Of a DNA stretch of 64,000 nt, positions 1-64,000 are shown piece after piece. The stretch covers positions 62,001-126,000 of the forward strand of contig NZ_BJYS01000002.1 in the NCBI RefSeq assembly GCF_007991635.1, read 5' to 3'. The DNA is from Adhaeribacter aerolatus (GTDB lineage Bacteria; Bacteroidota; Bacteroidia; Cytophagales; Hymenobacteraceae). Positions within the stretch are counted from its first letter, which is position 1, and each line of letters opens with the position of its first letter. The notes beneath the pieces are model-generated. The model was not told where the DNA came from. It was given only the letters and a program-made list of their open reading frames with translations, and made no database searches. The translations under genes were made by a program, and so were the position numbers.

Positions 1-1552
1 CCAGGAGTTTGCTGGCAACCAGTGCCCCGTAGGGCTGTGTGGTCGGGTTTATTTCCTGCAATAAATCGGTGATAGCGGTGTAGCGCAGTTCTGGCGGCAC
101 TACTCCAATTGGCTCTTTGGTAACCGACCGGAACACGTATTGCTTTTTGTTAGGTGCCTGCAACCGCAACGTTTTTGTTTGCAGGCCGCCCCCTGTTCTC
201 AACAACGATAAATTTTGTGGGTTTTGACCCAGATGAAAATAAGGCAGCTTTACGGGTTGGGTCCAGCTTTTGCGGTAGAGTTCACCCAGAAAGAATTTTT
301 TAAACCCAGAAGCTTTGTATTCCGGACCGGGGATGACGGTTGCAAAACTTTTTGGTTTGGCCGCAGGAATATTATTTTTTTCAGGATTAGTGCCTAATGC
401 GGTAATACAAGGACCAAAAGATGGGTTAACGGGTATTTGCTTATTTTCGGCCGGCTGACAGGCAGAGGTAAATAATACTTTGGTGGCTAGTTCCTGCAAA
501 CCGCTTTTGGTAAACGTATAAAAAGTACTGGTTACTTTGCCGCTGGTATAATAAGTAAGTTTGCTGAAACCCGTTTTGGCTTCGTTTACCAGACTTAAGG
601 CATTTTTCCCTACAAAATCTTGCTGTACAAAACTGCCCGATACCAAATGGTAATTTTCTTCGGAATAATTTAGCTGCAAATTATAATCGTGGGCAGCGGC
701 GTATATTACGGGTGGATTTTCTTTTAACAAGCGCTCCATTTTTTGTTTAAATGCTTGGTAATCCGGATTAGCCATGTCGCGGGGTGTGCCTACGTTTTGG
801 CGGAAGGCAGCGTAGAAACTGCCTAATATTGGGAGCGGTACGCGATTGGCCGGGTTGCGGTCGGCGAAGGGAAATAAATGTTTGCGGAGCGGCATGCGCC
901 CGCCGTACATGCCGTTGGAGATGATGGGGTGATGCCCAACCAATAAAATATTGCGGTTACCGGCTTCCGCAATCGCATCTTCCAGTTCTTCTAAAAAATC
1001 TTCGCGGGTATTTATTTTACAATCGGTATCGGGTTCGGTGGGCTTTTTATGCGGGTGCATCCACCATTGTGTATTCAGGGCAATAATGCGTAAGCCAGAG
1101 CCAATATCTATAATTTCGGGTCCGGGGCAACCTTGGCCGGGTAACAAAACTTGTTTGCGGTTCAGGTTGCGGCTCAAATATTCTTCCAGGCGCTTCACAT
1201 CGCTTAGCCCATCGGGTCCCGAATTATCCCAATCTTTATCGCCGGGTACAAAATACATGTTGCCCAGCGGGTTGGTGTTGGTAAGTTGCAGTAGTAAATC
1301 GAGTTTATCGGTAGTTAATTTTTCTTTTTTGCCCAAACCTTGGTTAGCGGCAATATCGCCGAGGTGCACCACCGTAAAAGGGTTCTTTTGCTTGCTTAAT
1401 TCCTGCTGAAATGCAGTAAGACTTGCCTCCGGCACCGCCGCCGTAGCCGTGTTGCCAATTAAATATACCTGGTGCAGTACGGAATCCGGAGTTTGCGCCC
1501 GGGTAGCAAAAGCCAACAGCCAAAAGTAAAGGAATAATAATTTTTTTGTCAT
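1..1552 (-). CDS. Metallophosphoesterase (calcineurin-like), C-terminus beyond window
   Basis: The reading frame is open from an ATG at 1552 down to base 1, so only the N-terminal ~517 residues are present. It begins with a signal peptide (MTKKLLFLYFWLLAFATRAQ). A metallophosphoesterase pattern follows: VVHLGDIA near residue 52, a PGDKDW stretch near 85, and VGHHPIISNG near 190, which correspond to the metal-binding GD.., GD/N and GHxP/H blocks of calcineurin-like enzymes. Secreted Bacteroidota proteins of this kind are often much longer, with a C-terminal outer-membrane beta-barrel region; whether that holds here cannot be seen. Substrate unknown. The family call is fairly safe from the motifs; the role is not inferable. 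Confidence 0.8.
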   Translation of the reverse strand, partial: MTKKLLFLYFWLLAFATRAQTPDSVLHQVYLIGNTATAAVPEASLTAFQQELSKQKNPFTVVHLGDIAANQGLGKKEKLTTDKLDLLLQLTNTNPLGNMYFVPGDKDWDNSGPDGLSDVKRLEEYLSRNLNRKQVLLPGQGCPGPEIIDIGSGLRIIALNTQWWMHPHKKPTEPDTDCKINTREDFLEELEDAIAEAGNRNILLVGHHPIISNGMYGGRMPLRKHLFPFADRNPANRVPLPILGSFYAAFRQNVGTPRDMANPDYQAFKQKMERLLKENPPVIYAAAHDYNLQLNYSEENYHLVSGSFVQQDFVGKNALSLVNEAKTGFSKLTYYTSGKVTSTFYTFTKSGLQELATKVLFTSACQPAENKQIPVNPSFGPCITALGTNPEKNNIPAAKPKSFATVIPGPEYKASGFKKFFLGELYRKSWTQPVKLPYFHLGQNPQNLSLLRTGGGLQTKTLRLQAPNKKQYVFRSVTKEPIGVVPPELRYTAITDLLQEINPTTQPYGALVASKLL

Positions 1553-1654
1553 TTTGTAGCGGTGCCGGCCTGCGCAAATATTTTAGCCCTAAGCGTATTG
1601 GTAAATATTTATCAACACATACTTAAGGCCGCGCTGTAATGTTGGGGCAACTAC

Positions 1655-1694
1655 AAAAAAAGCCAGGCTTCGCGGCGTTATCGCAAAGTCTGGC
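1655..1694 (-). terminator. Rho-independent terminator of the 1728-2432 lipoprotein gene
   Basis: On the minus strand an imperfect stem GCCAGaCTTtGCG / CGCgAAGcCTGGC is followed by a run of seven T. It lies about 35 bases past the stop codon of the lipoprotein gene. Confidence 0.75.
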
Positions 1695-1727
1695 ACCTAA
1701 ATTAACGATGGCCGGTTAGCCGGCAGC

Positions 1728-2432
1728 TTAATAATGCAAGTCGAAATTATTCAGCACAAAAGGCTGTACGTAAACCGAATCTTTTAGCTCCTGGGTTTGG
1801 CCATTGTGCGTTACTTTATATTTCAGGCGGATATACGTATTACCGGCTACCTGGCCTAAGTTTAAAGTTTGTTCGCCGGTACCTGTAAAAGTAAAAGCGC
1901 GGGGTGCTTTTACAATGCCCATTTTTTCGCTTTCGCAGTTAGGGCAAGTAACCGCAATTACATCGGCGCTGGCAGCCGGCGCGTTGTTTTTGAGCTTAAC
2001 CGCCAGCGTACCCAACGCATACATCGGGAACTGAAAGTTTTCTTCTTTTTTAAAATATTCCAGGAGTTGAAAATCGGCGTAAGAATCCGGAAAACCGTTT
2101 TTGCCTTTTGAGAATTGTTTGTACGTGTAGCCGGGTTTGTTTACTTCAACCCGGTAAACATCTTCAACCCGTTCGTAAGCAAAGGCAAATTTGCCGCTGA
2201 CATCGGTTAACGTTTCCTGCACCACCCGCGCATGCACCAGTATATTATCGTCGTCGGCAATTAATTGTACCGTAACATTTTCGAGGGGTTTACCGGTGGC
2301 CTGGTCTACAACGGTACCGCTTACTTTACGGGATTTATCCAGAATGGAATCTTCGGTACAGGAGGTAAAAAGAAATAAAAGAGCTATCAGCGACAGCCCG
2401 GCTAAATTTATTTTAGAAAAGAACGGGTTCAT
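1728..2432 (-). CDS. Lipoprotein with carboxypeptidase-regulatory-like domain
   Basis: 234 residues. The N-terminus is a type II signal peptide with a lipobox ending at Cys25 (LLFLFTSC). Residues ~35-110 read as a carboxypeptidase regulatory-like (CarboxypepD_reg/Ig-like) fold: KVSGTVVDQATGKPLENVTV, then DVSGKFAFAYE and an RVEVNKPGY segment. The rest has no recognised domain but contains a CPNC pair (VTCPNCES, ~residues 160-167) that could bind metal or form a disulfide. Probably anchored at the outer membrane or cell surface. It lies downstream of the SH3 gene and its hairpin array, on the same strand. Specific function unknown. Confidence 0.75.
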   Translation of the reverse strand: MNPFFSKINLAGLSLIALLFLFTSCTEDSILDKSRKVSGTVVDQATGKPLENVTVQLIADDDNILVHARVVQETLTDVSGKFAFAYERVEDVYRVEVNKPGYTYKQFSKGKNGFPDSYADFQLLEYFKKEENFQFPMYALGTLAVKLKNNAPAASADVIAVTCPNCESEKMGIVKAPRAFTFTGTGEQTLNLGQVAGNTYIRLKYKVTHNGQTQELKDSVYVQPFVLNNFDLHY

Positions 2433-2503
2433 GTAAGAATAATGCGAAGCAGGAATAGACAGAGAAGCGAGGTAAGCAGAATATTTATTTGTAAAGAAAA
2501 TTT

Positions 2504-2547
2504 GCTGGCTTCCCGGAAAATGCTTGCTGATTATCCGGGAAGCCAGC
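2504..2547. terminator. Perfect 14-bp stem-loop ending the first hairpin-array region
   Basis: GCTGGCTTCCCGGA at 2504-2517 pairs perfectly with TCCGGGAAGCCAGC at 2534-2547 around a 16-base loop. On the minus strand it follows the mini-hairpin array and is followed by AAATTTTCTTT, so it may terminate the SH3/array transcript. A weaker T-rich stretch is present on the plus side too. Confidence 0.5.
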
Positions 2548-2574
2548 TTTTAATTTTTGAAGCATACTAGCGGA

Positions 2575-2711
2575 AGCCTTACGGGGCTAGCAGAACTGGT
2601 AACGAGCAAGCAGCCTTACGGGGCTGTGTTTCGTGTTGGTGTTAAGCCTTACGGGGCTTGATTCAAGTATAAGCCTTACGGGGCTCAGTTGGGGTAAAGC
2701 CTTACGGGGCT
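2575..2711 (-). repeat. Array of five identical 14-bp mini-hairpins (array 1)
   Basis: Five exact copies of AGCCTTACGGGGCT lie at 2575-2588, 2612-2625, 2645-2658, 2672-2685 and 2698-2711, all in the same orientation. Spacers are unrelated, 23, 19, 13 and 12 bases long. In the minus-strand transcript each copy reads AGCC-CCGTAA-GGCT, a 4-bp stem with a constant 6-base loop. The array starts 60 bases past the SH3 gene stop and would form its 3' untranslated region or a separate small RNA. The 14-mer was not noticed anywhere else in the window except array 2. Confidence 0.9.
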
Positions 2712-2718
2712 AAACCAA

Positions 2719-2760
2719 TCTGGGGTGACCGTTGGCTTACGGGCGAACGGTCACCCCAGA
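2719..2760. other. Perfect 15-bp stem-loop just past the first SH3 gene
   Basis: TCTGGGGTGACCGTT (2719-2733) is an exact reverse complement of 2746-2760. The 12-base loop reads CGCCCGTAAGCC on the minus strand, which contains the same CCGTAA core as the neighbouring mini-hairpins. It lies 10 bases beyond the SH3 stop codon. There is no good T-run, so a structural or protein-binding role is as likely as termination. Confidence 0.7.
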
Positions 2761-2770
2761 TTTTACAAGC

Positions 2771-3067
2771 TTACTTTTTAGCAATTACTTGCTGAGTCGC
2801 CGGCTTAGCTGGTTTGGCTAACTCTGCCGTTAATACGTAACCAACTTGTCCGTTTACGGTTACAATGGTCCAGCTTTGGTTGTAGCGACGTACTACTACA
2901 ATCTCGTCGGCGCTTTTCAAGGCTTTAAGTACTTCGGTAGAAGTGCCGGGCTGGCGGTACATTTTACTGTTTTCGTAACGCGCACTAGCTGTTACTACCT
3001 GGTGGCCATCGGCAAAACCAAAAGCGGTTTGGGCGGCCAGGGCTAAGGTTAAAATAATCTTTTTCAT
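2771..3067 (-). CDS. Small secreted SH3-like domain protein (copy 1)
   Basis: 98 residues with a cleavable signal peptide (MKKIILTLALAAQTAFGFA). The mature part resembles a bacterial SH3 domain: VTASARYENSKMYRQPGTS, then IVVVRRYNQSWTIVTV and NGQVGYVLTAEL, the usual pattern of a short strand, an RQPG turn, the W-T-V strand and the final GYV strand. Bacterial SH3 domains of this type are usually exported and bind peptidoglycan or other envelope material. It is nearly identical to the protein at 7186-7479, and both are followed by a mini-hairpin array. Role unknown. Confidence 0.8.
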   Translation of the reverse strand: MKKIILTLALAAQTAFGFADGHQVVTASARYENSKMYRQPGTSTEVLKALKSADEIVVVRRYNQSWTIVTVNGQVGYVLTAELAKPAKPATQQVIAKK

Positions 3068-3737
3068 AGTTTTTGGTGTTTTAGGGGTCGGGGTAATTAT
3101 TTATTCTATTGTTAACAGCTAAATTATTCTTGGTAATGTGCTGTTGTTTAAAGTTGTGCAAGCGGCGTGCCAAATATTTTGCTTTACTATATAACAGCTT
3201 GAAATATTTAACAAATTGGGCTGGCTTGCTGTGCGTTAGCATTTCAAAGGTGCAAAAAGCTTCGATTATCCTAAAATAATATTCCCTGAAGTGCTCATTA
3301 TACCGGTTGAATGACCAGATTAATACCTTGAATAGCATAGACCGGTAGGCAAATATTCTTATTTAAATTTATAGAATGATTAAATAATGCCTGCCAGCAT
3401 TTAAATATTTAGATAAAAGACAGTTAGAAGTATTTCCGAAGGCGTCCGTATCCGGACAGCGGTGTACGATTATGTAGCAACTGCTCCGTTGTTCAGGAAT
3501 TTTCCGGATAGAAGAATAGATTAAGTTTAAAGCCCAAAAGAAGGTTCAGCTATTTTTTTTAATAGCTCCGATGCTTCTTTAATCAGACGTGAAGTAAGAT
3601 ACACCTAGGTACAGGCTAACGGGTAAACTAATCTTTTTGCAAAGAAATTTATTTGAACACAGAAGAAGCAATAAAGACCGGAATTTTTATTCTGTATCTT
3701 TATACTTGTTTATATATATAGTATATTCGTTGGTTTA
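3068..3737. other. Long intergenic region before accessory island 1
   Basis: AT-rich and without a convincing gene. A short minus-strand frame (3081-3338) lacks coding character. A compact palindrome GTCCG-TATC-CGGAC sits at 3444-3457 and could be an operator. The first part must contain the promoter of the SH3 gene, but I could not place it with confidence. Confidence 0.5.
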
Positions 3738-3802
3738 GGTGCGTTTATATCTTAGAAAATGGTGGTATGAATGCACCACTTACGTTTATAAATGAGTTGG
3801 CC
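3738..3802 (+). other. Island 1 leader ending in an attC-like core
   Basis: A ~65-bp sequence ending in GTTGGCC (3796-3802), 17 bases before the first cassette gene. It aligns with 58083-58145 ahead of island 2: both open with GGTG, share a TTAG(A/G)AAATGG block, then CGTTTA, and end in AGTTGG. A hairpin GTGGT/ACCAC is present within it. The position suggests a boundary or attachment site for inserted cassettes; this is inference. Confidence 0.5.
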
Positions 3803-3819
3803 ATAATTTTAATCAGAAT

Positions 3820-4524
3820 ATGATAAGAATACTGTATCTCTTTTTAATCACTGTTCTTTTTTCATCCTGCAGTGAGCAGAAAGAAGTATATGAGTACTAC
3901 AGATTTGGAAAACAGATTACACCAAGTGGTAAGTTTGTCATCTACGATTATGCTAGGTATGGACCAATGGCTTTTAGTTCAGACATTTCTAATACGGAGT
4001 TATTTAGAATTGATGAAGAATTTAAGGAAGGTGAAGGCCAAGAAATTGATGGTTCAATAAGTTAATGGATTTCTAACGATACCTTATTAATCTTCAATTT
4101 TAAGTCTGACCTTGAACAACCAAAGGATACCTTACCAATAAAGACAGAATATACTAAGCTTGGAGACTTTACGGTAAAAACAGTTTATTACAAGGCTAAT
4201 TCAGGAGGAAGAGCTATTTATGACTTTGACTCAGTTGCTACTACAAGCGATTCAGTATTTATCAGAACAGTTTCAGATAAAAAAGGCAAGCAAGTTTTGC
4301 GTTTCCCACTTGGTGCAACTACAATCAAAACAAAGGCAGATTCAATAGTTCATATTGCTGTCGACACTCGACTTGAAAAAAGCATGAACTTTGTTCATAA
4401 GAATCCTGATGGAACCTTTACAAGCAGACTACCAGAGGTAGGAACCACATGGTACGACTTAACACCGATAAAAAGGATTTCTCCGAATGGACTAAATACA
4501 AGAAAAATCTTCTGGGAGGAATAA
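3820..4524 (+). pseudogene. Lipoprotein gene with a single in-frame stop
   Basis: A lipoprotein start (MIRILYLFLITVLFSSC, Cys17) leads into 81 codons and then TAA at 4063-4065. The same frame is open again straight after the stop (WISNDTLLIFNFKSD...) and runs to a stop at 4522-4524 (...GLNTRKIFWEE), giving about 235 codons in all. One substitution at codon 82 would restore the full protein, so this is most simply a recent nonsense mutation; readthrough or a sequencing error cannot be excluded. Composition is AT-rich, unlike the flanking chromosome. It is the first cassette-like unit of island 1, bounded by the leader core at 3796 and the palindrome at 4534-4597. I do not recognise the family. 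Confidence 0.75.
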
Positions 4525-4533
4525 AAAACTTTG

Positions 4534-4597
4534 GCCAACAAGGTATAAAAGTCAAACTTCGGCTAAGCCTCGTTCGCCTTCTATACAAAGCGTTGGC
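4534..4597 (+). repeat. attC-like palindromic site a
   Basis: Outer arms GCCAAC (4534-4539) and GTTGGC (4592-4597) are exact complements. Inner arms GTATAAAAG (4543-4551) and CTTCTATAC (4578-4586) pair at 8 of 9 positions. This nested R/L box layout is that of integron attC recombination sites, though the outer boxes do not fully match the classical RYYYAAC/GTTRRRY consensus. It separates the lipoprotein pseudogene from the HEPN-like gene. Confidence 0.6.
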
Positions 4598-4639
4598 GGC
4601 AATGCTAAGAATCAATTAGATAAAATTCAAAACAAACTG

Positions 4640-5281
4640 GTGAACTTAATCTATAAGGGTAATAATGAAATCCTATTAAATCTTGCTAAAAAGAATTTGG
4701 CAAGAAATAAGATTGAACTTGCTGAGTATACTCAAAAGTTTATCGACGAAAACGCGAATGGGACAGCTAAATCCTTCGAAGAATATGTGCCTGAATTCTC
4801 TGAATTAGAAAATATAGATTGGATTTTCTTAAATTCTATTTTTATTGCGCTCTACGCAAATTTTGAAAATCACATTTTAATGCTTTCAAAGTTTGTGGAA
4901 AGCAAGAATTTAAGTCCTATTACTTTGAATGACCTTAAAGGCATTGGTTATCTAGACCAATATAGAAAATATCTACATCTTATTGGCCAAATAAAAAGTG
5001 CAGAAAAGAACGCTTACTGGGAAGAAATTGATATTTACAAGTTAGTAAGGAATAAATTAGCTCATGAAGGGGGCTTCTTTGTAAGAAATCCAAAGTTAAA
5101 GTTAGAAAGTCAGAACGGATACAAATACCTTATGGACAATAAGGTTTTACTAGCTGGTTCTTATGGACATATAAGGATAAGAGAAATACATTTTTTAGAA
5201 AAGTTTGTAAACTTATCAAATCAAGTTTCTGACCAGTTAGTTGAAGAGATAAATAAAAGTACGCCCGCCAACCACGTGTAA
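4640..5281 (+). CDS. HEPN-like domain protein (cassette gene)
   Basis: 213 residues from a GTG start. The key feature is LVRNKLAHEGG with R137-N138-K-L-A-H142, the R-x4-H signature of HEPN domains, on a largely alpha-helical protein. HEPN proteins are commonly ribonucleases in toxin-antitoxin and defence systems, or non-catalytic scaffolds; no antitoxin partner is visible. The frame stays open upstream of 4640 through the palindrome without an ATG, so the start is uncertain. The C-terminal codons and stop lie inside the next attC-like site, as happens in integron cassettes. The sequence is AT-rich, suggesting transfer. The HEPN call rests on this single motif and predicted helicity. Confidence 0.6.
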   Translation: MNLIYKGNNEILLNLAKKNLARNKIELAEYTQKFIDENANGTAKSFEEYVPEFSELENIDWIFLNSIFIALYANFENHILMLSKFVESKNLSPITLNDLKGIGYLDQYRKYLHLIGQIKSAEKNAYWEEIDIYKLVRNKLAHEGGFFVRNPKLKLESQNGYKYLMDNKVLLAGSYGHIRIREIHFLEKFVNLSNQVSDQLVEEINKSTPANHV

Positions 5282-5339
5282 ACGCCAGCTCCGGCCGATG
5301 GCCTCCGCTGCCTTTTACACAAGTCCGTAGCCGTTGTGG
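5267..5339 (+). repeat. attC-like palindromic site b
   Basis: GCCAAC at 5267-5272 and GTTGTGG at 5333-5339 form the outer boxes. GTGTAAA (5276-5282) and TTTACAC (5314-5320) are exact complements as inner arms, extended by CAGC/GCTG. The centre is a GGCC-GAT-GGCC hairpin, like the GCCGACGGC centre of sites c and e in island 2. The HEPN-like gene's stop codon lies inside it. Confidence 0.6.
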
Positions 5340-5382
5340 TAATACACTTTATTGGTTGCCAGACTGGCAAAATATTTAGAAA

Positions 5383-6126
5383 ATGGAATTCAACTCAAAC
5401 AACCATATTGTTAAACGCTGTCTGCAAGGTATGGTCATGGAAGAAAATGGCCAACCGGAAGAAGCAAGCAAGCTGTTTCAGCAAGCCTGGCACGAAGCCA
5501 CAAACGACTTTGAAAAATTTTTGGCTGCTTATTATGTAGCCCGCCAGCAAAAAAATATTGCCGACAAACTAAAATGGCTCGAAACAGCTTTAGGGTTTGC
5601 CTTAAAAATAAACAACGATGCCGTTAAGAGTGCTTTTCCGGCGCTGTATTTAAATATTGCCCAATGTTATGCAGACTTAGGCGAACCGGAGAAGGCAAAA
5701 CAGCAAGATGCTTTAGCCACTACATTTAAAGATAAACCATCCGACAAAGGTCCTTTTTATCATGGCACAAAAGCAGATTTGCAGGTTGGCGATTTGCTGA
5801 CAGCAGGGGGGAGTTCTAATTACCAAGCTGAACTCAAAATGAACCACATTTATTTCACAGCCCTGGTTAATGGGGCAGGGCTTGCGGCGGCATTAGCCAA
5901 AGGCGATGGACGTGAACGGGTTTATATGGTTGAACCAACCGGGCGTTTCGAAAATGACCCGAATGTGACAGACAAAAAATTTCCGGGTAACCCAACCCGC
6001 TCTTACCGCTCCGAGGCACCATTAAAAATTGTTGGCGAAGTAACCGATTGGGAGAGACAAACACCTGCGGAAATCCAGCAATGGCGCGAAAAGTTGGCCA
6101 ATAACAAAGGCGAGATTATTAACTGA
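5383..6126 (+). CDS. arr: Rifampin ADP-ribosyltransferase (Arr) with N-terminal TPR-like domain
   Basis: 247 residues in two parts. Residues ~1-120 are helical and TPR-like (EENGQPEEASKLFQQAW, AYYVARQQKN, YLNIAQCYADLGEPEKA). Residues ~123-235 match Arr enzymes closely: GPFYHGTKADLQVGDLL (His127), KMNHIYFTAL, VYMVEPTGRFENDPN, then KFPGNPTRSYRS and IVGEVTDWE. Arr transfers ADP-ribose from NAD+ to a hydroxyl of rifamycins, inactivating them; the His, Tyr and Asp positions used by the family appear kept. Usual Arr proteins are about 140 residues, so the extra domain is the distinctive feature. The gene begins 44 bases after attC-like site b, consistent with cassette-borne arr genes elsewhere. Substrate in this organism is untested. 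Confidence 0.88.
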   Translation: MEFNSNNHIVKRCLQGMVMEENGQPEEASKLFQQAWHEATNDFEKFLAAYYVARQQKNIADKLKWLETALGFALKINNDAVKSAFPALYLNIAQCYADLGEPEKAKQQDALATTFKDKPSDKGPFYHGTKADLQVGDLLTAGGSSNYQAELKMNHIYFTALVNGAGLAAALAKGDGRERVYMVEPTGRFENDPNVTDKKFPGNPTRSYRSEAPLKIVGEVTDWERQTPAEIQQWREKLANNKGEIIN

Positions 6127-6155
6127 TGCTCTTTGGCAAGGGTACTTTAAACCAA

Positions 6156-6190
6156 AGTGGCCTGTAATCTTACTGAAATTACAGGCCACT
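6156..6190. terminator. Perfect 13-bp stem-loop between convergent genes
   Basis: AGTGGCCTGTAAT (6156-6168) is an exact inverted repeat of 6178-6190 with a 9-base loop. It lies between the ends of arr (+) and the 6237-6851 lipoprotein gene (-), so it may terminate both, although neither side has a strong T-run. Confidence 0.5.
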
Positions 6191-6202
6191 GAAACCGTTG
6201 CT

Positions 6203-6214
6203 GGCTTACGGGCC
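6203..6214 (-). other. Isolated mini-hairpin with the CCGTAA loop
   Basis: On the minus strand this reads GGC-CCGTAA-GCC, a short hairpin with the same loop as the array hairpins but a different stem sequence. It sits about 25 bases past the stop codon of the 6237-6851 lipoprotein gene, again in a 3' untranslated position. It may be a single member of the same RNA motif family, or chance. Confidence 0.35.
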
Positions 6215-6236
6215 GGCAAGGCGGGTTTAAAAATAA

Positions 6237-6851
6237 TTAGCCGTTTATTTTTGAAAAGCTACTGGAGTTACTGCCTCTTACGGTTTTGCCGTTCTCCAAA
6301 GTCAGGTTGTATTCCAGGGTGTAAGTATTACCAGAGCCAGATACTTTAACTGTACCGCCAGTGGCGTGGATGGGCGTTTCATCCGATAACATGCGGTTGC
6401 CGTTCGTGTCGATATAAATCTGGGCATCGCCAAATACCGATTTACCTTTATACTTTTGTTCCAGTTGGCTTTCGCTCAGGCTGCCATCATTGCCATTATC
6501 AATATAATTAAAGGTGCCGGTATTAAATTTATCAGTTCCATTAGAAACCAGCTCGGTATAAATGGCAAAGCTGCCGCTTACTTCTTCCACCGTCCCGTTC
6601 CGGTATAAAATATTGCCGTTGGCTATATAAAAATCGTTAATGTAATGGGTATCGTCATCGCCATACAAGGTTTCGGCCCCGTACTCCACCATCAGGCTTT
6701 CATCCATCTCGTATTTGGTACCATTGTATTCTACTTCGTTTTTGGCTGGTTTCGGATCGTCTTTCTTTTCGAATAAGCTACAGGAGGTTGAGGCAAACGT
6801 GAGCACCAGGGCCAAAGTTGATAATTTGAGGGTGTTAAATGTTGTTTTCAT
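6237..6851 (-). CDS. Lipoprotein of unknown function
   Basis: 204 residues with a lipoprotein signal peptide (LVLTFASTSC, Cys24), a charged linker (KKDDPKPAK) and a beta-rich acidic body. The middle (YIANGNILYRNGTVEEVSGSFAIYTEL...TGTFNYID) and end (TGGTVKVSGSGNTYTLEYNLTLENGKTVRG) have strand-turn-strand spacing typical of small beta-sandwich or lipocalin-like surface proteins in Bacteroidota. No catalytic motif is evident. It lies downstream of the second SH3 gene and array on the same strand, the position held by the 1728-2432 lipoprotein at the first copy, but the two lipoproteins do not look related. Confidence 0.7.
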   Translation of the reverse strand: MKTTFNTLKLSTLALVLTFASTSCSLFEKKDDPKPAKNEVEYNGTKYEMDESLMVEYGAETLYGDDDTHYINDFYIANGNILYRNGTVEEVSGSFAIYTELVSNGTDKFNTGTFNYIDNGNDGSLSESQLEQKYKGKSVFGDAQIYIDTNGNRMLSDETPIHATGGTVKVSGSGNTYTLEYNLTLENGKTVRGSNSSSFSKING

Positions 6852-6933
6852 AGTTTTGTTTTTGCGTTAGTTTGGTGTTTTTTGGTTTGTTTATTTTTGA
6901 ATAATTTAGGCTGCTTTAAACACACCTCCTGCG

Positions 6934-6954
6934 GCCGGCTCTGGCGGAGCCGGC
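6934..6954. terminator. Stem-loop ending the second hairpin-array region
   Basis: GCCGGCTC (6934-6941) pairs with GAGCCGGC (6947-6954) around a 5-base loop. On the minus strand it follows array 2, the same position as the 2504-2547 stem-loop after array 1. Confidence 0.5.
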
Positions 6955-7002
6955 TTTAAATTTTTGCTGCAGGTTCAGGTATTTTTTAGAGGCACCAGCG
7001 GA

Positions 7003-7110
7003 AGCCTTACGGGGCTAGCAGCACTGGTAACGCGTAATAAGCCTTACGGGGCTTGGGTGAAGGTTGGAATAAAGCCTTACGGGGCTTTTGGGGTTTAGCC
7101 TTACGGGGCT
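7003..7110 (-). repeat. Array of four identical 14-bp mini-hairpins (array 2)
   Basis: Exact copies of AGCCTTACGGGGCT lie at 7003-7016, 7040-7053, 7073-7086 and 7097-7110, all in one orientation, with spacers of 23, 19 and 10 bases. The first two spacer lengths match array 1, and the outermost copies share flanks in both arrays (GCGGA before, AGCAG.ACTGGTAACG after). A degenerate copy (AGCTCCGTAGGC on the minus strand) lies near 7155-7167, between the array and the SH3 gene. The array belongs to the 3' side of the 7186-7479 gene. Confidence 0.9.
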
Positions 7111-7185
7111 AAAAGGGTAATTAATGCTAAAGGCTGGAATTTAAAGTTTGCGGTCTGCCTACGGAGCTTACCGAAACCCTAACCT

Positions 7186-7479
7186 TTACTTTTTAGCCAT
7201 TACCGCGCTGTTAGTGGTTTGGGGTTTGGCCAATTCCGTCGTCAGCATGTAGCCTACTTGCCCGTTCACGGTTACAATGGTCCAGCTGCTGTTGTAGCGG
7301 CGCACTACCACAATTTCGTCGGTGCTTTTCAAGGCTTTGAGAACTTCGGTAGAAGTGCCGGGCTGGCGGTACATTTTACTGTTTTCGTAACGGGCACTGG
7401 CCGTTACCGCCTGGTGGCCGTTGGCAAAACCGAAAGCGGTTTGAGCGGCCAGGACTAAGGTTAAAATAATCTTTTTCAT
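7186..7479 (-). CDS. Small secreted SH3-like domain protein (copy 2)
   Basis: 97 residues from the ATG at 7479, chosen because it begins the same MKKIILTL signal peptide as copy 1; the frame is open 15 codons further upstream but those residues do not look like a signal sequence. The SH3-like core is nearly identical to copy 1, with Ala/Thr, Gln/Ser and Val/Met exchanges, and the two diverge only in the last dozen residues (QTTNSAVMAKK versus AKPATQQVIAKK). Gene and downstream array together form a diverged direct repeat with 2575-3067. Probably exported to the periplasm or envelope; function unknown. Confidence 0.8.
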   Translation of the reverse strand: MKKIILTLVLAAQTAFGFANGHQAVTASARYENSKMYRQPGTSTEVLKALKSTDEIVVVRRYNSSWTIVTVNGQVGYMLTTELAKPQTTNSAVMAKK

Positions 7480-7944
7480 AGCTTTTTGGTGTTTTAGGGG
7501 TCGGGGTTTAATTTTTGTTGGCAACCAACGGTTTGTTATCTGGTTGCGTTACAAATTTGCATCAGGATTTAAGCGAATAAAAATTAGTTTAAATGAAGGG
7601 CCGAAGACACCGGATGAATGCCTAAAATAGGGGGTTAAAAGCCGATGATAACCAGCCCGGAACGGGTAGTTTATTAGGTTGTTAAGTAGCTGATAATTAT
7701 TGGTTTATTGGCTTTAAGCTATGTATTTTAAACAGTAACTCCTGGTAATAGCAGTGTTTTGGGGTAAGTTTATCTCGGCCCGACAGACCGGTTGCGCTAA
7801 TTTTTAGACTTAAAATAGAGACTTAATATTTAGCCAAAAGCCATTAGCTTTGAGGTTACACGAAGGTGCCTGAACAAAATTTTTACAGATAAGTTAATAA
7901 GGGTAAATCAGGCTCTATTACGGCCTGACAGCCCAACGTATTTT
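7480..7944. other. Divergent intergenic region upstream of SH3 copy 2 and polA
   Basis: No gene seen. It must hold both promoters. A small hairpin CCCGGAACGGGTA occurs at 7656-7668 and recurs exactly at 60323-60335 upstream of mgsA. Confidence 0.5.
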
Positions 7945-10788
7945 ATGAGCGAGAGAACCAAAAAATTGTTTTTGCTGGATGCCATGGCCCTGATTTTCCG
8001 GGCGCACTTTGCCTTTAGCAAAAATCCCCGCATTAATTCCAAAGGCATGAACACCGGGGCCGCCCTCGGGTTTACCAATACGCTGTTTGAAGTTTTATCC
8101 AAGGAAAAACCCACCCACATTGGCGTGGCTATGGACGGGCCGGAGAAAACTTTCCGGCACGATAACTTTACCGAGTACAAGGCCCACCGCCAGGCCATGC
8201 CCGAAGATATTGGCATTGCCATTCCGTACGTGAAAAAAATTGTGGATGCCTTTAATATTCCGTTGCTGATATTGCCGGGCTACGAAGCCGACGACATTAT
8301 TGGTACGCTTTCCTGCAAAGCCGAAAAAGCCGATTTTGACGTGTACATGATGAGCCCCGATAAAGACTTTTGCCAGTTGGTAACCAACCACGTGTTTCTG
8401 TACAAACCGGCTTTCCTGGGCAACGGCGTAGATATTTTGGATGTGAAAAAGGTTTGTGAAAAGTGGGAAATAAGCAATGTAAAGCAGGTAATTGATATTC
8501 TGGGTTTGCAGGGCGATGCCGTCGATAATATTCCGGGTATTCCGGGTATCGGCGAAAAAACCGCTAAATCCCTGATTCAGAAATACGGCTCCGTTGAGAA
8601 TTTAATTGCCCACGCCGACGAACTGAAAGGCAAGCAACGCGAAAATATTATCCAATACGCCGAGCAAGGATTATTGTCGAAAGAACTCGCTACCATTCAT
8701 TTGGATGTGCCTATTGCTTTCGACGAAAGCCAGTTTGAGTACAAGGGCCCGGATGTGGCAAAATTAACGGCCTTGTTCGAGGAGCTGGAATTCCGGCAAC
8801 TGGCGCAGCGGATTTTGGGTACAAGTCTGGCAACTGCTCCGGCCAAAACCCCCGTTAAGACTACCCGCACCCTGGTAAAAGGAAAAAAATCGGATCAGCA
8901 AAGCTCTTTGTTCGAGGATCTGGACGAAATATTGGTAGATGCGCCGGAACCGGCGCCGTTGCCGGCCGGCCAGAAAAAAAATATCAACAACACGCTGCAC
9001 GATTACCATTTAATTAACACCCCGGAACGGCGCGCCAGCCTGGTAAAATATTTAAAGCTGCAAAAAGAAATTTCTTTCGATACCGAAACCGACCGCCTCG
9101 ACCCGATTACCGGCCGTATGATTGGCATGTCGTTTTGCTATTTGCCCGGCGAAGCCTATTACGTAACCGTGCCCTTAGACTTAGTTGAAGCCCAGCCCAT
9201 TGTAGACGAATTCCGCGAAATACTCGAAAACCCGAATATTACCATCATCGGGCAAAATATTAAATACGATATCCTGATTCTGAAATCGTACGGCATTGAG
9301 GTAAAGGGGAAAATATTTGATACCATGCTGGCTCATTATTTACTGGAGCCAGATATGCGCCACAACATGGATTTGCTCTCCGAGACGTACCTGGGTTACA
9401 CGCCGGTTTCTATTACCGAACTAATTGGTAAAAGAGGAAAAAAGCAACTTACCATGGCCGATTTAACGCCGGAAGAAGTGTATGAATATGCCTGCGAAGA
9501 TGCCGATGTAACCCTGCGCCTGAAAAACTACTTCCAGCCACTGCTGGAAAAAAATGGCCTGATGAAGCTGTTTACCGAAGTAGAAAACCCTTTGGTGCCG
9601 GTGCTGGCGGGCATCGAGAAAGAAGGCATTGCCATTGATGCCAGCGCCATGGCCGAATCTTCGAAGGAATTATCGGGTTATATGGCGGAGTTAGAACAGC
9701 GCATTTACGAACTGGCCGGCACCCAGTTTAACATTGGCTCACCCAAGCAGCTCGGCGAAATATTGTTCGAAAAGCTGGGCATTCAGGAAAAAACGAAAAA
9801 AACCAAAACCGGTCAGCACGCCACCGGCGAAGAAATATTATCGAAGCTGGCGCACAAACACGAAATTGCCCAGTTAATCCTGGATCACCGGGAAATGGCC
9901 AAGCTTAAATCGACCTACATTGATGCGCTGCCGCAATTAATTTGTGAGTCGGATGGGCGGGTGCATACATCGTTTAACCAGGCCGTAGCGGCTACCGGGC
10001 GTTTGAGTTCTACCAACCCCAACTTGCAGAATATTCCCATTCGCACTGAAAAAGGCCGCGAAATCCGGAAAGCTTTTGTGCCGCGCAATCAGGATCACTT
10101 GCTTATTTCGGCGGATTATTCGCAGATTGAATTACGCATTATGGCCGATTTCAGCGGCGATGCCACCATGAAAGAAGCTTTCCAGCAAGGTTTGGATATT
10201 CACGCCTCTACGGCGGCCAAAGTATTCAGGGTGCCCATCGACCAGGTAGACAGCGATATGCGCCGGAAAGCCAAAACCATTAATTTTGGTATTATTTACG
10301 GTATTTCGGCTTTTGGTTTGGCCGAGCGCCTGAATATTCCGCGCCGCGAAGCCGCCGATATAATTGAAGCATATTTTCAGGAGTTTCCGGCCGTAAAAGG
10401 TTACATGGACGAAGCCATTGGTAAAGCCCGCGAGCAGGAATACGTACAAACTTTGCTGGGCCGCCGCCGCTACCTCCGCGATATAAATTCGCAGAACGCC
10501 AATATTCGGGGTTACGCTGAGCGCAACGCTATTAACGCGCCTATCCAGGGTACCGCCGCCGATATTATTAAAATTGCCATGATTCACATCCACGATTGGC
10601 TGAACGCAGAAAAACTAAAAGCCCGCATGGTTTTGCAGGTGCACGACGAATTGCTGTTTGATGCGCCGAAAGCCGAAATAGACTACATAAAACCCCACAT
10701 AGAAAATTTAATGAAAAATGCGCTGCCCCTGAGTGTACCCATGGAAATTGGGATAGGTGTAGGGCAAAACTGGCTCGAAGCGCACTAA
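7945..10788 (+). CDS. polA: DNA polymerase I
   Basis: 947 residues, a normal full length. Residues ~5-290 form the 5'-3' exonuclease (LFLLDAMALIFRAHFAF, GYEADDIIGTL, helix-hairpin-helix at GIPGIGEKTAKSLI). After a linker, residues ~345-530 are the 3'-5' exonuclease with its acidic residues kept: Asp378 and Glu380 in SFDTETD, then QNIKYDILIL and YACEDADVTLRL, so proofreading should be active. The C-terminal polymerase carries motif A DYSQIELR (~725), motif B RRKAKTINFGIIYG (~773) and motif C QVHDELLFD (~898). It removes RNA primers and fills gaps in replication and repair. Monocistronic, with its own terminator. Confidence 0.98.
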   Translation: MSERTKKLFLLDAMALIFRAHFAFSKNPRINSKGMNTGAALGFTNTLFEVLSKEKPTHIGVAMDGPEKTFRHDNFTEYKAHRQAMPEDIGIAIPYVKKIVDAFNIPLLILPGYEADDIIGTLSCKAEKADFDVYMMSPDKDFCQLVTNHVFLYKPAFLGNGVDILDVKKVCEKWEISNVKQVIDILGLQGDAVDNIPGIPGIGEKTAKSLIQKYGSVENLIAHADELKGKQRENIIQYAEQGLLSKELATIHLDVPIAFDESQFEYKGPDVAKLTALFEELEFRQLAQRILGTSLATAPAKTPVKTTRTLVKGKKSDQQSSLFEDLDEILVDAPEPAPLPAGQKKNINNTLHDYHLINTPERRASLVKYLKLQKEISFDTETDRLDPITGRMIGMSFCYLPGEAYYVTVPLDLVEAQPIVDEFREILENPNITIIGQNIKYDILILKSYGIEVKGKIFDTMLAHYLLEPDMRHNMDLLSETYLGYTPVSITELIGKRGKKQLTMADLTPEEVYEYACEDADVTLRLKNYFQPLLEKNGLMKLFTEVENPLVPVLAGIEKEGIAIDASAMAESSKELSGYMAELEQRIYELAGTQFNIGSPKQLGEILFEKLGIQEKTKKTKTGQHATGEEILSKLAHKHEIAQLILDHREMAKLKSTYIDALPQLICESDGRVHTSFNQAVAATGRLSSTNPNLQNIPIRTEKGREIRKAFVPRNQDHLLISADYSQIELRIMADFSGDATMKEAFQQGLDIHASTAAKVFRVPIDQVDSDMRRKAKTINFGIIYGISAFGLAERLNIPRREAADIIEAYFQEFPAVKGYMDEAIGKAREQEYVQTLLGRRRYLRDINSQNANIRGYAERNAINAPIQGTAADIIKIAMIHIHDWLNAEKLKARMVLQVHDELLFDAPKAEIDYIKPHIENLMKNALPLSVPMEIGIGVGQNWLEAH

Positions 10789-10792
10789 AGAA

Positions 10793-10832
10793 ATAAACCC
10801 TCAGGCCGCCGGTAAGTGGCCTGGGGGTTTAT
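10793..10832 (+). terminator. polA terminator
   Basis: ATAAACCC..AGGCC pairs with GGCCT..GGGTTTAT a few bases after the polA stop codon; interrupted stem with an A/T-rich base and downstream AT sequence. Confidence 0.7.
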
Positions 10833-10981
10833 CATAAATATTGCCAACCTGTAGATAGTGGTATTTTATACCAAATCGTATTTACATCCTTCCATAGCTA
10901 ATTAACAAATATTATTAAAGCCCACAGAGCAATATTTCCTGTAGTTTACTATGGAATATAGTTTGTACTATTTGGTATTGA

Positions 10982-11446
10982 TTATTGCGGGACATACGTG
11001 ATTTTTAAAACGTAATTATAGCCCTGTTCGGTAAAAGTGCGTTCCAGCACCATTTGTTTTGGTGTTAGCTCCAGTATGGTGTAGGTTTCGGTAAAATGCC
11101 CGCGTTGGTACGGATACGTCCATTTTAAAATATTATCCGCAATAACCCAGGTGCCTTCCTGGTAAATCTGCGGGTCGTTCTGGTAACACCGGGTAGCGCC
11201 CTCATCAATCATATATTTACCATCCGAAGAAAACTTATAAATATCGTCTCTGGTACAGTTGGTAACACTGGGCGTTGTAAACAGGTCGTAGGGCGGGCTC
11301 GTATTTTCCGTAACCAGATAATTCGTAATCTTCCAATCTTTGCCAACGATTAGTTCGGAATTACTGGGCGGATCATTATCTTTCTCACAGCCAACAAACA
11401 CCAGCACTAAAACCAGCATTACTAAAAGGGAGTTGAGGTTTCGCAT
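10982..11446 (-). CDS. Lipocalin-like lipoprotein A
   Basis: 154 residues with a lipoprotein signal peptide (LVLVFVGC, Cys20). The body has the pattern of small Bacteroidota lipocalin-like lipoproteins: GKDWKITNYLV near the start, TNCTRDDIYKFSSDGKYMIDEGATRC in the middle, and GTWVIADNILKW...TYTILELTPKQMVLERT. The paired cysteines (TNC..TRC) may form a disulfide. It shares this layout with the protein at 11807-12316 and is probably a distant paralogue. Likely cell-envelope located; ligand unknown. Confidence 0.75.
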   Translation of the reverse strand: MRNLNSLLVMLVLVLVFVGCEKDNDPPSNSELIVGKDWKITNYLVTENTSPPYDLFTTPSVTNCTRDDIYKFSSDGKYMIDEGATRCYQNDPQIYQEGTWVIADNILKWTYPYQRGHFTETYTILELTPKQMVLERTFTEQGYNYVLKITYVPQ

Positions 11447-11806
11447 AAGGAATAAGTTTAAGTAACAGGTTTAGAGGAGTTTGTTGCCGGGAATTAACAA
11501 GATTACAATTGCATCAGCCATTCTGAAATTTCTTCAACGGTAATTCTTTTGGACAGATACATGCACACCAATTTTAATTAAAATAAAATTATATAATTCT
11601 GATTCTTAAAGGCTTCGGTACGGGGCAGGCGGAGAATATCCTAAAATACAGAAAAATATTTAAAAAGAAAACCACCTGGTATGCGGCCTTCTATTTTAAT
11701 AAATCAGGACTTATGCGAACTATAATTACCTAGGAGCTGAATGCCGGCCCACAAAAAAAGCCACTTCAGCAGTGGCTTTTTTTGTGGTATAACTAAACCC
11801 AAGTAT
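11447..11806. other. Intergenic region between two lipocalin-like genes
   Basis: Contains a strong terminator (11752-11786) close to 11807 and presumably the promoter of 10982-11446 at the other end. Nothing else recognised. Confidence 0.5.
11752..11786 (-). terminator. Strong bidirectional terminator
   Basis: AGCCACT-tcagc-AGTGGCT with seven A before and seven T after. On the minus strand it ends the 11807-12316 gene. Confidence 0.9.
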
Positions 11807-12316
11807 TTATTGGGCAGTAAAAGTTAAATCTATTTTTGAAGGAACTGCTGTTGTGGTGCCAGGTAAGGTTAGGCCTTCGTTAAAAGTTACTTTTAAAGTC
11901 TGGTTGGTTAGTGTTACAACCTTTAAGTTTCTAGGCGCTGAAGTAGTTAAACCATAGGAAAGTAAAATATTGCCGTTAATTGTGATTACATCGCCGGTGG
12001 TAGCATTTTCCTGGAAGCTCCAGGTACCCGGAACAGTTTGTGGTGCGTTAGGTGTACATTTTGTTGGCCCTTCGTCAACCACCACCACGCCGCCAGTGTT
12101 AAAATCTAAAAAATTATCTTTTTGGCAATCAACCAAAAGACCATAAAGATTAAACTCAGTGGATAAACCGGTAGGTACAGCCTTAGCTTCGGTAACTTTC
12201 CAATTCTTCGACATTATAATTTCTTCTTTTGTTGGTTCGGCATCGTCGTCTTTATCGCAACCGGCAATTACAAAGGTTAAAAAGAACAGGAAGATTAACG
12301 CACTATAATTTTTCAT
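11807..12316 (-). CDS. Lipocalin-like lipoprotein B
   Basis: 169 residues with a lipoprotein signal peptide (LTFVIAGC, Cys20) followed by an acidic DKDDDAEPTKEE linker. The body follows the same plan as 10982-11446: SKNWKVTEAKA, VDCQKDNFLDFNTGGVVVVDEGPTKC, PGTWSFQENATTGDVITING, NLKVVTLTNQTLKVTF, including the paired cysteines and DEG(A/P)T.C. These are typical of secreted lipocalin-like Bacteroidota proteins. Tandem arrangement suggests an old duplication. Function unknown. Confidence 0.75.
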   Translation of the reverse strand: MKNYSALIFLFFLTFVIAGCDKDDDAEPTKEEIIMSKNWKVTEAKAVPTGLSTEFNLYGLLVDCQKDNFLDFNTGGVVVVDEGPTKCTPNAPQTVPGTWSFQENATTGDVITINGNILLSYGLTTSAPRNLKVVTLTNQTLKVTFNEGLTLPGTTTAVPSKIDLTFTAQ

Positions 12317-12679
12317 AGTAAACAGATTAAATTTAATAATTTATTGATTGATGAAGCAAAAGTAGTAAAACATTCTCCAGAATAATACTCCTATTTAAAG
12401 GTGAAAAATAGAGAAAGTAACAAATCCCTCTATTCTCATCCGCTCGTTTTTAATTTTAGTTGCATCCATAATTCTATCCGCATACGGTAAAGTCGGATAC
12501 CTGGTAATATAATCCGGAGAATAAAAATGCCTGCGTACCGGTTGAAATTTGCTGATTCCAACACCTGGCTACATTACGAAAGCTTAACGCAGACCTGTTG
12601 GTTTTATTCTGGGTATAAAAAAGAAAAGCTGCGGATAAGGCAGCTCTTCTTTTTATTTGTATGGGGTAAGGCAGTGCAT
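12317..12679. other. Intergenic region with terminator of the SGNH hydrolase gene
   Basis: Holds the promoter side of 11807-12316 and, at 12617-12660, the terminator of the gene ending at 12680. A short plus-strand frame here overlaps the SGNH gene and is not convincing. Confidence 0.5.
12617..12660 (-). terminator. Terminator of the SGNH hydrolase gene
   Basis: On the minus strand AGAAGAGCTGC-cttatcc-GCAGCTTTTCT is followed by a T-run (TTTTTT), about 20 bases past the stop codon. Confidence 0.8.
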
Positions 12680-14167
12680 TTATTGCGAAGGAAGCGTGTT
12701 CAGGCGGTAATCGCTAAGTTTTACGGGCGGCAGCGTAGAACTGAAAGCTTCATTAATGGCTTTAATAAAAGTATTAGCAATTAAAGCCTGCCCGCGTGGA
12801 TTTGGGTGTACGCCATCTAAAGAGAAAAGCCCGGCCGGCGGAGCTAACGTGTTCTGGAGGCTGGTTAAATTACTTAAAGCAATATTTACATCAACCAGGG
12901 CTAAGCGATTATTGCGGCCGGCTATTTCCTGCTTAATAATATTGTTAAAGGTGGTAACGCGGTTGGTTACCAGGGTCGCCTCGGCCTGATCCAGCACGTA
13001 CTGGTTGGGGATAGGCGTAGTTATGCCCCAACCGGCCCGTTGCGCCGGATTGCAGGCGCTGATAGGGCCGGACAGTAAATTATCCTGCGGGGTTAACAGG
13101 GTCAGGAAGTCTTTGGTAGGGTCCAGGTGGCGCAGGCCGGTAGCGGTGGTAATAACCGGGTAGTTTACTTTGCCAGCCTTAAAATTTACGCCCGCTGCTG
13201 CGGGCCCAAACTGACCGTAAGCCGCATTAAGCGCGGCTGCCTGGGCGGCCGATAAGTTAAACGGGATTGGCGCATTGGCTCCGCCGGCTACCAAGCCGGC
13301 ATTTACCAACTGAAAAAAGGGCAACTTCGTTACATCCGGTATGGTGGCCACGGCGCCCTTGGTATTTGCCCCGGTTCCGAGCAAGGCATCTAAAGCGCTT
13401 TTCAGTGCCGCGCCAAATACCAGCGGGTCGGTCATGTCGTTCGGGCCGTAAGTAGCTGCATTGATACCCGGATTAGCGTTGGCGTTGCCGCCATTAATGG
13501 CATAAAGCAACACATCGTTAGAACCCAGCCAGTAAGTAAAAAAGGTGCCTTTGGCCGCTACTGCATCGGCGATAACGCTGGCCGCCGGCGAGGACGCAAA
13601 GCGCCAGAAAAATGGATTGCCGACCGTAGGGCTGGCACCATAACCCGGTATCAGCACATGGTAGCTGCGGGCCCCCGGTACCCCAAAATTATTCAGGGCA
13701 GCTTTATCGCCGGTAAAAGGCGCGAGATTTTCGCCGGGCAGGGAAGGGCCGGGCGTTAACCCCAGGGTTTTGGTGGCATCGGCATTGGGGCAAGTGGGTA
13801 ATAGAAACTTTAAACGGCCTACCGGCACCTGATTTCCGCCCACGGTCGCAAAACCACCGAAGCCGGCCCCTTCTTCCGCTCCAAATGTTGGAAAATTAAA
13901 AGGTTTGTCGCCGTTTACGGATTTCATTCTCTCGGCCAGCATTGCCGCATATGAGCTTTGCTGACCTTCCAGGTAAAGAGCATTATCCATAAACCCGGCC
14001 GTAATGGAATTGCCCACGGCCACGTATTTGCTGAAGTCGGCGTTGCCGGCTACCGGCGGGGTTCTGGGATTGGTCGGGTCTTCGGCCGGTTCGGGCGGGG
14101 AATAGGAACAGGCGGAGAAAATACCGCTAAACAAAAAGCTAACGGCGAGTAATTTTATATTTTTCAT
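12680..14167 (-). CDS. SGNH/GDSL-family hydrolase, lipoprotein
   Basis: 495 residues with a lipoprotein signal peptide (LFSGIFSAC, Cys20). The GDSL-type nucleophile block is YVAVGNSITAGF with Ser54; the Asn block is FFTYWLGSNDVLLY; the Asp-His pair is LFSLDGVHPNPRG near the C-terminus. Together these are the Ser-Gly-Asn-His residues of SGNH esterases/lipases. At nearly 500 residues it is longer than simple GDSL lipases, with a Gly/Ala/Asn-rich insert between blocks. It follows the TonB receptor gene by 57 bases on the same strand, suggesting an outer-membrane uptake/hydrolysis unit. Substrate unknown, probably an ester. Confidence 0.85.
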   Translation of the reverse strand: MKNIKLLAVSFLFSGIFSACSYSPPEPAEDPTNPRTPPVAGNADFSKYVAVGNSITAGFMDNALYLEGQQSSYAAMLAERMKSVNGDKPFNFPTFGAEEGAGFGGFATVGGNQVPVGRLKFLLPTCPNADATKTLGLTPGPSLPGENLAPFTGDKAALNNFGVPGARSYHVLIPGYGASPTVGNPFFWRFASSPAASVIADAVAAKGTFFTYWLGSNDVLLYAINGGNANANPGINAATYGPNDMTDPLVFGAALKSALDALLGTGANTKGAVATIPDVTKLPFFQLVNAGLVAGGANAPIPFNLSAAQAAALNAAYGQFGPAAAGVNFKAGKVNYPVITTATGLRHLDPTKDFLTLLTPQDNLLSGPISACNPAQRAGWGITTPIPNQYVLDQAEATLVTNRVTTFNNIIKQEIAGRNNRLALVDVNIALSNLTSLQNTLAPPAGLFSLDGVHPNPRGQALIANTFIKAINEAFSSTLPPVKLSDYRLNTLPSQ

Positions 14168-14224
14168 GGGGATATTCTGTTTAAAAATGCATAGCTGTAA
14201 AAACCACTTTACCGGCTGGCCTGC

Positions 14225-17035
14225 TTATTTGAGTAATTCGTCGAAGGTGATGGAAAGGTAATAAACCCCGCCCACGTAGGGCCCGCCGTAAACCGTGCGG
14301 TAGTAGTTGTTGGTAATGTTAGAACCGCCCAGTTTAAAGATAGATTTTAGGCTGGGTACCTTATAACTTACCTGCGCATCCAAGGTGCCATAAGCCGGAA
14401 TTTCGGCGTTGTTAATTCCCGGTATAAAGCTCGATTGCCAGATATAAGAATCGGACCAGCGGTAAGCCACACTAAAACCAGCATTCTTATAGAAGTTGCG
14501 GTTGGCCAGGGTTACGTTAAATTTCCATTCGGGGGTGTTAAAGCCGGGCACCTGGTCCGGATCATGATTTTCGCCCAGGTTTAGTTTATTCCAGTTGGTA
14601 TTGCCGCTAAGGGTATACCCCCGGGGTAACGAATACGTCAGCCCCAGGCTGGCTCCCTGGGCGGCTACTTTCTGGGTGGCATTAGAATACAACTGGTACG
14701 GCTGGAAATTATTCGTAGCCACATCAAACGCCACGGCCTCGTTGCCGGTGTTGGTTTCGTTGCGCACCACCTGGCTGTTGCGGGGCTGAATAACCGCGTA
14801 GTTCAAAATAAAATTATTATAACTGCTGTAATAGTAGTTTAAATCAAATAACAAAGATTTATTCAGCGTCAGGCCTTTGTAGCCAATTTCAAAAGCTTTT
14901 ATCTGCTCTGGCTTTACGTAATTCACATTGGCCGGCCGCAACAGCCCGGCCCGCTGGATTACTGCCCGGGAAGAGTTCGTGCCACCGGCCACATCGGCTC
15001 CTACCTGCGCGGCAAAAGCCTGCACCGACGATAAACTGACCGCATTAGAATTATTGCCATACAAGTTAAGTCCCTGGCTGTTACTCGGTACGCCCCCTAC
15101 TAAAATAGCCTGGCCTACGTTTAAGAAAATAAACTGGTCTTGGGTAGTAGGGTTCCGGAAGCCGGTCTGGAAAGAAGCCCGCAGGTGGTGGTTTTCGGCT
15201 AAGGTAAATACCGCCGAAGCGCGGGGCGTGAGACGGCCTTCAAAATTTTCGTTTTTGTCGAAACGCAGCGAAGTGGTTATTTTCAGGCGATCGCTCATCA
15301 GGTTTTTAATGGCCTGCACATAAGCACCGTATTCGTAAATGGTAATATCGTTGCCGGTGGTGTCACTGAAAATAGTTCCTTCCGAATTTAAATCGAACAG
15401 CCGGTAACTGCCGCCCACTTGCACATCGGCAATTTTATTTGTCCACTTGCTAAAATCGTACTGGCCCTCGGTGTGATACATACGGGTTGCATCTATAAAT
15501 TGGGCACCGGTCCGGAAATCAGGCTCGCCGGCAATGCGGTTTTTTTCTTTTTCAAACTCAGGCGTACCGGGTAAAAGCCGGTTGCGGTCGGCAAAGGCGC
15601 GGGCTGCATCGTGGTTGCTGGGCGTAACCCCGGGTACTCCGCCCAGATAGGCACCGGCATACTCGGTAAACCACTGCTGGTCGGGTTTCCAGGTCCGGTT
15701 TAGGTTAAGCGCCAGAAAACGGGAGTCGTAAGAATTGCCGGCATCTTCGAGGGTGGCATACGACCGCAGGAAGTAGTTAGCGCCCCGCAGTTCTACTTTG
15801 TGTTGCTGTAAAATAAAATCTTTAATTCCGTAGCGGTTGGCGCCCTGGTATACGGCGGTGCCCTTACCGCCTCTGTATTGATAAATAGCTTCCAAACCTT
15901 CGGTTATCCGGTAATGGAGGGCAGCATCGCCTTTTATGTTAAAGGTATTGTAGTCTACCAGGTATTTTTCTTCGTAAGGCGTGCGTGCTACCCGCACCGA
16001 AGCGCCGCCCGGGCCAATAGGTAAGCCGGTAACGGCCTCGTCGCCGTATAAGTTTAAACCATTGTAAGCCGGATTACTCCGGTCGTTACCCAGGGTAGCC
16101 CGGGTAAAAGGGTCTACGTTTTCCGTACTGCTGGCGTGCCAATCCAGTGCTTTGGAATAAGAAAAGTTTACTTTAAAGGCGAACCGGTTCCGGAAGGCTT
16201 TGGCGTAACGAATCATGCCCTCGTACATCGGGCTGGCATCGGCATTGGGGCTGTTAATATGGTTTACGCCTATCCGGCCCATGGCGCTCAGCCCCTGAAA
16301 CTCAAACGGGCTTTTGCTGGTCATGGAAAGGACGCCGTTAAAAGCGTTAGGACCGTATAAAGCCGAAGCGGCACCCGGCACAATCTCTACGCTGTGCGCA
16401 TCCAAATCCGAAAGGCCTACCATATTGCCGATGGGAATATTCAAACCGGGCGATTGGTTGTCCATACCATCGATAAATTGCACAAAGCGCGGGTTGGTAG
16501 TACTGTTAAAACCACGGGTATTTATTATTCTGAAACCCATGCTGCTGGTAATCATATCTACCGATTTCAGGTTTTGCAAACCTTCGTAAAAGTTAGCGGC
16601 CGGGGTTTCGCGGATGGCTAATATGTCCATCTTCTCAATGCTGATGGGCGCGCGTAAAATATTCTCTTCTACCCGCGAAGCCGTAACCACCACTTCCTGC
16701 CCCAAAGCCGAAACCTCGCTCATCACCACATTCAGGTCGGAACGGTTACTACTGATGCTAAACTCCTGGGTTTGAAAGCCTACATAAGAAAAAACCAGCG
16801 TGAAAGGGATTTCGGTGGTAGTGGTAAGCGAATAGGTGCCGCGGTTATCAGAGGTAGTGCCAATTACTCTGCCTTTTACGTGAATATTTACCCCCGCCAG
16901 GCCCTCATTGGTTTTGGCATCGGTAACCCGGCCGGTTATGGTAACACCGGTCTGGGCAAAAGCTTCTATCCCACAACTAGTTAGCCAGGTAATCAGAAGT
17001 AAAATAAGAGGGGGTTTAAGTAAATGTTTAAACAT
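14225..17035 (-). CDS. TonB-dependent outer-membrane receptor
   Basis: 936 residues from the ATG at 17035, which starts a signal peptide (MFKHLLKPPLILLLITWL); an in-frame upstream ATG would add 44 non-signal residues. After the signal comes a carboxypeptidase-regulatory-like domain (VTITGRVTDAKTNEGLAGV), then the plug (EVVVTASRVEENILRAP, INTRGFNSTTNPRF, VEIVPGAASALYGPNAFNGV) and a 22-strand-type barrel rich in aromatic strands, ending in a short final strand (VYYLSITFDELLK). It imports a substrate across the outer membrane using TonB energy. It is first in a likely two-gene unit with the SGNH hydrolase. It is not accompanied by SusD. Substrate unknown. Confidence 0.92.
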   Translation of the reverse strand: MFKHLLKPPLILLLITWLTSCGIEAFAQTGVTITGRVTDAKTNEGLAGVNIHVKGRVIGTTSDNRGTYSLTTTTEIPFTLVFSYVGFQTQEFSISSNRSDLNVVMSEVSALGQEVVVTASRVEENILRAPISIEKMDILAIRETPAANFYEGLQNLKSVDMITSSMGFRIINTRGFNSTTNPRFVQFIDGMDNQSPGLNIPIGNMVGLSDLDAHSVEIVPGAASALYGPNAFNGVLSMTSKSPFEFQGLSAMGRIGVNHINSPNADASPMYEGMIRYAKAFRNRFAFKVNFSYSKALDWHASSTENVDPFTRATLGNDRSNPAYNGLNLYGDEAVTGLPIGPGGASVRVARTPYEEKYLVDYNTFNIKGDAALHYRITEGLEAIYQYRGGKGTAVYQGANRYGIKDFILQQHKVELRGANYFLRSYATLEDAGNSYDSRFLALNLNRTWKPDQQWFTEYAGAYLGGVPGVTPSNHDAARAFADRNRLLPGTPEFEKEKNRIAGEPDFRTGAQFIDATRMYHTEGQYDFSKWTNKIADVQVGGSYRLFDLNSEGTIFSDTTGNDITIYEYGAYVQAIKNLMSDRLKITTSLRFDKNENFEGRLTPRASAVFTLAENHHLRASFQTGFRNPTTQDQFIFLNVGQAILVGGVPSNSQGLNLYGNNSNAVSLSSVQAFAAQVGADVAGGTNSSRAVIQRAGLLRPANVNYVKPEQIKAFEIGYKGLTLNKSLLFDLNYYYSSYNNFILNYAVIQPRNSQVVRNETNTGNEAVAFDVATNNFQPYQLYSNATQKVAAQGASLGLTYSLPRGYTLSGNTNWNKLNLGENHDPDQVPGFNTPEWKFNVTLANRNFYKNAGFSVAYRWSDSYIWQSSFIPGINNAEIPAYGTLDAQVSYKVPSLKSIFKLGGSNITNNYYRTVYGGPYVGGVYYLSITFDELLK

Positions 17036-17539
17036 GATTTCTAAGCAAATTATTTCTAAGTTTGTGCGTGAACAAATTGTAACAAAGTAATTATTTATTG
17101 GATTTAAAGCAAAGTAAAACGCATATATTTTGTGTGTAAAAACGCCCGTATTTGCTGCAAACCGCATATTGTATATTTTATAAGCTATACTTATTGCCTT
17201 TTATCTATTTTCAGAACTATACTTTTTATCTATTAATAGAAGCGCTAAGTAACGGTCGTGTTTGGGTTGTATAGGCTAAGTGTTTGCAGACTAAAGTTTT
17301 ATAAAGCGTAAATTATTCTTATGCATTTTCCTGCCAGCTGTTTTTTTCAATATAAATTACAAGATATCCGGCAAAAATCATCTCTATCGGTAGCAGGTAC
17401 TAAGTATAGATTAATGTTTAAAAGCAGGAAAGGTAAACACCGGTATTCAGAGCTTTTGAAAAAAGATTATTTTTTGCGGGTTTTTGTTTACCAAAATGGT
17501 TAAATCCCGTTAAGTCATAGCTGTAACTTTTAGAAATTT
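17036..17539. other. Divergent AT-rich promoter region
   Basis: Separates the TonB receptor gene (-) from the oxidoreductase gene (+). Strongly AT-rich; short frames inside it do not look coding. It should hold both promoters, which I could not place. Confidence 0.5.
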
Positions 17540-18433
17540 ATGTACGATGTAACCATTATTGGGGGAGGACCGGCCGGCTTAAGTGCGGCTTTGCTGTTGG
17601 GCCGTTGCATGCGCAAAGTTATTGTTTTTGATAGCGGAGAATACCGCAATGCCTGGTCCGATGCCATGCACGCTTTTATTACCCGCGATGGCATTAATCC
17701 CCGCGATTTTATAAAAGAAGCCCGGCAGGACCTGGAGAAATATGATTTTGAGTTTAAAGCCAAAGAAATAGTAAGTGCCCGGTGCGCCGGCGGCTTTTTT
17801 GAAGTGACCGATAGCGAGGATCAGGTTTATCTTTCCCGGAAATTATTGCTGGCTACCGGCATTCAGGATCGCTGGCCCCAGATACCCGGTTGCGAGCCTT
17901 TTAACGGTAAAAGTATTCACCACTGCCCTTACTGCGACGGCTGGGAGCATAAAAATACGGCCCTGGGCGCGTACGGCAAAAACCGCGATGCCATTGGCTT
18001 ATCGTTATCGTTAAAAACCTGGAGCAGCGATGTTACGCTTTACACCGACGGCACCCGCCGCTTGCGGGCCGCCGATACCCAACTATTGGAGCGGAATAAA
18101 GTTAAAATTTGTACTGCCCCCATCGAGCGACTGGAAGGCGAAGGAAGCAAGCTACAGCGCGTAGTTTTTAAGAATAACGGCAGCATGGCCTGCGATGCCA
18201 TCTTCTTTTCTACCGGCCAAGACCAGCGGGCTACTTTGGGGCGCCAGCTTAACTGCGATTTTACGAGCAAAGGCGTTATTAAAACCTATCATCAGCAGCA
18301 AACCAATGTGTCGGGGCTTTATGTGGCCGGCGATGCTGCCCGCGATATGCAACTAGTAATTGTGGCCGCCGCCGAAGGTACCAAAGCCGGCGTGATGATT
18401 AACAAGGAGCTACAGGAAGAATTCCGGATGTAA
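17540..18433 (+). CDS. Thioredoxin-reductase-like FAD/NAD(P) oxidoreductase
   Basis: 297 residues. The FAD-binding motif IIGGGPAGLSAALLLGR opens the protein, a redox-active CPYC pair lies at HHCPYCDGWE (~residues 133-136), and the second FAD motif GLYVAGDAARDMQLVIVAAAEG is near the C-terminus. This is the thioredoxin reductase/alkyl hydroperoxide reductase F fold. The nucleotide site (GAYGKNRDAIGLSL) departs from the usual GxGxxA, so preference for NADPH is uncertain. It is shorter and more divergent than housekeeping TrxB and is best called a TrxB-like protein. It probably reduces a small disulfide protein in the cytoplasm. No partner gene adjacent. Confidence 0.85.
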   Translation: MYDVTIIGGGPAGLSAALLLGRCMRKVIVFDSGEYRNAWSDAMHAFITRDGINPRDFIKEARQDLEKYDFEFKAKEIVSARCAGGFFEVTDSEDQVYLSRKLLLATGIQDRWPQIPGCEPFNGKSIHHCPYCDGWEHKNTALGAYGKNRDAIGLSLSLKTWSSDVTLYTDGTRRLRAADTQLLERNKVKICTAPIERLEGEGSKLQRVVFKNNGSMACDAIFFSTGQDQRATLGRQLNCDFTSKGVIKTYHQQQTNVSGLYVAGDAARDMQLVIVAAAEGTKAGVMINKELQEEFRM

Positions 18434-18512
18434 TTTGCTTAATAACTTTCTGCCAAATTTAATATAAATCAGGATAGATGTTTACATAGCAACCGGTATA
18501 GCATATTTAGGG

Positions 18513-19487
18513 ATGAGAAAACGAATGGTTTTTTTGTTACTGCTGATAGTATGCCCGGCTGGGAATATTTTTCCGTGGGGCTTTTATGCGCACCAGCGCA
18601 TCAACCGGCTGGCGGTTTTTACCTTACCACCCGAAATGATAAGCTTCTACAAAAAGCATATTCTGTATATTTCGGAAAATGCCGTTAACCCCGATAAGCG
18701 GCGCTACGTGGTAAAAGCCGAAGGGCCGCGCCACTTTATTGATTTGGATGTGTACGGCGATAGCGCCGTGTACAAATTGCCCCGTAACTGGCCGGATGCC
18801 GTGGCTAAATTTGGCGAAGATTCGCTGGCGAAACACGGCGTTCTGCCCTGGCATTTAACTTTGGTAAAATACCAGCTAACCGAAGCTTTTAAGCACCACG
18901 ATGTACCCGCTATTCTGCGCCTCTCCGCCGATTTAGGTCATTATTTAGCCGATGCCTGCGTACCCTTGCATACTACCCGCAACTACAACGGGCAATTTAC
19001 AAACCAGCACGGCATTCACGGGTTTTGGGAATCCAGGTTACCAGAGTTGCTGGCTGGCAATTATGATTTTTTTGTAGGACCAGCCGTTTACGTTGACAAG
19101 CCACAGCAAAAAGCCTGGGATATTATCAGCCGGTCGCACGCCGCTTTGGATTCCGTGTTTAGGTTCGAGAAAGAAGTAGCAGCACAACTACCAGAAGACC
19201 GAAAATATACTTTTGAGGAACGCAATAATATTACCGTAAAGACCTATTCCAAAGTGTATAGCACCATCTATCATCAAAAACTGAAAGGCCAGGTAGAGCG
19301 GCAAATGCGCTACGCCGTTTGGCTGGTGGGTTCTTTCTGGTACACCTGCTGGGTAGATGCCGGCCAGCCCGATTTAAATAATTTACAGCCCCTTACCGAA
19401 GAACAAAAATCCCAATTGGAAGCCGAGCGCCAACAGTTAAAGAAGCTAGTGGTACCTGACCGAACGCACGAAACGGAGGCAGATTAA
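18513..19487 (+). CDS. Zinc-dependent phospholipase C/S1-P1 nuclease-fold protein
   Basis: 324 residues with a signal peptide whose cleavage would leave WGFYAHQRINRLAVFTLP at or near the mature N-terminus; a free N-terminal Trp is a zinc ligand in this fold. Other candidate ligands are in AEGPRHFIDLDVYG (His-Asp), DLGHYLADACVPLHTTRNYNGQ, and NQHGIHGFWES. The ordering W...H...HxxxD...H...HxxxE is that of the alpha-toxin/S1-P1 superfamily. Such enzymes cleave phospholipids or nucleic acids outside the cytoplasm; which applies here cannot be decided. A charged C-terminal tail follows. It stands 79 bases after the oxidoreductase gene, possibly cotranscribed. Confidence 0.8.
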   Translation: MRKRMVFLLLLIVCPAGNIFPWGFYAHQRINRLAVFTLPPEMISFYKKHILYISENAVNPDKRRYVVKAEGPRHFIDLDVYGDSAVYKLPRNWPDAVAKFGEDSLAKHGVLPWHLTLVKYQLTEAFKHHDVPAILRLSADLGHYLADACVPLHTTRNYNGQFTNQHGIHGFWESRLPELLAGNYDFFVGPAVYVDKPQQKAWDIISRSHAALDSVFRFEKEVAAQLPEDRKYTFEERNNITVKTYSKVYSTIYHQKLKGQVERQMRYAVWLVGSFWYTCWVDAGQPDLNNLQPLTEEQKSQLEAERQQLKKLVVPDRTHETEAD

Positions 19488-19811
19488 TATTTAGGCATCT
19501 ACTTTATTCGCTAGTCATTAGCCCTTGCCGCGTGTTTTCACCAGCAAGTAGTTGGGCACAGGCTTCCAAATTGGCGGTGATAACACCACCAGTGGCGATC
19601 ATCGCTGCTTTTAGTCTAAATATTAAACAGCTTCTTAGATAAAACTAGATTTAGTTATTTCGACAAATCCAATATGGCTTATTTACTTTAGACGCAGTAT
19701 AAAGAGTTATTTAAAATAATCAAGCGTTTTATCCCAGTTTTCGGGGCCTTCGTCACATTTTATATTTTTCGTGGGAGCTATAAATTATCATTGTGGTATA
19801 AAAGCTACACC
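19488..19811. other. Intergenic region with a dispersed hairpin repeat
   Basis: No gene. At 19570-19597 it holds a 28-base sequence starting ATTGGCGGTGATAAC that recurs with two differences at 23572-23599; the two halves can pair with G-U wobble. Confidence 0.6.
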
Positions 19812-21317
19812 ATGAAAGATTTAATCTATAATCCGGATACCTTCAGAAAGATAGAATTTTGGGCGGCAACCACCATTTTTGTCTTTGCCGTTTTTTCGCT
19901 TATTACTTCGGAGGGTGGTCGCAATAGCTATTTGTTTGAGGAAGAAAATATTCCTTTCCATTATTACCGGAATTATTTTTTACCCCATTTAATACAGTAT
20001 TCAGTTCTATATGCCGCTTTTTGGTTTTTAAATTTCAAGGTAATTCCCCGTCTAATTCAGAAAGAAACCTTATTCCTGAATGGCTTTTTTATATTATTTA
20101 CCTTAATAGCTGTTTGGCTGGTTTTTGGTATTACCGATACCTATTTAAAAAACTACCTTTTCCAGGAATACGAATCGGAGCAGGAAACCTACGACTTTAT
20201 CTTTCAGCGCAGTTTTCTGTTTGCCTTGTGGCTCCTGTTTATTTTTGGCTTTTATACCGTAGTTAAATATGCCGGCATCTACTTATTATCTAATTCCGAA
20301 GCTATTCAGGCTAAATACCGGGTAATTACCCGCGATGGTCTGCTGGCTATTGTGTTTTGGATGGTGAGTATGTTTTTTTTACTTATTGCCGATGCTGAAA
20401 TACCGTTAATAGTAGGCTGGGGAATAATTGGGCCGAGCAGCATTATATTTTATCTCTACTCCATATCCCGGCTTATTCCGGTTTCGCTAACCAAAAAGAA
20501 ACCATTTCAGGCTTATCTTTTAAGAACCCTTCTGGTATTAATAATCGCCTATTTGCCCGTTAGCTTGCTCGGATATCTGCTTTCGCCGCACCGCGAGTTT
20601 GGCTTTGTAGTAAGTTTATTTAATACTTTTGTGCAACTGTTTTTAACCATGCCGCTTTCGTGGGTGCTGTTTAAACGGCAGATGCGCGGCAGCGAAGAGG
20701 TATTTGTGCTGAAAAAAGAACTCGGCCGCTCCAACGCCAACCTCGATTTTCTACGCTCCCAGATAAACCCCCACTTTTTGTTTAACTCCCTGAATACCTT
20801 GTATGGCACGGCCCTGCAGGAAAACAGCGAGCGCACGGCGCAGGGTATTCAAATGCTGGGCGATATGATGCGGTTTATGCTGCACGAAAACCACCAAACC
20901 AAAATATTGCTTTCCCGCGAAATTGAATATATGCGCAACTACATCGAGTTGCAGTCGCTGCGTACTTCTACCACACCCAATATTGTTATTCAAACCAAAA
21001 TAGCCGACGTACTGGCCGAAAAATTTATTGCGCCCATGTTGCTGATACCTTTCGTGGAGAATGCTTTTAAACACGGCATCAGCCTGAAGCAAAAATCCTG
21101 GATTAAGGTAACCCTTCATTACGAACAAGATAAGTTGTATTTTGATGTGTACAACAGCACCCACGCCAAGCCCGAACAAGATCCGGAGAAAGATAAATCC
21201 GGCATTGGGCTCGAAAACGTAAAACAGCGATTGGCCTTACTCTACCCCAACAAGCACGAATTAATTATCAGAGAAACCACCGAAGAATTTTTCGTCCACC
21301 TGACGCTCACTTTGTAA
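19812..21317 (+). CDS. LytS-type sensor histidine kinase
   Basis: 501 residues from the ATG at 19812 (an alternative start at 19791 adds 7). The first ~285 residues contain about eight hydrophobic helices and no recognisable extracellular sensor domain. The C-terminal part is a His_kinase/HATPase_c pair of the LytS type: SQINPHFLFNSLNTLYGTALQ with the phospho-accepting His at ~321, then APMLLIPFVENAFKHGI and the G-box SGIGLENVKQRLALLY. It should phosphorylate the LytTR response regulator at 22620-23291, from which it is separated only by a thioredoxin-like lipoprotein gene. Signal unknown; the interposed redox protein suggests an envelope-related input. Confidence 0.92.
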   Translation: MKDLIYNPDTFRKIEFWAATTIFVFAVFSLITSEGGRNSYLFEEENIPFHYYRNYFLPHLIQYSVLYAAFWFLNFKVIPRLIQKETLFLNGFFILFTLIAVWLVFGITDTYLKNYLFQEYESEQETYDFIFQRSFLFALWLLFIFGFYTVVKYAGIYLLSNSEAIQAKYRVITRDGLLAIVFWMVSMFFLLIADAEIPLIVGWGIIGPSSIIFYLYSISRLIPVSLTKKKPFQAYLLRTLLVLIIAYLPVSLLGYLLSPHREFGFVVSLFNTFVQLFLTMPLSWVLFKRQMRGSEEVFVLKKELGRSNANLDFLRSQINPHFLFNSLNTLYGTALQENSERTAQGIQMLGDMMRFMLHENHQTKILLSREIEYMRNYIELQSLRTSTTPNIVIQTKIADVLAEKFIAPMLLIPFVENAFKHGISLKQKSWIKVTLHYEQDKLYFDVYNSTHAKPEQDPEKDKSGIGLENVKQRLALLYPNKHELIIRETTEEFFVHLTLTL

Positions 21318-21369
21318 AAATATAACTGTTTGCCGGAAAGCATCAGCCGGCTTACCCAGAATAATTATC

Positions 21370-22575
21370 ATGAAGAACTTCCTGTATGCAGCCGCTTTTA
21401 TGCTTATATTAGGATTAGTTTCCTGCTCTAAAAAGATAAGTGTAACCAACTCTAACATGACCAAACCCAGTATTCAGGCCAATATTCAGGGCTTAGGCAA
21501 CGATACCATTCTGGTGCTGTATCATAAAATATTAAACCCAGCCGATTTTGATGAATCAGTGAAAGATACCATCGTTGCCCAAAACGGACGCTTTACTTAC
21601 GATTTGGCTATAGAAGAACCGGTTTTGCTGTACCTGATGCCCCAGAAAGCCATTATAACCAGAGCTGACGGCCGGCCGTTTTGGGCAAAAGAAAAATCTA
21701 TCGTGGTGCTGGTTGGCTACGGCGACAAAATAGAAATTACCGGCGAACTGTACGAATATTATACCGATTACGAAGTTAAAGGCTCTGAATTTAATGAATA
21801 TTATACCCAAGTAAGAAAAAGCTACATTACAGCGGCGGCGGAAGCGGTAAAATTGGAACTGGAACTGGATGCCCAAATGGCCGGTAAAGCGAATGGCGAT
21901 GTTATAAACGTGCTTTTTCAGAAGCGGAACGATATAAATAAAATTAGCCGCTTAGCCCAACTGGAATTTATCAAAAACAATCCAGAGAAAGAACTGTCGG
22001 CTTATTATTTAACCCTGCAGCCTTTAGATACCATCGAGAAATACTACAGTGCGCTTGCGCCGGATGTTCGGGAAGGTATGTTTCAGCGAATGCTCGATGA
22101 CAAGTTAAATACGCTAAAGAAGCTTAGAAGAACCGAAGCCGCCGAACTAGCTGTTAAAGAAGGGGAAGTGGCACCTGATTTTAAGCTCGGCGGGCTATAC
22201 GGCGAATTCTCTTTAAATGCGGTTAAAAGTAAATATATTGTCTTGGACTTTTGGGCCAGTTGGTGTGCTCCTTGTATAAAGGGCCTGGCCCGGATGAAAG
22301 AATATTACTGGCAATACCAGAACCAAGCCGAATTTATAGGTATTAACTGTAATGAAAGCGAAGAAAAATGGCGGGAGGCCGTAGAAAAGCACGAACTCCC
22401 GTGGCCCCAGGTTATTGATACGGCAGATATAAATGAATCGGTCGCAATTAATTACGGCGTAAAAGCATTCCCCACTAAATGTATCCTGAATGCGGGAAAG
22501 AAAATTATGGGCAGGTTTGTGGGAGAGGAGGAGGACTTTTATAAAAAGCTGGACGAGGTACTGGGGAATAAATAA
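21370..22575 (+). CDS. Thioredoxin-like lipoprotein (DUF4369 + TlpA-type)
   Basis: 401 residues with a lipoprotein signal peptide (LILGLVSC, Cys20). Residues ~35-140 fit the DUF4369 beta-domain that often precedes TlpA-like folds (NIQGLGNDTILVLYH, DTIVAQNGRFTYDL). A helical stretch follows. The C-terminal ~130 residues are thioredoxin-like: VAPDFKLGGLYGEFSL, then VLDFWASWCAPCIKGL with Cys299 and Cys302, FIGINCNESEEKWREAVEKHELPWPQV and the cis-Pro region VKAFPTKCIL. It probably reduces or exchanges disulfides of envelope proteins. It sits between a histidine kinase gene and its response regulator gene with gaps of ~50 bases, so all three are likely one operon. Confidence 0.9.
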   Translation: MKNFLYAAAFMLILGLVSCSKKISVTNSNMTKPSIQANIQGLGNDTILVLYHKILNPADFDESVKDTIVAQNGRFTYDLAIEEPVLLYLMPQKAIITRADGRPFWAKEKSIVVLVGYGDKIEITGELYEYYTDYEVKGSEFNEYYTQVRKSYITAAAEAVKLELELDAQMAGKANGDVINVLFQKRNDINKISRLAQLEFIKNNPEKELSAYYLTLQPLDTIEKYYSALAPDVREGMFQRMLDDKLNTLKKLRRTEAAELAVKEGEVAPDFKLGGLYGEFSLNAVKSKYIVLDFWASWCAPCIKGLARMKEYYWQYQNQAEFIGINCNESEEKWREAVEKHELPWPQVIDTADINESVAINYGVKAFPTKCILNAGKKIMGRFVGEEEDFYKKLDEVLGNK

Positions 22576-22619
22576 TTTAAGCTAACTGGCCCGAACGAAA
22601 ACAGAATTAATAAAATAAT

Positions 22620-23291
22620 ATGACTGCAATTGCCATCGACGATGAACCAATGGCTTTGGAAGTAGTACGCTCGCTGGCCGCTAAAGTGCCTTACTTAAAC
22701 CTCAAAGCCTGCTTTACCGATGCTTTTCAGGCCCTGGAATACTTACAGCACGAGCCGGTAGATCTGCTTTTCCTGGATATTAAAATGCCCGATATTTCCG
22801 GATTAGAATTTGTAACCAGCCTGCACAAAAAGCCGCTGGTTATTTTTACCACCGCCTACTCCGAACACGCCGTTATTAGTTTTGAGTTGGATGCCATTGA
22901 TTACCTGCTGAAGCCTTTCTCGCTGGCCCGGTTTGTAAAAGCCTGCAACAAAGCCCAGGAATTGCTGCAACTCCGCAGCCAAAGCGTGGCGCCCAAGGAT
23001 TACCTTTTCCTGAAAACCGGTTACGAGCAGGTAAAGGTGCATTACGACGAAATATTGTACATGGAAGCAGCCGGCAATTATATAACCTTTGTGCTGGAAA
23101 ACAAAAAGCTACTCTCCCGCATGACCATAAACGAACTCAGCGACCAACTGCCCCCCGAAAAGTTTACCCGCGTGCACCGGTCCTATATTGTAGCCAACGA
23201 TAAAATAGAAAAAATAGAGCGCCACCAGGTGCAGGTAAAAGGCAACTTTGTACCGGTGGGGGCATCGTATATGCAGCAATTAAAGTTTTAG
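22620..23291 (+). CDS. LytTR-family response regulator
   Basis: 223 residues. Residues 1-115 are a receiver domain with the acidic pocket AIDDEP, the phospho-acceptor Asp53 in LLFLDIKMPD, TTAYSEHA and the conserved Lys in YLLKPF. Residues ~128-223 are a LytTR DNA-binding domain (LFLKTGYEQVKVHYDEILYMEAAGNY, RMTINELSDQLPPEKFTRVHRSYIVA). It should be activated by the kinase at 19812-21317 and bind direct-repeat operators. The targets are unknown; autoregulation of this operon would be usual. Confidence 0.95.
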   Translation: MTAIAIDDEPMALEVVRSLAAKVPYLNLKACFTDAFQALEYLQHEPVDLLFLDIKMPDISGLEFVTSLHKKPLVIFTTAYSEHAVISFELDAIDYLLKPFSLARFVKACNKAQELLQLRSQSVAPKDYLFLKTGYEQVKVHYDEILYMEAAGNYITFVLENKKLLSRMTINELSDQLPPEKFTRVHRSYIVANDKIEKIERHQVQVKGNFVPVGASYMQQLKF

Positions 23292-23433
23292 TAGTGGTAG
23301 TCAGAATTACAAAATTCGCTATGTTCAACTCCAGGATAGAAAAGAAGGGTAAAAACTGAAAATTTATACCTCTTACCCTGTAATAAAGGACAACCAAACT
23401 CCCGGGAAAGATAGTGGCTAAATCATCGGCTTA

Positions 23434-23487
23434 GCTCGCCCCCTGTTTTCCGGAAAACTTGCTTCCCAGGAGGGGGTTTGGGGTGGT
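23434..23487. repeat. GC-rich dispersed intergenic repeat (locus 1)
   Basis: GCCCCCTGTTTTCC ... CCAGGAGGGGGTTTGGGGTGG, related to repeats at 45471-45500 and 50545-50704. All pair a C-run with GGAGGGG followed by a (T/G)-GGGG stretch. Probably a REP-like element. Confidence 0.5.
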
Positions 23488-23683
23488 TTTATTTACTAAA
23501 GCTTTTAAATATAGGCTTACCGCCGCCTTTGCTGCAGAGACACCACCAGTTAACTAGGCAGAATCTTTAAGATTGGCGGTGATAACCCCACCAATGGCGC
23601 TGTATTTTGCTCGAAAAAGAAATCCTCAATAGCTTCCATACTGCTTTCAACACCTCTGGTCACGCTTTTTACCAAATTAAATT

Positions 23684-23721
23684 AACAATTCAACAATTCA
23701 ACAATTCAACAATTCAACAAT
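23684..23721. repeat. Tandem 8-bp repeat
   Basis: About 4.75 copies of AACAATTC in tandem, ~110 bases before the prolyl oligopeptidase start. A simple repeat that could vary in copy number. Confidence 0.85.
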
Positions 23722-23833
23722 ATCTTCTTTCTAAACCCTTTTCTTACTTCCCCGCACAATTTTCAAACCTTATTCAGGTTTCCGGCACAGTTTTCGTAAA
23801 TTTGGGGTTATGATTTAATTAACACCCTGTTAT

Positions 23834-26032
23834 ATGAATAAAATCACCTTTTTTCTGGTGGCTGGCGGATTTAGCTTTCTGGCCGCCTGTCAATCAACCA
23901 AGACTAACACGCCGGAGACCCAGGCTGCTGTTGCCACGGCCACCGAAGATACAACCAACATGAATAAGGCCACTATTGCATACCCCGAAACCGAAAAAGT
24001 AACCCACATCGATAATTACCACGGCACCGAAATACCCGACCCATACCGCTGGCTCGAGAATGATACTTCTGAAGCGGTAGCCAACTGGGTACAGGCGCAA
24101 AATAAAGTTACTTTCAATTACCTCGGTCAGATTCCGTTCCGGGATAAAATAAAAGAGCGCTTAACTAAAATCTGGAACTACCCGAAGTACGGCACTCCTT
24201 TTAAGCGCGGCGAAAACTATTATTTCTACAAAAACGACGGGCTACAGAACCAAAGCATTCTGTACGTGCAGAAAGGACTCAACGGCACACCGGAAGTTTT
24301 CATCGACCCGAATAAATTCTCGACCGATGGTACTACCTCTTTAACCACCGTTAGCTTTTCTAAGGATAATAAATACGTGGCCTACGGTACTTCCGGCGGC
24401 GGCTCCGACTGGAACGAATTTTACGTGCTGGATGCCACTACCAAAGAAAAGTTAAGCGATAAACTGGCGTGGATCAAGTTTTCGGGCGCAGCCTGGTTTA
24501 AAGATGGCTTTTTTTACAGCCGCTACGATGCGCCTAAAAATGGCAGCAAGCTGGCAGCCAAAAACGAATACCACAAAGTATATTATCACCAGCTAGGTAC
24601 GCCGCAGAGCGAGGATAAATTAATTTACGAAGACAAAACCAAGCCACTGCGGTACTTCAGCGCCCAAACCACCGACGACGAACGTTACCTGGTAATTACC
24701 GTTTCGGAAGGCGCTACCAGCACCAATGCCTTGTATGTAAAGGAACTGCGCGATGAGAAAAACGCCTTTATACCGGTGGTTAGCAATTTCACCGCCGAAT
24801 ACAACGTCATTGATAACTTAGGGGATAAACTGCTGGTACAAACCACTTATAAATCGCCTAAAAACCAGATCGTACTCATCGACCCCAAAAAGCCGCAACC
24901 GGCCAACTGGAAAACTGTGGTACCCCAATCGGAGAACGTAATTTCGGGGGCGTCGCTTATTAATAACCGGTTAATTGTAAATTACATGAAAAATGCCGCC
25001 AGCGAGGTAGTGGTATTTGATGTGAACGGCAAGCGCCTGCACGGGTTAAAATTACCTACCCTGGGTACGGTAACGGGTTTTAGCGGGAAGAAAGAAGACA
25101 AAGAAGTTTTTTATACATTCAATTCCTTTACCTATCCCAGCGCCATTTATAAATATACAGTAGCCACGAATACCTCCGAGCTGTTCCGGAAAACCGATCT
25201 GGATGTGAATATGGACAACTACGAAACCAAACAGGTGTTTTACCCGAGCAAAGACGGCACCAAAGTACCGATGTTTATTGTGCATAAAAAAGGTTTGGTG
25301 CTGGATGGCAATAATCCTACTTACCTGTATGGTTATGGTGGTTTTAACGTGTCGTATACACCTGGTTTCAGTATTTCGCGGATGTTGTGGCTCGAAAACG
25401 GCGGCGTATTTGTACTGGCTAACCTGCGCGGCGGGGGAGAGTTTGGCGAAGAATGGCACAAAGCCGGCATGACACCCCATAAACAAAATGTGTTTGATGA
25501 TTTTATCGCGGCGGCCGAATATTTGATTCAGGCGAAATATACTTCGCCGGAAAAACTGGCCATTGCCGGCGGCTCTAACGGTGGCTTGTTGGTAGGAGCT
25601 GTAGCCAACCAGCGTCCCGAATTATTTAAAGTTGCTCTGCCGGCCGTGGGTGTAATGGATATGCTGCGGTTCCATAAGTTTACCATTGGTTGGGGTTGGG
25701 TGCCCGAATACGGATCCAGCGACAACCCCGAACAATTCAAGAACTTACTCCAGTTTTCGCCGCTGCACAATATTAAAGACGGTGTAAGTTACCCGGCTAC
25801 TTTGGTTACCACCGCCGACCACGACGACCGCGTGGTACCAGCCCACTCGTTTAAATATATTGCCCGCCTGCAGGAAAAAGGCGCCGGACCAAACCCATAC
25901 TTAATCCGGGTAGCAGTAAACGCCGGCCACGGCGCTGGTAAATCTACAGCGCAGCAAATAGAAGAAGCCACCGATATCTGGTCTTTTGTGTACCAGAATA
26001 TGGGTGTGAACCCGTATAGCACGCCTAAATAA
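23834..26032 (+). CDS. Prolyl oligopeptidase family (S9A), lipoprotein
   Basis: 732 residues with a lipoprotein-type signal (GGFSFLAAC, Cys19) and a Thr/Ala-rich linker. From ~residue 50 it matches prolyl oligopeptidase: DPYRWLEND near the start, a seven-bladed propeller region to ~480, then an alpha/beta hydrolase domain with GGSNGGLL (Ser581), TTADHDDRVVPAHS (Asp) and NAGHGAGKST (His). It cleaves short peptides after proline. Length and order are normal for S9A. The signal places it in the periplasm or at the outer membrane rather than the cytoplasm. It stands alone between repeat-rich spacers. Confidence 0.95.
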   Translation: MNKITFFLVAGGFSFLAACQSTKTNTPETQAAVATATEDTTNMNKATIAYPETEKVTHIDNYHGTEIPDPYRWLENDTSEAVANWVQAQNKVTFNYLGQIPFRDKIKERLTKIWNYPKYGTPFKRGENYYFYKNDGLQNQSILYVQKGLNGTPEVFIDPNKFSTDGTTSLTTVSFSKDNKYVAYGTSGGGSDWNEFYVLDATTKEKLSDKLAWIKFSGAAWFKDGFFYSRYDAPKNGSKLAAKNEYHKVYYHQLGTPQSEDKLIYEDKTKPLRYFSAQTTDDERYLVITVSEGATSTNALYVKELRDEKNAFIPVVSNFTAEYNVIDNLGDKLLVQTTYKSPKNQIVLIDPKKPQPANWKTVVPQSENVISGASLINNRLIVNYMKNAASEVVVFDVNGKRLHGLKLPTLGTVTGFSGKKEDKEVFYTFNSFTYPSAIYKYTVATNTSELFRKTDLDVNMDNYETKQVFYPSKDGTKVPMFIVHKKGLVLDGNNPTYLYGYGGFNVSYTPGFSISRMLWLENGGVFVLANLRGGGEFGEEWHKAGMTPHKQNVFDDFIAAAEYLIQAKYTSPEKLAIAGGSNGGLLVGAVANQRPELFKVALPAVGVMDMLRFHKFTIGWGWVPEYGSSDNPEQFKNLLQFSPLHNIKDGVSYPATLVTTADHDDRVVPAHSFKYIARLQEKGAGPNPYLIRVAVNAGHGAGKSTAQQIEEATDIWSFVYQNMGVNPYSTPK

Positions 26033-26157
26033 TATAGGAAGCAATATTATAGGGAAGTCAGCGGATATAAATACTACCGTCAGTTTAACGCATAGCGTAA
26101 CCGGTGGTGTGTTATAAGGGAAAGCTTCCAGCAGTAGGAAACTTCCAATTATTTATA

Positions 26158-26190
26158 ACCACCAGTTACAGCTCTGCCTAAACTGGCGGT
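26158..26190. repeat. Dispersed hairpin repeat (ACCACCAGTT family)
   Basis: ACCACCAGTT (26158-26167) pairs with AACTGGCGGT (26181-26190) with one wobble. Related half-sites occur at 23542-23551/23572-23581 and 19571-19597, each in the spacer after a plus-strand gene. A weaker ACCG..CGGTGGTG pair lies near 26069-26108. Confidence 0.5.
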
Positions 26191-26318
26191 AGCAGATTGT
26201 AGTATATTTCTGGAACAATAATTAAAATGGTAATCGGCGTGAATAAATGCTGTTCATTCCGCTTACCATTTTTAATTTTGTCTCTTTCATTCGAGACTAA
26301 ATATTAAATTCAACCATA

Positions 26319-26798
26319 ATGAATATTACAATCCGGAGAGGCGTAAAGACAGATTTGCCCCAGGTTTACAGACTTATTCAGGAATTGGCCGAGTACGAAC
26401 GCGCCCCGCAGGAAGTAACCAATACCCTGGCCGACATGGAAGCAGATGGCTTTGGCGAAAACCCGGTTTTTGAGTTTTTTGTAGCGGAAGCGGAAGAAAA
26501 AGTAGTGGGCATTTGCCTGTACTACATGGCGTACTCTACCTGGAAAGGCAAAATGCTGTTTCTCGAGGATTTAATCGTGACCGAAGCTTACCGCCGCTAC
26601 GGATTGGGTAAACAGTTATTCGATGCCTTTGCCCGGCGGGCCTTGGAACTTGGTGCCAAGCGCCTGAAGTGGCAGGTGCTGGAATGGAACGAACCCGCCA
26701 TTGCTTTCTACAAAAAACTGAACTGCAACCTCGATGCCGAGTGGATTAACTGCAACATGAATGAGCAGGAAATTGCGGCGTATGTAGAAAATCTTTAG
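26319..26798 (+). CDS. GNAT-family N-acetyltransferase
   Basis: 159 residues, the usual length of a single GNAT domain. It starts ITIRRGVKTDLPQVYRLIQELAEYE, and the acetyl-CoA binding region is LFLEDLIVTEAYRRYGLGKQLFDAFARRA (the R-x-x-G-x-G/A pattern appears as RRYGLGK). The C-terminal block WQVLEWNEPAIAFYKKLN is also typical. The overall pattern is closest to spermidine/diamine acetyltransferase-like GNATs, but the acceptor substrate is not determined. Likely monocistronic, ending at a strong terminator. Confidence 0.88.
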   Translation: MNITIRRGVKTDLPQVYRLIQELAEYERAPQEVTNTLADMEADGFGENPVFEFFVAEAEEKVVGICLYYMAYSTWKGKMLFLEDLIVTEAYRRYGLGKQLFDAFARRALELGAKRLKWQVLEWNEPAIAFYKKLNCNLDAEWINCNMNEQEIAAYVENL

Positions 26799-26865
26799 TT
26801 GCTGGATAATAACCACTAGACCTTAGCCAAGATTAAGGTAGTAGCATAAGTTCAGGCAATAAAGC

Positions 26866-26905
26866 AAACCAGAAAGCCTTCCTAACCTGGAAGGCTTTCT
26901 GGTTT
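26866..26905. terminator. Strong bidirectional terminator
   Basis: A perfect 17-bp stem (AAACCAGAAAGCCTTCC at 26866-26882 with 26889-26905, 6-base loop) between the convergent GNAT and DUF4286 genes, with a T-rich 3' arm in both directions. Confidence 0.9.
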
Positions 26906-26926
26906 AACAGCATAAAGTAATCAAAA

Positions 26927-27235
26927 CTAATCTACTACTTCCAGCAAAGACTCAAATGTAACAAACTTATTTGGGTAACGATTAGCGTGTTTGGCTTGCA
27001 GGGCCGGGGCGTAATCCTGCTGGTATTCTTCAAAATCTTCCATATTGCGGCAGAAATATTGTACGGCATACGTTACCCCACCGGTATCAGCTTCCTCGGT
27101 GAGCATGCGGGCAATCTGATATTTTACGAAATAGGTGGTGGCCATTACTTCCGGAATGTGGGTTTGCTTCATCCACGTTAACCAATCAGCGGCCACAGCA
27201 TTATCAATACTAACGGTAATGTTATATAAAAGCAT
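26927..27235 (-). CDS. DUF4286 family protein
   Basis: 102 residues. It starts MLLYNITVSIDNAVAADWLTWMKQTHIPEVMAT, then TYFVKYQIARML and TYAVQYFCRNMEDFEEYQQDYAPAL, the pattern of the small DUF4286 family common in Bacteroidota. The fold looks like a ferredoxin-like or dimeric alpha/beta barrel. Cytoplasmic, function unknown. It precedes the metal-type TonB receptor gene on the same strand in map order but is downstream of it in transcription, with a 111-base gap. Confidence 0.88.
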   Translation of the reverse strand: MLLYNITVSIDNAVAADWLTWMKQTHIPEVMATTYFVKYQIARMLTEEADTGGVTYAVQYFCRNMEDFEEYQQDYAPALQAKHANRYPNKFVTFESLLEVVD

Positions 27236-27346
27236 GTATTATTATCTGAATCTTAGTTTCTGGCAATAATATTTATTCGGTTAAAACAAGAAGTGCTGCT
27301 AATATAGCAACGCTTCTTGTTTTAAAACTGAATATATAAAAAATAG

Positions 27347-29812
27347 TTATTTACGGAAAGTGAGCGGCACGATTACTTTCAGGCTGACATTGCGGCCCAT
27401 GTTGTAGACACCCTGCCGACCGGTAGCTTCGTTTACAGCGGTATATTTCAGGCGGCTCAGGTGGTTTTGGTAAGCTACATCAAAAATATTATTTACCGTT
27501 AAGTATACCGAAAGCAAAGTTAGCTTGCGCCCATTGGGTACATCAAAGCCGGCCCCAAAGTTAATCAAGGTGTAAGCCGGTGTGGGCGTTTCGGTGCCGT
27601 AAGCCGAGTAAATTTTGTTTTGCCGGAAATTATGTTCTACCTCCAGGCGCGTAAACCAGTTGCGCACCAGGTTACCGCCTTTCTTGAAATTAAAGCGCAC
27701 CTCCGACTGCAACCGCGGTGCCGGAATAAAAGGCAAATGGCGGGTAGAATCGGGTTGGTTTAACTGAATGCCGCGCACCAGCGAAAACGTGTTTTCAAAA
27801 TGCAGCCAGTCGAGCGGGTGCGGGTGAATATCCATGCCGATTTCGAAGCCGTAAAGGCGGGCGTCGCCTTGTACGTATTTAAAGGTGGCGGCCGGGTTGG
27901 CGGGGTCGCTGATGGAGTCGCCGCCGGCTACGCTGCGCAGCTTTTCGGCAAAAATATACTTATCTATATTGTTGTTAAAGCCGTTAATATCTAAAGTAAT
28001 GTGGTCGGTGTCCAAGCTTAGGCCGGCATCTACCTGGAAACTGGTTTCGGGTTTTAATTCAGTATTACCCACTTCGTAGCGCACCGTGCCTTCGTGGCGA
28101 CCGTTAGAGGATAGTTCCGAAATATTGGGTGCCCGGAAACCACGGGCAATATTTAGCTTACCCGACAGTTTTTGCGAAAAATCGACGGTAGCACCTGCCG
28201 AACCCGAAATATTAGAGAAATCCCGTTTAAACGATATGAATTTAGTCTGCTCAGCCTCTGCTGGGTCATCAGTTGGTTCGCTATGATCGTTTAAAAATAA
28301 TGCATCCGAATTTATAAAGCGTCGGTCGTAGCGTAAGCCACCGCTCAGGTGCAGGTTGCCAAAATCTTTTCGGGTAAAGCCAAAAACGCCAACATCGGCG
28401 AGGCGGTATTCCGGAATCAGAAATTCTATTCCCCGGTTTTGGTTAGTCTGCTGCATACCGGCCAAGCCAAAGGTAGTGTTCCAGCCGGCTGCTTCGGGTA
28501 AAAAATATTTCAGGTCGTAGCCTAACGTTTGTAAATCAAAAATTAACGAAGCTTCGTCATGGCCTGGTTCCTCGTGGTCTTCCTCGCCGGGTTCGTGTTC
28601 TGCCTCTTCAGCCCCGTGGGCGTGGCCAAATTCCTGGCGCAGGTTCCGTTGCCAATCCAGGTTTAAGGTTACCCGCGAAGCTCCCAAAATAAAATTATTC
28701 TGTGAAGCAAAACGCAAATGATTTACTTTTTGTCGCGGATCGTTCAGCGCATAGCCTTTTAAATCATCATTGGTTACGGCTACTTCCTGTTCATCGCCGT
28801 CTATTTCGGCTAGCTTCAGGAAATTACCCTGTAAATCGCGTTCGCCTTCTATTAACCCTAAATTCTGGTTAAAGCTACTAAAGTTCAGGTGCGAGTAGCC
28901 CCAGCTTTTGTTCAGGCCAACGTAGCCGTTCAGGTTCAGTTCGTTAAAACCGGAGTTATACACCCGGCTATCGTAGCGGTTGCGGTAATTACCGGCGGCT
29001 TTCTGGCTCAGGCGGGTCTGCCAGTTAAAACCATTCAGGTTACCGGCATTCATCAGCGAGTTGGCAATCAGGCCATTATTACTTTGGTAATTACCGGCGT
29101 AGGAACCGGTTATTTTGCCTTCTTCTACCGGGTCCGGCGAAATAAAATTAATGACGCCGGCCATCGCATCGGAGCCGTACATAATGCTGCCGGGGCCTTT
29201 TACAATTTCAGCGCGGTCCACGGAATATTCATCAATCTCAATGCCGTGTTCGTCGCCCCATTGCTGGCCTTCCTGGCGCATGCCGTTGTTCAGCGTTACC
29301 ACCCGGTTGGCGCTTAAGCCTCGGATTACCGGTTTGGCAATGGCCGCGCCCGTGGTAACCTGCGATACGCCGGGCGTATGGGCAATAGCATCTATAATAT
29401 TATTGCCGGCGCGGCGGCGCAATTCATTAGGGCCAACTACGGCCGTGGGAACCGGATTACGGCGCTTTTCGGTAGAAGCCGATACGCCGGTTACCACCAC
29501 GGTGCCCAATTCGGTGACCGATGGGGTCAAAGCCTGGTCTAAAGTAGTAGCACCCGCAATAACCACGGTTTTAATAATCGGGCTGTACCCAATTAATTTT
29601 ATCTGAACCAGGAACCGGCCCCGCGGTAAGTTATTGATGGCAAAACGGCCAATTTCATCGGTAGCGGCACCTTGCCGCAAATCGGGTAAATAAACTGAAG
29701 CGCCAATTAAAGGTTCCTGCGTGGCTTGGTCGGTTATTGTGCCTCTGAGGCTGTTCTGGCCAAAAGCAGCCGTAGAAAACAAAAATAAAAATATATAAAG
29801 GCTTAGTTTCAT
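27347..29812 (-). CDS. TonB-dependent receptor, probable metal-ion type
   Basis: 821 residues with a signal peptide, then a carboxypeptidase-regulatory-like domain (LRGTITDQATQEPLIGASVYLPD), a plug (GTVVVTGVSASTEKRRNPVP, KPVIRGLSANRVVTLNNGMRQEGQQWGDEHG, VEIVKGPGSIMYGSDAMAGVIN) and a beta-barrel. A predicted loop at about residue 400-422 is dense in His and acidic residues (HAHGAEEAEHEPGEEDHEE), as in receptors for zinc, copper or other metals. The WGDEHG plug segment is also seen in such receptors. A His-rich secreted protein is encoded just upstream (29988-30332). Metal identity is inference. Confidence 0.9.
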   Translation of the reverse strand: MKLSLYIFLFLFSTAAFGQNSLRGTITDQATQEPLIGASVYLPDLRQGAATDEIGRFAINNLPRGRFLVQIKLIGYSPIIKTVVIAGATTLDQALTPSVTELGTVVVTGVSASTEKRRNPVPTAVVGPNELRRRAGNNIIDAIAHTPGVSQVTTGAAIAKPVIRGLSANRVVTLNNGMRQEGQQWGDEHGIEIDEYSVDRAEIVKGPGSIMYGSDAMAGVINFISPDPVEEGKITGSYAGNYQSNNGLIANSLMNAGNLNGFNWQTRLSQKAAGNYRNRYDSRVYNSGFNELNLNGYVGLNKSWGYSHLNFSSFNQNLGLIEGERDLQGNFLKLAEIDGDEQEVAVTNDDLKGYALNDPRQKVNHLRFASQNNFILGASRVTLNLDWQRNLRQEFGHAHGAEEAEHEPGEEDHEEPGHDEASLIFDLQTLGYDLKYFLPEAAGWNTTFGLAGMQQTNQNRGIEFLIPEYRLADVGVFGFTRKDFGNLHLSGGLRYDRRFINSDALFLNDHSEPTDDPAEAEQTKFISFKRDFSNISGSAGATVDFSQKLSGKLNIARGFRAPNISELSSNGRHEGTVRYEVGNTELKPETSFQVDAGLSLDTDHITLDINGFNNNIDKYIFAEKLRSVAGGDSISDPANPAATFKYVQGDARLYGFEIGMDIHPHPLDWLHFENTFSLVRGIQLNQPDSTRHLPFIPAPRLQSEVRFNFKKGGNLVRNWFTRLEVEHNFRQNKIYSAYGTETPTPAYTLINFGAGFDVPNGRKLTLLSVYLTVNNIFDVAYQNHLSRLKYTAVNEATGRQGVYNMGRNVSLKVIVPLTFRK

Positions 29813-29987
29813 GAATAGAATAAATTGCCGGCCCTCCCCAATGGCTTCTGATGGCTATCGGGTTACCTTTTAAACGATAATTATTTTACGAAAGGTTTGT
29901 GCCTAATGAATTGTCTTACAATCAGATATGCCTGTCGTCGCCCTGAATAAAAAACAGGCGGTAAAGGTAAAATCTAAGTAAAACAAA

Positions 29988-30332
29988 TTAGGCTAAAAAA
30001 GCAGGCAAAGAAGGGGGACCACGCAAGCAAATGCTATTCGGGAAGGTGAATTTCCAGATGCTGCTAAAATCCTGAAGGTGAGTTTTGGGTGGAGTTTGAA
30101 TAGCCGGCCAGGTTACTGCCGGAGGTAAATGATAAAAGCTGCTGTCGAATAAATGTTCGACGGGGCAGTGGATGTGCTTTTCGCCTAACTGGTGTTTAGC
30201 AGCCGGATGATTTAGCTTTACTTCTTGGGTGTGCGTGTGCCGGTGTAAGGCCAATACCAAACTATCGGGTACCAGTACCCGAAAGAATACTGCCAGCAGG
30301 AAAAAAGAAATAAATTTGCTGTAGGCCGACAC
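29988..30332 (-). CDS. Small His-rich exported protein linked to the metal-type receptor
   Basis: 114 residues with an N-terminal hydrophobic segment (FISFFLLAVFFRVLVP). Histidines cluster at LHRHTHTQEV, HQLGEKHIHCPVEHLF and SSFYHLPP, including an HIHC motif, and the C-terminus has ICLRGPPSL. Small proteins with His clusters and an RGPP ending often precede metal-type TonB receptors in Bacteroidota, as I recall the context. It probably binds metal in the periplasm or at the membrane. It is transcribed just before the receptor with a 175-base gap. No named function. Confidence 0.65.
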   Translation of the reverse strand: MSAYSKFISFFLLAVFFRVLVPDSLVLALHRHTHTQEVKLNHPAAKHQLGEKHIHCPVEHLFDSSFYHLPPAVTWPAIQTPPKTHLQDFSSIWKFTFPNSICLRGPPSLPAFLA

Positions 30333-30546
30333 GCTGAAAAATTATATAGTACAAATGTACTCTTTCGTTTCAACGTAAGCAAATAGGTTGTAGATACTAA
30401 AGGGGTTAAGATATTTACAAAACAGCCTTTCTGGTCGCAAATTCTGCCAACCTGTCATTAATTAACCGTTATAACTTAACTGGAATAACTTTTGAGTTGC
30501 CCGAATAAAGAGAATACAAACTTAAAAATATATAGATAGCATTACT

Positions 30547-32370
30547 ATGGAAGAAAGAGGTAATATCTCCATTCATACCGAGAATATTTTCCCGATTATT
30601 AAGAAGTTTCTGTACTCCGACCACGAGATATTTTTGCGTGAGCTGGTTTCCAACGCCGTGGATGCTACCCAAAAACTGAAGCGTTTATCGGCTATTGGTG
30701 AGTACAAAGGCGAACTCGGCGACCTGAAAGTGAAGGTAAGCGTGGACAAAGAAGCCCGCCAGATTATTGTGCGCGACCGCGGCATTGGGATGACCGCCGA
30801 AGAAATTAAAAAATATATCAACCAGATTGCTTTTTCGGGTGCGGTGGAGTTTGTGGAGAAATACAAAGACAAGCCGGAGCCCAACCAGATTATTGGGCAG
30901 TTTGGTTTAGGTTTCTACTCGGCGTTTATGGTGGCCGATACCGTAGAAATTGTAACTAAATCGCACCAGGAAGATGCTGAGGCGGCGCACTGGGTTTGCG
31001 ATGGCAGCACCGAGTTTACCATTACCCACGCCGATAAAGAAGATCGGGGCACTAATATTATCTTAAATATTGCCGCCGATTCGGATGAGTTCCTGGAAGA
31101 AGCCCGTATCCGGACTATCCTGAATAAATATTGTAAGTTTTTGCCGATTGAGGTTGAGTTTCAGGACGAAGTTATTAATAACCCAAATCCTATCTGGACA
31201 AAACAACCATCGGAACTAACCGACGAAGATTATCAGAATTTCTACAAAGAACTGTATCCGTTCTCCGAAGCACCGCTGTTCTGGATTCATTTAAACGTAG
31301 ATTATCCGTTTAACCTGACCGGTATTTTGTACTTCCCGAAAGTGAAGAACGATTTTGAGCTGCAGAAAAACAAAATACAATTGTACAGCCGCCAGGTGTT
31401 TATTACCGACGAGGTAAAAGACGTGGTACCGGAGTTCCTGATGCTGCTGCACGGCGTTATTGATTCACCGGATATTCCGTTGAACGTATCGCGCAGCTTT
31501 TTGCAGGCCGATGCCAACGTAAAGAAAATCAACACCTATATTACCCGCAAAGTAGCCGACAAACTGTCCGAAATATTCCGCAACGACCGCGAAGGCTTCC
31601 AGCAGAAATGGAGCGACATTGGCCTGTTCGTGAAATACGGTATGCTCAGTGACGATAAATTTTACGACAAGGCCAAAAATTTTGCCTTGGTCCAAAACGT
31701 AGAAGATAAATTCTTTACCCTAGATGAGTACAGAGAGCACGTACAAGCCAACCAGCAAGACAAAAGCGACAACTTAGTGCTGTTGTACACCACCGACGAG
31801 GAAAAACAACACGCTTTTGTAGAAGCGGCTAAAGACCGCAGCTACGATGTGCTGAAGCTGGATAACATGATTGACAGTCACTTTATTGGCATGCTGGAGC
31901 AAAAGCTGGAAAAAACCACCCTGAAGCGAGTAGATTCCGAAACCATTGATAAGCTGATTGAGAAAGAAACTTCCCAGGATAGCATATTAAGCGAGGAAGA
32001 AAAAACTTCACTGAAAGAAGTGTACGAGAAAGCCATCAACAACCAGCACATGCACGTAAGCATCGAGCCGCTGTCGCCAAACGACTCACCGGTAATTATT
32101 ACCATGCCCGAGTTTATGCGCCGCATGAAAGACATGAGCCGTACCGGTGGGGGTGGCATGATGTTTATGGGCAACATGCCCGATACTTATAATGTAAGCA
32201 TCAACGCCAATCACCCGATTAACAGCCGCATTTTAAAAGCGAAAGACGAAAACAAAGAAATTATTGCCAAGCAGGCTTTCGATTTAGCTTTGTTGTCGCA
32301 GAACATGCTTACCGGCCCGGCTTTAACGGCGTTCGTAAAACGCAGCGTAGAATTAATCGAAAAAGAATAA
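30547..32370 (+). CDS. htpG: Molecular chaperone HtpG (Hsp90)
   Basis: 607 residues, normal for bacterial Hsp90. The N-terminal GHKL ATPase has FLRELVSNAVDATQKLK, DRGIGMTAEEIKKYINQIAFSG and IGQFGLGFYSAFMVAD. The middle domain includes LYSRQVFITDEVKDVVPEFLMLLHGVIDSPDIPLNVSRSFLQ, and the C-terminal dimerisation region includes a Met-rich stretch (MRRMKDMSRTGGGGMMFMGNMP). It assists folding and stress remodelling of cytoplasmic proteins. The SNAVDA variant of the usual SNASDA is as expected for Bacteroidota. Monocistronic with its own terminator. Confidence 0.97.
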   Translation: MEERGNISIHTENIFPIIKKFLYSDHEIFLRELVSNAVDATQKLKRLSAIGEYKGELGDLKVKVSVDKEARQIIVRDRGIGMTAEEIKKYINQIAFSGAVEFVEKYKDKPEPNQIIGQFGLGFYSAFMVADTVEIVTKSHQEDAEAAHWVCDGSTEFTITHADKEDRGTNIILNIAADSDEFLEEARIRTILNKYCKFLPIEVEFQDEVINNPNPIWTKQPSELTDEDYQNFYKELYPFSEAPLFWIHLNVDYPFNLTGILYFPKVKNDFELQKNKIQLYSRQVFITDEVKDVVPEFLMLLHGVIDSPDIPLNVSRSFLQADANVKKINTYITRKVADKLSEIFRNDREGFQQKWSDIGLFVKYGMLSDDKFYDKAKNFALVQNVEDKFFTLDEYREHVQANQQDKSDNLVLLYTTDEEKQHAFVEAAKDRSYDVLKLDNMIDSHFIGMLEQKLEKTTLKRVDSETIDKLIEKETSQDSILSEEEKTSLKEVYEKAINNQHMHVSIEPLSPNDSPVIITMPEFMRRMKDMSRTGGGGMMFMGNMPDTYNVSINANHPINSRILKAKDENKEIIAKQAFDLALLSQNMLTGPALTAFVKRSVELIEKE

Positions 32371-32434
32371 AGATTAAATATTCAATATTTTAGCCAGTTC
32401 CGTACTGGTTAAAAGCTTTTAAAATTTACCGGAT

Positions 32435-32488
32435 AACACGTTTGGCTTACTTCAGTTTTGGGGTAATTCAAACGTGTTTTTCTTTTTA
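32435..32488 (+). terminator. htpG terminator
   Basis: AACACGTTTG (32435-32444) pairs with CAAACGTGTT (32469-32478) around a 24-base loop and is followed by TTTCTTTTT. Confidence 0.85.
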
Positions 32489-32628
32489 CCCAGGAATGTT
32501 CTTTTTCCAGAAACCCGGCAAATGAAATTTAAAATAAATAGTCCGTTAAATACGGGATGGATGCGGCGTAGGGCATTATTTCTTAAGAGAAATCTTTAGC
32601 TTTAGCGTAGAATAATTTAATCTGGTTT

Positions 32629-33504
32629 ATGCGCGCCTTAAAATACCTGTTGCTTTTATGCTGTTTTACCCTGGCCTTTAGCGGATTTGCGGCCCGGGTA
32701 GATACGCTCGAAATTAAAAGTGCAGCCCTGGCAAAAACATCACGGGCCGGCGTGGTATTGCCCGATAGTTACCGGAAATCCAAAGCTACTTACCCGGTGT
32801 TGTATTTATTGCACGGCGGCCGGGGCAACTACCGCGATTGGTTATCTAAAACACCCGATAAGCAACTAGTACACCGGCTGGCCGACCAGTACGGAATTAT
32901 CATTGTAACCCCGGATGCGGGCTTTTCCAGTTATTACATCGACAGCCCCGTTGATAAAAACAGCCAGTACGAAACCTTTATTACCCACGATTTGCTGGCC
33001 CAGGTAGACAAGTCCTATCGCACCATTCCGAGCCGGAACGGGCGCATTATTACGGGTTTAAGTATGGGCGGGCACGGCGCTTTGTACCTGGCTACCCGCC
33101 ACCCCGAATTATTTTGCGCGGCCGGCAGCATGAGCGGCGCCCTGGATTTAAACACCGCTAGCTGGAATTTACCCGCCGAAAACCTAACCGAAATAAACGG
33201 ACGACTGGAAAAAATATTTGGTCCCCGCAACGCAACCCCCAATTTTTACGCAGCTAACTCGGTGGTAAACCTGGCCGAAAAAATAAGAACGAATAAACTG
33301 GCCCTGATAATAGACTGTGGCGTAGATGATTTTTTAATTCAGCCAAACCGGGAACTGCACCGGCGCTTGGTTTATAACAAAACACCCCACGACTACACTG
33401 AGCGGCCCGGCGGCCATACCTGGGAATATTGGGAAAATGCTTTGCCCTATCACCTGGTATTTTTTGCGAAAGTATGGCGGGAGAACGGCGCTTTAAAAAT
33501 GTAA
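32629..33504 (+). CDS. Secreted esterase, alpha/beta hydrolase (esterase D-like)
   Basis: 291 residues with a signal peptide (YLLLLCCFTLAFSGFAA). The hydrolase core shows YPVLYLLHGGRGNYRDW (oxyanion region), IIVTPDAGFSSYYID, the nucleophile elbow ITGLSMGGHGALYLA (GxSxGG, Ser ~145), an Asp in LIIDCGVDDFLI and His in RPGGHTWEYWENALPYH. This is the esterase D/antigen-85-like family, which includes S-formylglutathione hydrolases, feruloyl esterases and acetyl esterases. Export suggests a carbohydrate or lipid ester as substrate. Ends 17 bases from the convergent pentapeptide gene. Confidence 0.9.
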   Translation: MRALKYLLLLCCFTLAFSGFAARVDTLEIKSAALAKTSRAGVVLPDSYRKSKATYPVLYLLHGGRGNYRDWLSKTPDKQLVHRLADQYGIIIVTPDAGFSSYYIDSPVDKNSQYETFITHDLLAQVDKSYRTIPSRNGRIITGLSMGGHGALYLATRHPELFCAAGSMSGALDLNTASWNLPAENLTEINGRLEKIFGPRNATPNFYAANSVVNLAEKIRTNKLALIIDCGVDDFLIQPNRELHRRLVYNKTPHDYTERPGGHTWEYWENALPYHLVFFAKVWRENGALKM

Positions 33505-33521
33505 ACTGGCTTCGGGCGCTG

Positions 33522-34094
33522 TTAACTGATGATTATTTCGTATTTATCGAGTAAGCCGCCCAGCCCTGAGCGCGAGAATTTTGCTTTTTTCAGGCGGTTA
33601 AATTCCGGATCGATAGAGAAATTATGCGCTTCCCGAAAGTCGGCTTTTTCTAAATTGCTTTGCCGGAAAATTGCCCGCTGTAAATCACTACCCGAAAAAT
33701 CAGCCCCGGTTAAATTACAATCGCCAAAATTTGCTTCCTTCAGGCTGCAGTTAATAAATTTGGTGTCTTTTAGTTTTTTCCGGCTGAAATTACAAAAGTC
33801 GAGCAGACAAGAACTAAACGATGCGGAAAACAGAAAATCGGAGCAAACGCTGAAATCTACCCCTAATATTTTACAATGGCTGAATTGTGCGTTATCGAGT
33901 TTTACCTGCGGTAAATTTACCATACTCAGGTTGCAGGTATCAAAAGTGCAGTCGCTGAAAACCGCTTGGCTTAAAGGTGTTTGGGTAAAATCGCAGTGTT
34001 TAAAAGTACAGTTACTAAATTCGCTTCCGGTCAGGTTCTGGTCGGCAAAGTTAATTTTCGTAAAGGTTTCTTCGGTATAATAGCTCGCCGGCAT
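33522..34094 (-). CDS. Pentapeptide repeat protein, Qnr-like
   Basis: 190 residues made almost entirely of five-residue coils: DQNLTGSEFSNCTFKHCDFTQTPLSQAVFSDCTFDTCNLS and, further on, ANFGDCNLTGADFSGSDLQRAIFRQSNLEKADFREA. The Phe/Leu centre positions predict a right-handed quadrilateral beta-helix. A central break (FSVCSDFLFSASFSSC) splits two helix halves, and the C-terminus has an unpatterned SIDPEFNRLKKAKFSRSGLGGLLDKYEI, the dimerisation-type tail seen in Qnr/MfpA relatives. Such proteins can mimic DNA and protect gyrase from fluoroquinolones. It is somewhat shorter than Qnr (~215). Family certain, gyrase protection is inference. Confidence 0.88.
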   Translation of the reverse strand: MPASYYTEETFTKINFADQNLTGSEFSNCTFKHCDFTQTPLSQAVFSDCTFDTCNLSMVNLPQVKLDNAQFSHCKILGVDFSVCSDFLFSASFSSCLLDFCNFSRKKLKDTKFINCSLKEANFGDCNLTGADFSGSDLQRAIFRQSNLEKADFREAHNFSIDPEFNRLKKAKFSRSGLGGLLDKYEIIIS

Positions 34095-34140
34095 AAGTAA
34101 AATTTAATAAGCAAAGGTACTGGGTTATTTTAAACCCATT

Positions 34141-35862
34141 TCACTTTTTAACCTGGGGCAGAAAAATAGTAAAGCAAGTACCGGCATCTTCGGTGCTTTC
34201 TACCCGAATGGTGCCGCCATTATTTTCGATGGTTTGCTTTACCAGGTATAAACCAATGCCACTGCCTTCTACGTGCGTGTGAAATCGCTTATAAATGGTA
34301 AATAAATTAGCCGCCTGGTACGCCGACATCCCCAAACCGTTATCCGCGAAAATTATCTTGACGCCGTTAGGTACTGCGAGCGAACTAATATTTATGAGCA
34401 GGGTGCGGTTGGGTGAGCGGTATTTAAGTGCATTGGTAAATAAATTCAGTAACACACTACGGAGGTGTATCTGGGAAAATACCAGGGTATCTACTTCCAG
34501 GTGCTTTTGTATTTTAGCGCCGCTTTGCTCTATTTCCAGTTCCAGTTCTTTTTTTACTTCCAGTATAAGTTTGTTCAAAGAAAAGGCTACCTGCAGCCCA
34601 ATAATCAGTTGCTGCGATTTAATAATTTGGGTAAGGCCTTCGATGGTGCCTTTGAGGCTGGCAATAGAGTTGCCTACCATGGTAACCAGCTTTTCTTCAT
34701 GGGCCTGCATGTGGGGTTCTAAGGTTAGTCTAAGTTCTTTCAGCAACAACTCTAAGTTGTAAACCGGTGTTTTCAGGTCGTGGCTGGCCATGTGTACAAT
34801 GTAATCGAGACTTTGGTTCAGGCGCGAAAGTTCTTTGTTTTTGGCTTCCAGTGCCTGGCTGCTCAGCAAAACTTCTTTTGTCATAACGGCTAGTTCGCGG
34901 TTACCGGCTTTTACATCGTCCAGGGCCTCGCTGAGTGCCTCATTACGTCCCGAAAGGTCCGTGTTGGTAATTTGCAATTCCTGGTGAGCTTTCCGGAGCC
35001 GGGTATCCAGGTTATTCAGGCGCTGCAAATAATAATAGGTAATGGGTAAGGATATCAGGCAGGTCAGGATAAAAAGGCTTAAAATGCCCAAACCCGGAGT
35101 TAGTTGCCAGGCGGTTAAGGTGTACAGGTAAAAGCCAATAAATATGGGGGTTACCAATAAAAAATAGCTGAACGAATAACGCGCCAGCATCCCACCCAAA
35201 TATTGACTCGACATCATTTTTAGCCAACCTTTATGCGGGTAACAAAGCAAGAGTCCCAGGCTGAATAGAATTAGCACCGGGGCTGTTTGGCTGGTGAGAC
35301 CCTCAAGATTGTGCGGTACCGAAAAGTGTCCTATATTATATAAGTTACCGATAAAAGAAGCATAAGCTACAATAAACAAAAAAGCAGCTAGTAACTGGCC
35401 GGTGCCAAACCAGCCCGAGGTGATAAACAAAACCGCTACGGCTAGTAGCATTATATTAAAAGCATTTAACAGCAGTATCCAGTCTGGTGTTGCGCTTGCA
35501 AAATGCTGGGCAGGGGCCGGCGAAAACCAGAAAATGATACCCCAGTTTTTTTTCCATAGAAAATCTGCCAGGTTCAGGAGGGCAAGAGCCAGCATCAGGC
35601 CGGCTCCTAAACGGGCGGGTATTTTCAGGTTACGATGGAGGAAAATCAGGCAGCCCCCCATGATAACCAGCGCCAAAGCGGTTTGCCACTGCATACTGGT
35701 TACCAGGCTAACTTTATCGGGGTTGCTAAATAACCGGTAAAACTGCCCGGCTAAGTCGAGCAACCCTAACCCCAGACCAGCCAATGCCAGTAGTTGCGAG
35801 TACCGTTGCCATCGGTTCTTACGTGTAGTTACTGATTGCTGCACTGGGCTTTTGTCAATCAA
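34141..35862 (-). CDS. Membrane-bound sensor histidine kinase
   Basis: 573 residues. The first ~265 residues hold about eight hydrophobic helices (e.g. ALAGLGLGLLDLAG, TALALVIMGGCLIFL, PAPVLILFSLGLLLC) without an obvious ligand domain. A coiled-coil linker (~275-345) leads to a HisKA domain with YIVHMASHDLKTPVYNLELL and then an HATPase_c domain: N-box LLNLFTNALKY, FADNGLGMS and GSGIGLYLVKQTIENNGG. No receiver or adjacent response regulator is present, so it is an orphan kinase here. It is transcribed away from the polysaccharide locus, separated by an 870-base spacer. Confidence 0.92.
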   Translation of the reverse strand: MIDKSPVQQSVTTRKNRWQRYSQLLALAGLGLGLLDLAGQFYRLFSNPDKVSLVTSMQWQTALALVIMGGCLIFLHRNLKIPARLGAGLMLALALLNLADFLWKKNWGIIFWFSPAPAQHFASATPDWILLLNAFNIMLLAVAVLFITSGWFGTGQLLAAFLFIVAYASFIGNLYNIGHFSVPHNLEGLTSQTAPVLILFSLGLLLCYPHKGWLKMMSSQYLGGMLARYSFSYFLLVTPIFIGFYLYTLTAWQLTPGLGILSLFILTCLISLPITYYYLQRLNNLDTRLRKAHQELQITNTDLSGRNEALSEALDDVKAGNRELAVMTKEVLLSSQALEAKNKELSRLNQSLDYIVHMASHDLKTPVYNLELLLKELRLTLEPHMQAHEEKLVTMVGNSIASLKGTIEGLTQIIKSQQLIIGLQVAFSLNKLILEVKKELELEIEQSGAKIQKHLEVDTLVFSQIHLRSVLLNLFTNALKYRSPNRTLLINISSLAVPNGVKIIFADNGLGMSAYQAANLFTIYKRFHTHVEGSGIGLYLVKQTIENNGGTIRVESTEDAGTCFTIFLPQVKK

Positions 35863-36735
35863 TGGTATCTGTGGTTAGCGTTTAAGACCTAATAAGAAGC
35901 AGTTGGTTGGGTAGTAACACACAATACAAAAGAATTATTTTTTGTTAAATAGCGTCGCCGAAAATCTATTTCAAAGCTAAAGCCTGGCGGTGTTACCTAA
36001 GAAATATTGTTTAATATATGAATAATCTTTGAAAAATTAACATTGTGACTGGCTGGGCTTATGTGGTAGTAATTTGCTGGTTATTAGGGTATATTATTTC
36101 AATACAAAACAGGACAAACCATTTAGTAACCTTTTGGTGCATCATTCCACCTCGGGAGGTACAATGGCGGAGAATCATGAAATAGATGAAAGTGCAAAAA
36201 TCGAAAAAAAACATGGGATAACGTTTTCATGTTCCAAAAGGTTTTGTTATTTGGGTTAAAAGTATTCAAAAATAAAATAAATTAAGGTATTTGTTGAAAA
36301 ATTTAAATCCAAATAGCTTCTTGGTAAGAGTTAAAGAATTTTAATTTTGAGGAGCTTTATATATATTTAATAAAAATAAAGAATTTAAGATATTAGGATA
36401 TACCAAAATATAACCTTTTGACTTGTTTGGAAAAATATTGTTTTAACGACAGGTCTCTTCCTAAATTCCAAATAATATTATTTATAATTAAATTAGCCAA
36501 AGGCTAAACAAAATTAAAATGCGGTATGATTAAAAAATGATTTCTTTCGGGTAAGTGCTGCCGCCGGAACCTGCTGGTAATGCGGAAGGTAATCATCCGG
36601 CTTAACCATTGCTGCTTTTAAGGCGCCTCAATCTCCACTTCTGCAAAGTAGAGTTAATCTCTGAACTTTTCTTACTTAATAATATTGAATACAGAATAAT
36701 TACATCCACCAGTCGTCTTCTTTAAGTTTACACCT
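35863..36735. other. Long AT-rich spacer upstream of the polysaccharide locus
   Basis: 873 bases without a convincing gene; short frames in it lack coding pattern. It should contain the promoter of the 36736-57890 locus and of the divergent kinase. A GC-richer patch near 36545-36640 interrupts the AT-rich sequence. No tRNA or recognised riboswitch seen. Confidence 0.5.
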
Positions 36736-39700
36736 ATGCAAAAAACCTCTACGCCCCGGCTAGGCAAATTCAGTCTGGCTACCGCGCTGGTCTGCCTTTG
36801 TTTATCGGGGGCAGCCCAAACCCAAACCAATCCGGCAATCGCTATGACGCTTGCCCGCTCCGCCAGTACGGCAACTGCACCCAGTTCAACCGTTATATCA
36901 CCCGTTTTACCGGTTATGGATATTCGCGGAAAAGTTACCGATGAAAAAGGTGAGCCCCTGCCCGGCGTGACAGTAGTAGTAAAGGGTACAACTAATGGTA
37001 CCGCAACCGGAGTAGATGGCACTTACTCGCTTAGTTTACCCGAAGCAGCCGGTACTTTGGTATTTTCTTACATTGGATACGGCACCCGCGAGGTACCCTT
37101 TACCAGTGGGCAAACGACGGTTAACGTTACCTTGCAAATAGATGCCAAAGCCCTGGAAGAAGTGGTAGTAGTAGGGTATGGCACCCAGAAGAAAGCTAAT
37201 GTAACGGGTGCGGTTTCATCTGTTAAAATAGATGAACAAACGGCTAGCCGTGCAGTACCCAATGTGTCTTCGGGTCTGGCGGGGTTGGTACCTGGTTTAG
37301 CTGCTACCCAGTCTTCGGGTATGGCCGGCCGTAACTCCTCTAATTTAATTATCAGGGGTTTGGGTACGGTTAATAATGCTAACCCGCTGGTGGTAGTAGA
37401 TGGTATGCCCGATGTAGACATCAACCGGATAGATATGAACGATGTGGAAAGCATCTCGGTACTGAAAGATGCGGCTTCTGCCTCGGTTTACGGTTCACGG
37501 GCGGCAAATGGCGTAATTTTAATTACCACCAAATCAGGTAAAGGCAAGAAAGCTACCATTAATTTCACCAGTACCAATGCTTTGGAAAAGCCCATAAAAG
37601 CGTATGATTTTATGTCGGATTATCCGCGGGCATTAACCCTGCACCAGCGGGCCGCGGCAGTTAGTCAGTTGCCCATTAATTCAAACTTCAAAGACGGTAC
37701 CATCGACCAGTGGATGGCTTTGGGTATGATTGATCCATTAAAATACCCCAATACCGATTGGTGGGATATTATTATGCGCGACGGGTTTATACAACGGCAT
37801 AACCTGTCAGCTTCGGGCGGTAATGAGCAGTCTAACTTTTATATTTCGGTTGGATTGCTGGATCAGAAAGGCTTGCAGATTAACAATGATTACAAGCAAT
37901 ATAACACCCGCATTAATTACGATTATAAAGTGCGTAAAAACATGAACGTGGGGGTTAAATTGAATGGCAATACGTCTAATTTTACTTATGCCCTGGAAGA
38001 TGGTTTTACCGACGATAATTCTACGAATACAGCTGGCTTCGATATGCAGTACGCAATTGCCGGTATTATGCCTTACGATCCGGTAACCGGTTATTACGGC
38101 GGAGTAATGGCTTATGGCGAAGACCCGCAGGCTTACAACCCCTATACAGTTTATGTAAATAACCTGACCCGCCAAAACCGCCAGGAAGCCAATGGTAGCA
38201 TTTATTACGATTGGTCGCCTATCAAAGGTCTTACTGCCCGGGTAGATTATTCTTTAAATTACAACAACCAGTTCCGCTGGAATGCCAACATGCCTAACCA
38301 TGCTTACAATTTCCAGCAAGGAGCGTTTGGCAGCCGGGTGTATGTCGGGCAAAATGCCGGGGTAAGTAACAATACCAGTACCGGGCACAAAACCATGTTA
38401 ACCGGGCGTTTAACTTATAACACCACCATTGCCAAAAACCACGAAATAAGCGCGCTGGCGGTATATAGCGAGGAATACTGGTATGGTCGTTCGCAGTCAA
38501 GTTCCCGGAACGATAGATTGCACCCGTCGCTTCACGAAATTGATGCGGCTTTAACCGATATTCAATCAACTGGGGGTAATTCCAGCGCCGAGGGCCTGCA
38601 ATCTTACATTGGCCGGGTAAATTATACCGCTTTCGATAAGTACCTTTTAGAAGCAAATTTCCGGTACGATGGTTCTTCTAAGTTCCTGCCCGGCAGCCAG
38701 TTCGGTTTCTTCCCTTCGGTGGCAGTAGGGTGGCGTTTTCTGGAAGAAGGTTTTATTAATTCCTTTGCCAGCCGCTATTTAAGTAATGGTAAATTACGGA
38801 TGTCTTACGGAAGCTTGGGTAATAACAGCGGCGTAGGTCGATACGAGCAACAGCAAACCCTGGATGCCAACAACTATATGATTGGTGGTGGTATCGCCAA
38901 AGGTTTTGTATATAGCCAAATGGTTAACCCAAATCTTTCCTGGGAAAACACTTCGGTCTTTAACGTAGGATTAGATTTAGGTTTTGCAAATAACCGGTTA
39001 TCCGCCGAAATTGATTATTACGATCGTTTAACTACCGGTATGAACCGGCCTTCTGATTTATCTATCCTGTTAACGGGGGCTTACAATGCGCCGCGCCGGA
39101 ATATTGGTAATCTGCGCAACCGCGGTATTGAAGGTAACTTAACTTGGTCTGATAAGCTAGGTGAAATAAATTATGCAGTTAACCTGAATGCTTCTTATAA
39201 TGCTACGGTACTGGAAGAATGGAACGAATTTTTAGGCAGAGGTTATACTTTCCTAAATATGCCTTACCACTTCCTGTATACTTACGAAGATATGGGCATC
39301 GCCCAAACCTGGCAGGATGTATATAATGCTACGCCTCAGGGTGCTTCTCCCGGCGATATTCTCCGCAAAGATTTAAATGGTGATGGCCGGATTGATGGTA
39401 ATGACCGTTCTGCCGACCCGAAAGTGCAGCGCGACAGACCCACCACCAACTTTGCTTTAAACTCTAATTTTTCCTGGAAAGGGTTCGATTTAGCCATATT
39501 CTTCCAGGGGGCAGCCGGACGGAAGGACTACTGGATTACCAATTACAATAACGTAAACTTTGGCACCCAACGCTACGCCTCTACCTGGGATCATTGGGAT
39601 AACCCCTGGAATTTAGAAAACCGGAACGGAGAATGGCCGCGTCTGGCGGGTAATGCCAACCGCGAGGAAACCACTTTCTGGTTAGATGACATGAGCTATG

Positions 39701-39909
39701 TACGCCTTAAAAACCTGCAGTTGGGCTACCGGATACCTGCCACCCTGCTTAGCAAAGCTGGCGTGGGCAGCCTGCGTATTTTTGCCTCGGCCGAGAACCT
39801 GGCTACTTTCACCAAATACCGGGGGCTGGACCCCGATAGAGGCGGCAACAGAAACGATATGTACCCAATAGTTAAATCTTATTCGCTTGGTGTTAATCTG
39901 AGTTTATAA
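36736..39909 (+). CDS. SusC-like TonB-dependent transporter
   Basis: 1057 residues. After a signal peptide and a low-complexity Ala/Thr/Ser stretch comes a carboxypeptidase-regulatory-like domain (IRGKVTDEKGEPLPGVTVVVKGTTNGT), the SusC signature around LEEVVVVGYGTQKKANVTGAVSSV, the plug (LIIRGLGTVNNANPLVVVDGMP, VESISVLKDAASASVYGSRAANGVILITTK) and a large barrel ending in YSLGVNLSL. SusC-type proteins import oligosaccharides across the outer membrane with SusD as a lid. This is the first gene of the locus, 11 bases before susD. Imported ligand is presumably a uronic-acid oligosaccharide, from the lyases downstream. Confidence 0.97.
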   Translation: MQKTSTPRLGKFSLATALVCLCLSGAAQTQTNPAIAMTLARSASTATAPSSTVISPVLPVMDIRGKVTDEKGEPLPGVTVVVKGTTNGTATGVDGTYSLSLPEAAGTLVFSYIGYGTREVPFTSGQTTVNVTLQIDAKALEEVVVVGYGTQKKANVTGAVSSVKIDEQTASRAVPNVSSGLAGLVPGLAATQSSGMAGRNSSNLIIRGLGTVNNANPLVVVDGMPDVDINRIDMNDVESISVLKDAASASVYGSRAANGVILITTKSGKGKKATINFTSTNALEKPIKAYDFMSDYPRALTLHQRAAAVSQLPINSNFKDGTIDQWMALGMIDPLKYPNTDWWDIIMRDGFIQRHNLSASGGNEQSNFYISVGLLDQKGLQINNDYKQYNTRINYDYKVRKNMNVGVKLNGNTSNFTYALEDGFTDDNSTNTAGFDMQYAIAGIMPYDPVTGYYGGVMAYGEDPQAYNPYTVYVNNLTRQNRQEANGSIYYDWSPIKGLTARVDYSLNYNNQFRWNANMPNHAYNFQQGAFGSRVYVGQNAGVSNNTSTGHKTMLTGRLTYNTTIAKNHEISALAVYSEEYWYGRSQSSSRNDRLHPSLHEIDAALTDIQSTGGNSSAEGLQSYIGRVNYTAFDKYLLEANFRYDGSSKFLPGSQFGFFPSVAVGWRFLEEGFINSFASRYLSNGKLRMSYGSLGNNSGVGRYEQQQTLDANNYMIGGGIAKGFVYSQMVNPNLSWENTSVFNVGLDLGFANNRLSAEIDYYDRLTTGMNRPSDLSILLTGAYNAPRRNIGNLRNRGIEGNLTWSDKLGEINYAVNLNASYNATVLEEWNEFLGRGYTFLNMPYHFLYTYEDMGIAQTWQDVYNATPQGASPGDILRKDLNGDGRIDGNDRSADPKVQRDRPTTNFALNSNFSWKGFDLAIFFQGAAGRKDYWITNYNNVNFGTQRYASTWDHWDNPWNLENRNGEWPRLAGNANREETTFWLDDMSYVRLKNLQLGYRIPATLLSKAGVGSLRIFASAENLATFTKYRGLDPDRGGNRNDMYPIVKSYSLGVNLSL

Positions 39910-39920
39910 ACACTACATTC

Positions 39921-41777
39921 ATGAACAAATTAAATATTACTTCTAAAATATTATTACCTGTTTTTGCCGGGTTAATGCTTTCACTAAGTTCGTGTAAAGA
40001 TGATCTGCTCGAACAAGAACCAACTACTGAATTGGGTGCCAATGCTTTCTGGCAAACAGAGGCAGATGCTACTTTTGCCTTAAATGGCGCGTATGCGGCA
40101 GTACGGCCGGTTTTCGACCGCGATTATTACCTGGATGGCCACGGCGAATATGTACGGGCCCGGGGTACCAGTGCTACCAGTGGAAATTTACGATTGGGCG
40201 ATGCTTACCAGGGGGCTGATTTTAACCCAACCGGTTACGCCGATAATTTCGATAAATATTACCGTTACTTGTATGGCGGAGTGCATCGGACTAACTACGT
40301 AATTGAGAACGTAGAGAAAATGCTCCTGACGGCCAGTCCTTCTTCCGTAGCCAGTCTAGAAGCTATTTTGGGTGAGGCAAAGTTACTGCGCGGTATGGTT
40401 TATTTCCGCCTGATTTCCATGTGGGGCGATGTACCTTATATTGGGAATGTTATAACCGACAACTCACAGGTAGCCACCTTGGCCCGTACACCCATAGCCC
40501 AGGTAAAAGACTCTATTATGGCGGATTTTACTTATGCTTATGAGAAACTACCGGTAAAAGGATCTGCCGTAGGTCGGGCTGGTAAACCGGCTGCCCTGGC
40601 GTTTCGTGGTAAACTGCAACTATACTGGGCTTCCTGGAATAAAAACGGCTGGCCGGAACTGGAAGGTTTTAAGCCCAGTGCCGCCGCTGCCGAAGCCGCT
40701 TTTAAAGGTGCTGCTGCCGATTTTAAACAGGTTATCGAAGGATTTGGTTTAACGCTATTCCGCAACGGTGAGCCCGGTAATATTGATAAACTTGGCGAGG
40801 CCGAGGATCTGCCTAACTATTTTTACCTGTTTATGCCGGTTGCCAACGGCGATCCGGAAATGATTATGTCATTTACCCATGGTGGTACGGGTACCGGCCA
40901 GGGCGAAGAGTTAATGCGCGACTTTTCCGGTCGCTCGCACGAAGGTTCTCAGGGCTGGATGTCGCCCCGCTACGAAATAGCCGACCGCTATCAGTTAACT
41001 ACTACCGGCGATTTTGCTCCTAAACTAATACCCCGTAACCCTACTACTGCCGGGGCCAGAACCTTGCTCAATTCCGCCATAAATCCGCAAAGTTATGCCG
41101 ACCGCGATTATCGTATGAAAGCCACTATGATGTGGGATTATGAAGTAAGTATTGGTATGGCGTCTTTGAAATCTACCGGGTGGGTGCCGTTTATTTATAA
41201 AACCTGGGCTCAACCTATAACCATAAACATCGAAGGCGAACCCTATAAAACCATTACCTATAATACCGACGGCACTAATTCCGGATATATGTTCCGGAAG
41301 TTTGTCCGCAACTATGCCGGGCAGGGCCGGAGCGAAGGCGATTATGCTTTCCCGGTTATGCGCTTAGCCGATGTTTACCTGATGTACGCCGAAGCTACGA
41401 ATGAAGTAAACGGACCCCAGCCCGATGCGATTGCCTTGGTTAATAAAGTACGCCATCGCGGTAACCTGCCGGCTTTAAAATCCGACAAAACCAGCAGCAA
41501 AGAGGCATTCTTTGATGCCATTGAACAGGAAAGAATAATTGAACTGGTAGCCGAAGGCCACCGCGGTTTCGACCTGCGCCGCTGGAGAGCTTTGGAAAGA
41601 GTATGGGGCCCACCGGCCAGCGAGGGTGTCTGGACAATTGATACCCACGGTGCAAACGTAACCCGTTATTTCCAGAATACGCCGGAACGCACTTACCAAC
41701 AGAACTATATCTTTAGAATACCGCCGGGCGAGCGCGATCGGAATCCTAATTTAACCCAGAATACCCCATGGTTGTAA
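39921..41777 (+). CDS. SusD-like glycan-binding lipoprotein
   Basis: 618 residues with a lipoprotein signal (AGLMLSLSSC, Cys26). The body has SusD/RagB hallmarks: LLEQEPTTELGANAFWQTEADATFALNGAYAA at the start, AILGEAKLLRGMVYFRLISMWGDVPYI, DYAFPVMRLADVYLMYAEATNEVNG, and AFFDAIEQERIIELVAEGHRGFDLRRW with a final NPNLTQNTPWL. It sits on the cell surface, binds the glycan and caps the SusC transporter encoded immediately upstream. Confidence 0.97.
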   Translation: MNKLNITSKILLPVFAGLMLSLSSCKDDLLEQEPTTELGANAFWQTEADATFALNGAYAAVRPVFDRDYYLDGHGEYVRARGTSATSGNLRLGDAYQGADFNPTGYADNFDKYYRYLYGGVHRTNYVIENVEKMLLTASPSSVASLEAILGEAKLLRGMVYFRLISMWGDVPYIGNVITDNSQVATLARTPIAQVKDSIMADFTYAYEKLPVKGSAVGRAGKPAALAFRGKLQLYWASWNKNGWPELEGFKPSAAAAEAAFKGAAADFKQVIEGFGLTLFRNGEPGNIDKLGEAEDLPNYFYLFMPVANGDPEMIMSFTHGGTGTGQGEELMRDFSGRSHEGSQGWMSPRYEIADRYQLTTTGDFAPKLIPRNPTTAGARTLLNSAINPQSYADRDYRMKATMMWDYEVSIGMASLKSTGWVPFIYKTWAQPITINIEGEPYKTITYNTDGTNSGYMFRKFVRNYAGQGRSEGDYAFPVMRLADVYLMYAEATNEVNGPQPDAIALVNKVRHRGNLPALKSDKTSSKEAFFDAIEQERIIELVAEGHRGFDLRRWRALERVWGPPASEGVWTIDTHGANVTRYFQNTPERTYQQNYIFRIPPGERDRNPNLTQNTPWL

Positions 41778-41822
41778 TGGGTAATCCAGAAAAGATTACT
41801 TGAGATTTATAAAAATTTGAAG

Positions 41823-42227
41823 ATGAAAAAACATATTAAAATATTAGTTTTCTGCTTACTGGTACCATTTGTCTGGGCTGGCTGCAAAAAAGATTTTCCA
41901 ATTGATGAAGATGGCTTGCTTATTACCAACCGGGGCGAATGCTACGTCAGTAGTTTTGAATTACTTGGTTCTGATTTTCAAACGGTAAGGAGTAAGGCTG
42001 CCGTTATTGATACCACCGCCCAAACCATAAATGTGGAGGTATTCTTCGGTACCGATTTAAAGAATCTTTATCCGCAGTTTTCGCTCGTAACCGATGCCAA
42101 ACTGGATCCTAAAATTGTGGGAAGAGTTGATTTTTCTGATTTAAGTAATCCTAAAACTTACACCGTTATTTCGGGTAACCGCAAGGTTAAAAAGCCTTAT
42201 ACGGTAATTATTACAGTTCAGAAATAG
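41823..42227 (+). CDS. Surface lipoprotein, DUF5018-like
   Basis: 134 residues from the ATG at 41823 (a TTG two codons upstream is less likely). Lipoprotein signal ending VPFVWAGC (Cys20). The rest reads as one Ig-like domain (YVSSFELLGSDFQTVRSKAAVIDTTAQTINVEVFFGTDLKNLYPQFSLVTDAKLDP ... TYTVISGNRKVKKPYTVII), the pattern of the DUF5018-type domain found in glycan-binding proteins of these loci. It follows susD by 45 bases and is likely an accessory surface glycan-binding protein. Binding is inferred from context. Confidence 0.7.
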   Translation: MKKHIKILVFCLLVPFVWAGCKKDFPIDEDGLLITNRGECYVSSFELLGSDFQTVRSKAAVIDTTAQTINVEVFFGTDLKNLYPQFSLVTDAKLDPKIVGRVDFSDLSNPKTYTVISGNRKVKKPYTVIITVQK

Positions 42228-42250
42228 TAGTCTTTTTGATATTTAAAGAA

Positions 42251-43243
42251 ATGATTATGCAAAACAAATATTTTATCAATATAACCTTCCTGCTGGCAAT
42301 AATTCTGCTCCTGAATGCCTGTAAGGAAGAAGAATACGCTATTCCGGAAACAAAAGATGCGCTCCAGAACGATGTTATCAAGCGCACCTTAGGGCCAAAC
42401 CTGGTGGGACAAAGAATTGAATTTGCCTATGCTATGGCCGTACCCAGAACCAGAGGTAAATTAGTTTCAGCCCAGGTAGAAGCATCTATAGAAGGCGCTA
42501 CCGGAACGTTTCTCGAAAACAGATCTTTTTACACCAATGGCAGTGGCCAGGATGTAGGCGTAAAAATCGGGGAACCATCGGCCACAGAAGGTAAAATAAC
42601 CAAAGTGTCTTTTACCACCGATACAACCGCCGCCACGCTACGCTATTATTACGTTATTCCGGAAGCGGCCCGTGGCCAAACTGTAACCTTCAACTTCACG
42701 GCTAACAGTAGCAACGGCGAAACGGTTACTTACGCGATGGGGCCTTACCAAATATCTAAAATGGATATGAAGTTGGATTTAGCCGTAAGAGATGGCGCCG
42801 CCAGTTATATTTCTATTGCTGATATGGCTGTTTATACCGCAGCCAACGCTGCTGCCAACGCCGATAAAATTGACCTGGTTTACCTGCATCGTACTACTCC
42901 TGCTTCCTTTGCCCATTCTTTGGTTTCACCGGCTGCCGATCCGCAATATTTGCCGGGTATAACGCTTCCGGCGGGAGTTAATAAAAGTACTAAGGTAAGC
43001 AAAGCTTTTGGCCTCAGGGATCAGCAACTGGCCCGTTTACAGTTCGGGATTTTTATTGATGATTTGGATTTCCAGGAACTTAATTTAGCTGATGCGCCTA
43101 ATTTTGCTATAAACATGAGAGCAGAATCAGGGGTTTGGGTGGAAACGGCCGATGGCAAATACCGGGCTTATATCTTTGTTAATTCAGTAAATAATACCAA
43201 CAAGAGTGCCGTGATTAGTATTAAGCGGTTTACCCTGCAATAG
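42251..43243 (+). CDS. DUF4466 family lipoprotein
   Basis: 330 residues from ATG 42251. Lipoprotein signal (LLAIILLLNAC, Cys ~23), then EEEYAIPETKDALQNDVIKRTLGPNLVGQRIEFAYAMAVP and VEASIEGATGTFLENRSFYTNGSGQDVGV, which I recognise as the DUF4466 pattern. This family sits in polysaccharide utilisation loci, often with lyases of glycosaminoglycan-like or other uronate polymers, and is thought to bind glycan at the surface. It is the last gene before a stem-loop at 43291-43317, so the SusC-SusD-DUF5018-DUF4466 set may be a transcriptional sub-unit expressed more strongly than the enzymes. Confidence 0.85.
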   Translation: MIMQNKYFINITFLLAIILLLNACKEEEYAIPETKDALQNDVIKRTLGPNLVGQRIEFAYAMAVPRTRGKLVSAQVEASIEGATGTFLENRSFYTNGSGQDVGVKIGEPSATEGKITKVSFTTDTTAATLRYYYVIPEAARGQTVTFNFTANSSNGETVTYAMGPYQISKMDMKLDLAVRDGAASYISIADMAVYTAANAAANADKIDLVYLHRTTPASFAHSLVSPAADPQYLPGITLPAGVNKSTKVSKAFGLRDQQLARLQFGIFIDDLDFQELNLADAPNFAINMRAESGVWVETADGKYRAYIFVNSVNNTNKSAVISIKRFTLQ

Positions 43244-43290
43244 GCAATTTCTTAATAAGGAATATAATCTAAGAATACACTACCAATAAG

Positions 43291-43317
43291 AAGAACCCCG
43301 CGGTAAGCGGGGTTCTT
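43291..43317 (+). terminator. Stem-loop between the transport and enzyme parts of the PUL
   Basis: AAGAACCCCGC pairs perfectly with GCGGGGTTCTT around a 5-base loop, 48 bases after the DUF4466 stop codon. The T-run is weak, so it may attenuate rather than stop transcription, or protect the 3' end of the upstream mRNA. Confidence 0.7.
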
Positions 43318-43340
43318 AACTAAAGAACCAACTATTTGGG

Positions 43341-45419
43341 ATGGATATGAGAGCGCGTTTCACGGTCTGCATGGTATTCTTTGCCTTAACTGCCGCGTTA
43401 AACGCCATAATGCCCACGCGTGCTTCGGCGCAAAAGTTTATTCATCCGGGCATCGACCAAACCGCTCAGGATCTGGCCCACCTGAGAAGCCTGGTGCTGA
43501 AAGGCGAACACCCTTATAAAGATGCCTTTGCCCGCCTCAAAACCGTAGCAGATTTAAATTATACCGTTAAGCCGCATACGCACGTGCTGCGTGGGCCTTA
43601 CGGCAAACCAAATATTGGCGGCGATGATTTAGCCAAAAGTGCCCAAATGGCTTATAACTGCGCGCTGGTTTGGTATATTACCCAGGATAAAGCCTACGCG
43701 GACAAAGCGATCAAAATACTAAATGCCTGGGCGCCGGTGCTCTGGGATTTTGATTACAACGATGCCAAACTCTTGGCTGCCTGGACCGGCCATGTACTTT
43801 GCAATGCTGCCGAAATATTGCGCTACACCAACGCCGGCTGGCAACCAAAAGAAATAGAGAACTTCTCAAATATGCTGATGACGGTGTACTATCCGTTAAT
43901 GCGGCATTATTATCCGCAGGCTAACGGCAACTGGGATGGCGCCATTATTCACTCGATTATGGCCATGGCGATTTTTACCGATAACCTCGAAATGTTCCAG
44001 AATGCGGTTAATCATTATTTACGAGCGCCGGTAAACGGCAGTATTTTCAAATATATTTACCCCAGCGGCCAGTGCCAGGAAAGTACCCGCGATCAGGCCC
44101 ACGTACAATTAGGTTTGGGCGAATTTGCGGGAGCTGCTCAAATAGCTTACACGCAGGGCGTTGATCTTTTCTCTTTGGGAAGTAACCGGCTGGCTTTAGG
44201 CTACGAGTATACCGCCGGCTTTTTGCTCGGCCAGCAGCCCCAGAGTTACGGTAAAATATCGGAGCGGGCCAAAACCCTTCGCGATGATTACGAAGCCGTT
44301 TATGCTCATTACAAGGCCCGCGGCGTAGAAATGCCTTACACCAAAATGGCCCTCGACTCAATCCGCCCAAAGGCTAACCGCAGTATTTTAACGGCCGTGC
44401 GGGTACCTGCCACCAAAGCTCAAACGAAATCCGGTACACCCAAACCAAGCCCCATTGGTTATGTGGCCGGTGCTGGAGCAGGGACTAAATTTAATTTTCC
44501 GGAGAATGCCATTATGGTTTCGCCCGGCCAATCATTGCAACAGGCGCTGAACTCGGCAGCCGGCACTGGTAAGTGGGTGGTGGCCAAATCGGGCTTACAT
44601 ACTTTACCTACCACGCTTAAAATACCCAGCAACATAACATTAGCCGGCGAAGGGTTAGGTACCATTCTTTTCCTGGACCCAGCTTCTGGTGAAAGAGAAG
44701 CTTTGGTTAATGCGGCTAACGACCTGCACGATGTAACCATCCGGGATTTGGTAGTGGAAGGCTCTAATAAACCAGAACCACCCAGCGATCCCAACAGTGC
44801 CCGTTCTTACCGTGGTGGCTACAACCGGGGTGGTATTATTTTCCGGGCCTTGCAGGAAGGACAGATGAAGCGCATTAATCTTACGAACCTAACTGTGCGA
44901 AATTGTACGTTTAACGGCGTGCTGATCAGTGGCGCTACGGATGTAAATATTACCCGCTGCGATTTGGACGAAAACGGCTCTAACATAGTACCCGGTCCCA
45001 AATTGCAACACAACCTCTTGTTAACCCATTGTTCCGACATAAATATTAAAGACAGCCGCCTGGATACTTCGCCCCACGGCAGCGGTATCGCTTTAGACCA
45101 TTGTCAGAATGCCGCTATTACCAATTCCGAAATAGCCCGCAATGCTTACTACGGGGTATTAATTTCCGAATCAAAAAATATTACGATTAAGGATAATTTA
45201 ATTGAGGCGAACGACCACAGCGGCGTAATGGTAGAATTTCTGTCGCGCGGCTCCGAAAATATTACCGTCAGCAATAACCAAATTCAGTTCAACGATGGCT
45301 ATGGCGTAGAGGCCTTTGCCGCGCGCAATAGCAAAATTCAAAACAATAAATATACTGGTAACGGCAACCAAAACGAGCAGCAACTGGTGCGTTCGGATAA
45401 AGTTATCTTAATGCCCTAG
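43341..45419 (+). CDS. Alginate-lyase-family domain fused to a right-handed beta-helix
   Basis: 692 residues with a signal peptide (ALTAALNAIMPTRASA). Residues ~30-330 read as an alginate lyase (alpha/alpha-toroid) domain: FIHPGIDQTAQDLAHLRSLVLKGEHPYKDAF, KSAQMAYNCALVWYITQDKAYADKAIKILNAW, NGNWDGAIIHSIMAMAIF and CQESTRDQAHVQLGLGEFAGAAQIAYTQG (Arg-Asp-Gln-Ala-His block). After a linker, residues ~385-690 are a parallel beta-helix with repeating coils (ITLAGEGLGTILFLD, NLTVRNCTFNGVLISG, NITIKDNLIEANDHSGVMV). Each half resembles a class of uronate lyases, so the protein may have two active domains, or one catalytic and one binding domain. First enzyme of the locus. Confidence 0.82.
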   Translation: MDMRARFTVCMVFFALTAALNAIMPTRASAQKFIHPGIDQTAQDLAHLRSLVLKGEHPYKDAFARLKTVADLNYTVKPHTHVLRGPYGKPNIGGDDLAKSAQMAYNCALVWYITQDKAYADKAIKILNAWAPVLWDFDYNDAKLLAAWTGHVLCNAAEILRYTNAGWQPKEIENFSNMLMTVYYPLMRHYYPQANGNWDGAIIHSIMAMAIFTDNLEMFQNAVNHYLRAPVNGSIFKYIYPSGQCQESTRDQAHVQLGLGEFAGAAQIAYTQGVDLFSLGSNRLALGYEYTAGFLLGQQPQSYGKISERAKTLRDDYEAVYAHYKARGVEMPYTKMALDSIRPKANRSILTAVRVPATKAQTKSGTPKPSPIGYVAGAGAGTKFNFPENAIMVSPGQSLQQALNSAAGTGKWVVAKSGLHTLPTTLKIPSNITLAGEGLGTILFLDPASGEREALVNAANDLHDVTIRDLVVEGSNKPEPPSDPNSARSYRGGYNRGGIIFRALQEGQMKRINLTNLTVRNCTFNGVLISGATDVNITRCDLDENGSNIVPGPKLQHNLLLTHCSDINIKDSRLDTSPHGSGIALDHCQNAAITNSEIARNAYYGVLISESKNITIKDNLIEANDHSGVMVEFLSRGSENITVSNNQIQFNDGYGVEAFAARNSKIQNNKYTGNGNQNEQQLVRSDKVILMP

Positions 45420-45722
45420 CAGCAGTAGCTTAAAAGGCAGTGCTGTTAACCTAACGCCAAAACCAGGAACAGTCCCCCTTTGGAGGGGGTAGGGGGAGGA
45501 TTAACATTAGCTGATAACTAAAAAACGGCAATAATTTAAAGGAAGATGTTCTCCGACAGGAATATGTGTTTTTGTTTAAATCCAAAGGGTAATTAATACC
45601 AGGACTTTCAAACCTAAAACAAAAGAATAAAGCTGCTTAGCGTCGAGTTTACCGATAAATTTTATTCAACAGCCTTGACTAAATTTAATATTAGTCCGGG
45701 CGCAGTGACTTAAGAATAATTT
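45420..45722. other. Spacer within the PUL with a GC-rich repeat
   Basis: Contains a REP-like repeat at 45471-45500 and otherwise AT-rich sequence; presumably a promoter for the following enzyme genes. No gene seen. Confidence 0.5.
45471..45500. repeat. GC-rich dispersed intergenic repeat (locus 2)
   Basis: CCCCCT-ttgg-AGGGGG hairpin followed by TAGGGGGAGG; same family as 23434-23487 and the repeat at 50545-50704. Confidence 0.6.
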
Positions 45723-47201
45723 ATGCAAAAAATTACTTTAGTTACCCTTCAACTGCTTCTCCTTTTAGCCTTTACCCGGTGCAGTAAGCCGCAGTACGCC
45801 GGGGTCGATTTGGCAAAAACCGATTACCGGCAGGAAATAACCCAATACGGCATTACCTGGACTTTTGATAAACCCGTGCAAAGCGGTCAGTTTATTACCG
45901 GCGATTGGTGGGTGGTTGGTCCTGTAACCATTACCAAAATTACCCCGGAGCCCGGTCCCATCCGGAAAGACGCTACCAAAATAAATATTAACCATTGGGG
46001 CGATACCAGCCTGAAAACCGATACGGCCATGCGCAACGGTTCTATGATTGTGCTAAAGGTAGGTACCAGACAAAGCTACGATTCCCGGTCCGGGTCGTAC
46101 AGTCCTAATGGTGTAATTAAGTTGCCCTTGCAGCTTGCACCCAACCGGTCACTAATTTCTTCTATCAGCAATACCACTTTGCCGGTCGATAATTTTGCGA
46201 AAAATTTTCTGCCGGAATCCGAAAAGAAATGTCAGACCGTAATGAAAACGGCCGCTGTTTTAACTTGCTTAGAAGCCGTTCCGCCCCGTGATGCGTTCCG
46301 GCCCCCTTATGCCGGTACCGAAAAACTAATCTTTCAGGCACGAAATATTAATTGGAAAAAATTGCCCCAACTAAAGTCCGCCGGCGAAGTGCCCTCATGG
46401 TCAGAATTTGAACGTTATTTCCAGCGGCCTTGGCTGGACCACCTCATGAGCTGGGAACAGCAGGAACTGGTGCCCAACGAAAACGGACCTAATTATGGTC
46501 GTGAACACGCCCGCCTGGTTTCGATGGCTAGTTTAATGCTGTTGCTGGATGTACCGCAGGCGCAAAAAGAAAAATTAGCCATAGGTTTAATTCAACGGGG
46601 CATTGATTTGTACGGGTTAGCCCAGGTGGGCGGGTACTGGAACGAAGGCGGCGGCCATTCGAGCGGCCGCAAGTGGCCAATATTATTTGCCAGCCTGATG
46701 CTCGATAACCCCACGCTTACGCAACTGCCCGAAACCGCCTTTTTCCACGAAGATACCCAAACCTACTACGGCAAAGGCTGGTTTGGACAAAACGCGCTTT
46801 ATTGGATGGTGATGCACCACGGCAAGCGCGACCACTACGAAGAGAAACCGCCAGAACAATGGGAGAAATGGGATAAAACTTCCGAGAGCTACCGCTTGTG
46901 CTGCAATGCCGTCGCCTGGACCGGAACTGCCCTCGCAGCGCGGTACCTAAAAGCCATAAAAGGTTGGAACCACGATGCGCATTTTGATTACATCGATCGG
47001 TGGATGCGATTGGACGATCCGTATGCCAATGCGCGCGGTACTCATCCGCGCCCCAAAGCCGAAACTACCACTTTCGATCCGTTTGTAACCGCTATGTGGC
47101 GGGCCCACCGTGAAAATGCACCAGCGCAGGAAATGGCCGGTAATCCGCGGATGTGGGTCTGGCAAGGCAACAAAGGTAACTGGGTTCCCAATCCGCAATA
47201 A
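45723..47201 (+). CDS. Unrecognised lipoprotein of the PUL
   Basis: 492 residues; lipoprotein signal ending LLLLLAFTRC (Cys20). The N-terminal ~130 residues are beta-rich (YGITWTFDKPVQSGQFITGDWWVVGPVTITKI). The rest is largely helical with aromatic, acidic and His-rich blocks: SWSEFERYFQRPWLDHLMSW, NYGREHARLVSMASLMLLLD, YWNEGGGHSSGRKWPILFASLML, QNALYWMVMHHGKRDHYEEKPPE, YRLCCNAVAWTGTALAARYL. The alternating helical pattern would suit an alpha/alpha toroid, and the conserved-looking N-H-Y-R-E-H residues could serve an active site. I do not recognise a named family. Placement between lyase genes suggests a role in glycan cleavage or binding. Confidence 0.7.
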   Translation: MQKITLVTLQLLLLLAFTRCSKPQYAGVDLAKTDYRQEITQYGITWTFDKPVQSGQFITGDWWVVGPVTITKITPEPGPIRKDATKININHWGDTSLKTDTAMRNGSMIVLKVGTRQSYDSRSGSYSPNGVIKLPLQLAPNRSLISSISNTTLPVDNFAKNFLPESEKKCQTVMKTAAVLTCLEAVPPRDAFRPPYAGTEKLIFQARNINWKKLPQLKSAGEVPSWSEFERYFQRPWLDHLMSWEQQELVPNENGPNYGREHARLVSMASLMLLLDVPQAQKEKLAIGLIQRGIDLYGLAQVGGYWNEGGGHSSGRKWPILFASLMLDNPTLTQLPETAFFHEDTQTYYGKGWFGQNALYWMVMHHGKRDHYEEKPPEQWEKWDKTSESYRLCCNAVAWTGTALAARYLKAIKGWNHDAHFDYIDRWMRLDDPYANARGTHPRPKAETTTFDPFVTAMWRAHRENAPAQEMAGNPRMWVWQGNKGNWVPNPQ

Positions 47202-47253
47202 TTAATTAAGCTGCTAACCAATCCGAATTACAATACCAACTAAATTTTTCCAA

Positions 47254-49158
47254 ATGAAATTATTCCACCACTTAATGAATGCCCTGGCCGTTTTGCTGCT
47301 GCTTACCACTTCGGTAGCAGCGCAAACCGGGCCTATCACCACCAACACCAAACTTCCGGCACACCCGCGTATATTATTGCTAGGAGGCGAAGAAGCCACT
47401 ATCCGGAAAACCATTTCGGCCGATAAAACCTGGGAGAAAATGCACCAGGCTATTTTGGCCGAAAGCGATAATTTACTGGATAAACCTCCGGTAGAAAGAA
47501 TTCAGATTGGCCGCCGCTTACTCGATAAATCGCGGGAAGCTTTGCGGCGGATATTCTTTTTGTCGTACGCCTATCGCTTAAGCCAGCAACCAAAATATCT
47601 AGCCCGGGCCGAAAAGGAAATGGTTGCCATTGCGGGTTTTAGCGACTGGAATCCTTCGCACTTTCTGGATGTAGCCGAAATGACCATGGCTATGGCCATT
47701 GGTTACGACTGGCTGCATCAAAATTTATCGTCAACTGCCAAAGCTTCTATAAAAGAAGCCATCCTGAAAAAGGGACTGGAACCTTCCATGAACCCCAAGC
47801 ACAACAGTTGGCTGAAAGTTACCCACAACTGGAATCAGGTTTGTAATGCCGGCATGGCCTACGGTGCCTTAGCTATTTACGAAGATCAGCCCGAACTGGC
47901 CCGCAATATTATTAACCGCGCCATCGAAACCATTGTGTTGCCCATGAAAGATTATAGTCCAGGGGGCGCTTACCCCGAAGGTTACGGTTATTGGGGCTAC
48001 GGCACCAGCTTTAACGTGATGTTTAACAGTGCCATTGAGAAAGCCTTTGGGCAGGATTTTGGTTTGAACAGCCAGCCTGGTTTTCTGCAGACGGCCGGTT
48101 ACCTGCAAAACATGACGGGCCCATCGGGTAGCTCTTTTAACTATTCCGATGCTGGTACCGGTGGCGGTTTGCAGCCTGCCATGTTCTGGTTTGCCAATAA
48201 ATTAAAAGACCCATCGGTGTTATGGGTAGAGCGCAGCCGCTTGCAAAATGAGGAGGCGAGCAGACACGTAAGAGATCGCTTGTTGCCGGCCATTATGATC
48301 TGGAGCAATGGCCAAAGCATTCTAAATATTCCAACCCCAACAGAGAAAGTCTGGGCCGGTGCGGGCAGTATGCCGGTGGCGCTCATGCGCACTTCCTGGA
48401 CCGACCCCAACGCTATTTACGTGGGTTTCAAAGGCGGTTCGGCATCGGTAAACCACGCCCACATGGACATTGGATCATTTGTAATGGAAGCTAATGGCGT
48501 ACGCTGGGCCATGGACTTCGGCATGCAAGGTTACGAATCGCTGGAATCAAAAGGCATTCAATTATTTGGCCGCACCCAGGATGCGCAACGCTGGGAAGTT
48601 TTCCGGTACACCAACCGGGTGCATAATACGCTTACTGTAAACAACGAACTGCAACGGGTAGCTGGCAAAGCGCCTATTACGGGTTTCTCCAAAGCACCGG
48701 CCTTTATGAGTGCCACTACCGATATGAGCACCGTTTACGAAGGTTCGCTGGCCAAAGCAAACCGGGGAATTGCCATCGTGGACCAAGCGTATGTTGTGGT
48801 ACGCGACGAATTGGAAACTATGCCCCAGGCCAGCACTATTCGTTGGACTATGTTAACGCCAGCCCAGGTAAAAATAACCGGCAAAAACCGCGCGGAGCTA
48901 ACCCAAAACGGTAAAAAGATGATTTTGCAGGTGCAGGAACCGGCGCAAATAACCATGAAAACCTGGTCTACCGATCCTCCTAAAGACTACGATGCACCTA
49001 ACCCCGGCACCACTTTAGTCGGTTTCGAAGCCAAAATGCCGGCCCAAACCAAAGGTGCCCTTACAGTTTTGTTAATTCCGGAAAACGCCGAGAAGAAAGC
49101 AACCAATAAAGTGCATCCATTGGCCCACTGGCCAAAATCGCCGCTGCCTGGTAAGTAG
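47254..49158 (+). CDS. Heparinase II/III-family protein 1
   Basis: 634 residues with a signal peptide (LLLLTTSVAAQ). An N-terminal alpha/alpha-toroid spans ~25-370 (HPRILLLGGEEATIRKTI, FLSYAYRLSQQPKYLARAEKEMVAIAGFSDWNPSHFLDVAEMTMAMAIGYDWL, VTHNWNQVCNAGMAYGALAIY, PEGYGYWGYGTSFNV). The following beta-sandwich carries SASVNHAHMDIGSFVMEANGVRWAMDFG, the His-containing block of PF07940 lyases. These enzymes cleave uronic-acid polysaccharides by beta-elimination. It starts 53 bases after 45723-47201, likely cotranscribed. It is distinct from the second heparinase-like protein at 54591. Substrate not determined. Confidence 0.88.
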   Translation: MKLFHHLMNALAVLLLLTTSVAAQTGPITTNTKLPAHPRILLLGGEEATIRKTISADKTWEKMHQAILAESDNLLDKPPVERIQIGRRLLDKSREALRRIFFLSYAYRLSQQPKYLARAEKEMVAIAGFSDWNPSHFLDVAEMTMAMAIGYDWLHQNLSSTAKASIKEAILKKGLEPSMNPKHNSWLKVTHNWNQVCNAGMAYGALAIYEDQPELARNIINRAIETIVLPMKDYSPGGAYPEGYGYWGYGTSFNVMFNSAIEKAFGQDFGLNSQPGFLQTAGYLQNMTGPSGSSFNYSDAGTGGGLQPAMFWFANKLKDPSVLWVERSRLQNEEASRHVRDRLLPAIMIWSNGQSILNIPTPTEKVWAGAGSMPVALMRTSWTDPNAIYVGFKGGSASVNHAHMDIGSFVMEANGVRWAMDFGMQGYESLESKGIQLFGRTQDAQRWEVFRYTNRVHNTLTVNNELQRVAGKAPITGFSKAPAFMSATTDMSTVYEGSLAKANRGIAIVDQAYVVVRDELETMPQASTIRWTMLTPAQVKITGKNRAELTQNGKKMILQVQEPAQITMKTWSTDPPKDYDAPNPGTTLVGFEAKMPAQTKGALTVLLIPENAEKKATNKVHPLAHWPKSPLPGK

Positions 49159-49203
49159 TGGTATGGAGTACGGGATTGGTAAAATTCTATAAGGCTTTTG
49201 AAC

Positions 49204-49274
49204 CCACATTTGTCATTCAGGAGGAACCTATTTAGCAGATAGCCAAAAAGTTTCCTCCTGAACGACAAATGTGG
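49204..49274. repeat. Long near-perfect inverted repeat
   Basis: Arms 49204-49226 and 49252-49274 pair over 23 positions with one mismatch (CCACATTTGTC and TTCAGGAGGAA blocks), around a 25-base loop. It sits 46 bases after the heparinase gene. Either a dispersed palindromic element or a processing/termination hairpin; no second copy was seen in the window. Confidence 0.75.
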
Positions 49275-49397
49275 ATTGCTTAAACTTATCCTCTAAAAAT
49301 TTTGAGTAGTAATTAAACCGCTCCTAATAAATTCAGGGGTAATATTTTCATAAAACCTGAGCCTACTTAACAGGCAATAAATTTTAAATTAACTCAA

Positions 49398-50477
49398 ATG
49401 CGAAGTGTACGCCTATTAATTATTTTCTTCTGTCTTGCTTTACAGCAATCGGCAATTGCTTATGAGCATCCGGGCGGCATGCACCCGAAGAAGCAGATTG
49501 ACTTTGTAAAGAAAAAAATCAAACAAAAAGAGCAGCCTTACTACCAGGCTTATCAGGTATTAATAGCCGAAGCGGATTCGGCGTTACAGGCAGAAGACCA
49601 TGCCTTGGCCGATTTTAATGTGCCGGGCTATTACCGCGATGCGCTTGCCCACCGGACCAACTCCAAAAGTTTACAGACCGATGCTTTTAATGCTTACGCT
49701 TGTGCCCTGGCTTACCAGTTAAGCGGTAAAAAAAAGTATGCCGATAAATCGCTGGATTTTTTAATGGCCTGGGCAAACAAGAATACAAAATATTCGAATG
49801 CCGACGGCAGCCTGGTAATGGCTTACTCCGGTACGGCCATGATTATTTCGGCCGAACTCCTCTATAACTACAAAGGCTGGCAGAAAAAGGATAAAGAGCA
49901 ATTTATGGGCTGGGCCAAAAACGTTTACCGGAAATCGGCCGACGAAATCCGCAACCGCAAAAACAACTGGGCCGATTGGGGCCGGCTGGGCTCTATTCTC
50001 ACGGCTTATCTGCTCGACGACAAAGCAGAAGTGGCCGAAAATATCCGGTTAATAAAAAGCGACTTGTTTCATAAAATTGCGCCCGACGGGCACATGCCCG
50101 AAGAAGTTAAGCGCGAGGCCAATGGCATTTGGTATACCTACTTTTCCCTGGCTCCTATTACGGCTGCGAGCTGGGTAGCCTACCAGGCCGATGGCACCAA
50201 TTTGTTTACTTACCAGGAAAACGGCCGCTCCATTAAAACCGCGCTGGATTACATGCTTTACCACAGCCAGCATCCCGACGAGTGGAAGTGGTTCCAAAAT
50301 CCGCACCCCGGCAAACCTGGTTCCTGGCCCGGCAACTTACTGGAGGCCATGTACCCGATTTATAAAGAAGAAAAGTACAACGCCTATGTAAAAGAGGCAC
50401 GGCCGCTGTATTACCCCACGCACCATTTCGCCTGGACTTTCCCCACGCTCATGAAACCCTTTTTAACTTTTGATTAA
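49398..50477 (+). CDS. Alginate-lyase-family protein
   Basis: 359 residues with a signal peptide (LLIIFFCLALQQSAIA). The alginate lyase domain (PF05426 type, all-helical) spans ~20-330: HPGGMHPKKQIDFVKKKIKQKEQPYYQAY, TDAFNAYACALAYQLSGKKKYADKSLDFLMAW, SGTAMIISAELLYNYKGW, NRKNNWADWGRLGSILTAYLLDD and DGHMPEEVKREANGIWYTYFSL. Length is right for a single-domain enzyme. Members cleave alginate, but relatives act on other uronate polymers, so alginate specificity is not assured. Flanked by an inverted repeat upstream and a MITE-like element downstream. Confidence 0.85.
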   Translation: MRSVRLLIIFFCLALQQSAIAYEHPGGMHPKKQIDFVKKKIKQKEQPYYQAYQVLIAEADSALQAEDHALADFNVPGYYRDALAHRTNSKSLQTDAFNAYACALAYQLSGKKKYADKSLDFLMAWANKNTKYSNADGSLVMAYSGTAMIISAELLYNYKGWQKKDKEQFMGWAKNVYRKSADEIRNRKNNWADWGRLGSILTAYLLDDKAEVAENIRLIKSDLFHKIAPDGHMPEEVKREANGIWYTYFSLAPITAASWVAYQADGTNLFTYQENGRSIKTALDYMLYHSQHPDEWKWFQNPHPGKPGSWPGNLLEAMYPIYKEEKYNAYVKEARPLYYPTHHFAWTFPTLMKPFLTFD

Positions 50478-50544
50478 AGCGAGCCGATAAGTAATATTTA
50501 TAACCTAATGCCCTATAAATAAGTCGATTAATATATATTGAAAG

Positions 50545-50704
50545 CTCCCCTCCTGTTTTAGGTTACCATTAGGACACTTGTTTTATAAACTGCTTATTAT
50601 CAACATTTTACAAAATATTTCAGTATTTTATAACTAATTGAAAACCAGTTTTTTACACAACATGTGTCCTAATGGTAGCCTGTTTTAGGAGGGGTAGGGG
50701 TGGT
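50545..50704. repeat. GC-rich dispersed repeat (locus 3), split by an insertion
   Basis: Left part CTCCCCTCCTGTTTTAGG (50545-50562) and right part CCTGTTTTAGGAGGGG then TAGGGGTGG (50680-50704). Joining them at the shared CCTGTTTTAGG gives a continuous repeat of the same family as 23434-23487 and 45471-45500. Confidence 0.6.
50561..50682. mobile_element. MITE-like element (~120 bp)
   Basis: Terminal inverted repeats TACCATTAGGACAC (50564-50577) and GTGTCCTAATGGTA (50665-50678) are exact complements and can be extended by a few bases with one mismatch. The interior is AT-rich and non-coding. The directly repeated CCTGTTTTAGG on both sides looks like a target-site duplication within the GC-rich repeat; its exact length (5 to 11) is ambiguous. 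Confidence 0.6.
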
Positions 50705-50799
50705 AAATTTCTAAATCAATTATTCATCTAAATATTTCTCGCCACTTATTTATTAGTCAGGTTTAGCTACTTCTTGCTCCAATACTCTGTTTATCCGCC

Positions 50800-53022
50800 A
50801 TGAATTATAAATCTGTTTGCCTGTTAAGTTTTTACTGCTATGTTTATTTATTGCCTTTAGGGGCAGTTGCGCACAATAAATCAGAAATTTTAAAATCTAA
50901 TACAGAAAATATTGCCCCTGATAAAACTGCCAATGCTGATCTGGAAAAAATCCGCACCCGGATTATCGAGGATTTGCTGGAGCCCGCCGTTAAGGAAGGC
51001 GAAATAACTCAACTAATCAAAACCATAAAGCCGGATGGCAGTTGGCCGAATATTAATTATCAGGATGTATCGCGTACCGGTTTTCAGCACAGCGAGCATT
51101 TGCAAAATATGCTGGATATGGGTCGCGCGCTCAAGAAGCCGGGTTCTAAATTCCAGGGAAATCCCGAACTGAAAAAGGCGGTTTCGGCGGCGCTGGATTT
51201 CTGGCTGAAGCACGATTTTATTTGCGATAACTGGTGGTGGAACGAAATGGGTACGCCCGGCCACATGATTAATATTTTGCTGGTGCTGGATACCGATTTA
51301 ACCCCAACCCAGCGCGAGAAAGGTTTAAAAATTGCGAACCGCGCCAGCCTGGAAGCTTTTGGAGCGCGGCCGGGCGGCGACCTGATTCAAATAGCGGCCA
51401 TGCTAGGTAAACAAGGTTTATTCGCCCGCGACGAGCAGGTTGTGGAAAAGGTAGTGCGGGTAATGGCAGATGAAATAAAAGTTACGACCGGTAGGGGGCT
51501 TAAGCCGGATTTAAGTTTTCACCATCGCACCGATAATGTAATATCTACTTTGTCTTACGGCACTGGTTACGCCAGCTCGTTTGCGTACTGGGCCGTAAAA
51601 ATTGCGGGTACCAAATACACCTTACCCGAATCGGCCATGAAATTGCTCGTCGATTATTTTCTCGATGGTATTTGTCAATCGATGGTGTACGGCCGGTACC
51701 CGGATCTGGGCGCCAAAAACCGTGATTTATCCCGCAAAGATATTCTTAGCCCGGCCAGCGCCGAATTAGCGCAAAACTTATTGCTAGCCTCGAACTACCG
51801 CCGCGACGAACTGGCGGATATTGTTAAAATCCGCCAAGGCGAAATAAAACCAAATTTAGCGCGGACCCACTTTTTCTGGCATTCCGAATATTTTACCCAC
51901 CAGCGACCCAACTATTTCGCTTCGGTCCGGATGCATTCGAGCCGCGGGAATAACATGGAAGAACCACACAACGAGGAGGGCCTGAAAAACCACCATTTCG
52001 CCGATGGCTCTAATTTTATTTCCCGCACGGGCCAGGAATATTTTAATATTTTCCCGGTGTGGGATTGGCAAAAAATACCCGGTACTACGGTGGTGCAGAA
52101 ACCCGCTTTGCCGCACTGGAAGCAAATTGCCAAGAAAGGAAAATCTGATTTTGTAGGCGGGGTAACCGATGGCAACCTGGGTGCCGCGGCCATTGATTTA
52201 ACCAGCGTACACGACCCGCTAAAAGCCCGCAAAGCCTGGTTTTTCTTCGAGAACGAATACGTTTGCCTGGGCGCCGGTATTACTGCCGAAGCCGATTACC
52301 CGGTAGCCACCACCCTGAACCAAAGTTTGCTGAACCAGCAGGTAACGGTAAAACGCAATAACCAGAAAGAAACTCTGCCATCAGGTGAACACACACTAGA
52401 TAAAGTTTCGTGGGTGGCCCACGATAATATTGCCTATATTTTTCCGACCCCCACGGCACTGCACCTGAAAAACAATACCGCTACCGGTAACTGGCGCGAA
52501 ATCAACCATCATACCTGGGCTACTACTAAAGAAGTAAAAAAAGACGTGTTTAAGGTGTGGCTCGACCACGGCATCAAGCCGCAAAATGCTAGCTACGCTT
52601 ATATTGTAGTACCCAATCTGGCAGCTGCCCAGGTAGAAGCTTACCGCAAAAAAGCTCCCTTAGAAATATTGGCAAATACCCCCGAATTGCAGGCGGTAAA
52701 TAATAAAGCTACTAATGTAAGCCAAATCGTATTTTACCAGCCCGGCAAAATAAATATCTCTAAAGGTCTAACGCTTACCGCCCAAAGTCCTTGTATGGTG
52801 ATGGTCCAGACAGGTAAAAACGGTATCCAAAAATTAACGGTATCTGACCCTTCGCGCAAGTTACAATCGCTACAACTAAATATTACCAGCCGCTTTGAAG
52901 GAACCGGTGACAACTGGCAAGCTAATTGGCAAGGCAAAAAAGAAGGTACTACCATACAAGTTAAGTTGCCGGCGGACGGCCTGGCCGGACAAAGTATGGT
53001 TTTGGAAGCTAAAAACAAATAA
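50800..53022 (+). CDS. Polysaccharide lyase, PL8-like
   Basis: 740 residues with a signal peptide (SFYCYVYLLPLGAVA). Residues ~45-390 form a helical toroid with the marks of PL8-type enzymes: HDFICDNWWWNEMGTPGHMINILLVL (cf. NWW..E.G.P), DLSFHHRTDNVISTLSYGTGYASSFAYWA with candidate catalytic His241/His242 and Tyr253/Tyr257, and YFLDGICQSMVYGRYPD. The C-terminal beta-sandwich domains hold ARTHFFWHSEYFTHQRPNYFASVRMHSSR, NIFPVWDWQKIPGTTV and KAWFFFENEYVCLGAGI. PL8 members cleave hyaluronan, chondroitin or xanthan by beta-elimination; the spacing of His and Tyr is longer than in the classical enzymes, so specificity is open. Ends 26 bases before the next gene. Confidence 0.82.
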   Translation: MNYKSVCLLSFYCYVYLLPLGAVAHNKSEILKSNTENIAPDKTANADLEKIRTRIIEDLLEPAVKEGEITQLIKTIKPDGSWPNINYQDVSRTGFQHSEHLQNMLDMGRALKKPGSKFQGNPELKKAVSAALDFWLKHDFICDNWWWNEMGTPGHMINILLVLDTDLTPTQREKGLKIANRASLEAFGARPGGDLIQIAAMLGKQGLFARDEQVVEKVVRVMADEIKVTTGRGLKPDLSFHHRTDNVISTLSYGTGYASSFAYWAVKIAGTKYTLPESAMKLLVDYFLDGICQSMVYGRYPDLGAKNRDLSRKDILSPASAELAQNLLLASNYRRDELADIVKIRQGEIKPNLARTHFFWHSEYFTHQRPNYFASVRMHSSRGNNMEEPHNEEGLKNHHFADGSNFISRTGQEYFNIFPVWDWQKIPGTTVVQKPALPHWKQIAKKGKSDFVGGVTDGNLGAAAIDLTSVHDPLKARKAWFFFENEYVCLGAGITAEADYPVATTLNQSLLNQQVTVKRNNQKETLPSGEHTLDKVSWVAHDNIAYIFPTPTALHLKNNTATGNWREINHHTWATTKEVKKDVFKVWLDHGIKPQNASYAYIVVPNLAAAQVEAYRKKAPLEILANTPELQAVNNKATNVSQIVFYQPGKINISKGLTLTAQSPCMVMVQTGKNGIQKLTVSDPSRKLQSLQLNITSRFEGTGDNWQANWQGKKEGTTIQVKLPADGLAGQSMVLEAKNK

Positions 53023-53047
53023 GCAGGTGGTAGCAAGAAAGTACAAA

Positions 53048-54430
53048 ATGGATAAACTTAAAAGCTGGCGTTATGCCTTAGTTGGGCTGTTCGTACTGCT
53101 GATTTCAGTAGGAGCGGAGGCGCAAATTAAACGGGCCGATGGGTACAAGGGCATCTGGTTTACGCTGGGGCAGTTTTCGGAGTACGGCGATAAATATTCC
53201 GGTGGTTTGGGTACTTATACCGCTAACCATATTCCGGTAGCTATTTATGCCCCTGCCGTGAAAAAAACTTTTTTCGTGTACGGCGGCACCACCCAGCAGA
53301 ACGAAAAACACCTGCTCATTATGCTGTCTTACTACGATCACCGGAAAGGCATAGTGCCTAAACCCGTAATTGTTTATGATAAAATGGGCGTAGACGACCC
53401 CCACGACAATGCTTCGCTTTCCATTGATGAAAAAGGGTATATCTGGGTATTTGTGAGCGGCCGGAATACTGCGCGGTTAGGGTTAATCTTCAAAAGCCGT
53501 GAGCCTTACGAGATTGATGCTTTCGATAAAATATACGAGGATGATATGACTTACCCGCAGCCCTGGTGGGTGCCCGATAAAGGGTTTATCCATATGTTTA
53601 CCCGCTACACCAAAGGCCGGGAACTGTATTTTGCCACCAGTCCGGATGGGAAAACCTGGGCCCCTGCCCAAAAGCTGGCGGGCATGGGCGGCCATTACCA
53701 GCTTACCAACCGGCACGGGAATAAACTGGTTTCGGTGTTTAATTACCATCCCGGCGGCAACGTAGATAAGCGTACCAATATTTACCTGGTGCAAACTGAA
53801 GATATGGGCCAAACCTGGAAAACCATATCGGGTAAATCAGTTACTATTCCTTTAGCCGATCCGCAGTACGAAGCTATCGTAAAAGATTACCAGGCCGAAG
53901 GCAAACTGGTTTATCTGAACGATCTGAACTTCGATGAAAACGGCAACCCGGTAATATTAGCCGTCGTGAGCCGCCACTTTCAGCCCGGCCCCAAAGGCGA
54001 CCCACACGAGTGGGTAATTATTTCCCGGGAAAACGAAGAATGGCAATTCCGGAAAGTCTGTGAATCGACGCACAATTACGACATGGGCTCGCTTTACATC
54101 AACGGCGACCATTGGGAAATCATTGGCCCCACCGAGCCAGGACCGCAGCGGTACGGCACCGGCGGCGAAATGGCTTTGTGGGTAAGTAAAGATGGTGGCA
54201 AAACCTGGAAGAAGCAGCGGCAAATTACCCAAAACAGCCCGCGTAATCACTCGTATGCCCGTCGCCCGGTAAATGCCCATCCTGGTTTTTACGCTTTCTG
54301 GGCCGATGGCAACGCCGATAAATTCTCGGAATCGAAGTTATATTTCACGAATAAGAAAGGAAATAAAGTATGGGAACTGCCTTACCAAATGGAACAGGAT
54401 TTTGCCAAACCCAAAAGGTTAAAAAGATGA
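53048..54430 (+). CDS. BNR_4 (seven-bladed propeller) protein, possible lyase
   Basis: 460 residues from the ATG at 53048, which starts a signal peptide (YALVGLFVLLISVGAEA); a longer frame from 52895 overlaps the previous gene and is not used. The mature protein is a BNR_4-type beta-propeller: YKGIWFTLGQFSEYGDKYSGGLGTYTANHIPVAIYAP, VYGGTTQQNEKHLLIMLSYYDH, DPHDNASLSIDEKGYIWVF, LYFATSPDGKTWAPAQKL, and EMALWVSKDGGKTWKK. PL24 and PL25 ulvan lyases have this fold, and other relatives act on rhamnose/uronate polymers, so a lyase role fits the neighbours. His and Tyr residues are frequent but I cannot assign the active site. Confidence 0.82.
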   Translation: MDKLKSWRYALVGLFVLLISVGAEAQIKRADGYKGIWFTLGQFSEYGDKYSGGLGTYTANHIPVAIYAPAVKKTFFVYGGTTQQNEKHLLIMLSYYDHRKGIVPKPVIVYDKMGVDDPHDNASLSIDEKGYIWVFVSGRNTARLGLIFKSREPYEIDAFDKIYEDDMTYPQPWWVPDKGFIHMFTRYTKGRELYFATSPDGKTWAPAQKLAGMGGHYQLTNRHGNKLVSVFNYHPGGNVDKRTNIYLVQTEDMGQTWKTISGKSVTIPLADPQYEAIVKDYQAEGKLVYLNDLNFDENGNPVILAVVSRHFQPGPKGDPHEWVIISRENEEWQFRKVCESTHNYDMGSLYINGDHWEIIGPTEPGPQRYGTGGEMALWVSKDGGKTWKKQRQITQNSPRNHSYARRPVNAHPGFYAFWADGNADKFSESKLYFTNKKGNKVWELPYQMEQDFAKPKRLKR

Positions 54431-54590
54431 AGCTATCTAATGAAATATTATTCTCTGTTAAAGAGCCCTTTCCTCAGTTGGTGTCCTCACAGCCCTTGGT
54501 GAGCGGAATCTAATATCCAACGTCTAGCTACCAACGTCCAATAAAAATATTCACCACAAATAATTGAATCAACCAAACTTAAAGTTTCAC

Positions 54591-56540
54591 ATGAAAAAAA
54601 TATTATTGATTTTTGCGCTATTCTGGCTTTGCGGGGCGGGCTGGGCGCAGGAGAAAAACTTGCTTAGCGGCAAATACACGGCAGAAGAACTAAAAAAGGT
54701 TTTAATTCCGCAGGCCAGTTGGGAGCCTTTCCCAAAGTTGCAGAACCGCACCGGCTGGTCCAAAGCCGATCAGGCCATGATGCAGGCTTACGTAAAACAG
54801 GCGGAAGGCTATCTGAACTACGAATGGCCTTACATTCCGGCTACCAAATCGCTGTTATACGAGCGTACCGGCGACCGCGACGAGTACCAGACGATGAGTT
54901 TTAAAAAACGCGAGGTGCTGGGTACCCTGTTGCTGGCCGAAATTTATGAGAACAAAGGCCGTTTCCTCGACCCGATAATTGATGGCGTTTGGTCTATCTG
55001 CGAAGAATCTTTCTGGGGCGTACCGGCACACCTGCCCCGGGGCAAACAATACGGCGGTTTAATTAATACTGCCGATCCGCTGGTAGATTTATTCGCCGCC
55101 GAAACCGGTACCTACCTGGCCTGGGTAGATTATTTTTTGGGCGATAAATTGGATGCCGTTTCGCCGCTGATCCGCAAAAGAATTTACAACGAAACCAATG
55201 CGCGACTGTTTAAACCGCTTATGAACAAGCCGCACGGCTGGATGACGAAAAACAAAGACGGCCGGGCACCCAATAACTGGAATCCCTGGATTTGTTCGAA
55301 CTGGTTAAATACGGCTTTGCTCCTGGAAAAAGACGAGCAGAAACGCACCGATATGGTGTTTAAAACTTTAGATGTACTGGACGAATTTCTGAACCCGTAC
55401 CCGCAGGATGGTGGCTGCGACGAAGGTCCGAGTTACTGGGGTGCCGCGGCGGCCTCGTTGTACGATAATATTTCGATGCTGAACCTGGCCAGTAAAGATG
55501 CTTTTGCCTATGTGTACCAGGACGAGAAATTTAAGAACATGGGCAAGTTTATTTACCGCGCCCAAATTAGTCCTAAATATTTCCTCAACTTCGCCGATGC
55601 CGATCCGCAACCTAAAATGTCGGCGAACATGATTTACCGCTATGGCAAAGACATTAAGGATGCTGATATGATGCGCTTTGGCGCTTATTACCGCGAACCC
55701 GAAAATGGCTCTGTTGGCCGTTTTCATTATTTTCGGAATTTCTTTGCGCTGTTTATGCAAGAAGAATACCAGAAAGCGAAAGGCGGTTTGCCGCTGCCCA
55801 AAGATGTTTGGCTGCCCGACTTACAAGTGATGGTTGCCCGCGACCAGGCCGGCACTACCAAAGGGTTGTACGTAGCAGCCAAAGGCGGCCACAACGACGA
55901 AAGCCACAACCACAACGATATTGGCAACTACGTGGTGTATTACGACGGGCAACCGTTACTGATAGATGTGGGCCGGGGAACTTACACGAGCAAAACCTTC
56001 AGCAATAAACGCTACGATATCTGGTACAACTGCTCCGACCACCACAATGCACCTACGGTAAACGGCAAAACCCAACTGCCGGGCAGCGGATACAAAGCCA
56101 CGGGCGTAAATTACAATGCTGGTAAAAACTTTGCCCAGTTTTCGCTGGATATTGCCAAAGCTTACCCCGCCGAAGCAGGTATTAACAGTTGGAAGCGCAC
56201 GGTGCGGTTAAACCGGGGTAAAAACGTGCAGGTAGCCGATGTTATTAACCTGAAAGAAGCCGGCGAACTCACCCAGCACCTGATGACCTGCTACCCCGCC
56301 GAAGTAAGAGCGCCCGGCGAACTGGTTATTCATTACAGCCCGAAGGAAGGCAAAGCCCGCGATTTTGTAATAAAATACAACGCCAGCCAAATGCAGCCTA
56401 CCGTGGAAAAAGTAAAACTTACGGCCATGGAAGACAAAGGCATTATTCAAAAATGGGGCGATACCATTTACCGCATCAACTTTAAAGTAACGCAGCCCAA
56501 AACCCAGGATAAGCTAAGTTTTGAAATTGCAGCACGGTAA
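54591..56540 (+). CDS. Heparinase II/III-family protein 2
   Basis: 649 residues from ATG 54591, the start of a signal peptide (ILLIFALFWLCGAGWAQ). Residues ~20-380 are a helical toroid (NNWNPWICSNWLNTALLLEKD, PYPQDGGCDEGPSYWGAAAASLYD). The sheet domain has GLYVAAKGGHNDESHNHNDIGNYVVYYDGQPLLIDVGRGTY, the His-rich catalytic block of heparinase-II-like lyases, and CSDHHNAPTVNGKTQLPGSGY. This protein is closer to classical heparinase II than the one at 47254. It would depolymerise a glucuronic/iduronic-containing chain in the periplasm. Followed by the GH88 gene. Confidence 0.9.
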   Translation: MKKILLIFALFWLCGAGWAQEKNLLSGKYTAEELKKVLIPQASWEPFPKLQNRTGWSKADQAMMQAYVKQAEGYLNYEWPYIPATKSLLYERTGDRDEYQTMSFKKREVLGTLLLAEIYENKGRFLDPIIDGVWSICEESFWGVPAHLPRGKQYGGLINTADPLVDLFAAETGTYLAWVDYFLGDKLDAVSPLIRKRIYNETNARLFKPLMNKPHGWMTKNKDGRAPNNWNPWICSNWLNTALLLEKDEQKRTDMVFKTLDVLDEFLNPYPQDGGCDEGPSYWGAAAASLYDNISMLNLASKDAFAYVYQDEKFKNMGKFIYRAQISPKYFLNFADADPQPKMSANMIYRYGKDIKDADMMRFGAYYREPENGSVGRFHYFRNFFALFMQEEYQKAKGGLPLPKDVWLPDLQVMVARDQAGTTKGLYVAAKGGHNDESHNHNDIGNYVVYYDGQPLLIDVGRGTYTSKTFSNKRYDIWYNCSDHHNAPTVNGKTQLPGSGYKATGVNYNAGKNFAQFSLDIAKAYPAEAGINSWKRTVRLNRGKNVQVADVINLKEAGELTQHLMTCYPAEVRAPGELVIHYSPKEGKARDFVIKYNASQMQPTVEKVKLTAMEDKGIIQKWGDTIYRINFKVTQPKTQDKLSFEIAAR

Positions 56541-56684
56541 ACGACTAACCAGCGGCCTTACAATAGCAGGCTTTGGTTCTCCGCGATACTTTCCCTAACT
56601 TTATTCTGCTTAAAATATTAAATCAACCGAAAAATAATATATCTCCTTTACAATTAACCGCTTAAATTATTTACCAAATCCATC

Positions 56685-57890
56685 ATGAAGATTACTTATA
56701 AACTTATGGCCGTGCTCGGCCTGATTTCCATTTTTGCTTTTGTACAATATGCTTCCGTACCGGTTAAAAGCGCTATGCAGGCCGTTCAGGTGCATTTAGC
56801 TAACATGGCCAAAACCAACACCGACTTAACCAAATATCCCCGTTCTACTAAAAAAGATGGTACCATTGCCACTACTGCTTCGCGCGACTGGACCAGCGGT
56901 TTCTTCCCCGGTTCGTTGTGGCTAACGTACGAATATACCAAAGATAAAAAATGGGAAACGCTGGCACGCCAGTGGACAGCCGGCTTAGAAAAAGAACAGT
57001 TTAACAAAGGCACCCACGATTTAGGGTTTATGATTTTCTGTAGCTTTGGCAACGGTTACCGCCTCACCAAAGACCCGAAATACAAAGACATTATTATCCA
57101 GGCTTCTAAATCGCTGATTACCCGGTTTAATAAAAAAGCCGGCGTTATCCGGTCCTGGGACCACAACCGCGATAAATGGGATTACCCCGTAATTATTGAT
57201 AACATGATGAACCTGGAAATGCTGTACTGGGCTTCCAAACAAACCGGCGACCCCATTTATGCCAACGTGGCAACCACCCACGCCTTAACTACGCTTAAAC
57301 ATCATTTCCGCCCCGATTATAGCAGCTACCACGTAGTAGATTATGATACAGTAACCGGCCAGGTACGCAAGAAAACTACCCACCAGGGCTATTCCGATGC
57401 TTCGGCCTGGGCCCGCGGCCAAGCCTGGGGCTTATATGGCTACACCGTTACTTACCGCGAAACCAAAGACCCGCGTTTCCTGAAACAAGCGCAAGCCATT
57501 GCCGATTTCTTTATCAATCACAAAAATACACCGGCCGATAAGATACCATACTGGGATTTTGATGCCCCCGCCCGGACCGATTTGCCCCGCGATGCTTCCG
57601 CCGCGGCCATTACCGCCTCGGGTTTACTGGAGTTGAGCAAATATTCCGGTGCCAAAGGCGAAGCCTACAAAAAGGCCGCTTCGCAAATGTTAGCCAGTTT
57701 AGCTTCGCCGGCTTACCTGGCCAAAGCCAACACCAACAACAACTTTATTCTGATGCATTCTACCGGCCACCTACCCGGCAACTCCGAAATAGATGTGCCC
57801 CTGAATTACGCCGATTATTATTTTATTGAAGGCCTGATGCGCTGGGAGCAAATGAACAAAGCTAAAGCGCCGGCGAAAGCTAAAGGGTAA
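56685..57890 (+). CDS. Unsaturated glucuronyl hydrolase (GH88)
   Basis: 401 residues with a signal peptide or anchor (LMAVLGLISIFAFVQYASV). The alpha/alpha-barrel carries the GH88 residues: SRDWTSGFFPGSLWLTYEYT, NKGTHDLGFMIFCSFGNGY (catalytic-type Asp in HDLGF) and PVIIDNMMNLEMLYWAS (second Asp), then HQGYSDASAWARGQAWGLYGYT. GH88 hydrates and removes the 4,5-unsaturated uronic acid left by lyases at the non-reducing end. It is the last enzyme gene of the locus and confirms that the neighbouring lyases produce unsaturated uronate ends. A strong terminator follows. Confidence 0.95.
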   Translation: MKITYKLMAVLGLISIFAFVQYASVPVKSAMQAVQVHLANMAKTNTDLTKYPRSTKKDGTIATTASRDWTSGFFPGSLWLTYEYTKDKKWETLARQWTAGLEKEQFNKGTHDLGFMIFCSFGNGYRLTKDPKYKDIIIQASKSLITRFNKKAGVIRSWDHNRDKWDYPVIIDNMMNLEMLYWASKQTGDPIYANVATTHALTTLKHHFRPDYSSYHVVDYDTVTGQVRKKTTHQGYSDASAWARGQAWGLYGYTVTYRETKDPRFLKQAQAIADFFINHKNTPADKIPYWDFDAPARTDLPRDASAAAITASGLLELSKYSGAKGEAYKKAASQMLASLASPAYLAKANTNNNFILMHSTGHLPGNSEIDVPLNYADYYFIEGLMRWEQMNKAKAPAKAKG

Positions 57891-57963
57891 GCAATTTATT
57901 TTTAATAACAGCTAGTTGATTTTATTGCTTACAAATTCTCCGCTTCAAGGTAGAATATTCGGG

Positions 57964-58009
57964 GCATAAAATAAAAAAACCGGAAATTCCCGGTTTTTTT
58001 ATTTTATGC
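57964..58009. terminator. Strong terminator of the polysaccharide locus
   Basis: A perfect 20-bp stem (57964-57983 with 57990-58009, loop AAATTC) with A-run on one arm and TTTTTTT on the other, 74 bases after GH88. Confidence 0.92.
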
Positions 58010-58082
58010 TTGCTGCTTTATAGCTGGTTTACTATATTGTTAGGAACGTTTATTATTTCACCATAAATAGATAAAAGCTAGT

Positions 58083-58145
58083 GGTGTATATACCTTAGGA
58101 AATGGACGGCTAAACGCTAGTGGTTCGTTTACATAATAGTTGGGC
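58083..58145 (+). other. Island 2 leader ending in an attC-like core
   Basis: Resembles the island 1 leader at 3738-3802 (GGTG, TTAGGAAATGG, CGTTTA, AGTTGG). It ends in GTTGGGC (58139-58145), a full match to the GTTRRRY integron core, 13 bases before the first ATG. A TAAACG/CGTTTA hairpin lies inside. Confidence 0.55.
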
Positions 58146-58158
58146 GTAAGTTAAAAAT

Positions 58159-58823
58159 ATGAAAGTCGAGTTGATTCCAGTTATAGAGTTTGGGTACAAT
58201 AATCAGGCACTGCTGTGCCTGAGAAGTATCCCTACTGGGAAAACTCAGAACTTTGGGACAAGTATCACGAGGAATCTTATCTGAGAGCGGGCTTCAAGGA
58301 TAAATTAACTCCTTATTTGCCAGGCTCATCTTTGTATCAACTTTGCGACGTTTCAGAAAGTAACCTGACTAAGCTTGTAAAAGACCATACTCAAGACTTT
58401 AGGGACGGGAAATATGACAGACCTCAAGTGAGCGCTTTATTTGGCGGATATGTTCTAAAAGTCAATGGACAGGAAAAGTTCTTCCCTCAATGTTGCGGGG
58501 GTTTGGCGGATATTGAGTACTGGGAAAGGATTTCGAAAGGCAGCCAATCTTACTATGAGGGGCACCCAGCGCCGCAGATAGAATTTAGCCAAAACTCGTT
58601 AACACTAGATTTCTCCGTTGAAGAATTTGACGAGCCGTTTCAGCCGCCCCCTCCCGCCACGAGATTAACAATTGATTTGCAGGCACTAAGAAACGCTGTA
58701 GAAAAGACAAAAGCTGAGTTATTGGAATTTGGCAAAAGACTCAAAAAAATAAACCAAGAGGAAAAGTTAGAAATCCAAAATATTGACGGGTTGTTAATTT
58801 GGGAAAACACTAATTATAAATAA
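58159..58823 (+). pseudogene. Cassette gene with an N-terminal frameshift
   Basis: The likely true start is the ATG at 58159, giving MKVELIPVIEFGYNNQ, then the frame breaks near 58210-58215 and would stop at codon 42. The following frame from ~58215 (VPEKYPYWENSELWDKYHEES...) is a continuous 202-residue protein that lacks a good start of its own (only GTG after a stop at 58200). Joining the two gives a smooth protein of ~220 residues; a single lost base explains it. The body has YLPGSSLYQL, RPQVSALFGGYVLKVNGQEKFFPQCCGGLADIEYWERIS and a C-terminal coiled-coil-like segment. I believe it belongs to a family of cytoplasmic Bacteroidota cassette proteins of unknown role. The GTG form could still be expressed. 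Confidence 0.6.
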
Positions 58824-58833
58824 GAAAATCTAA

Positions 58834-58902
58834 GCCCAATATTGTGCATAAGCCATGCTACGGCCGACGGCCTTGCACGCCTCATGCACGAGGCTGTTGA
58901 GC
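58834..58902 (+). repeat. attC-like palindromic site c
   Basis: Outer boxes GCCCAAT (58834-58840, one mismatch to RYYYAAC) and GTTGAGC (58896-58902, match to GTTRRRY). Inner arms TTGTGCATAAG (58842-58852) and CTCATGCACGA (58881-58891) pair at 9 of 11. The centre is a GGCC-GAC-GGCC hairpin. Strongly similar to site e. Confidence 0.72.
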
Positions 58903-58926
58903 GTAAGTTTAAACAGATGGATTGCA

Positions 58927-59313
58927 ATGATTAAATCAATTGGATTTGGAGTATTATTTTGCTTTTTACAAAGTATCTGTGAATCCTTTCTGTCTTACTG
59001 GATTATAGCAGTTAAGGGAACCAGTGACATTAATGCTGATGGATTGATGTTATATGGGATAACAAGGATTCTTCTAACAATTGTTCCTTATGTATTGCTG
59101 TTCTTATTAACTCACCAAATCATAAAGAAAACAATTTTGCCTGCCATTACTGCTTTTTTTATAAATGTCTTAATTTTAATTATTTTTTGGCAGCAAGGAT
59201 TGATTCAGAAAGAGCCGATTATAATGATATTATCATCGTTGACTGTTAGTTGTATTTTGATGGTTTTGAATAAGTTGGCAATAGAAAAAAAGAATATTGT
59301 ACAAAAATTATAA
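58927..59313 (+). CDS. Four-helix membrane protein (cassette gene)
   Basis: 128 residues from ATG 58927; the frame is open further up but those residues come from the attC-like site. Four hydrophobic segments are visible: SIGFGVLFCFLQSICESFL, ILLTIVPYVLLFLLTHQII, ILPAITAFFINVLILIIFW and PIIMILSSLTVSCILMVLN, with a Lys-rich C-terminus. No motif identifies a family. AT-rich like its neighbours. It lies between attC-like sites c and d as a single-gene cassette with no visible promoter. Probably an inner-membrane protein; function unknown. Confidence 0.65.
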   Translation: MIKSIGFGVLFCFLQSICESFLSYWIIAVKGTSDINADGLMLYGITRILLTIVPYVLLFLLTHQIIKKTILPAITAFFINVLILIIFWQQGLIQKEPIIMILSSLTVSCILMVLNKLAIEKKNIVQKL

Positions 59314-59320
59314 CACCTTC

Positions 59321-59387
59321 GCCTAACACAATATAAATTAAAACCTGGCTTCCTATGGGCTTGGCATATAAGCGGCCCGTTATGGGC
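59321..59387 (+). repeat. attC-like site d (weaker)
   Basis: Begins with GCCTAAC (59321-59327), an exact RYYYAAC box, 8 bases after the preceding stop, and ends with GTTATGGGC (59379-59387), 12 bases before the next ATG. Inner arms are AT-rich and pair poorly, so it is less convincing than c and e. Confidence 0.45.
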
Positions 59388-59399
59388 ATTTAAATTATA

Positions 59400-60062
59400 A
59401 TGGAACCAAAATCAGAGAAGAAAGAGAAATCGTACTTAGATTATCTTGATAAGACCTTTCTTGAGGAGCTTAATTATAAAATTTGGTCAACAAAGGGAGC
59501 TAGATTTAATGCAAGCCAACGACTTATTAAGATATCTAGGCTATCAAATCTTTGTACAAGTTTATTCTCAGTTTATTTAATTGCAGTTGGTTTATTATCT
59601 GTTTATAACCTTTATAACTCTACAGCAATAAATGAAAATGTGATTGCTTTTTCGGTTACTTGTCTCTCTATACTGCTTTTAGTTTTTACATTAATTGAGA
59701 ATTCAAGAGATTACAATCGAAAATCCAAAGAGTATCATGACTGTTCTTTAGAGCTATCTAGAATTTATAACCGGCTTAGGATTTTCAAAACGCTGACTAA
59801 CGATGTTACAGATAAAAAGCGAGAAGAGTTTACTATTCAAATTGCGGATGCATACCAAGATATTTTAGCTAAACATGAGAATCATGACCCAATTGACCAC
59901 CAAATATTCAAAACATCAAAGGCCAGATACCATAAGCTGAATGGCTTTGATGTATTTATTATAAAAATTAAATACTATATATACACAGCTTTCATATATC
60001 ATCTACTAATAATTCTGCCCCCAGTCATTATTGCATATATGATTTACATTAGTAAAGCTTAA
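59400..60062 (+). CDS. SLATT domain membrane protein (SLATT_5-like, cassette gene)
   Basis: 220 residues. The N-terminal part has LNYKIWSTKGARFNASQRLIKISRLSN, which matches the SLATT_5 opening as I recall it. Two adjacent transmembrane helices follow (LFSVYLIAVGLLSVYNLY and VIAFSVTCLSILLLVFTLI), then NSRDYNRKSKEYHDCSLELSRIYNRL and HENHDPIDHQIFKTSKARYH. A third hydrophobic segment is at the C-terminus. SLATT proteins are predicted pore-forming effectors in nucleotide-activated or reverse-transcriptase-linked defence systems. Here it stands alone in a cassette, with no cyclase, SLOG or RT partner next to it. AT-rich. A defence role is inference from the family. Confidence 0.82.
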   Translation: MEPKSEKKEKSYLDYLDKTFLEELNYKIWSTKGARFNASQRLIKISRLSNLCTSLFSVYLIAVGLLSVYNLYNSTAINENVIAFSVTCLSILLLVFTLIENSRDYNRKSKEYHDCSLELSRIYNRLRIFKTLTNDVTDKKREEFTIQIADAYQDILAKHENHDPIDHQIFKTSKARYHKLNGFDVFIIKIKYYIYTAFIYHLLIILPPVIIAYMIYISKA

Positions 60063-60426
60063 GCATTTGTAAGAAGTAAAATGCCACATAACAAGGTGCA
60101 TAAGGCATGCTTCTGCCGACGGCATCGTACGCCTCATGCACAAGACCGTTAAGCAACTATTCAGGAAAGAAGATAGATAAGAGTTGTTAACCCAAATATT
60201 AAATTTGGTAGAAACTGTTATGAATATACAAGCAAAAAAATCATATATAAGTTATATAAGGCTGCTGCTTAACGAAAACTTACCCAAACGACTTAAACCT
60301 GTCACCATTATTTTTTAATATTCCCGGAACGGGTAAGTTTTACCGGCCGTATCAGAAGTGTTTTTCGTTTGCAAACTAATGTTTATTTTAAGCTGAAACT
60401 GTGCTTACTATACTAACCTGCCTGCT
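60063..60426. other. Spacer after island 2 and upstream of mgsA
   Basis: Contains attC-like site e, then AT-rich sequence with no gene. GCTTAAC at 60267-60273 is the exact reverse of the GTTAAGC core at 60148-60154 and may mark the island's end. A CCCGGAACGGGTA hairpin at 60323-60335 precedes mgsA. Confidence 0.5.
60087..60154 (+). repeat. attC-like palindromic site e
   Basis: CATAAC (60087-60092) and GTTAAGC (60148-60154) are the outer boxes; GTGCATAAGGC (60096-60106) pairs with GCCTCATGCAC (60131-60141) at 10 of 11. The centre is TGCC-GAC-GGCA. Compared with site c, the centre stem has changed on both sides (G/C to T/A), a compensatory change. Confidence 0.72.
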
Positions 60427-60807
60427 ATGAAAACCATTGCCCTGATTGCCCATAACGAGAAAAAAAACGAATTGCTGGAATGGACCAAACAGCACCGCGA
60501 ACTGTTGCAACACTACACCTTAATAGGGACTTCTAATACAGCCAAATTAATTAATAGCTTACTAGGCTTAGAAGTGAAGCCGTTTGGTCACGGGCCCAGC
60601 GGCGGCGACATTTTGCTTTCGGCTAAAATCCTGAAGGGGAAAGTAGACAAAGTTATTTTCTTTATTGATTCGGAAAATCCCCACGGCCATGAGCACGACA
60701 TTCAAACCTTAATCCGTACGGCTGTTATCAATAATGTGCCAATCGCCTTAAACCGGGCATCGGCCGATTATATTATTCTGGAACAACAGGAGGATAAACA
60801 GGCTTAG
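60427..60807 (+). CDS. mgsA: Methylglyoxal synthase
   Basis: 126 residues, slightly shorter than E. coli MgsA (152). The family pattern is clear: IALIAHNEKKNELLEW, YTLIGTSNTAKLI, PFGHGPSGGDILLSAKIL (phosphate-binding Gly-rich loop with the catalytic Asp), VIFFIDSENPHGHEHDIQTLIRTAVINNVPIALN. It converts dihydroxyacetone phosphate to methylglyoxal and phosphate, a bypass of lower glycolysis under phosphate limitation or sugar excess. Cytoplasmic. A gloA2-like gene for a glyoxalase-fold protein lies 3 kb away. Confidence 0.93.
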   Translation: MKTIALIAHNEKKNELLEWTKQHRELLQHYTLIGTSNTAKLINSLLGLEVKPFGHGPSGGDILLSAKILKGKVDKVIFFIDSENPHGHEHDIQTLIRTAVINNVPIALNRASADYIILEQQEDKQA

Positions 60808-60902
60808 ACACTTCCGGAATAATGTTTAGTGTTGTTGTGAACTTATCACTGAACTTATGCGGCTTGGTAACCAGACATCAGCCTGTAATTAGGTTAATCA
60901 TG

Positions 60903-60943
60903 AAAAAAGGCCCTGCCGGCAAATAGCGACAGAGGCCTTTATC
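60903..60943 (-). terminator. Terminator of the 60961-61221 gene
   Basis: AAAGGCC-CTG pairs with CAG-a-GGCCTTT; on the minus strand it ends in six T. Also lies downstream of mgsA and may serve it. Confidence 0.75.
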
Positions 60944-60960
60944 TAAAACATCAGTTGTTT

Positions 60961-61221
60961 TTAAGCAGCCTGGTGGTGCTCGTCATTATCATCAGCAGCC
61001 CGGGCCACCACAAAAATGGTTACCACTGCCACCGCAGCTACCGCTAAAACCATCTGCCGGGGCGTTAGTTTTTTACTGGCTTTCATTAGTAAGTGACCGG
61101 TATCTTGCAGTAAATCGGGTAGTTTTTCGTAATTACCGTCTTTAAATACGTGCATCACATTTTCGAAAGCCCGCGATAAATCCTGTGGTTGTACAAGTGA
61201 AGTATTATTAGCTTGATCCAT
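60961..61221 (-). CDS. Small single-pass membrane protein
   Basis: 86 residues. Residues 1-55 are a soluble helical part (FENVMHVFKDGNYEKLPDLLQDTGHLLMKASKKLTPRQ), followed by one transmembrane helix (MVLAVAAVAVVTIFVVARA) and an acidic/His tail (DDNDEHHQAA). No recognised family. Coding is supported by a following terminator and a clear hydrophobic/charged pattern. In the same strand and direction as 61373-61648, with a 151-base gap. Confidence 0.65.
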   Translation of the reverse strand: MDQANNTSLVQPQDLSRAFENVMHVFKDGNYEKLPDLLQDTGHLLMKASKKLTPRQMVLAVAAVAVVTIFVVARAADDNDEHHQAA

Positions 61222-61372
61222 AATTTTAAATTTAGTTTAGTGTTTTCTACTTTTTATAGCACCGTTTTGTTGCAGAGTTACCGCTATGGGTTTATCTGAC
61301 AGATTTTGCTATACGTAAAACTATAGACCGTGGCTAACCAATTTTAACCAGATTTATCTATAAAGTGCTAAA

Positions 61373-61648
61373 TCAGGCTACCTGAGTACCGCCGGCACTT
61401 CTTACTTCTTCGCCTATTTTCTGCAATATTTTATCAGAGCTGTACATCATGCTGGCCGGGAACCCAACGTTTACATTATTGACGGCCAAGGTCTGCGTAG
61501 CCTCATCGTAATTGTATTCGGCCGATACACCTTTCTCGGAAATGCGACCGTTGTTGCCGGCCAGGTTAATGCCAAAGCCGGATAGTTTTGAACGCAGGTT
61601 GTTATAAATTTCGGGGGAGATACCGGAGTATTGCGCGCTTTTTGCCAT
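61373..61648 (-). CDS. Small conserved-type hypothetical protein
   Basis: 91 residues without signal or membrane segment. It starts MAKSAQYSGISPEIYNNLRSKLSGFGINLAGNNGRISEKGVSAEYNYDEATQTLAVNNV and ends SSDKILQKIGEEVRSAGG. The mixture of a helical start, a strand pair and a final amphipathic helix looks like a genuine small folded protein. I recall similar short proteins in Bacteroidota but no named domain. Function unknown. Confidence 0.65.
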   Translation of the reverse strand: MAKSAQYSGISPEIYNNLRSKLSGFGINLAGNNGRISEKGVSAEYNYDEATQTLAVNNVNVGFPASMMYSSDKILQKIGEEVRSAGGTQVA

Positions 61649-61795
61649 AATTTTATTTTGTTAGTAAGGGTTTAAAGTAAATTAATATTTATAATTAACG
61701 CATTTGCCATTGATTCTGCCTAAAAAAAGGCTGGCAAAAATTTATCGGCAGCAGCATTTATACCACCTTTAGGTTGCCTGTTTTTAAACGAAGGG

Positions 61796-63463
61796 CTATA
61801 AACCAAGTACTTCGGCGCCTTGGTCGAACACCACATCTACCGGAATATTGGCTTGACTCAGGCGGTCCAGGTCAGCTTGCAGGCGACTGTCTATTTTGCC
61901 CTGCTCGGTTAGGAGTTGGCCCACGCCGGCGTAGTCGCCGTTGCCCTGCAAGGTTAATATTCTTTCCGACAATTTATTCATGGCCTCTTCCATTTTAGCA
62001 TAATTTACGCGGTAAGTACCGTTTTTTTCGTTGCGCTCAAAAGCGCCATGCTCGGCAAAAAAGTTAAACCGCACCATATTAGCCTGTCCGTGCGCACTAG
62101 CCGCCCCAAACCTTACCGACCGAAAGATGCCCGCCAGAAAAGTAGTGTAATAATCTTTCATGTCGCCCTGGATTTCGCCTTTCCGGTGCAACTGGTTTAT
62201 CATGTACAAGCCCAGAATATCGGCTTTGCCTTCTTCCAGTGCCGAGCCTTTTTCTTTTAAAGCATCGCGCACAGTGCCCCGGCCGTTTACCAAATTTTTA
62301 ATACCCAAGCCATGTGCTACCTCATGAAACATAGTAGTGGCAAAAAAAGCATCGAAGGTTACGTGCTGTCGCTGGTCTTCGGCAATAAGGGTATTGGCAA
62401 TCGGCTGCATTATTTTATCGAACTTGGCCCGCATGGCATTTTTTAGCTGCAGACGCCGGGTACCTTTTTTCAGTTGTACTTCTTCGTCGTTGGGCAGGTT
62501 AATGGCAATGGTTTTGCTGCCGGCATTGCAGTCACCGGCGTAATAAATTACATCGTAGGCGTTCAGGTCGGAGTCGGTACCGGGCTTTTCTTTTTTGTAT
62601 TTATCGGGTACGGGCAAGCCGCGCTGCAATTCGGGCAGGAAAGCCGCGTAACGGGCCAATTTTTTACTCCATTCCTGGTCTTTAATTAAAACATACGCTT
62701 CGTGGGCGGCTTTGTAGTTAAATAATTTGTCTTCGTACACCTCTATCGGGCCCACCACAAAATCAATGGTGTTTGTTTTCATATCCATCCAGGCCAGGTC
62801 GCTGGGCTGGTAGTTATCGGTTAATAAAGCTTCGGCGCGTAAGGTTAAATATTTCTGCAGACCCGCATCTTCGGCCAAACTGGCGGCTTGCCGCAGCAAA
62901 TCAGCGGCTTTTTCTACCTGCTCCTTAAATTGCACGTGATAAGGTACGGTAATAAGTTTGCCGTTCTGGTCGCGGCGCAGGAGGGTATACTGGCTCTTTT
63001 TATCTTTCAGGTCGGCTTTCTCAAATTCTTCTTTGGTTATATCGGTCGGGTAAAAATTGGCGCCTTCGGGCTTAGGGCCTACACCTTTAATAAAAGGCGC
63101 GTTGTTGTCCAGCCGGTCCCAGGGGCCGTAATTTATTTGTGCCAACCGGCGGGTGGCGCCGTCTTTAATGGCAGTCAGTAGCGAGTCGCGCTGGCCGTAG
63201 GCTTCGTACCAGAAAATACTATCCATTATTTTAGCCACCTGTATCAGCAACGGAATCATTTGTTTTTCCTTCGCCGTTAGCTTATTTAAATCGGTGGTCA
63301 GGGTTACTTCTTCGTACTTGTTCAGCCGCTGGTGCAAAGGTGCGGCGGTTTCGTCGAGGGTGGCCGTGGTGTCCTCGGTTTGGTGGTCGGTTTTCTTTTG
63401 GTTAGAACAGCCGGCCAGCATTAAACTGCCGACGGCCAGGAATAGCAAATATGTAAGCTTCAT
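61796..63463 (-). CDS. M49 (dipeptidyl-peptidase III)-like metallopeptidase, lipoprotein
   Basis: 555 residues with a lipoprotein signal (AVGSLMLAGC, Cys19). The zinc motif is FHEVAHGLGIKN with His380, Glu381, His384, and the third ligand region is GSALEEGKADILGLYMI (Glu in EEGKAD). Other M49-like parts are MIPLLIQVAKIMDSIFWYEAYGQRD near the start and FVVGPIEVYEDKLFNYKAAHEAYVLIKD in the middle. Classical DPP III has HExxGH; here there is a plain HExxH, one residue shorter. Such enzymes remove dipeptides from peptides; export as a lipoprotein is unusual versus the cytosolic eukaryotic enzyme. Confidence 0.85.
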   Translation of the reverse strand: MKLTYLLFLAVGSLMLAGCSNQKKTDHQTEDTTATLDETAAPLHQRLNKYEEVTLTTDLNKLTAKEKQMIPLLIQVAKIMDSIFWYEAYGQRDSLLTAIKDGATRRLAQINYGPWDRLDNNAPFIKGVGPKPEGANFYPTDITKEEFEKADLKDKKSQYTLLRRDQNGKLITVPYHVQFKEQVEKAADLLRQAASLAEDAGLQKYLTLRAEALLTDNYQPSDLAWMDMKTNTIDFVVGPIEVYEDKLFNYKAAHEAYVLIKDQEWSKKLARYAAFLPELQRGLPVPDKYKKEKPGTDSDLNAYDVIYYAGDCNAGSKTIAINLPNDEEVQLKKGTRRLQLKNAMRAKFDKIMQPIANTLIAEDQRQHVTFDAFFATTMFHEVAHGLGIKNLVNGRGTVRDALKEKGSALEEGKADILGLYMINQLHRKGEIQGDMKDYYTTFLAGIFRSVRFGAASAHGQANMVRFNFFAEHGAFERNEKNGTYRVNYAKMEEAMNKLSERILTLQGNGDYAGVGQLLTEQGKIDSRLQADLDRLSQANIPVDVVFDQGAEVLGL

Positions 63464-63541
63464 ACAAAACAGGTTTAGGGAGTGAGGCTAAATTACAAAT
63501 TTTATCGGGGTATACGCGCCGATTTAACTTTTACCAATGGG

Positions 63542-63928
63542 TTAGCTCTCGTAAAGTTCCAGGGGTAATCCATCGGGGTCCTGAAAAAAAGTAAACTGTT
63601 TACCTGTCAGTTCATCTACCCGGATGGGTTCGGTAATTATTCCTTTTTCGTTTAGTTCAGCCACGGCGGCCTCTAAATCCTTTACCGAAAAAGCCAGGTG
63701 CCGCAGGCCGCAGGCTTCGGGCTGGCTCCGGCGGGGCGGCGGTTCCGGGAACGAAAATAACTCTATCTGGTATAAGCCGTTCAGGGCTAAATCAAGTTTA
63801 TAAGATTGCCTCTGGGCACGATACGTTTCCTGCACTACCTGCAGGCCCAGCTTCCCGACGTAAAATTCTTTGGAAACGGCGTAGTCAGAACAAATAATGG
63901 CAATATGATGAATTTGCTGGAGTTGCAT
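63542..63928 (-). CDS. gloA2: VOC-family glyoxalase-like protein (GloA2/YaeR type)
   Basis: 128 residues, one VOC domain. Pattern IHHIAIICSDYAVSKEFYVGKLGLQVVQETYRAQRQSYKLDLALNG, then IELFSFPEPPPR, QPEACGLRHLAFSV and FTFFQDPDGLPLELYE. This is the E. coli YaeR/GloA2 pattern nearly throughout. Metal ligands expected are His (HHIAI), Glu (IELFSF), His (LRHLAF) and Glu (LELYE), all present. The biochemical reaction of YaeR-type proteins is not well fixed; methylglyoxal detoxification is plausible. Near mgsA but not in an operon with it. Confidence 0.88.
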   Translation of the reverse strand: MQLQQIHHIAIICSDYAVSKEFYVGKLGLQVVQETYRAQRQSYKLDLALNGLYQIELFSFPEPPPRRSQPEACGLRHLAFSVKDLEAAVAELNEKGIITEPIRVDELTGKQFTFFQDPDGLPLELYES

Positions 63929-64000
63929 GGTTTAACAGAATATTTTAGATATCGTACAAAGTAAGTCTGGAAAGCCAGGCTATACAAAATTTTTATTTAT

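Follow-up and report, generated by a model that had tools for sequence, protein, structure and literature searches.

Two arrays of short hairpins in the genome of Adhaeribacter aerolatus, each just 3′ of a gene for an SH3-like secreted protein, may well represent a 3′UTR RNA element of Adhaeribacter SH3 mRNAs whose loop would be read by a putative trans-acting factor; the chances for and against this reading are judged about even. The window, meaning the whole stretch analyzed, covers 64,000 nt (contig NZ_BJYS01000002.1, positions 62,001–126,000). At the level of sequence there is strand asymmetry, loop constraint, stem covariation, and a concentration behind SH3 genes. Comparison of this genome with those of seven congeners (eight genomes) changed the meaning of the observation, since the conserved part proved to be the loop with its closing pair. 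Similar hairpin arrays do occur in congeners, as the preliminary description had led one to look for, but going by these alignments the kept element is a hexaloop, C-[CYGUAA]-G on the SH3 sense strand, rather than the 14-mer first noticed.

That 14-mer, AGCCTTACGGGGCT, has nine exact copies on the forward strand of the window, and a pattern search found them in two arrays just where they had been described (Table 1). Each array lies directly 3′ of its SH3-like gene and in the same orientation, also as described; both genes, 86% identical, are immediately upstream of their array on the transcribed strand. Gene 1 has a weak match to SH3_3 (PF08239; E 4e-4, 20.8 bits, below the Pfam cut-off of 27), and gene 2 by itself matches no Pfam family at E 1e-3. 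Allowing up to two mismatches, the window holds 10 matches to the 14-mer, a number reached by 0 of 100 dinucleotide shuffles. The genome-wide scatter that had been raised as a possibility was not found: the whole genome (6.68 Mb) has 11 exact copies, nine in the window and a pair on contig 48, all 3′ of SH3 genes, and the reversed 14-mer, used as a control pattern, has none.

Table 1. Features of the window associated with the two hairpin arrays.
Feature	Position	Strand	Basis
Gene 1 for an SH3-like secreted protein (98 aa); its mRNA would host array 1	2771..3067	-	ORF
Gene 2 for an SH3-like secreted protein (97 aa from ATG); its mRNA would host array 2	7186..7479	-	ORF
Sigma-54-like promoter TTGGCAC-N5-TTGCA, upstream of SH3 gene 1	3157..3173	-	Pattern match only
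Long first hairpin, 3′ of SH3 stop codon, 20-nt arms, sense loop CCGTAA	2717..2762	-	
Array 1: five AGCC-CCGUAA-GGCU hairpins (2575, 2612, 2645, 2672, 2698)	2575..2711	-	Pattern matches, sense fold
Terminator-like hairpin, 18-nt arms, between array 1 and next gene (start 2432)	2504..2547	-	
Degenerate first hairpin ahead of array 2, sense loop region UCCGUAG	7151..7173	-	By eye and alignment
Array 2: four AGCC-CCGUAA-GGCU hairpins (7003, 7040, 7073, 7097)	7003..7110	-	Pattern matches
GC-rich hairpin, 8-bp stem, between array 2 and next gene (start 6851)	6934..6954	-	
Hairpin 3′ of lipoprotein gene 6237-6851, sense loop CCGTAA	6192..6228	-	

The spacers, 10–23 nt in the window (linkers are longer elsewhere), had been called unrelated, which does not hold: the arrays are paralogous (2553–2659 against 6981–7087, 79% identical over a 107-nt alignment), with matching lengths for the first two spacers (23 and 19 nt). 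All 22 mismatches of this alignment fall outside its 42 hairpin columns (hypergeometric P = 3e-6). The suggested selection on the hairpin is upheld as far as this constraint goes; the identical stem is a local feature, stems covary elsewhere, and it is the loop CYGUAA that is kept. In the minimum-energy fold of array 1 the last unit (2575) is paired differently. The long hairpin ahead of array 1 on the sense strand has the same loop, and the one near 6200, judged by eye, pairs over 3 bp, a mismatch, and then 4 bp at the loop. The gene that follows each array lies on the same strand and has a lipoprotein-like N-terminus, and a terminator-like hairpin separates it from the array; at the loci seen, the next same-strand genes 3′ of arrays encode lipoprotein-like proteins or Hsp20.

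One SH3 gene of A. aquaticus has eight such hairpins in its 3′ region. Nine of their 12 arm positions differ at 0.46–0.68 per pair, the invariant ones being the closing C-G and one T, and the loop varies at Y alone (0.43), with C1 and GUAA constant. When hexaloop hairpins were picked by stem length only, in nine array regions and 227 control frames, the CYGTAA loop was present in 12 of 12 with stems of at least 6 bp (controls, 0 of 36), 20 of 23 at 5 bp or more (0 of 114), and 34 of 42 at 4 bp or more (0 of 338). Changes on both sides were found in seven of seven stem pairs, with a covariation score of 0.728 against 0.248 when shuffled and at most 0.168 when slid, although covariation of the inner three pairs is inflated because the set was selected via the loop and inner pairs. 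Counts of G-U against A-C were 11 to 8 over the seven pairs and 6 to 1 over the five inner ones, a weak test since G-U was permitted when the hairpin set was selected. Related copies are not independent. A nearly unchanging loop on varying stems suggests a factor reading that loop, and its occurrence with covarying free stems in one tandem array would be a clear mark of loop recognition at the sequence level.

Sense RNA folds better than shuffles (z −8.1 for array 1, 2500–2770, and −6.1 in a further fold); for the antisense of array 1 z is −1.3, and 25 of 200 shuffles fold as well. Across the SH3 3′ regions there are 38 sense and two antisense CYGTAA hairpins of at least 4 bp, in 15 of 43 regions, against none in 227 control regions, in agreement with the enrichment behind SH3 genes expected from the preliminary description; the other 28 regions lack one. 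Within arrays, every copy of at least 4 bp points the same direction. Among the 60 sense CYGTAA occurrences in the 43 regions, 22 have fewer than four contiguous pairs, some of them within arrays, and one A. rhizoryzae array unit is broken. Most array hairpins have 4–7 contiguous pairs and no U tract, a form that is weak for termination.

Arrays were found in two groups of SH3 genes and in three species only. The best covariance-model match lay 3′ of an SH3 gene in seven of the eight genomes, with 150 of 1265–2531 first-look candidates scored per genome. A related SH3 clade has single terminators with a U tract directly 3′ of the SH3 stop codon, some with this loop, and the arrays of L126 (A. 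aquaticus), the G001 C53:208128 gene (A. rhizoryzae), and L051 (A. aerolatus) end in such a terminator. The origin was probably a single-copy SH3 terminator hairpin with this loop that later increased in copy number; in the window, the 14-mer arrays would be a locally homogenized version of a wider CYGUAA family that includes the single terminators. When array genes are compared only with single-hairpin genes, one branch separates the two sets, and arrays may have had a single origin followed by losses. CCGTAA as a general hairpin loop of the A. aerolatus genome was rejected: over 400 kb of contig C1, CCGTAA/TTACGG does not appear in the lists of the eight most frequent loops for any stem length tried. 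Of 61 SCCCGTAAGS sites in this genome, 16 are at SH3 loci or the neighboring lipoprotein gene and 45 elsewhere; 21 of the latter have the form GCCCGTAAGC, and all 21, on inspection, have stems of 2–5 bp and lack another copy within 400 nt.

The arrays could instead be a row of hairpins that terminate transcription or protect the mRNA without any trans-acting partner; the shared loop would then reflect only descent from one SH3 terminator. The single terminators, and the arrays that end in one, speak for this reading, but it is considered rather unlikely: the A. aquaticus arms have diverged around an unchanged C1 and GUAA, and most array hairpins are of the short form without a U tract. Weighing against a loop-reading factor, the loop is not fixed in the single-terminator clade; CCGTAG, GAACGG, or ATAAGA occur on similar stems, so that a terminator does not require the CYGUAA loop. 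In one congener (G005) both terminator copies are inverted; both have a UNCG-type loop on the SH3 sense strand. An antisense UNCG-type loop for the arrays was discarded: the U variants would be incompatible with it, and antisense RNA of array 1 scarcely outdoes shuffles in folding. Were the arrays a leader or attenuator of the next gene, a loop-binding protein might govern read-through of the following terminator, much as with ANTAR proteins (EutV, NasR, AmiR), whose targets consist of two short stems with fixed hexaloop positions (PMC3369931). The placement of the window arrays, between an SH3 gene and a same-strand gene with a terminator-like hairpin in between, would suit this. ANTAR targets and the arrays share tandem short hairpins, fixed loop positions, conserved closing pairs, variable linkers, and nearby terminators, and the two-stem, hexaloop, and linker arrangement is found in the arrays. 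Yet the array loop has C1 and U4 where ANTAR targets have A1 and G4, the units number three to eight where ANTAR targets have two, and the position is 3′ of a gene, not in a leader. Several single-hairpin SH3 genes are followed by a convergent ORF, and downstream genes vary among loci. This reading is thought improbable.

A palindromic repeat acting at the DNA level, REP-like or mobile, whose copies stay similar through duplication or gene conversion and have no role as RNA, would account for the identical 14-mers, the paralogy of the two arrays, and their presence in two SH3 gene groups. Like REPs the units are short and intergenic, but REPs are high-copy (PMC3733652), whereas the 14-mer has its 11 copies all at SH3 genes. 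Copying would not yield varied stems with one loop, and the single orientation of copies of at least 4 bp and the strand-specific folding also make such a repeat quite improbable. A DNA uptake sequence was rejected, the copies being too few. Pairing of an exposed CCGUAA loop with UUACGG of another RNA, as a kissing contact or sponge, is very doubtful. The 6-mer is conserved and accessible, and in G003 and G006 a hairpin with UUACGG, its exact complement, stands ahead of the 16S rRNA; U at loop position 2 would weaken the pairing, however, and the leader hairpin was seen in these two genomes only, both with single-hairpin SH3 terminators. Mimicry of the tRNA-Tyr anticodon loop, which has seven bases, was set aside, the array loop having six and mostly C at position 2.

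Several known systems resemble the arrays in part. CsrB/RsmZ-type RNAs carry many hairpins with one loop motif per RNA and titrate CsrA/RsmA. The Adhaeribacter arrays also place many hairpins with one loop motif in one RNA, but the loop is CYGUAA and contains no GGA, and the array is apparently the tail of a protein-coding mRNA; CsrA/RsmA was found at E 1e-3 in none of the eight Adhaeribacter genomes (control genomes, 3 of 14). In type III toxin-antitoxin RNAs a ToxN-like gene immediately follows the tandem repeats; these arrays are downstream of SH3, and the following same-strand genes seen are lipoprotein-like or Hsp20. CRISPR repeats are about 23–50 bp, with regular spacers and cas genes; the initial judgment that the arrays are not CRISPR stands, with units of 14 bp, spacers of 10–23 nt that are homologous between arrays, and no cas genes by eye among the ORFs of window positions 1–12000, six of which were scanned with Pfam. 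TIGR arrays are also made of tandem palindromes whose sequences vary but which share short constant motifs, but their units have two 8–12 nt spacers, box C/D motifs, and a Nop-domain protein partner (PMC12045711), in contrast to the constant hexamer loop here; none of 14 proteins scanned with Pfam was a Nop-domain Tas. The FopS RNAs of Bacteroides are likewise a paralogous RNA family in the Bacteroidota, and RbpB is described as an RRM-1 protein preferring single-stranded regions (PMC11697453). RRM_1 was found at E 1e-3 in none of the eight Adhaeribacter genomes (control genomes, 2 of 14, one a Bacteroides).

The double pattern CCCGTAAG..CCCGTAAG matched 18 of 204 family genomes, three of them Adhaeribacter (G000, G001, G004) and the other 15 with one to three matches each, against about 36 genomes for the reversed control. 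A triple pattern matched three of 390 order genomes, drawn evenly with G001 and G004 outside the sample: A. aerolatus and two of the same family with 42-nt spacing. Matches outside Adhaeribacter were assessed from the match listing alone. Seventeen stretches matched in viral contigs, by eye tandem or coding-like repeats, and among plasmids there was no match to 601 bases. By these exact-pattern scans of family and order genomes and viral contigs, which are blind to CTGTAA loops and other closing pairs, no such array was found outside Adhaeribacter. SH3 relatives from outside the genus (five, in 4 of 16 genomes) have no CYGTAA within 300 nt 3′. Rfam 15, applied to seven loci, gave four matches up to E 1, none at an array, and searches of the open-licence PMC literature, judged by title or abstract start, showed no element of this form.

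In the proposed 3′UTR element, each unit would be a small hairpin whose stem is free to vary and covaries, with C-G closing the hexaloop CYGUAA; a trans-acting factor, most likely a protein, would read the loop and closing pair. Several units per mRNA would provide avidity, and by that route the mRNA tail could serve as a regulated 3′UTR (stability, read-through) or as a titrating RNA. It is a tentative suggestion, on the unlikely side, that this constitutes a new bacterial regulatory RNA class, in which secreted-SH3 mRNAs, many with sigma-54-like promoters and with up to eight CYGUAA hairpins in the 3′UTR, bind a candidate loop-specific RNA-binding protein; each such mRNA would then encode a protein and titrate that regulator at once. 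The arrays would point to an RNA-binding factor in a genus without a CsrA or RRM_1 match, and their RNA offers a concrete bait for finding it.

The nine exact copies of the 14-mer AGCC-CCGTAA-GGCT listed in the preliminary description are all present, in two arrays behind SH3 genes 1 and 2 (table below); with up to two mismatches allowed, the window contains ten matches, a number reached in none of 100 shuffles. They are not scattered through the genome. Across the 95 contigs (6.68 Mb) of the A. aerolatus assembly there are 11 exact copies, nine of them in the window and two on contig 48. They form three groups, each downstream of an SH3-like gene and in one orientation, as had been proposed for the window. 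Among ten SH3 matches, these three genes rank closest to the query, at 100, 86, and 85% identity. The SH3 identity of the array-gene proteins is a weak assignment based on weak matches: of the four scanned, three match Pfam SH3_3 below the cut-off and that of SH3 gene 2 not at all, and profile matches to solved chains are weak (E 0.0025–0.008).

Features of the window associated with the hairpin arrays
Feature	Position	Strand	Remarks
Array 1	2575-2711	-	five 14-mers
SH3 gene 1	2771-3067	-	
Sigma-54-like promoter	3157-3173		TTGGCAC-N5-TTGCA, upstream of SH3 gene 1; pattern match
Arr-ms (rifampin ADP-ribosyltransferase) domain	5383-6126		TPR-like N-terminal part; between the two SH3-array units
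CCGTAA-loop hairpin	6192-6228		also ends the gene at 6237-6851
Gene	6237-6851		next after array 2
Array 2	7003-7110	-	four 14-mers
SH3 gene 2	7186-7479	-	

The two window arrays are paralogous (79% identity across 107 nt), and all 22 mismatches between them fall outside the 42 hairpin columns (P = 3e-6), so the spacers, first described as unrelated, are instead diverged relatives, while the hairpins were kept. Two species provide five AGCC-type copies, whose last unit, about 37 nt long and flanked by CCAG/CTGG (CTAG in one case), is nearly invariant. Other A. rhizoryzae units of this type include a compensatory A-T for G-C replacement, a loop with T in place of C, and a unit that is broken. 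The suggested selection on an identical hairpin is thus upheld as constraint, but not as constraint on the exact 14-mer; since the A. rhizoryzae units vary in stem and loop, the exact sameness of the window copies is local, superimposed on a broader loop constraint.

Behind further SH3 genes, the stem changes while the loop persists. The paralog on contig 25 of the same genome is followed by GTGAGC-CCGTAA-GCTCAC and related hairpins; its A. rhizoryzae counterpart has CYGTAA in stems GTGAAC/GTTCAC, GTAGCC/GGCTAC, GTAAAT/ATTTAT, and GGTGAGC/GCTCACC; and A. aquaticus has eight CYGTAA loops behind one SH3 gene and five behind another. The consensus is a C-Y-G-U-A-A loop closed by C-G (U-A in one of 30). 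These 30 distinct hairpins, a subset of 45, were picked by loop and inner stem, so that loop conservation is built in and the inner pairs are biased; with that proviso, 86.7% of aligned cells are paired, two-sided changes occur in all seven stem pairs (at the closing pair in a single sequence only), and the covariation score is 0.728, against 0.248 shuffled and at most 0.168 for slid versions. Compared with shuffles, the sense RNA folds at z -8.1 for array 1 and -6.1 for an A. aquaticus array, and array 1 antisense RNA at z -1.3.

Hairpins were also sampled by stem only (loop 3–9 nt, at least 5 bp) in the 400 nt 3' of those 43 SH3 matches, out of 46, for which a locus was available, with 227 frames 200 or more codons long from one A. 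aerolatus contig (C1) as control. CYGTAA accounts for 24 of the 159 hairpins behind SH3 genes and TTACGG, the complement of CCGTAA, for two, vs. none of 674 in the control. Among hexaloops in nine array regions, CYGTAA makes up 34 of 42, 20 of 23, and 12 of 12 at stems of at least 4, 5, and 6 bp (control 0/338, 0/114, and 0/36), counts that include related copies and are not independent. Hairpins of at least 4 bp with this loop, from 15 of the 43 regions, are oriented 38 sense to two antisense, the latter both terminators of Adhaeribacter genome G005; another 22 sense and nine antisense copies of the 6-mer have stems under 4 bp. No control copy (57 sense, 66 antisense) lies in a hairpin of at least 4 bp.

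Arrays are present in three species. An SH3-alignment profile search of genome contigs gave eight loci, all Adhaeribacter, and exact-pattern scans of 204 family and 390 order genomes and IMG/VR, like a plasmid search, found no additional array of this kind. A covariance model, with 150 candidates scored per genome, was run on eight Adhaeribacter genomes. In seven, the top match was immediately 3' of an SH3 gene (on the opposite strand in G005); in the eighth (78% complete) it was behind an ankyrin-repeat-like ORF. Within the window, 45 more loci, and 400 kb of C1, the only clusters with a shared loop (whatever its sequence; at least three within 500 nt) were those of CCGTAA/TTACGG at SH3 genes. 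Matches in G003 and G006 are antisense to the 16S leader; the pre-16S rRNA region there (loci L172, L177, L178, L183, L186) has a hairpin with UUACGG, the complement of the array loop, on stems that differ between the two species. Two more matches of the covariance model, in G006, are hairpins with a CCGTAA loop and stems of 5 and 10 bp, separated by about 860 nt (L198, 2901 and 3760, minus strand); one is just behind a 318-aa ORF, phage-like as judged by eye.

In a 43-protein SH3 tree, the hairpin label (16 genes, including those with single terminators) takes five changes, at least three required by well-supported branches; these three may represent one gain and two losses. One array group consists of three A. 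aerolatus genes (the two of the window and that of contig 48) plus two from A. rhizoryzae; the other, weakly joined, comprises the contig-25 gene, its A. rhizoryzae counterpart, and two A. aquaticus genes, and falls together with a 12-gene clade. Four genes of that clade have the single terminator GGTGAAC-CYGTAA-GTTCACC, two an inverted loop, one CCGTAG, and five another or no such hairpin. If hairpin-free genes are left out, the array genes form one side of a single branch.

A putative trans-acting factor would recognize the RNA hairpins by their loop and closing pair, and several hairpins per mRNA suggest avidity or titration. Neither CsrA nor RRM_1 had a match in the eight Adhaeribacter genomes, while control genomes gave matches to both. 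The closest mechanistic analogue of such a loop reader would be the ANTAR proteins, whose targets have fixed loop residues other than those of CYGUAA (PMC3369931).

Sigma-54-like promoters (TTGGCAC-N5-TTGCA and looser forms) lie upstream of 23 of the 43 SH3 genes, mostly 80–110 nt ahead of the start. They accompany 13 of 16 hairpin-bearing genes vs. 10 of the remaining 27 (P = 0.010, Fisher test; a loose pattern and related genes, one CCGTAG gene scored as hairpin-bearing), which hints at common regulation and nothing more. By eye, the contig-25 and A. aquaticus genes have an inverted repeat farther upstream. About 0.8 kb past an array of A. rhizoryzae there is a hairpin with a 9-bp stem and a CCGTAA loop (L208, near 8910, minus strand). 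An SH3-array gene is followed by an Hsp20 gene in both A. aerolatus and A. aquaticus (L197, 15020-16239; L204, 7129-8531), with MsrA-like and DUF983-like genes nearby.
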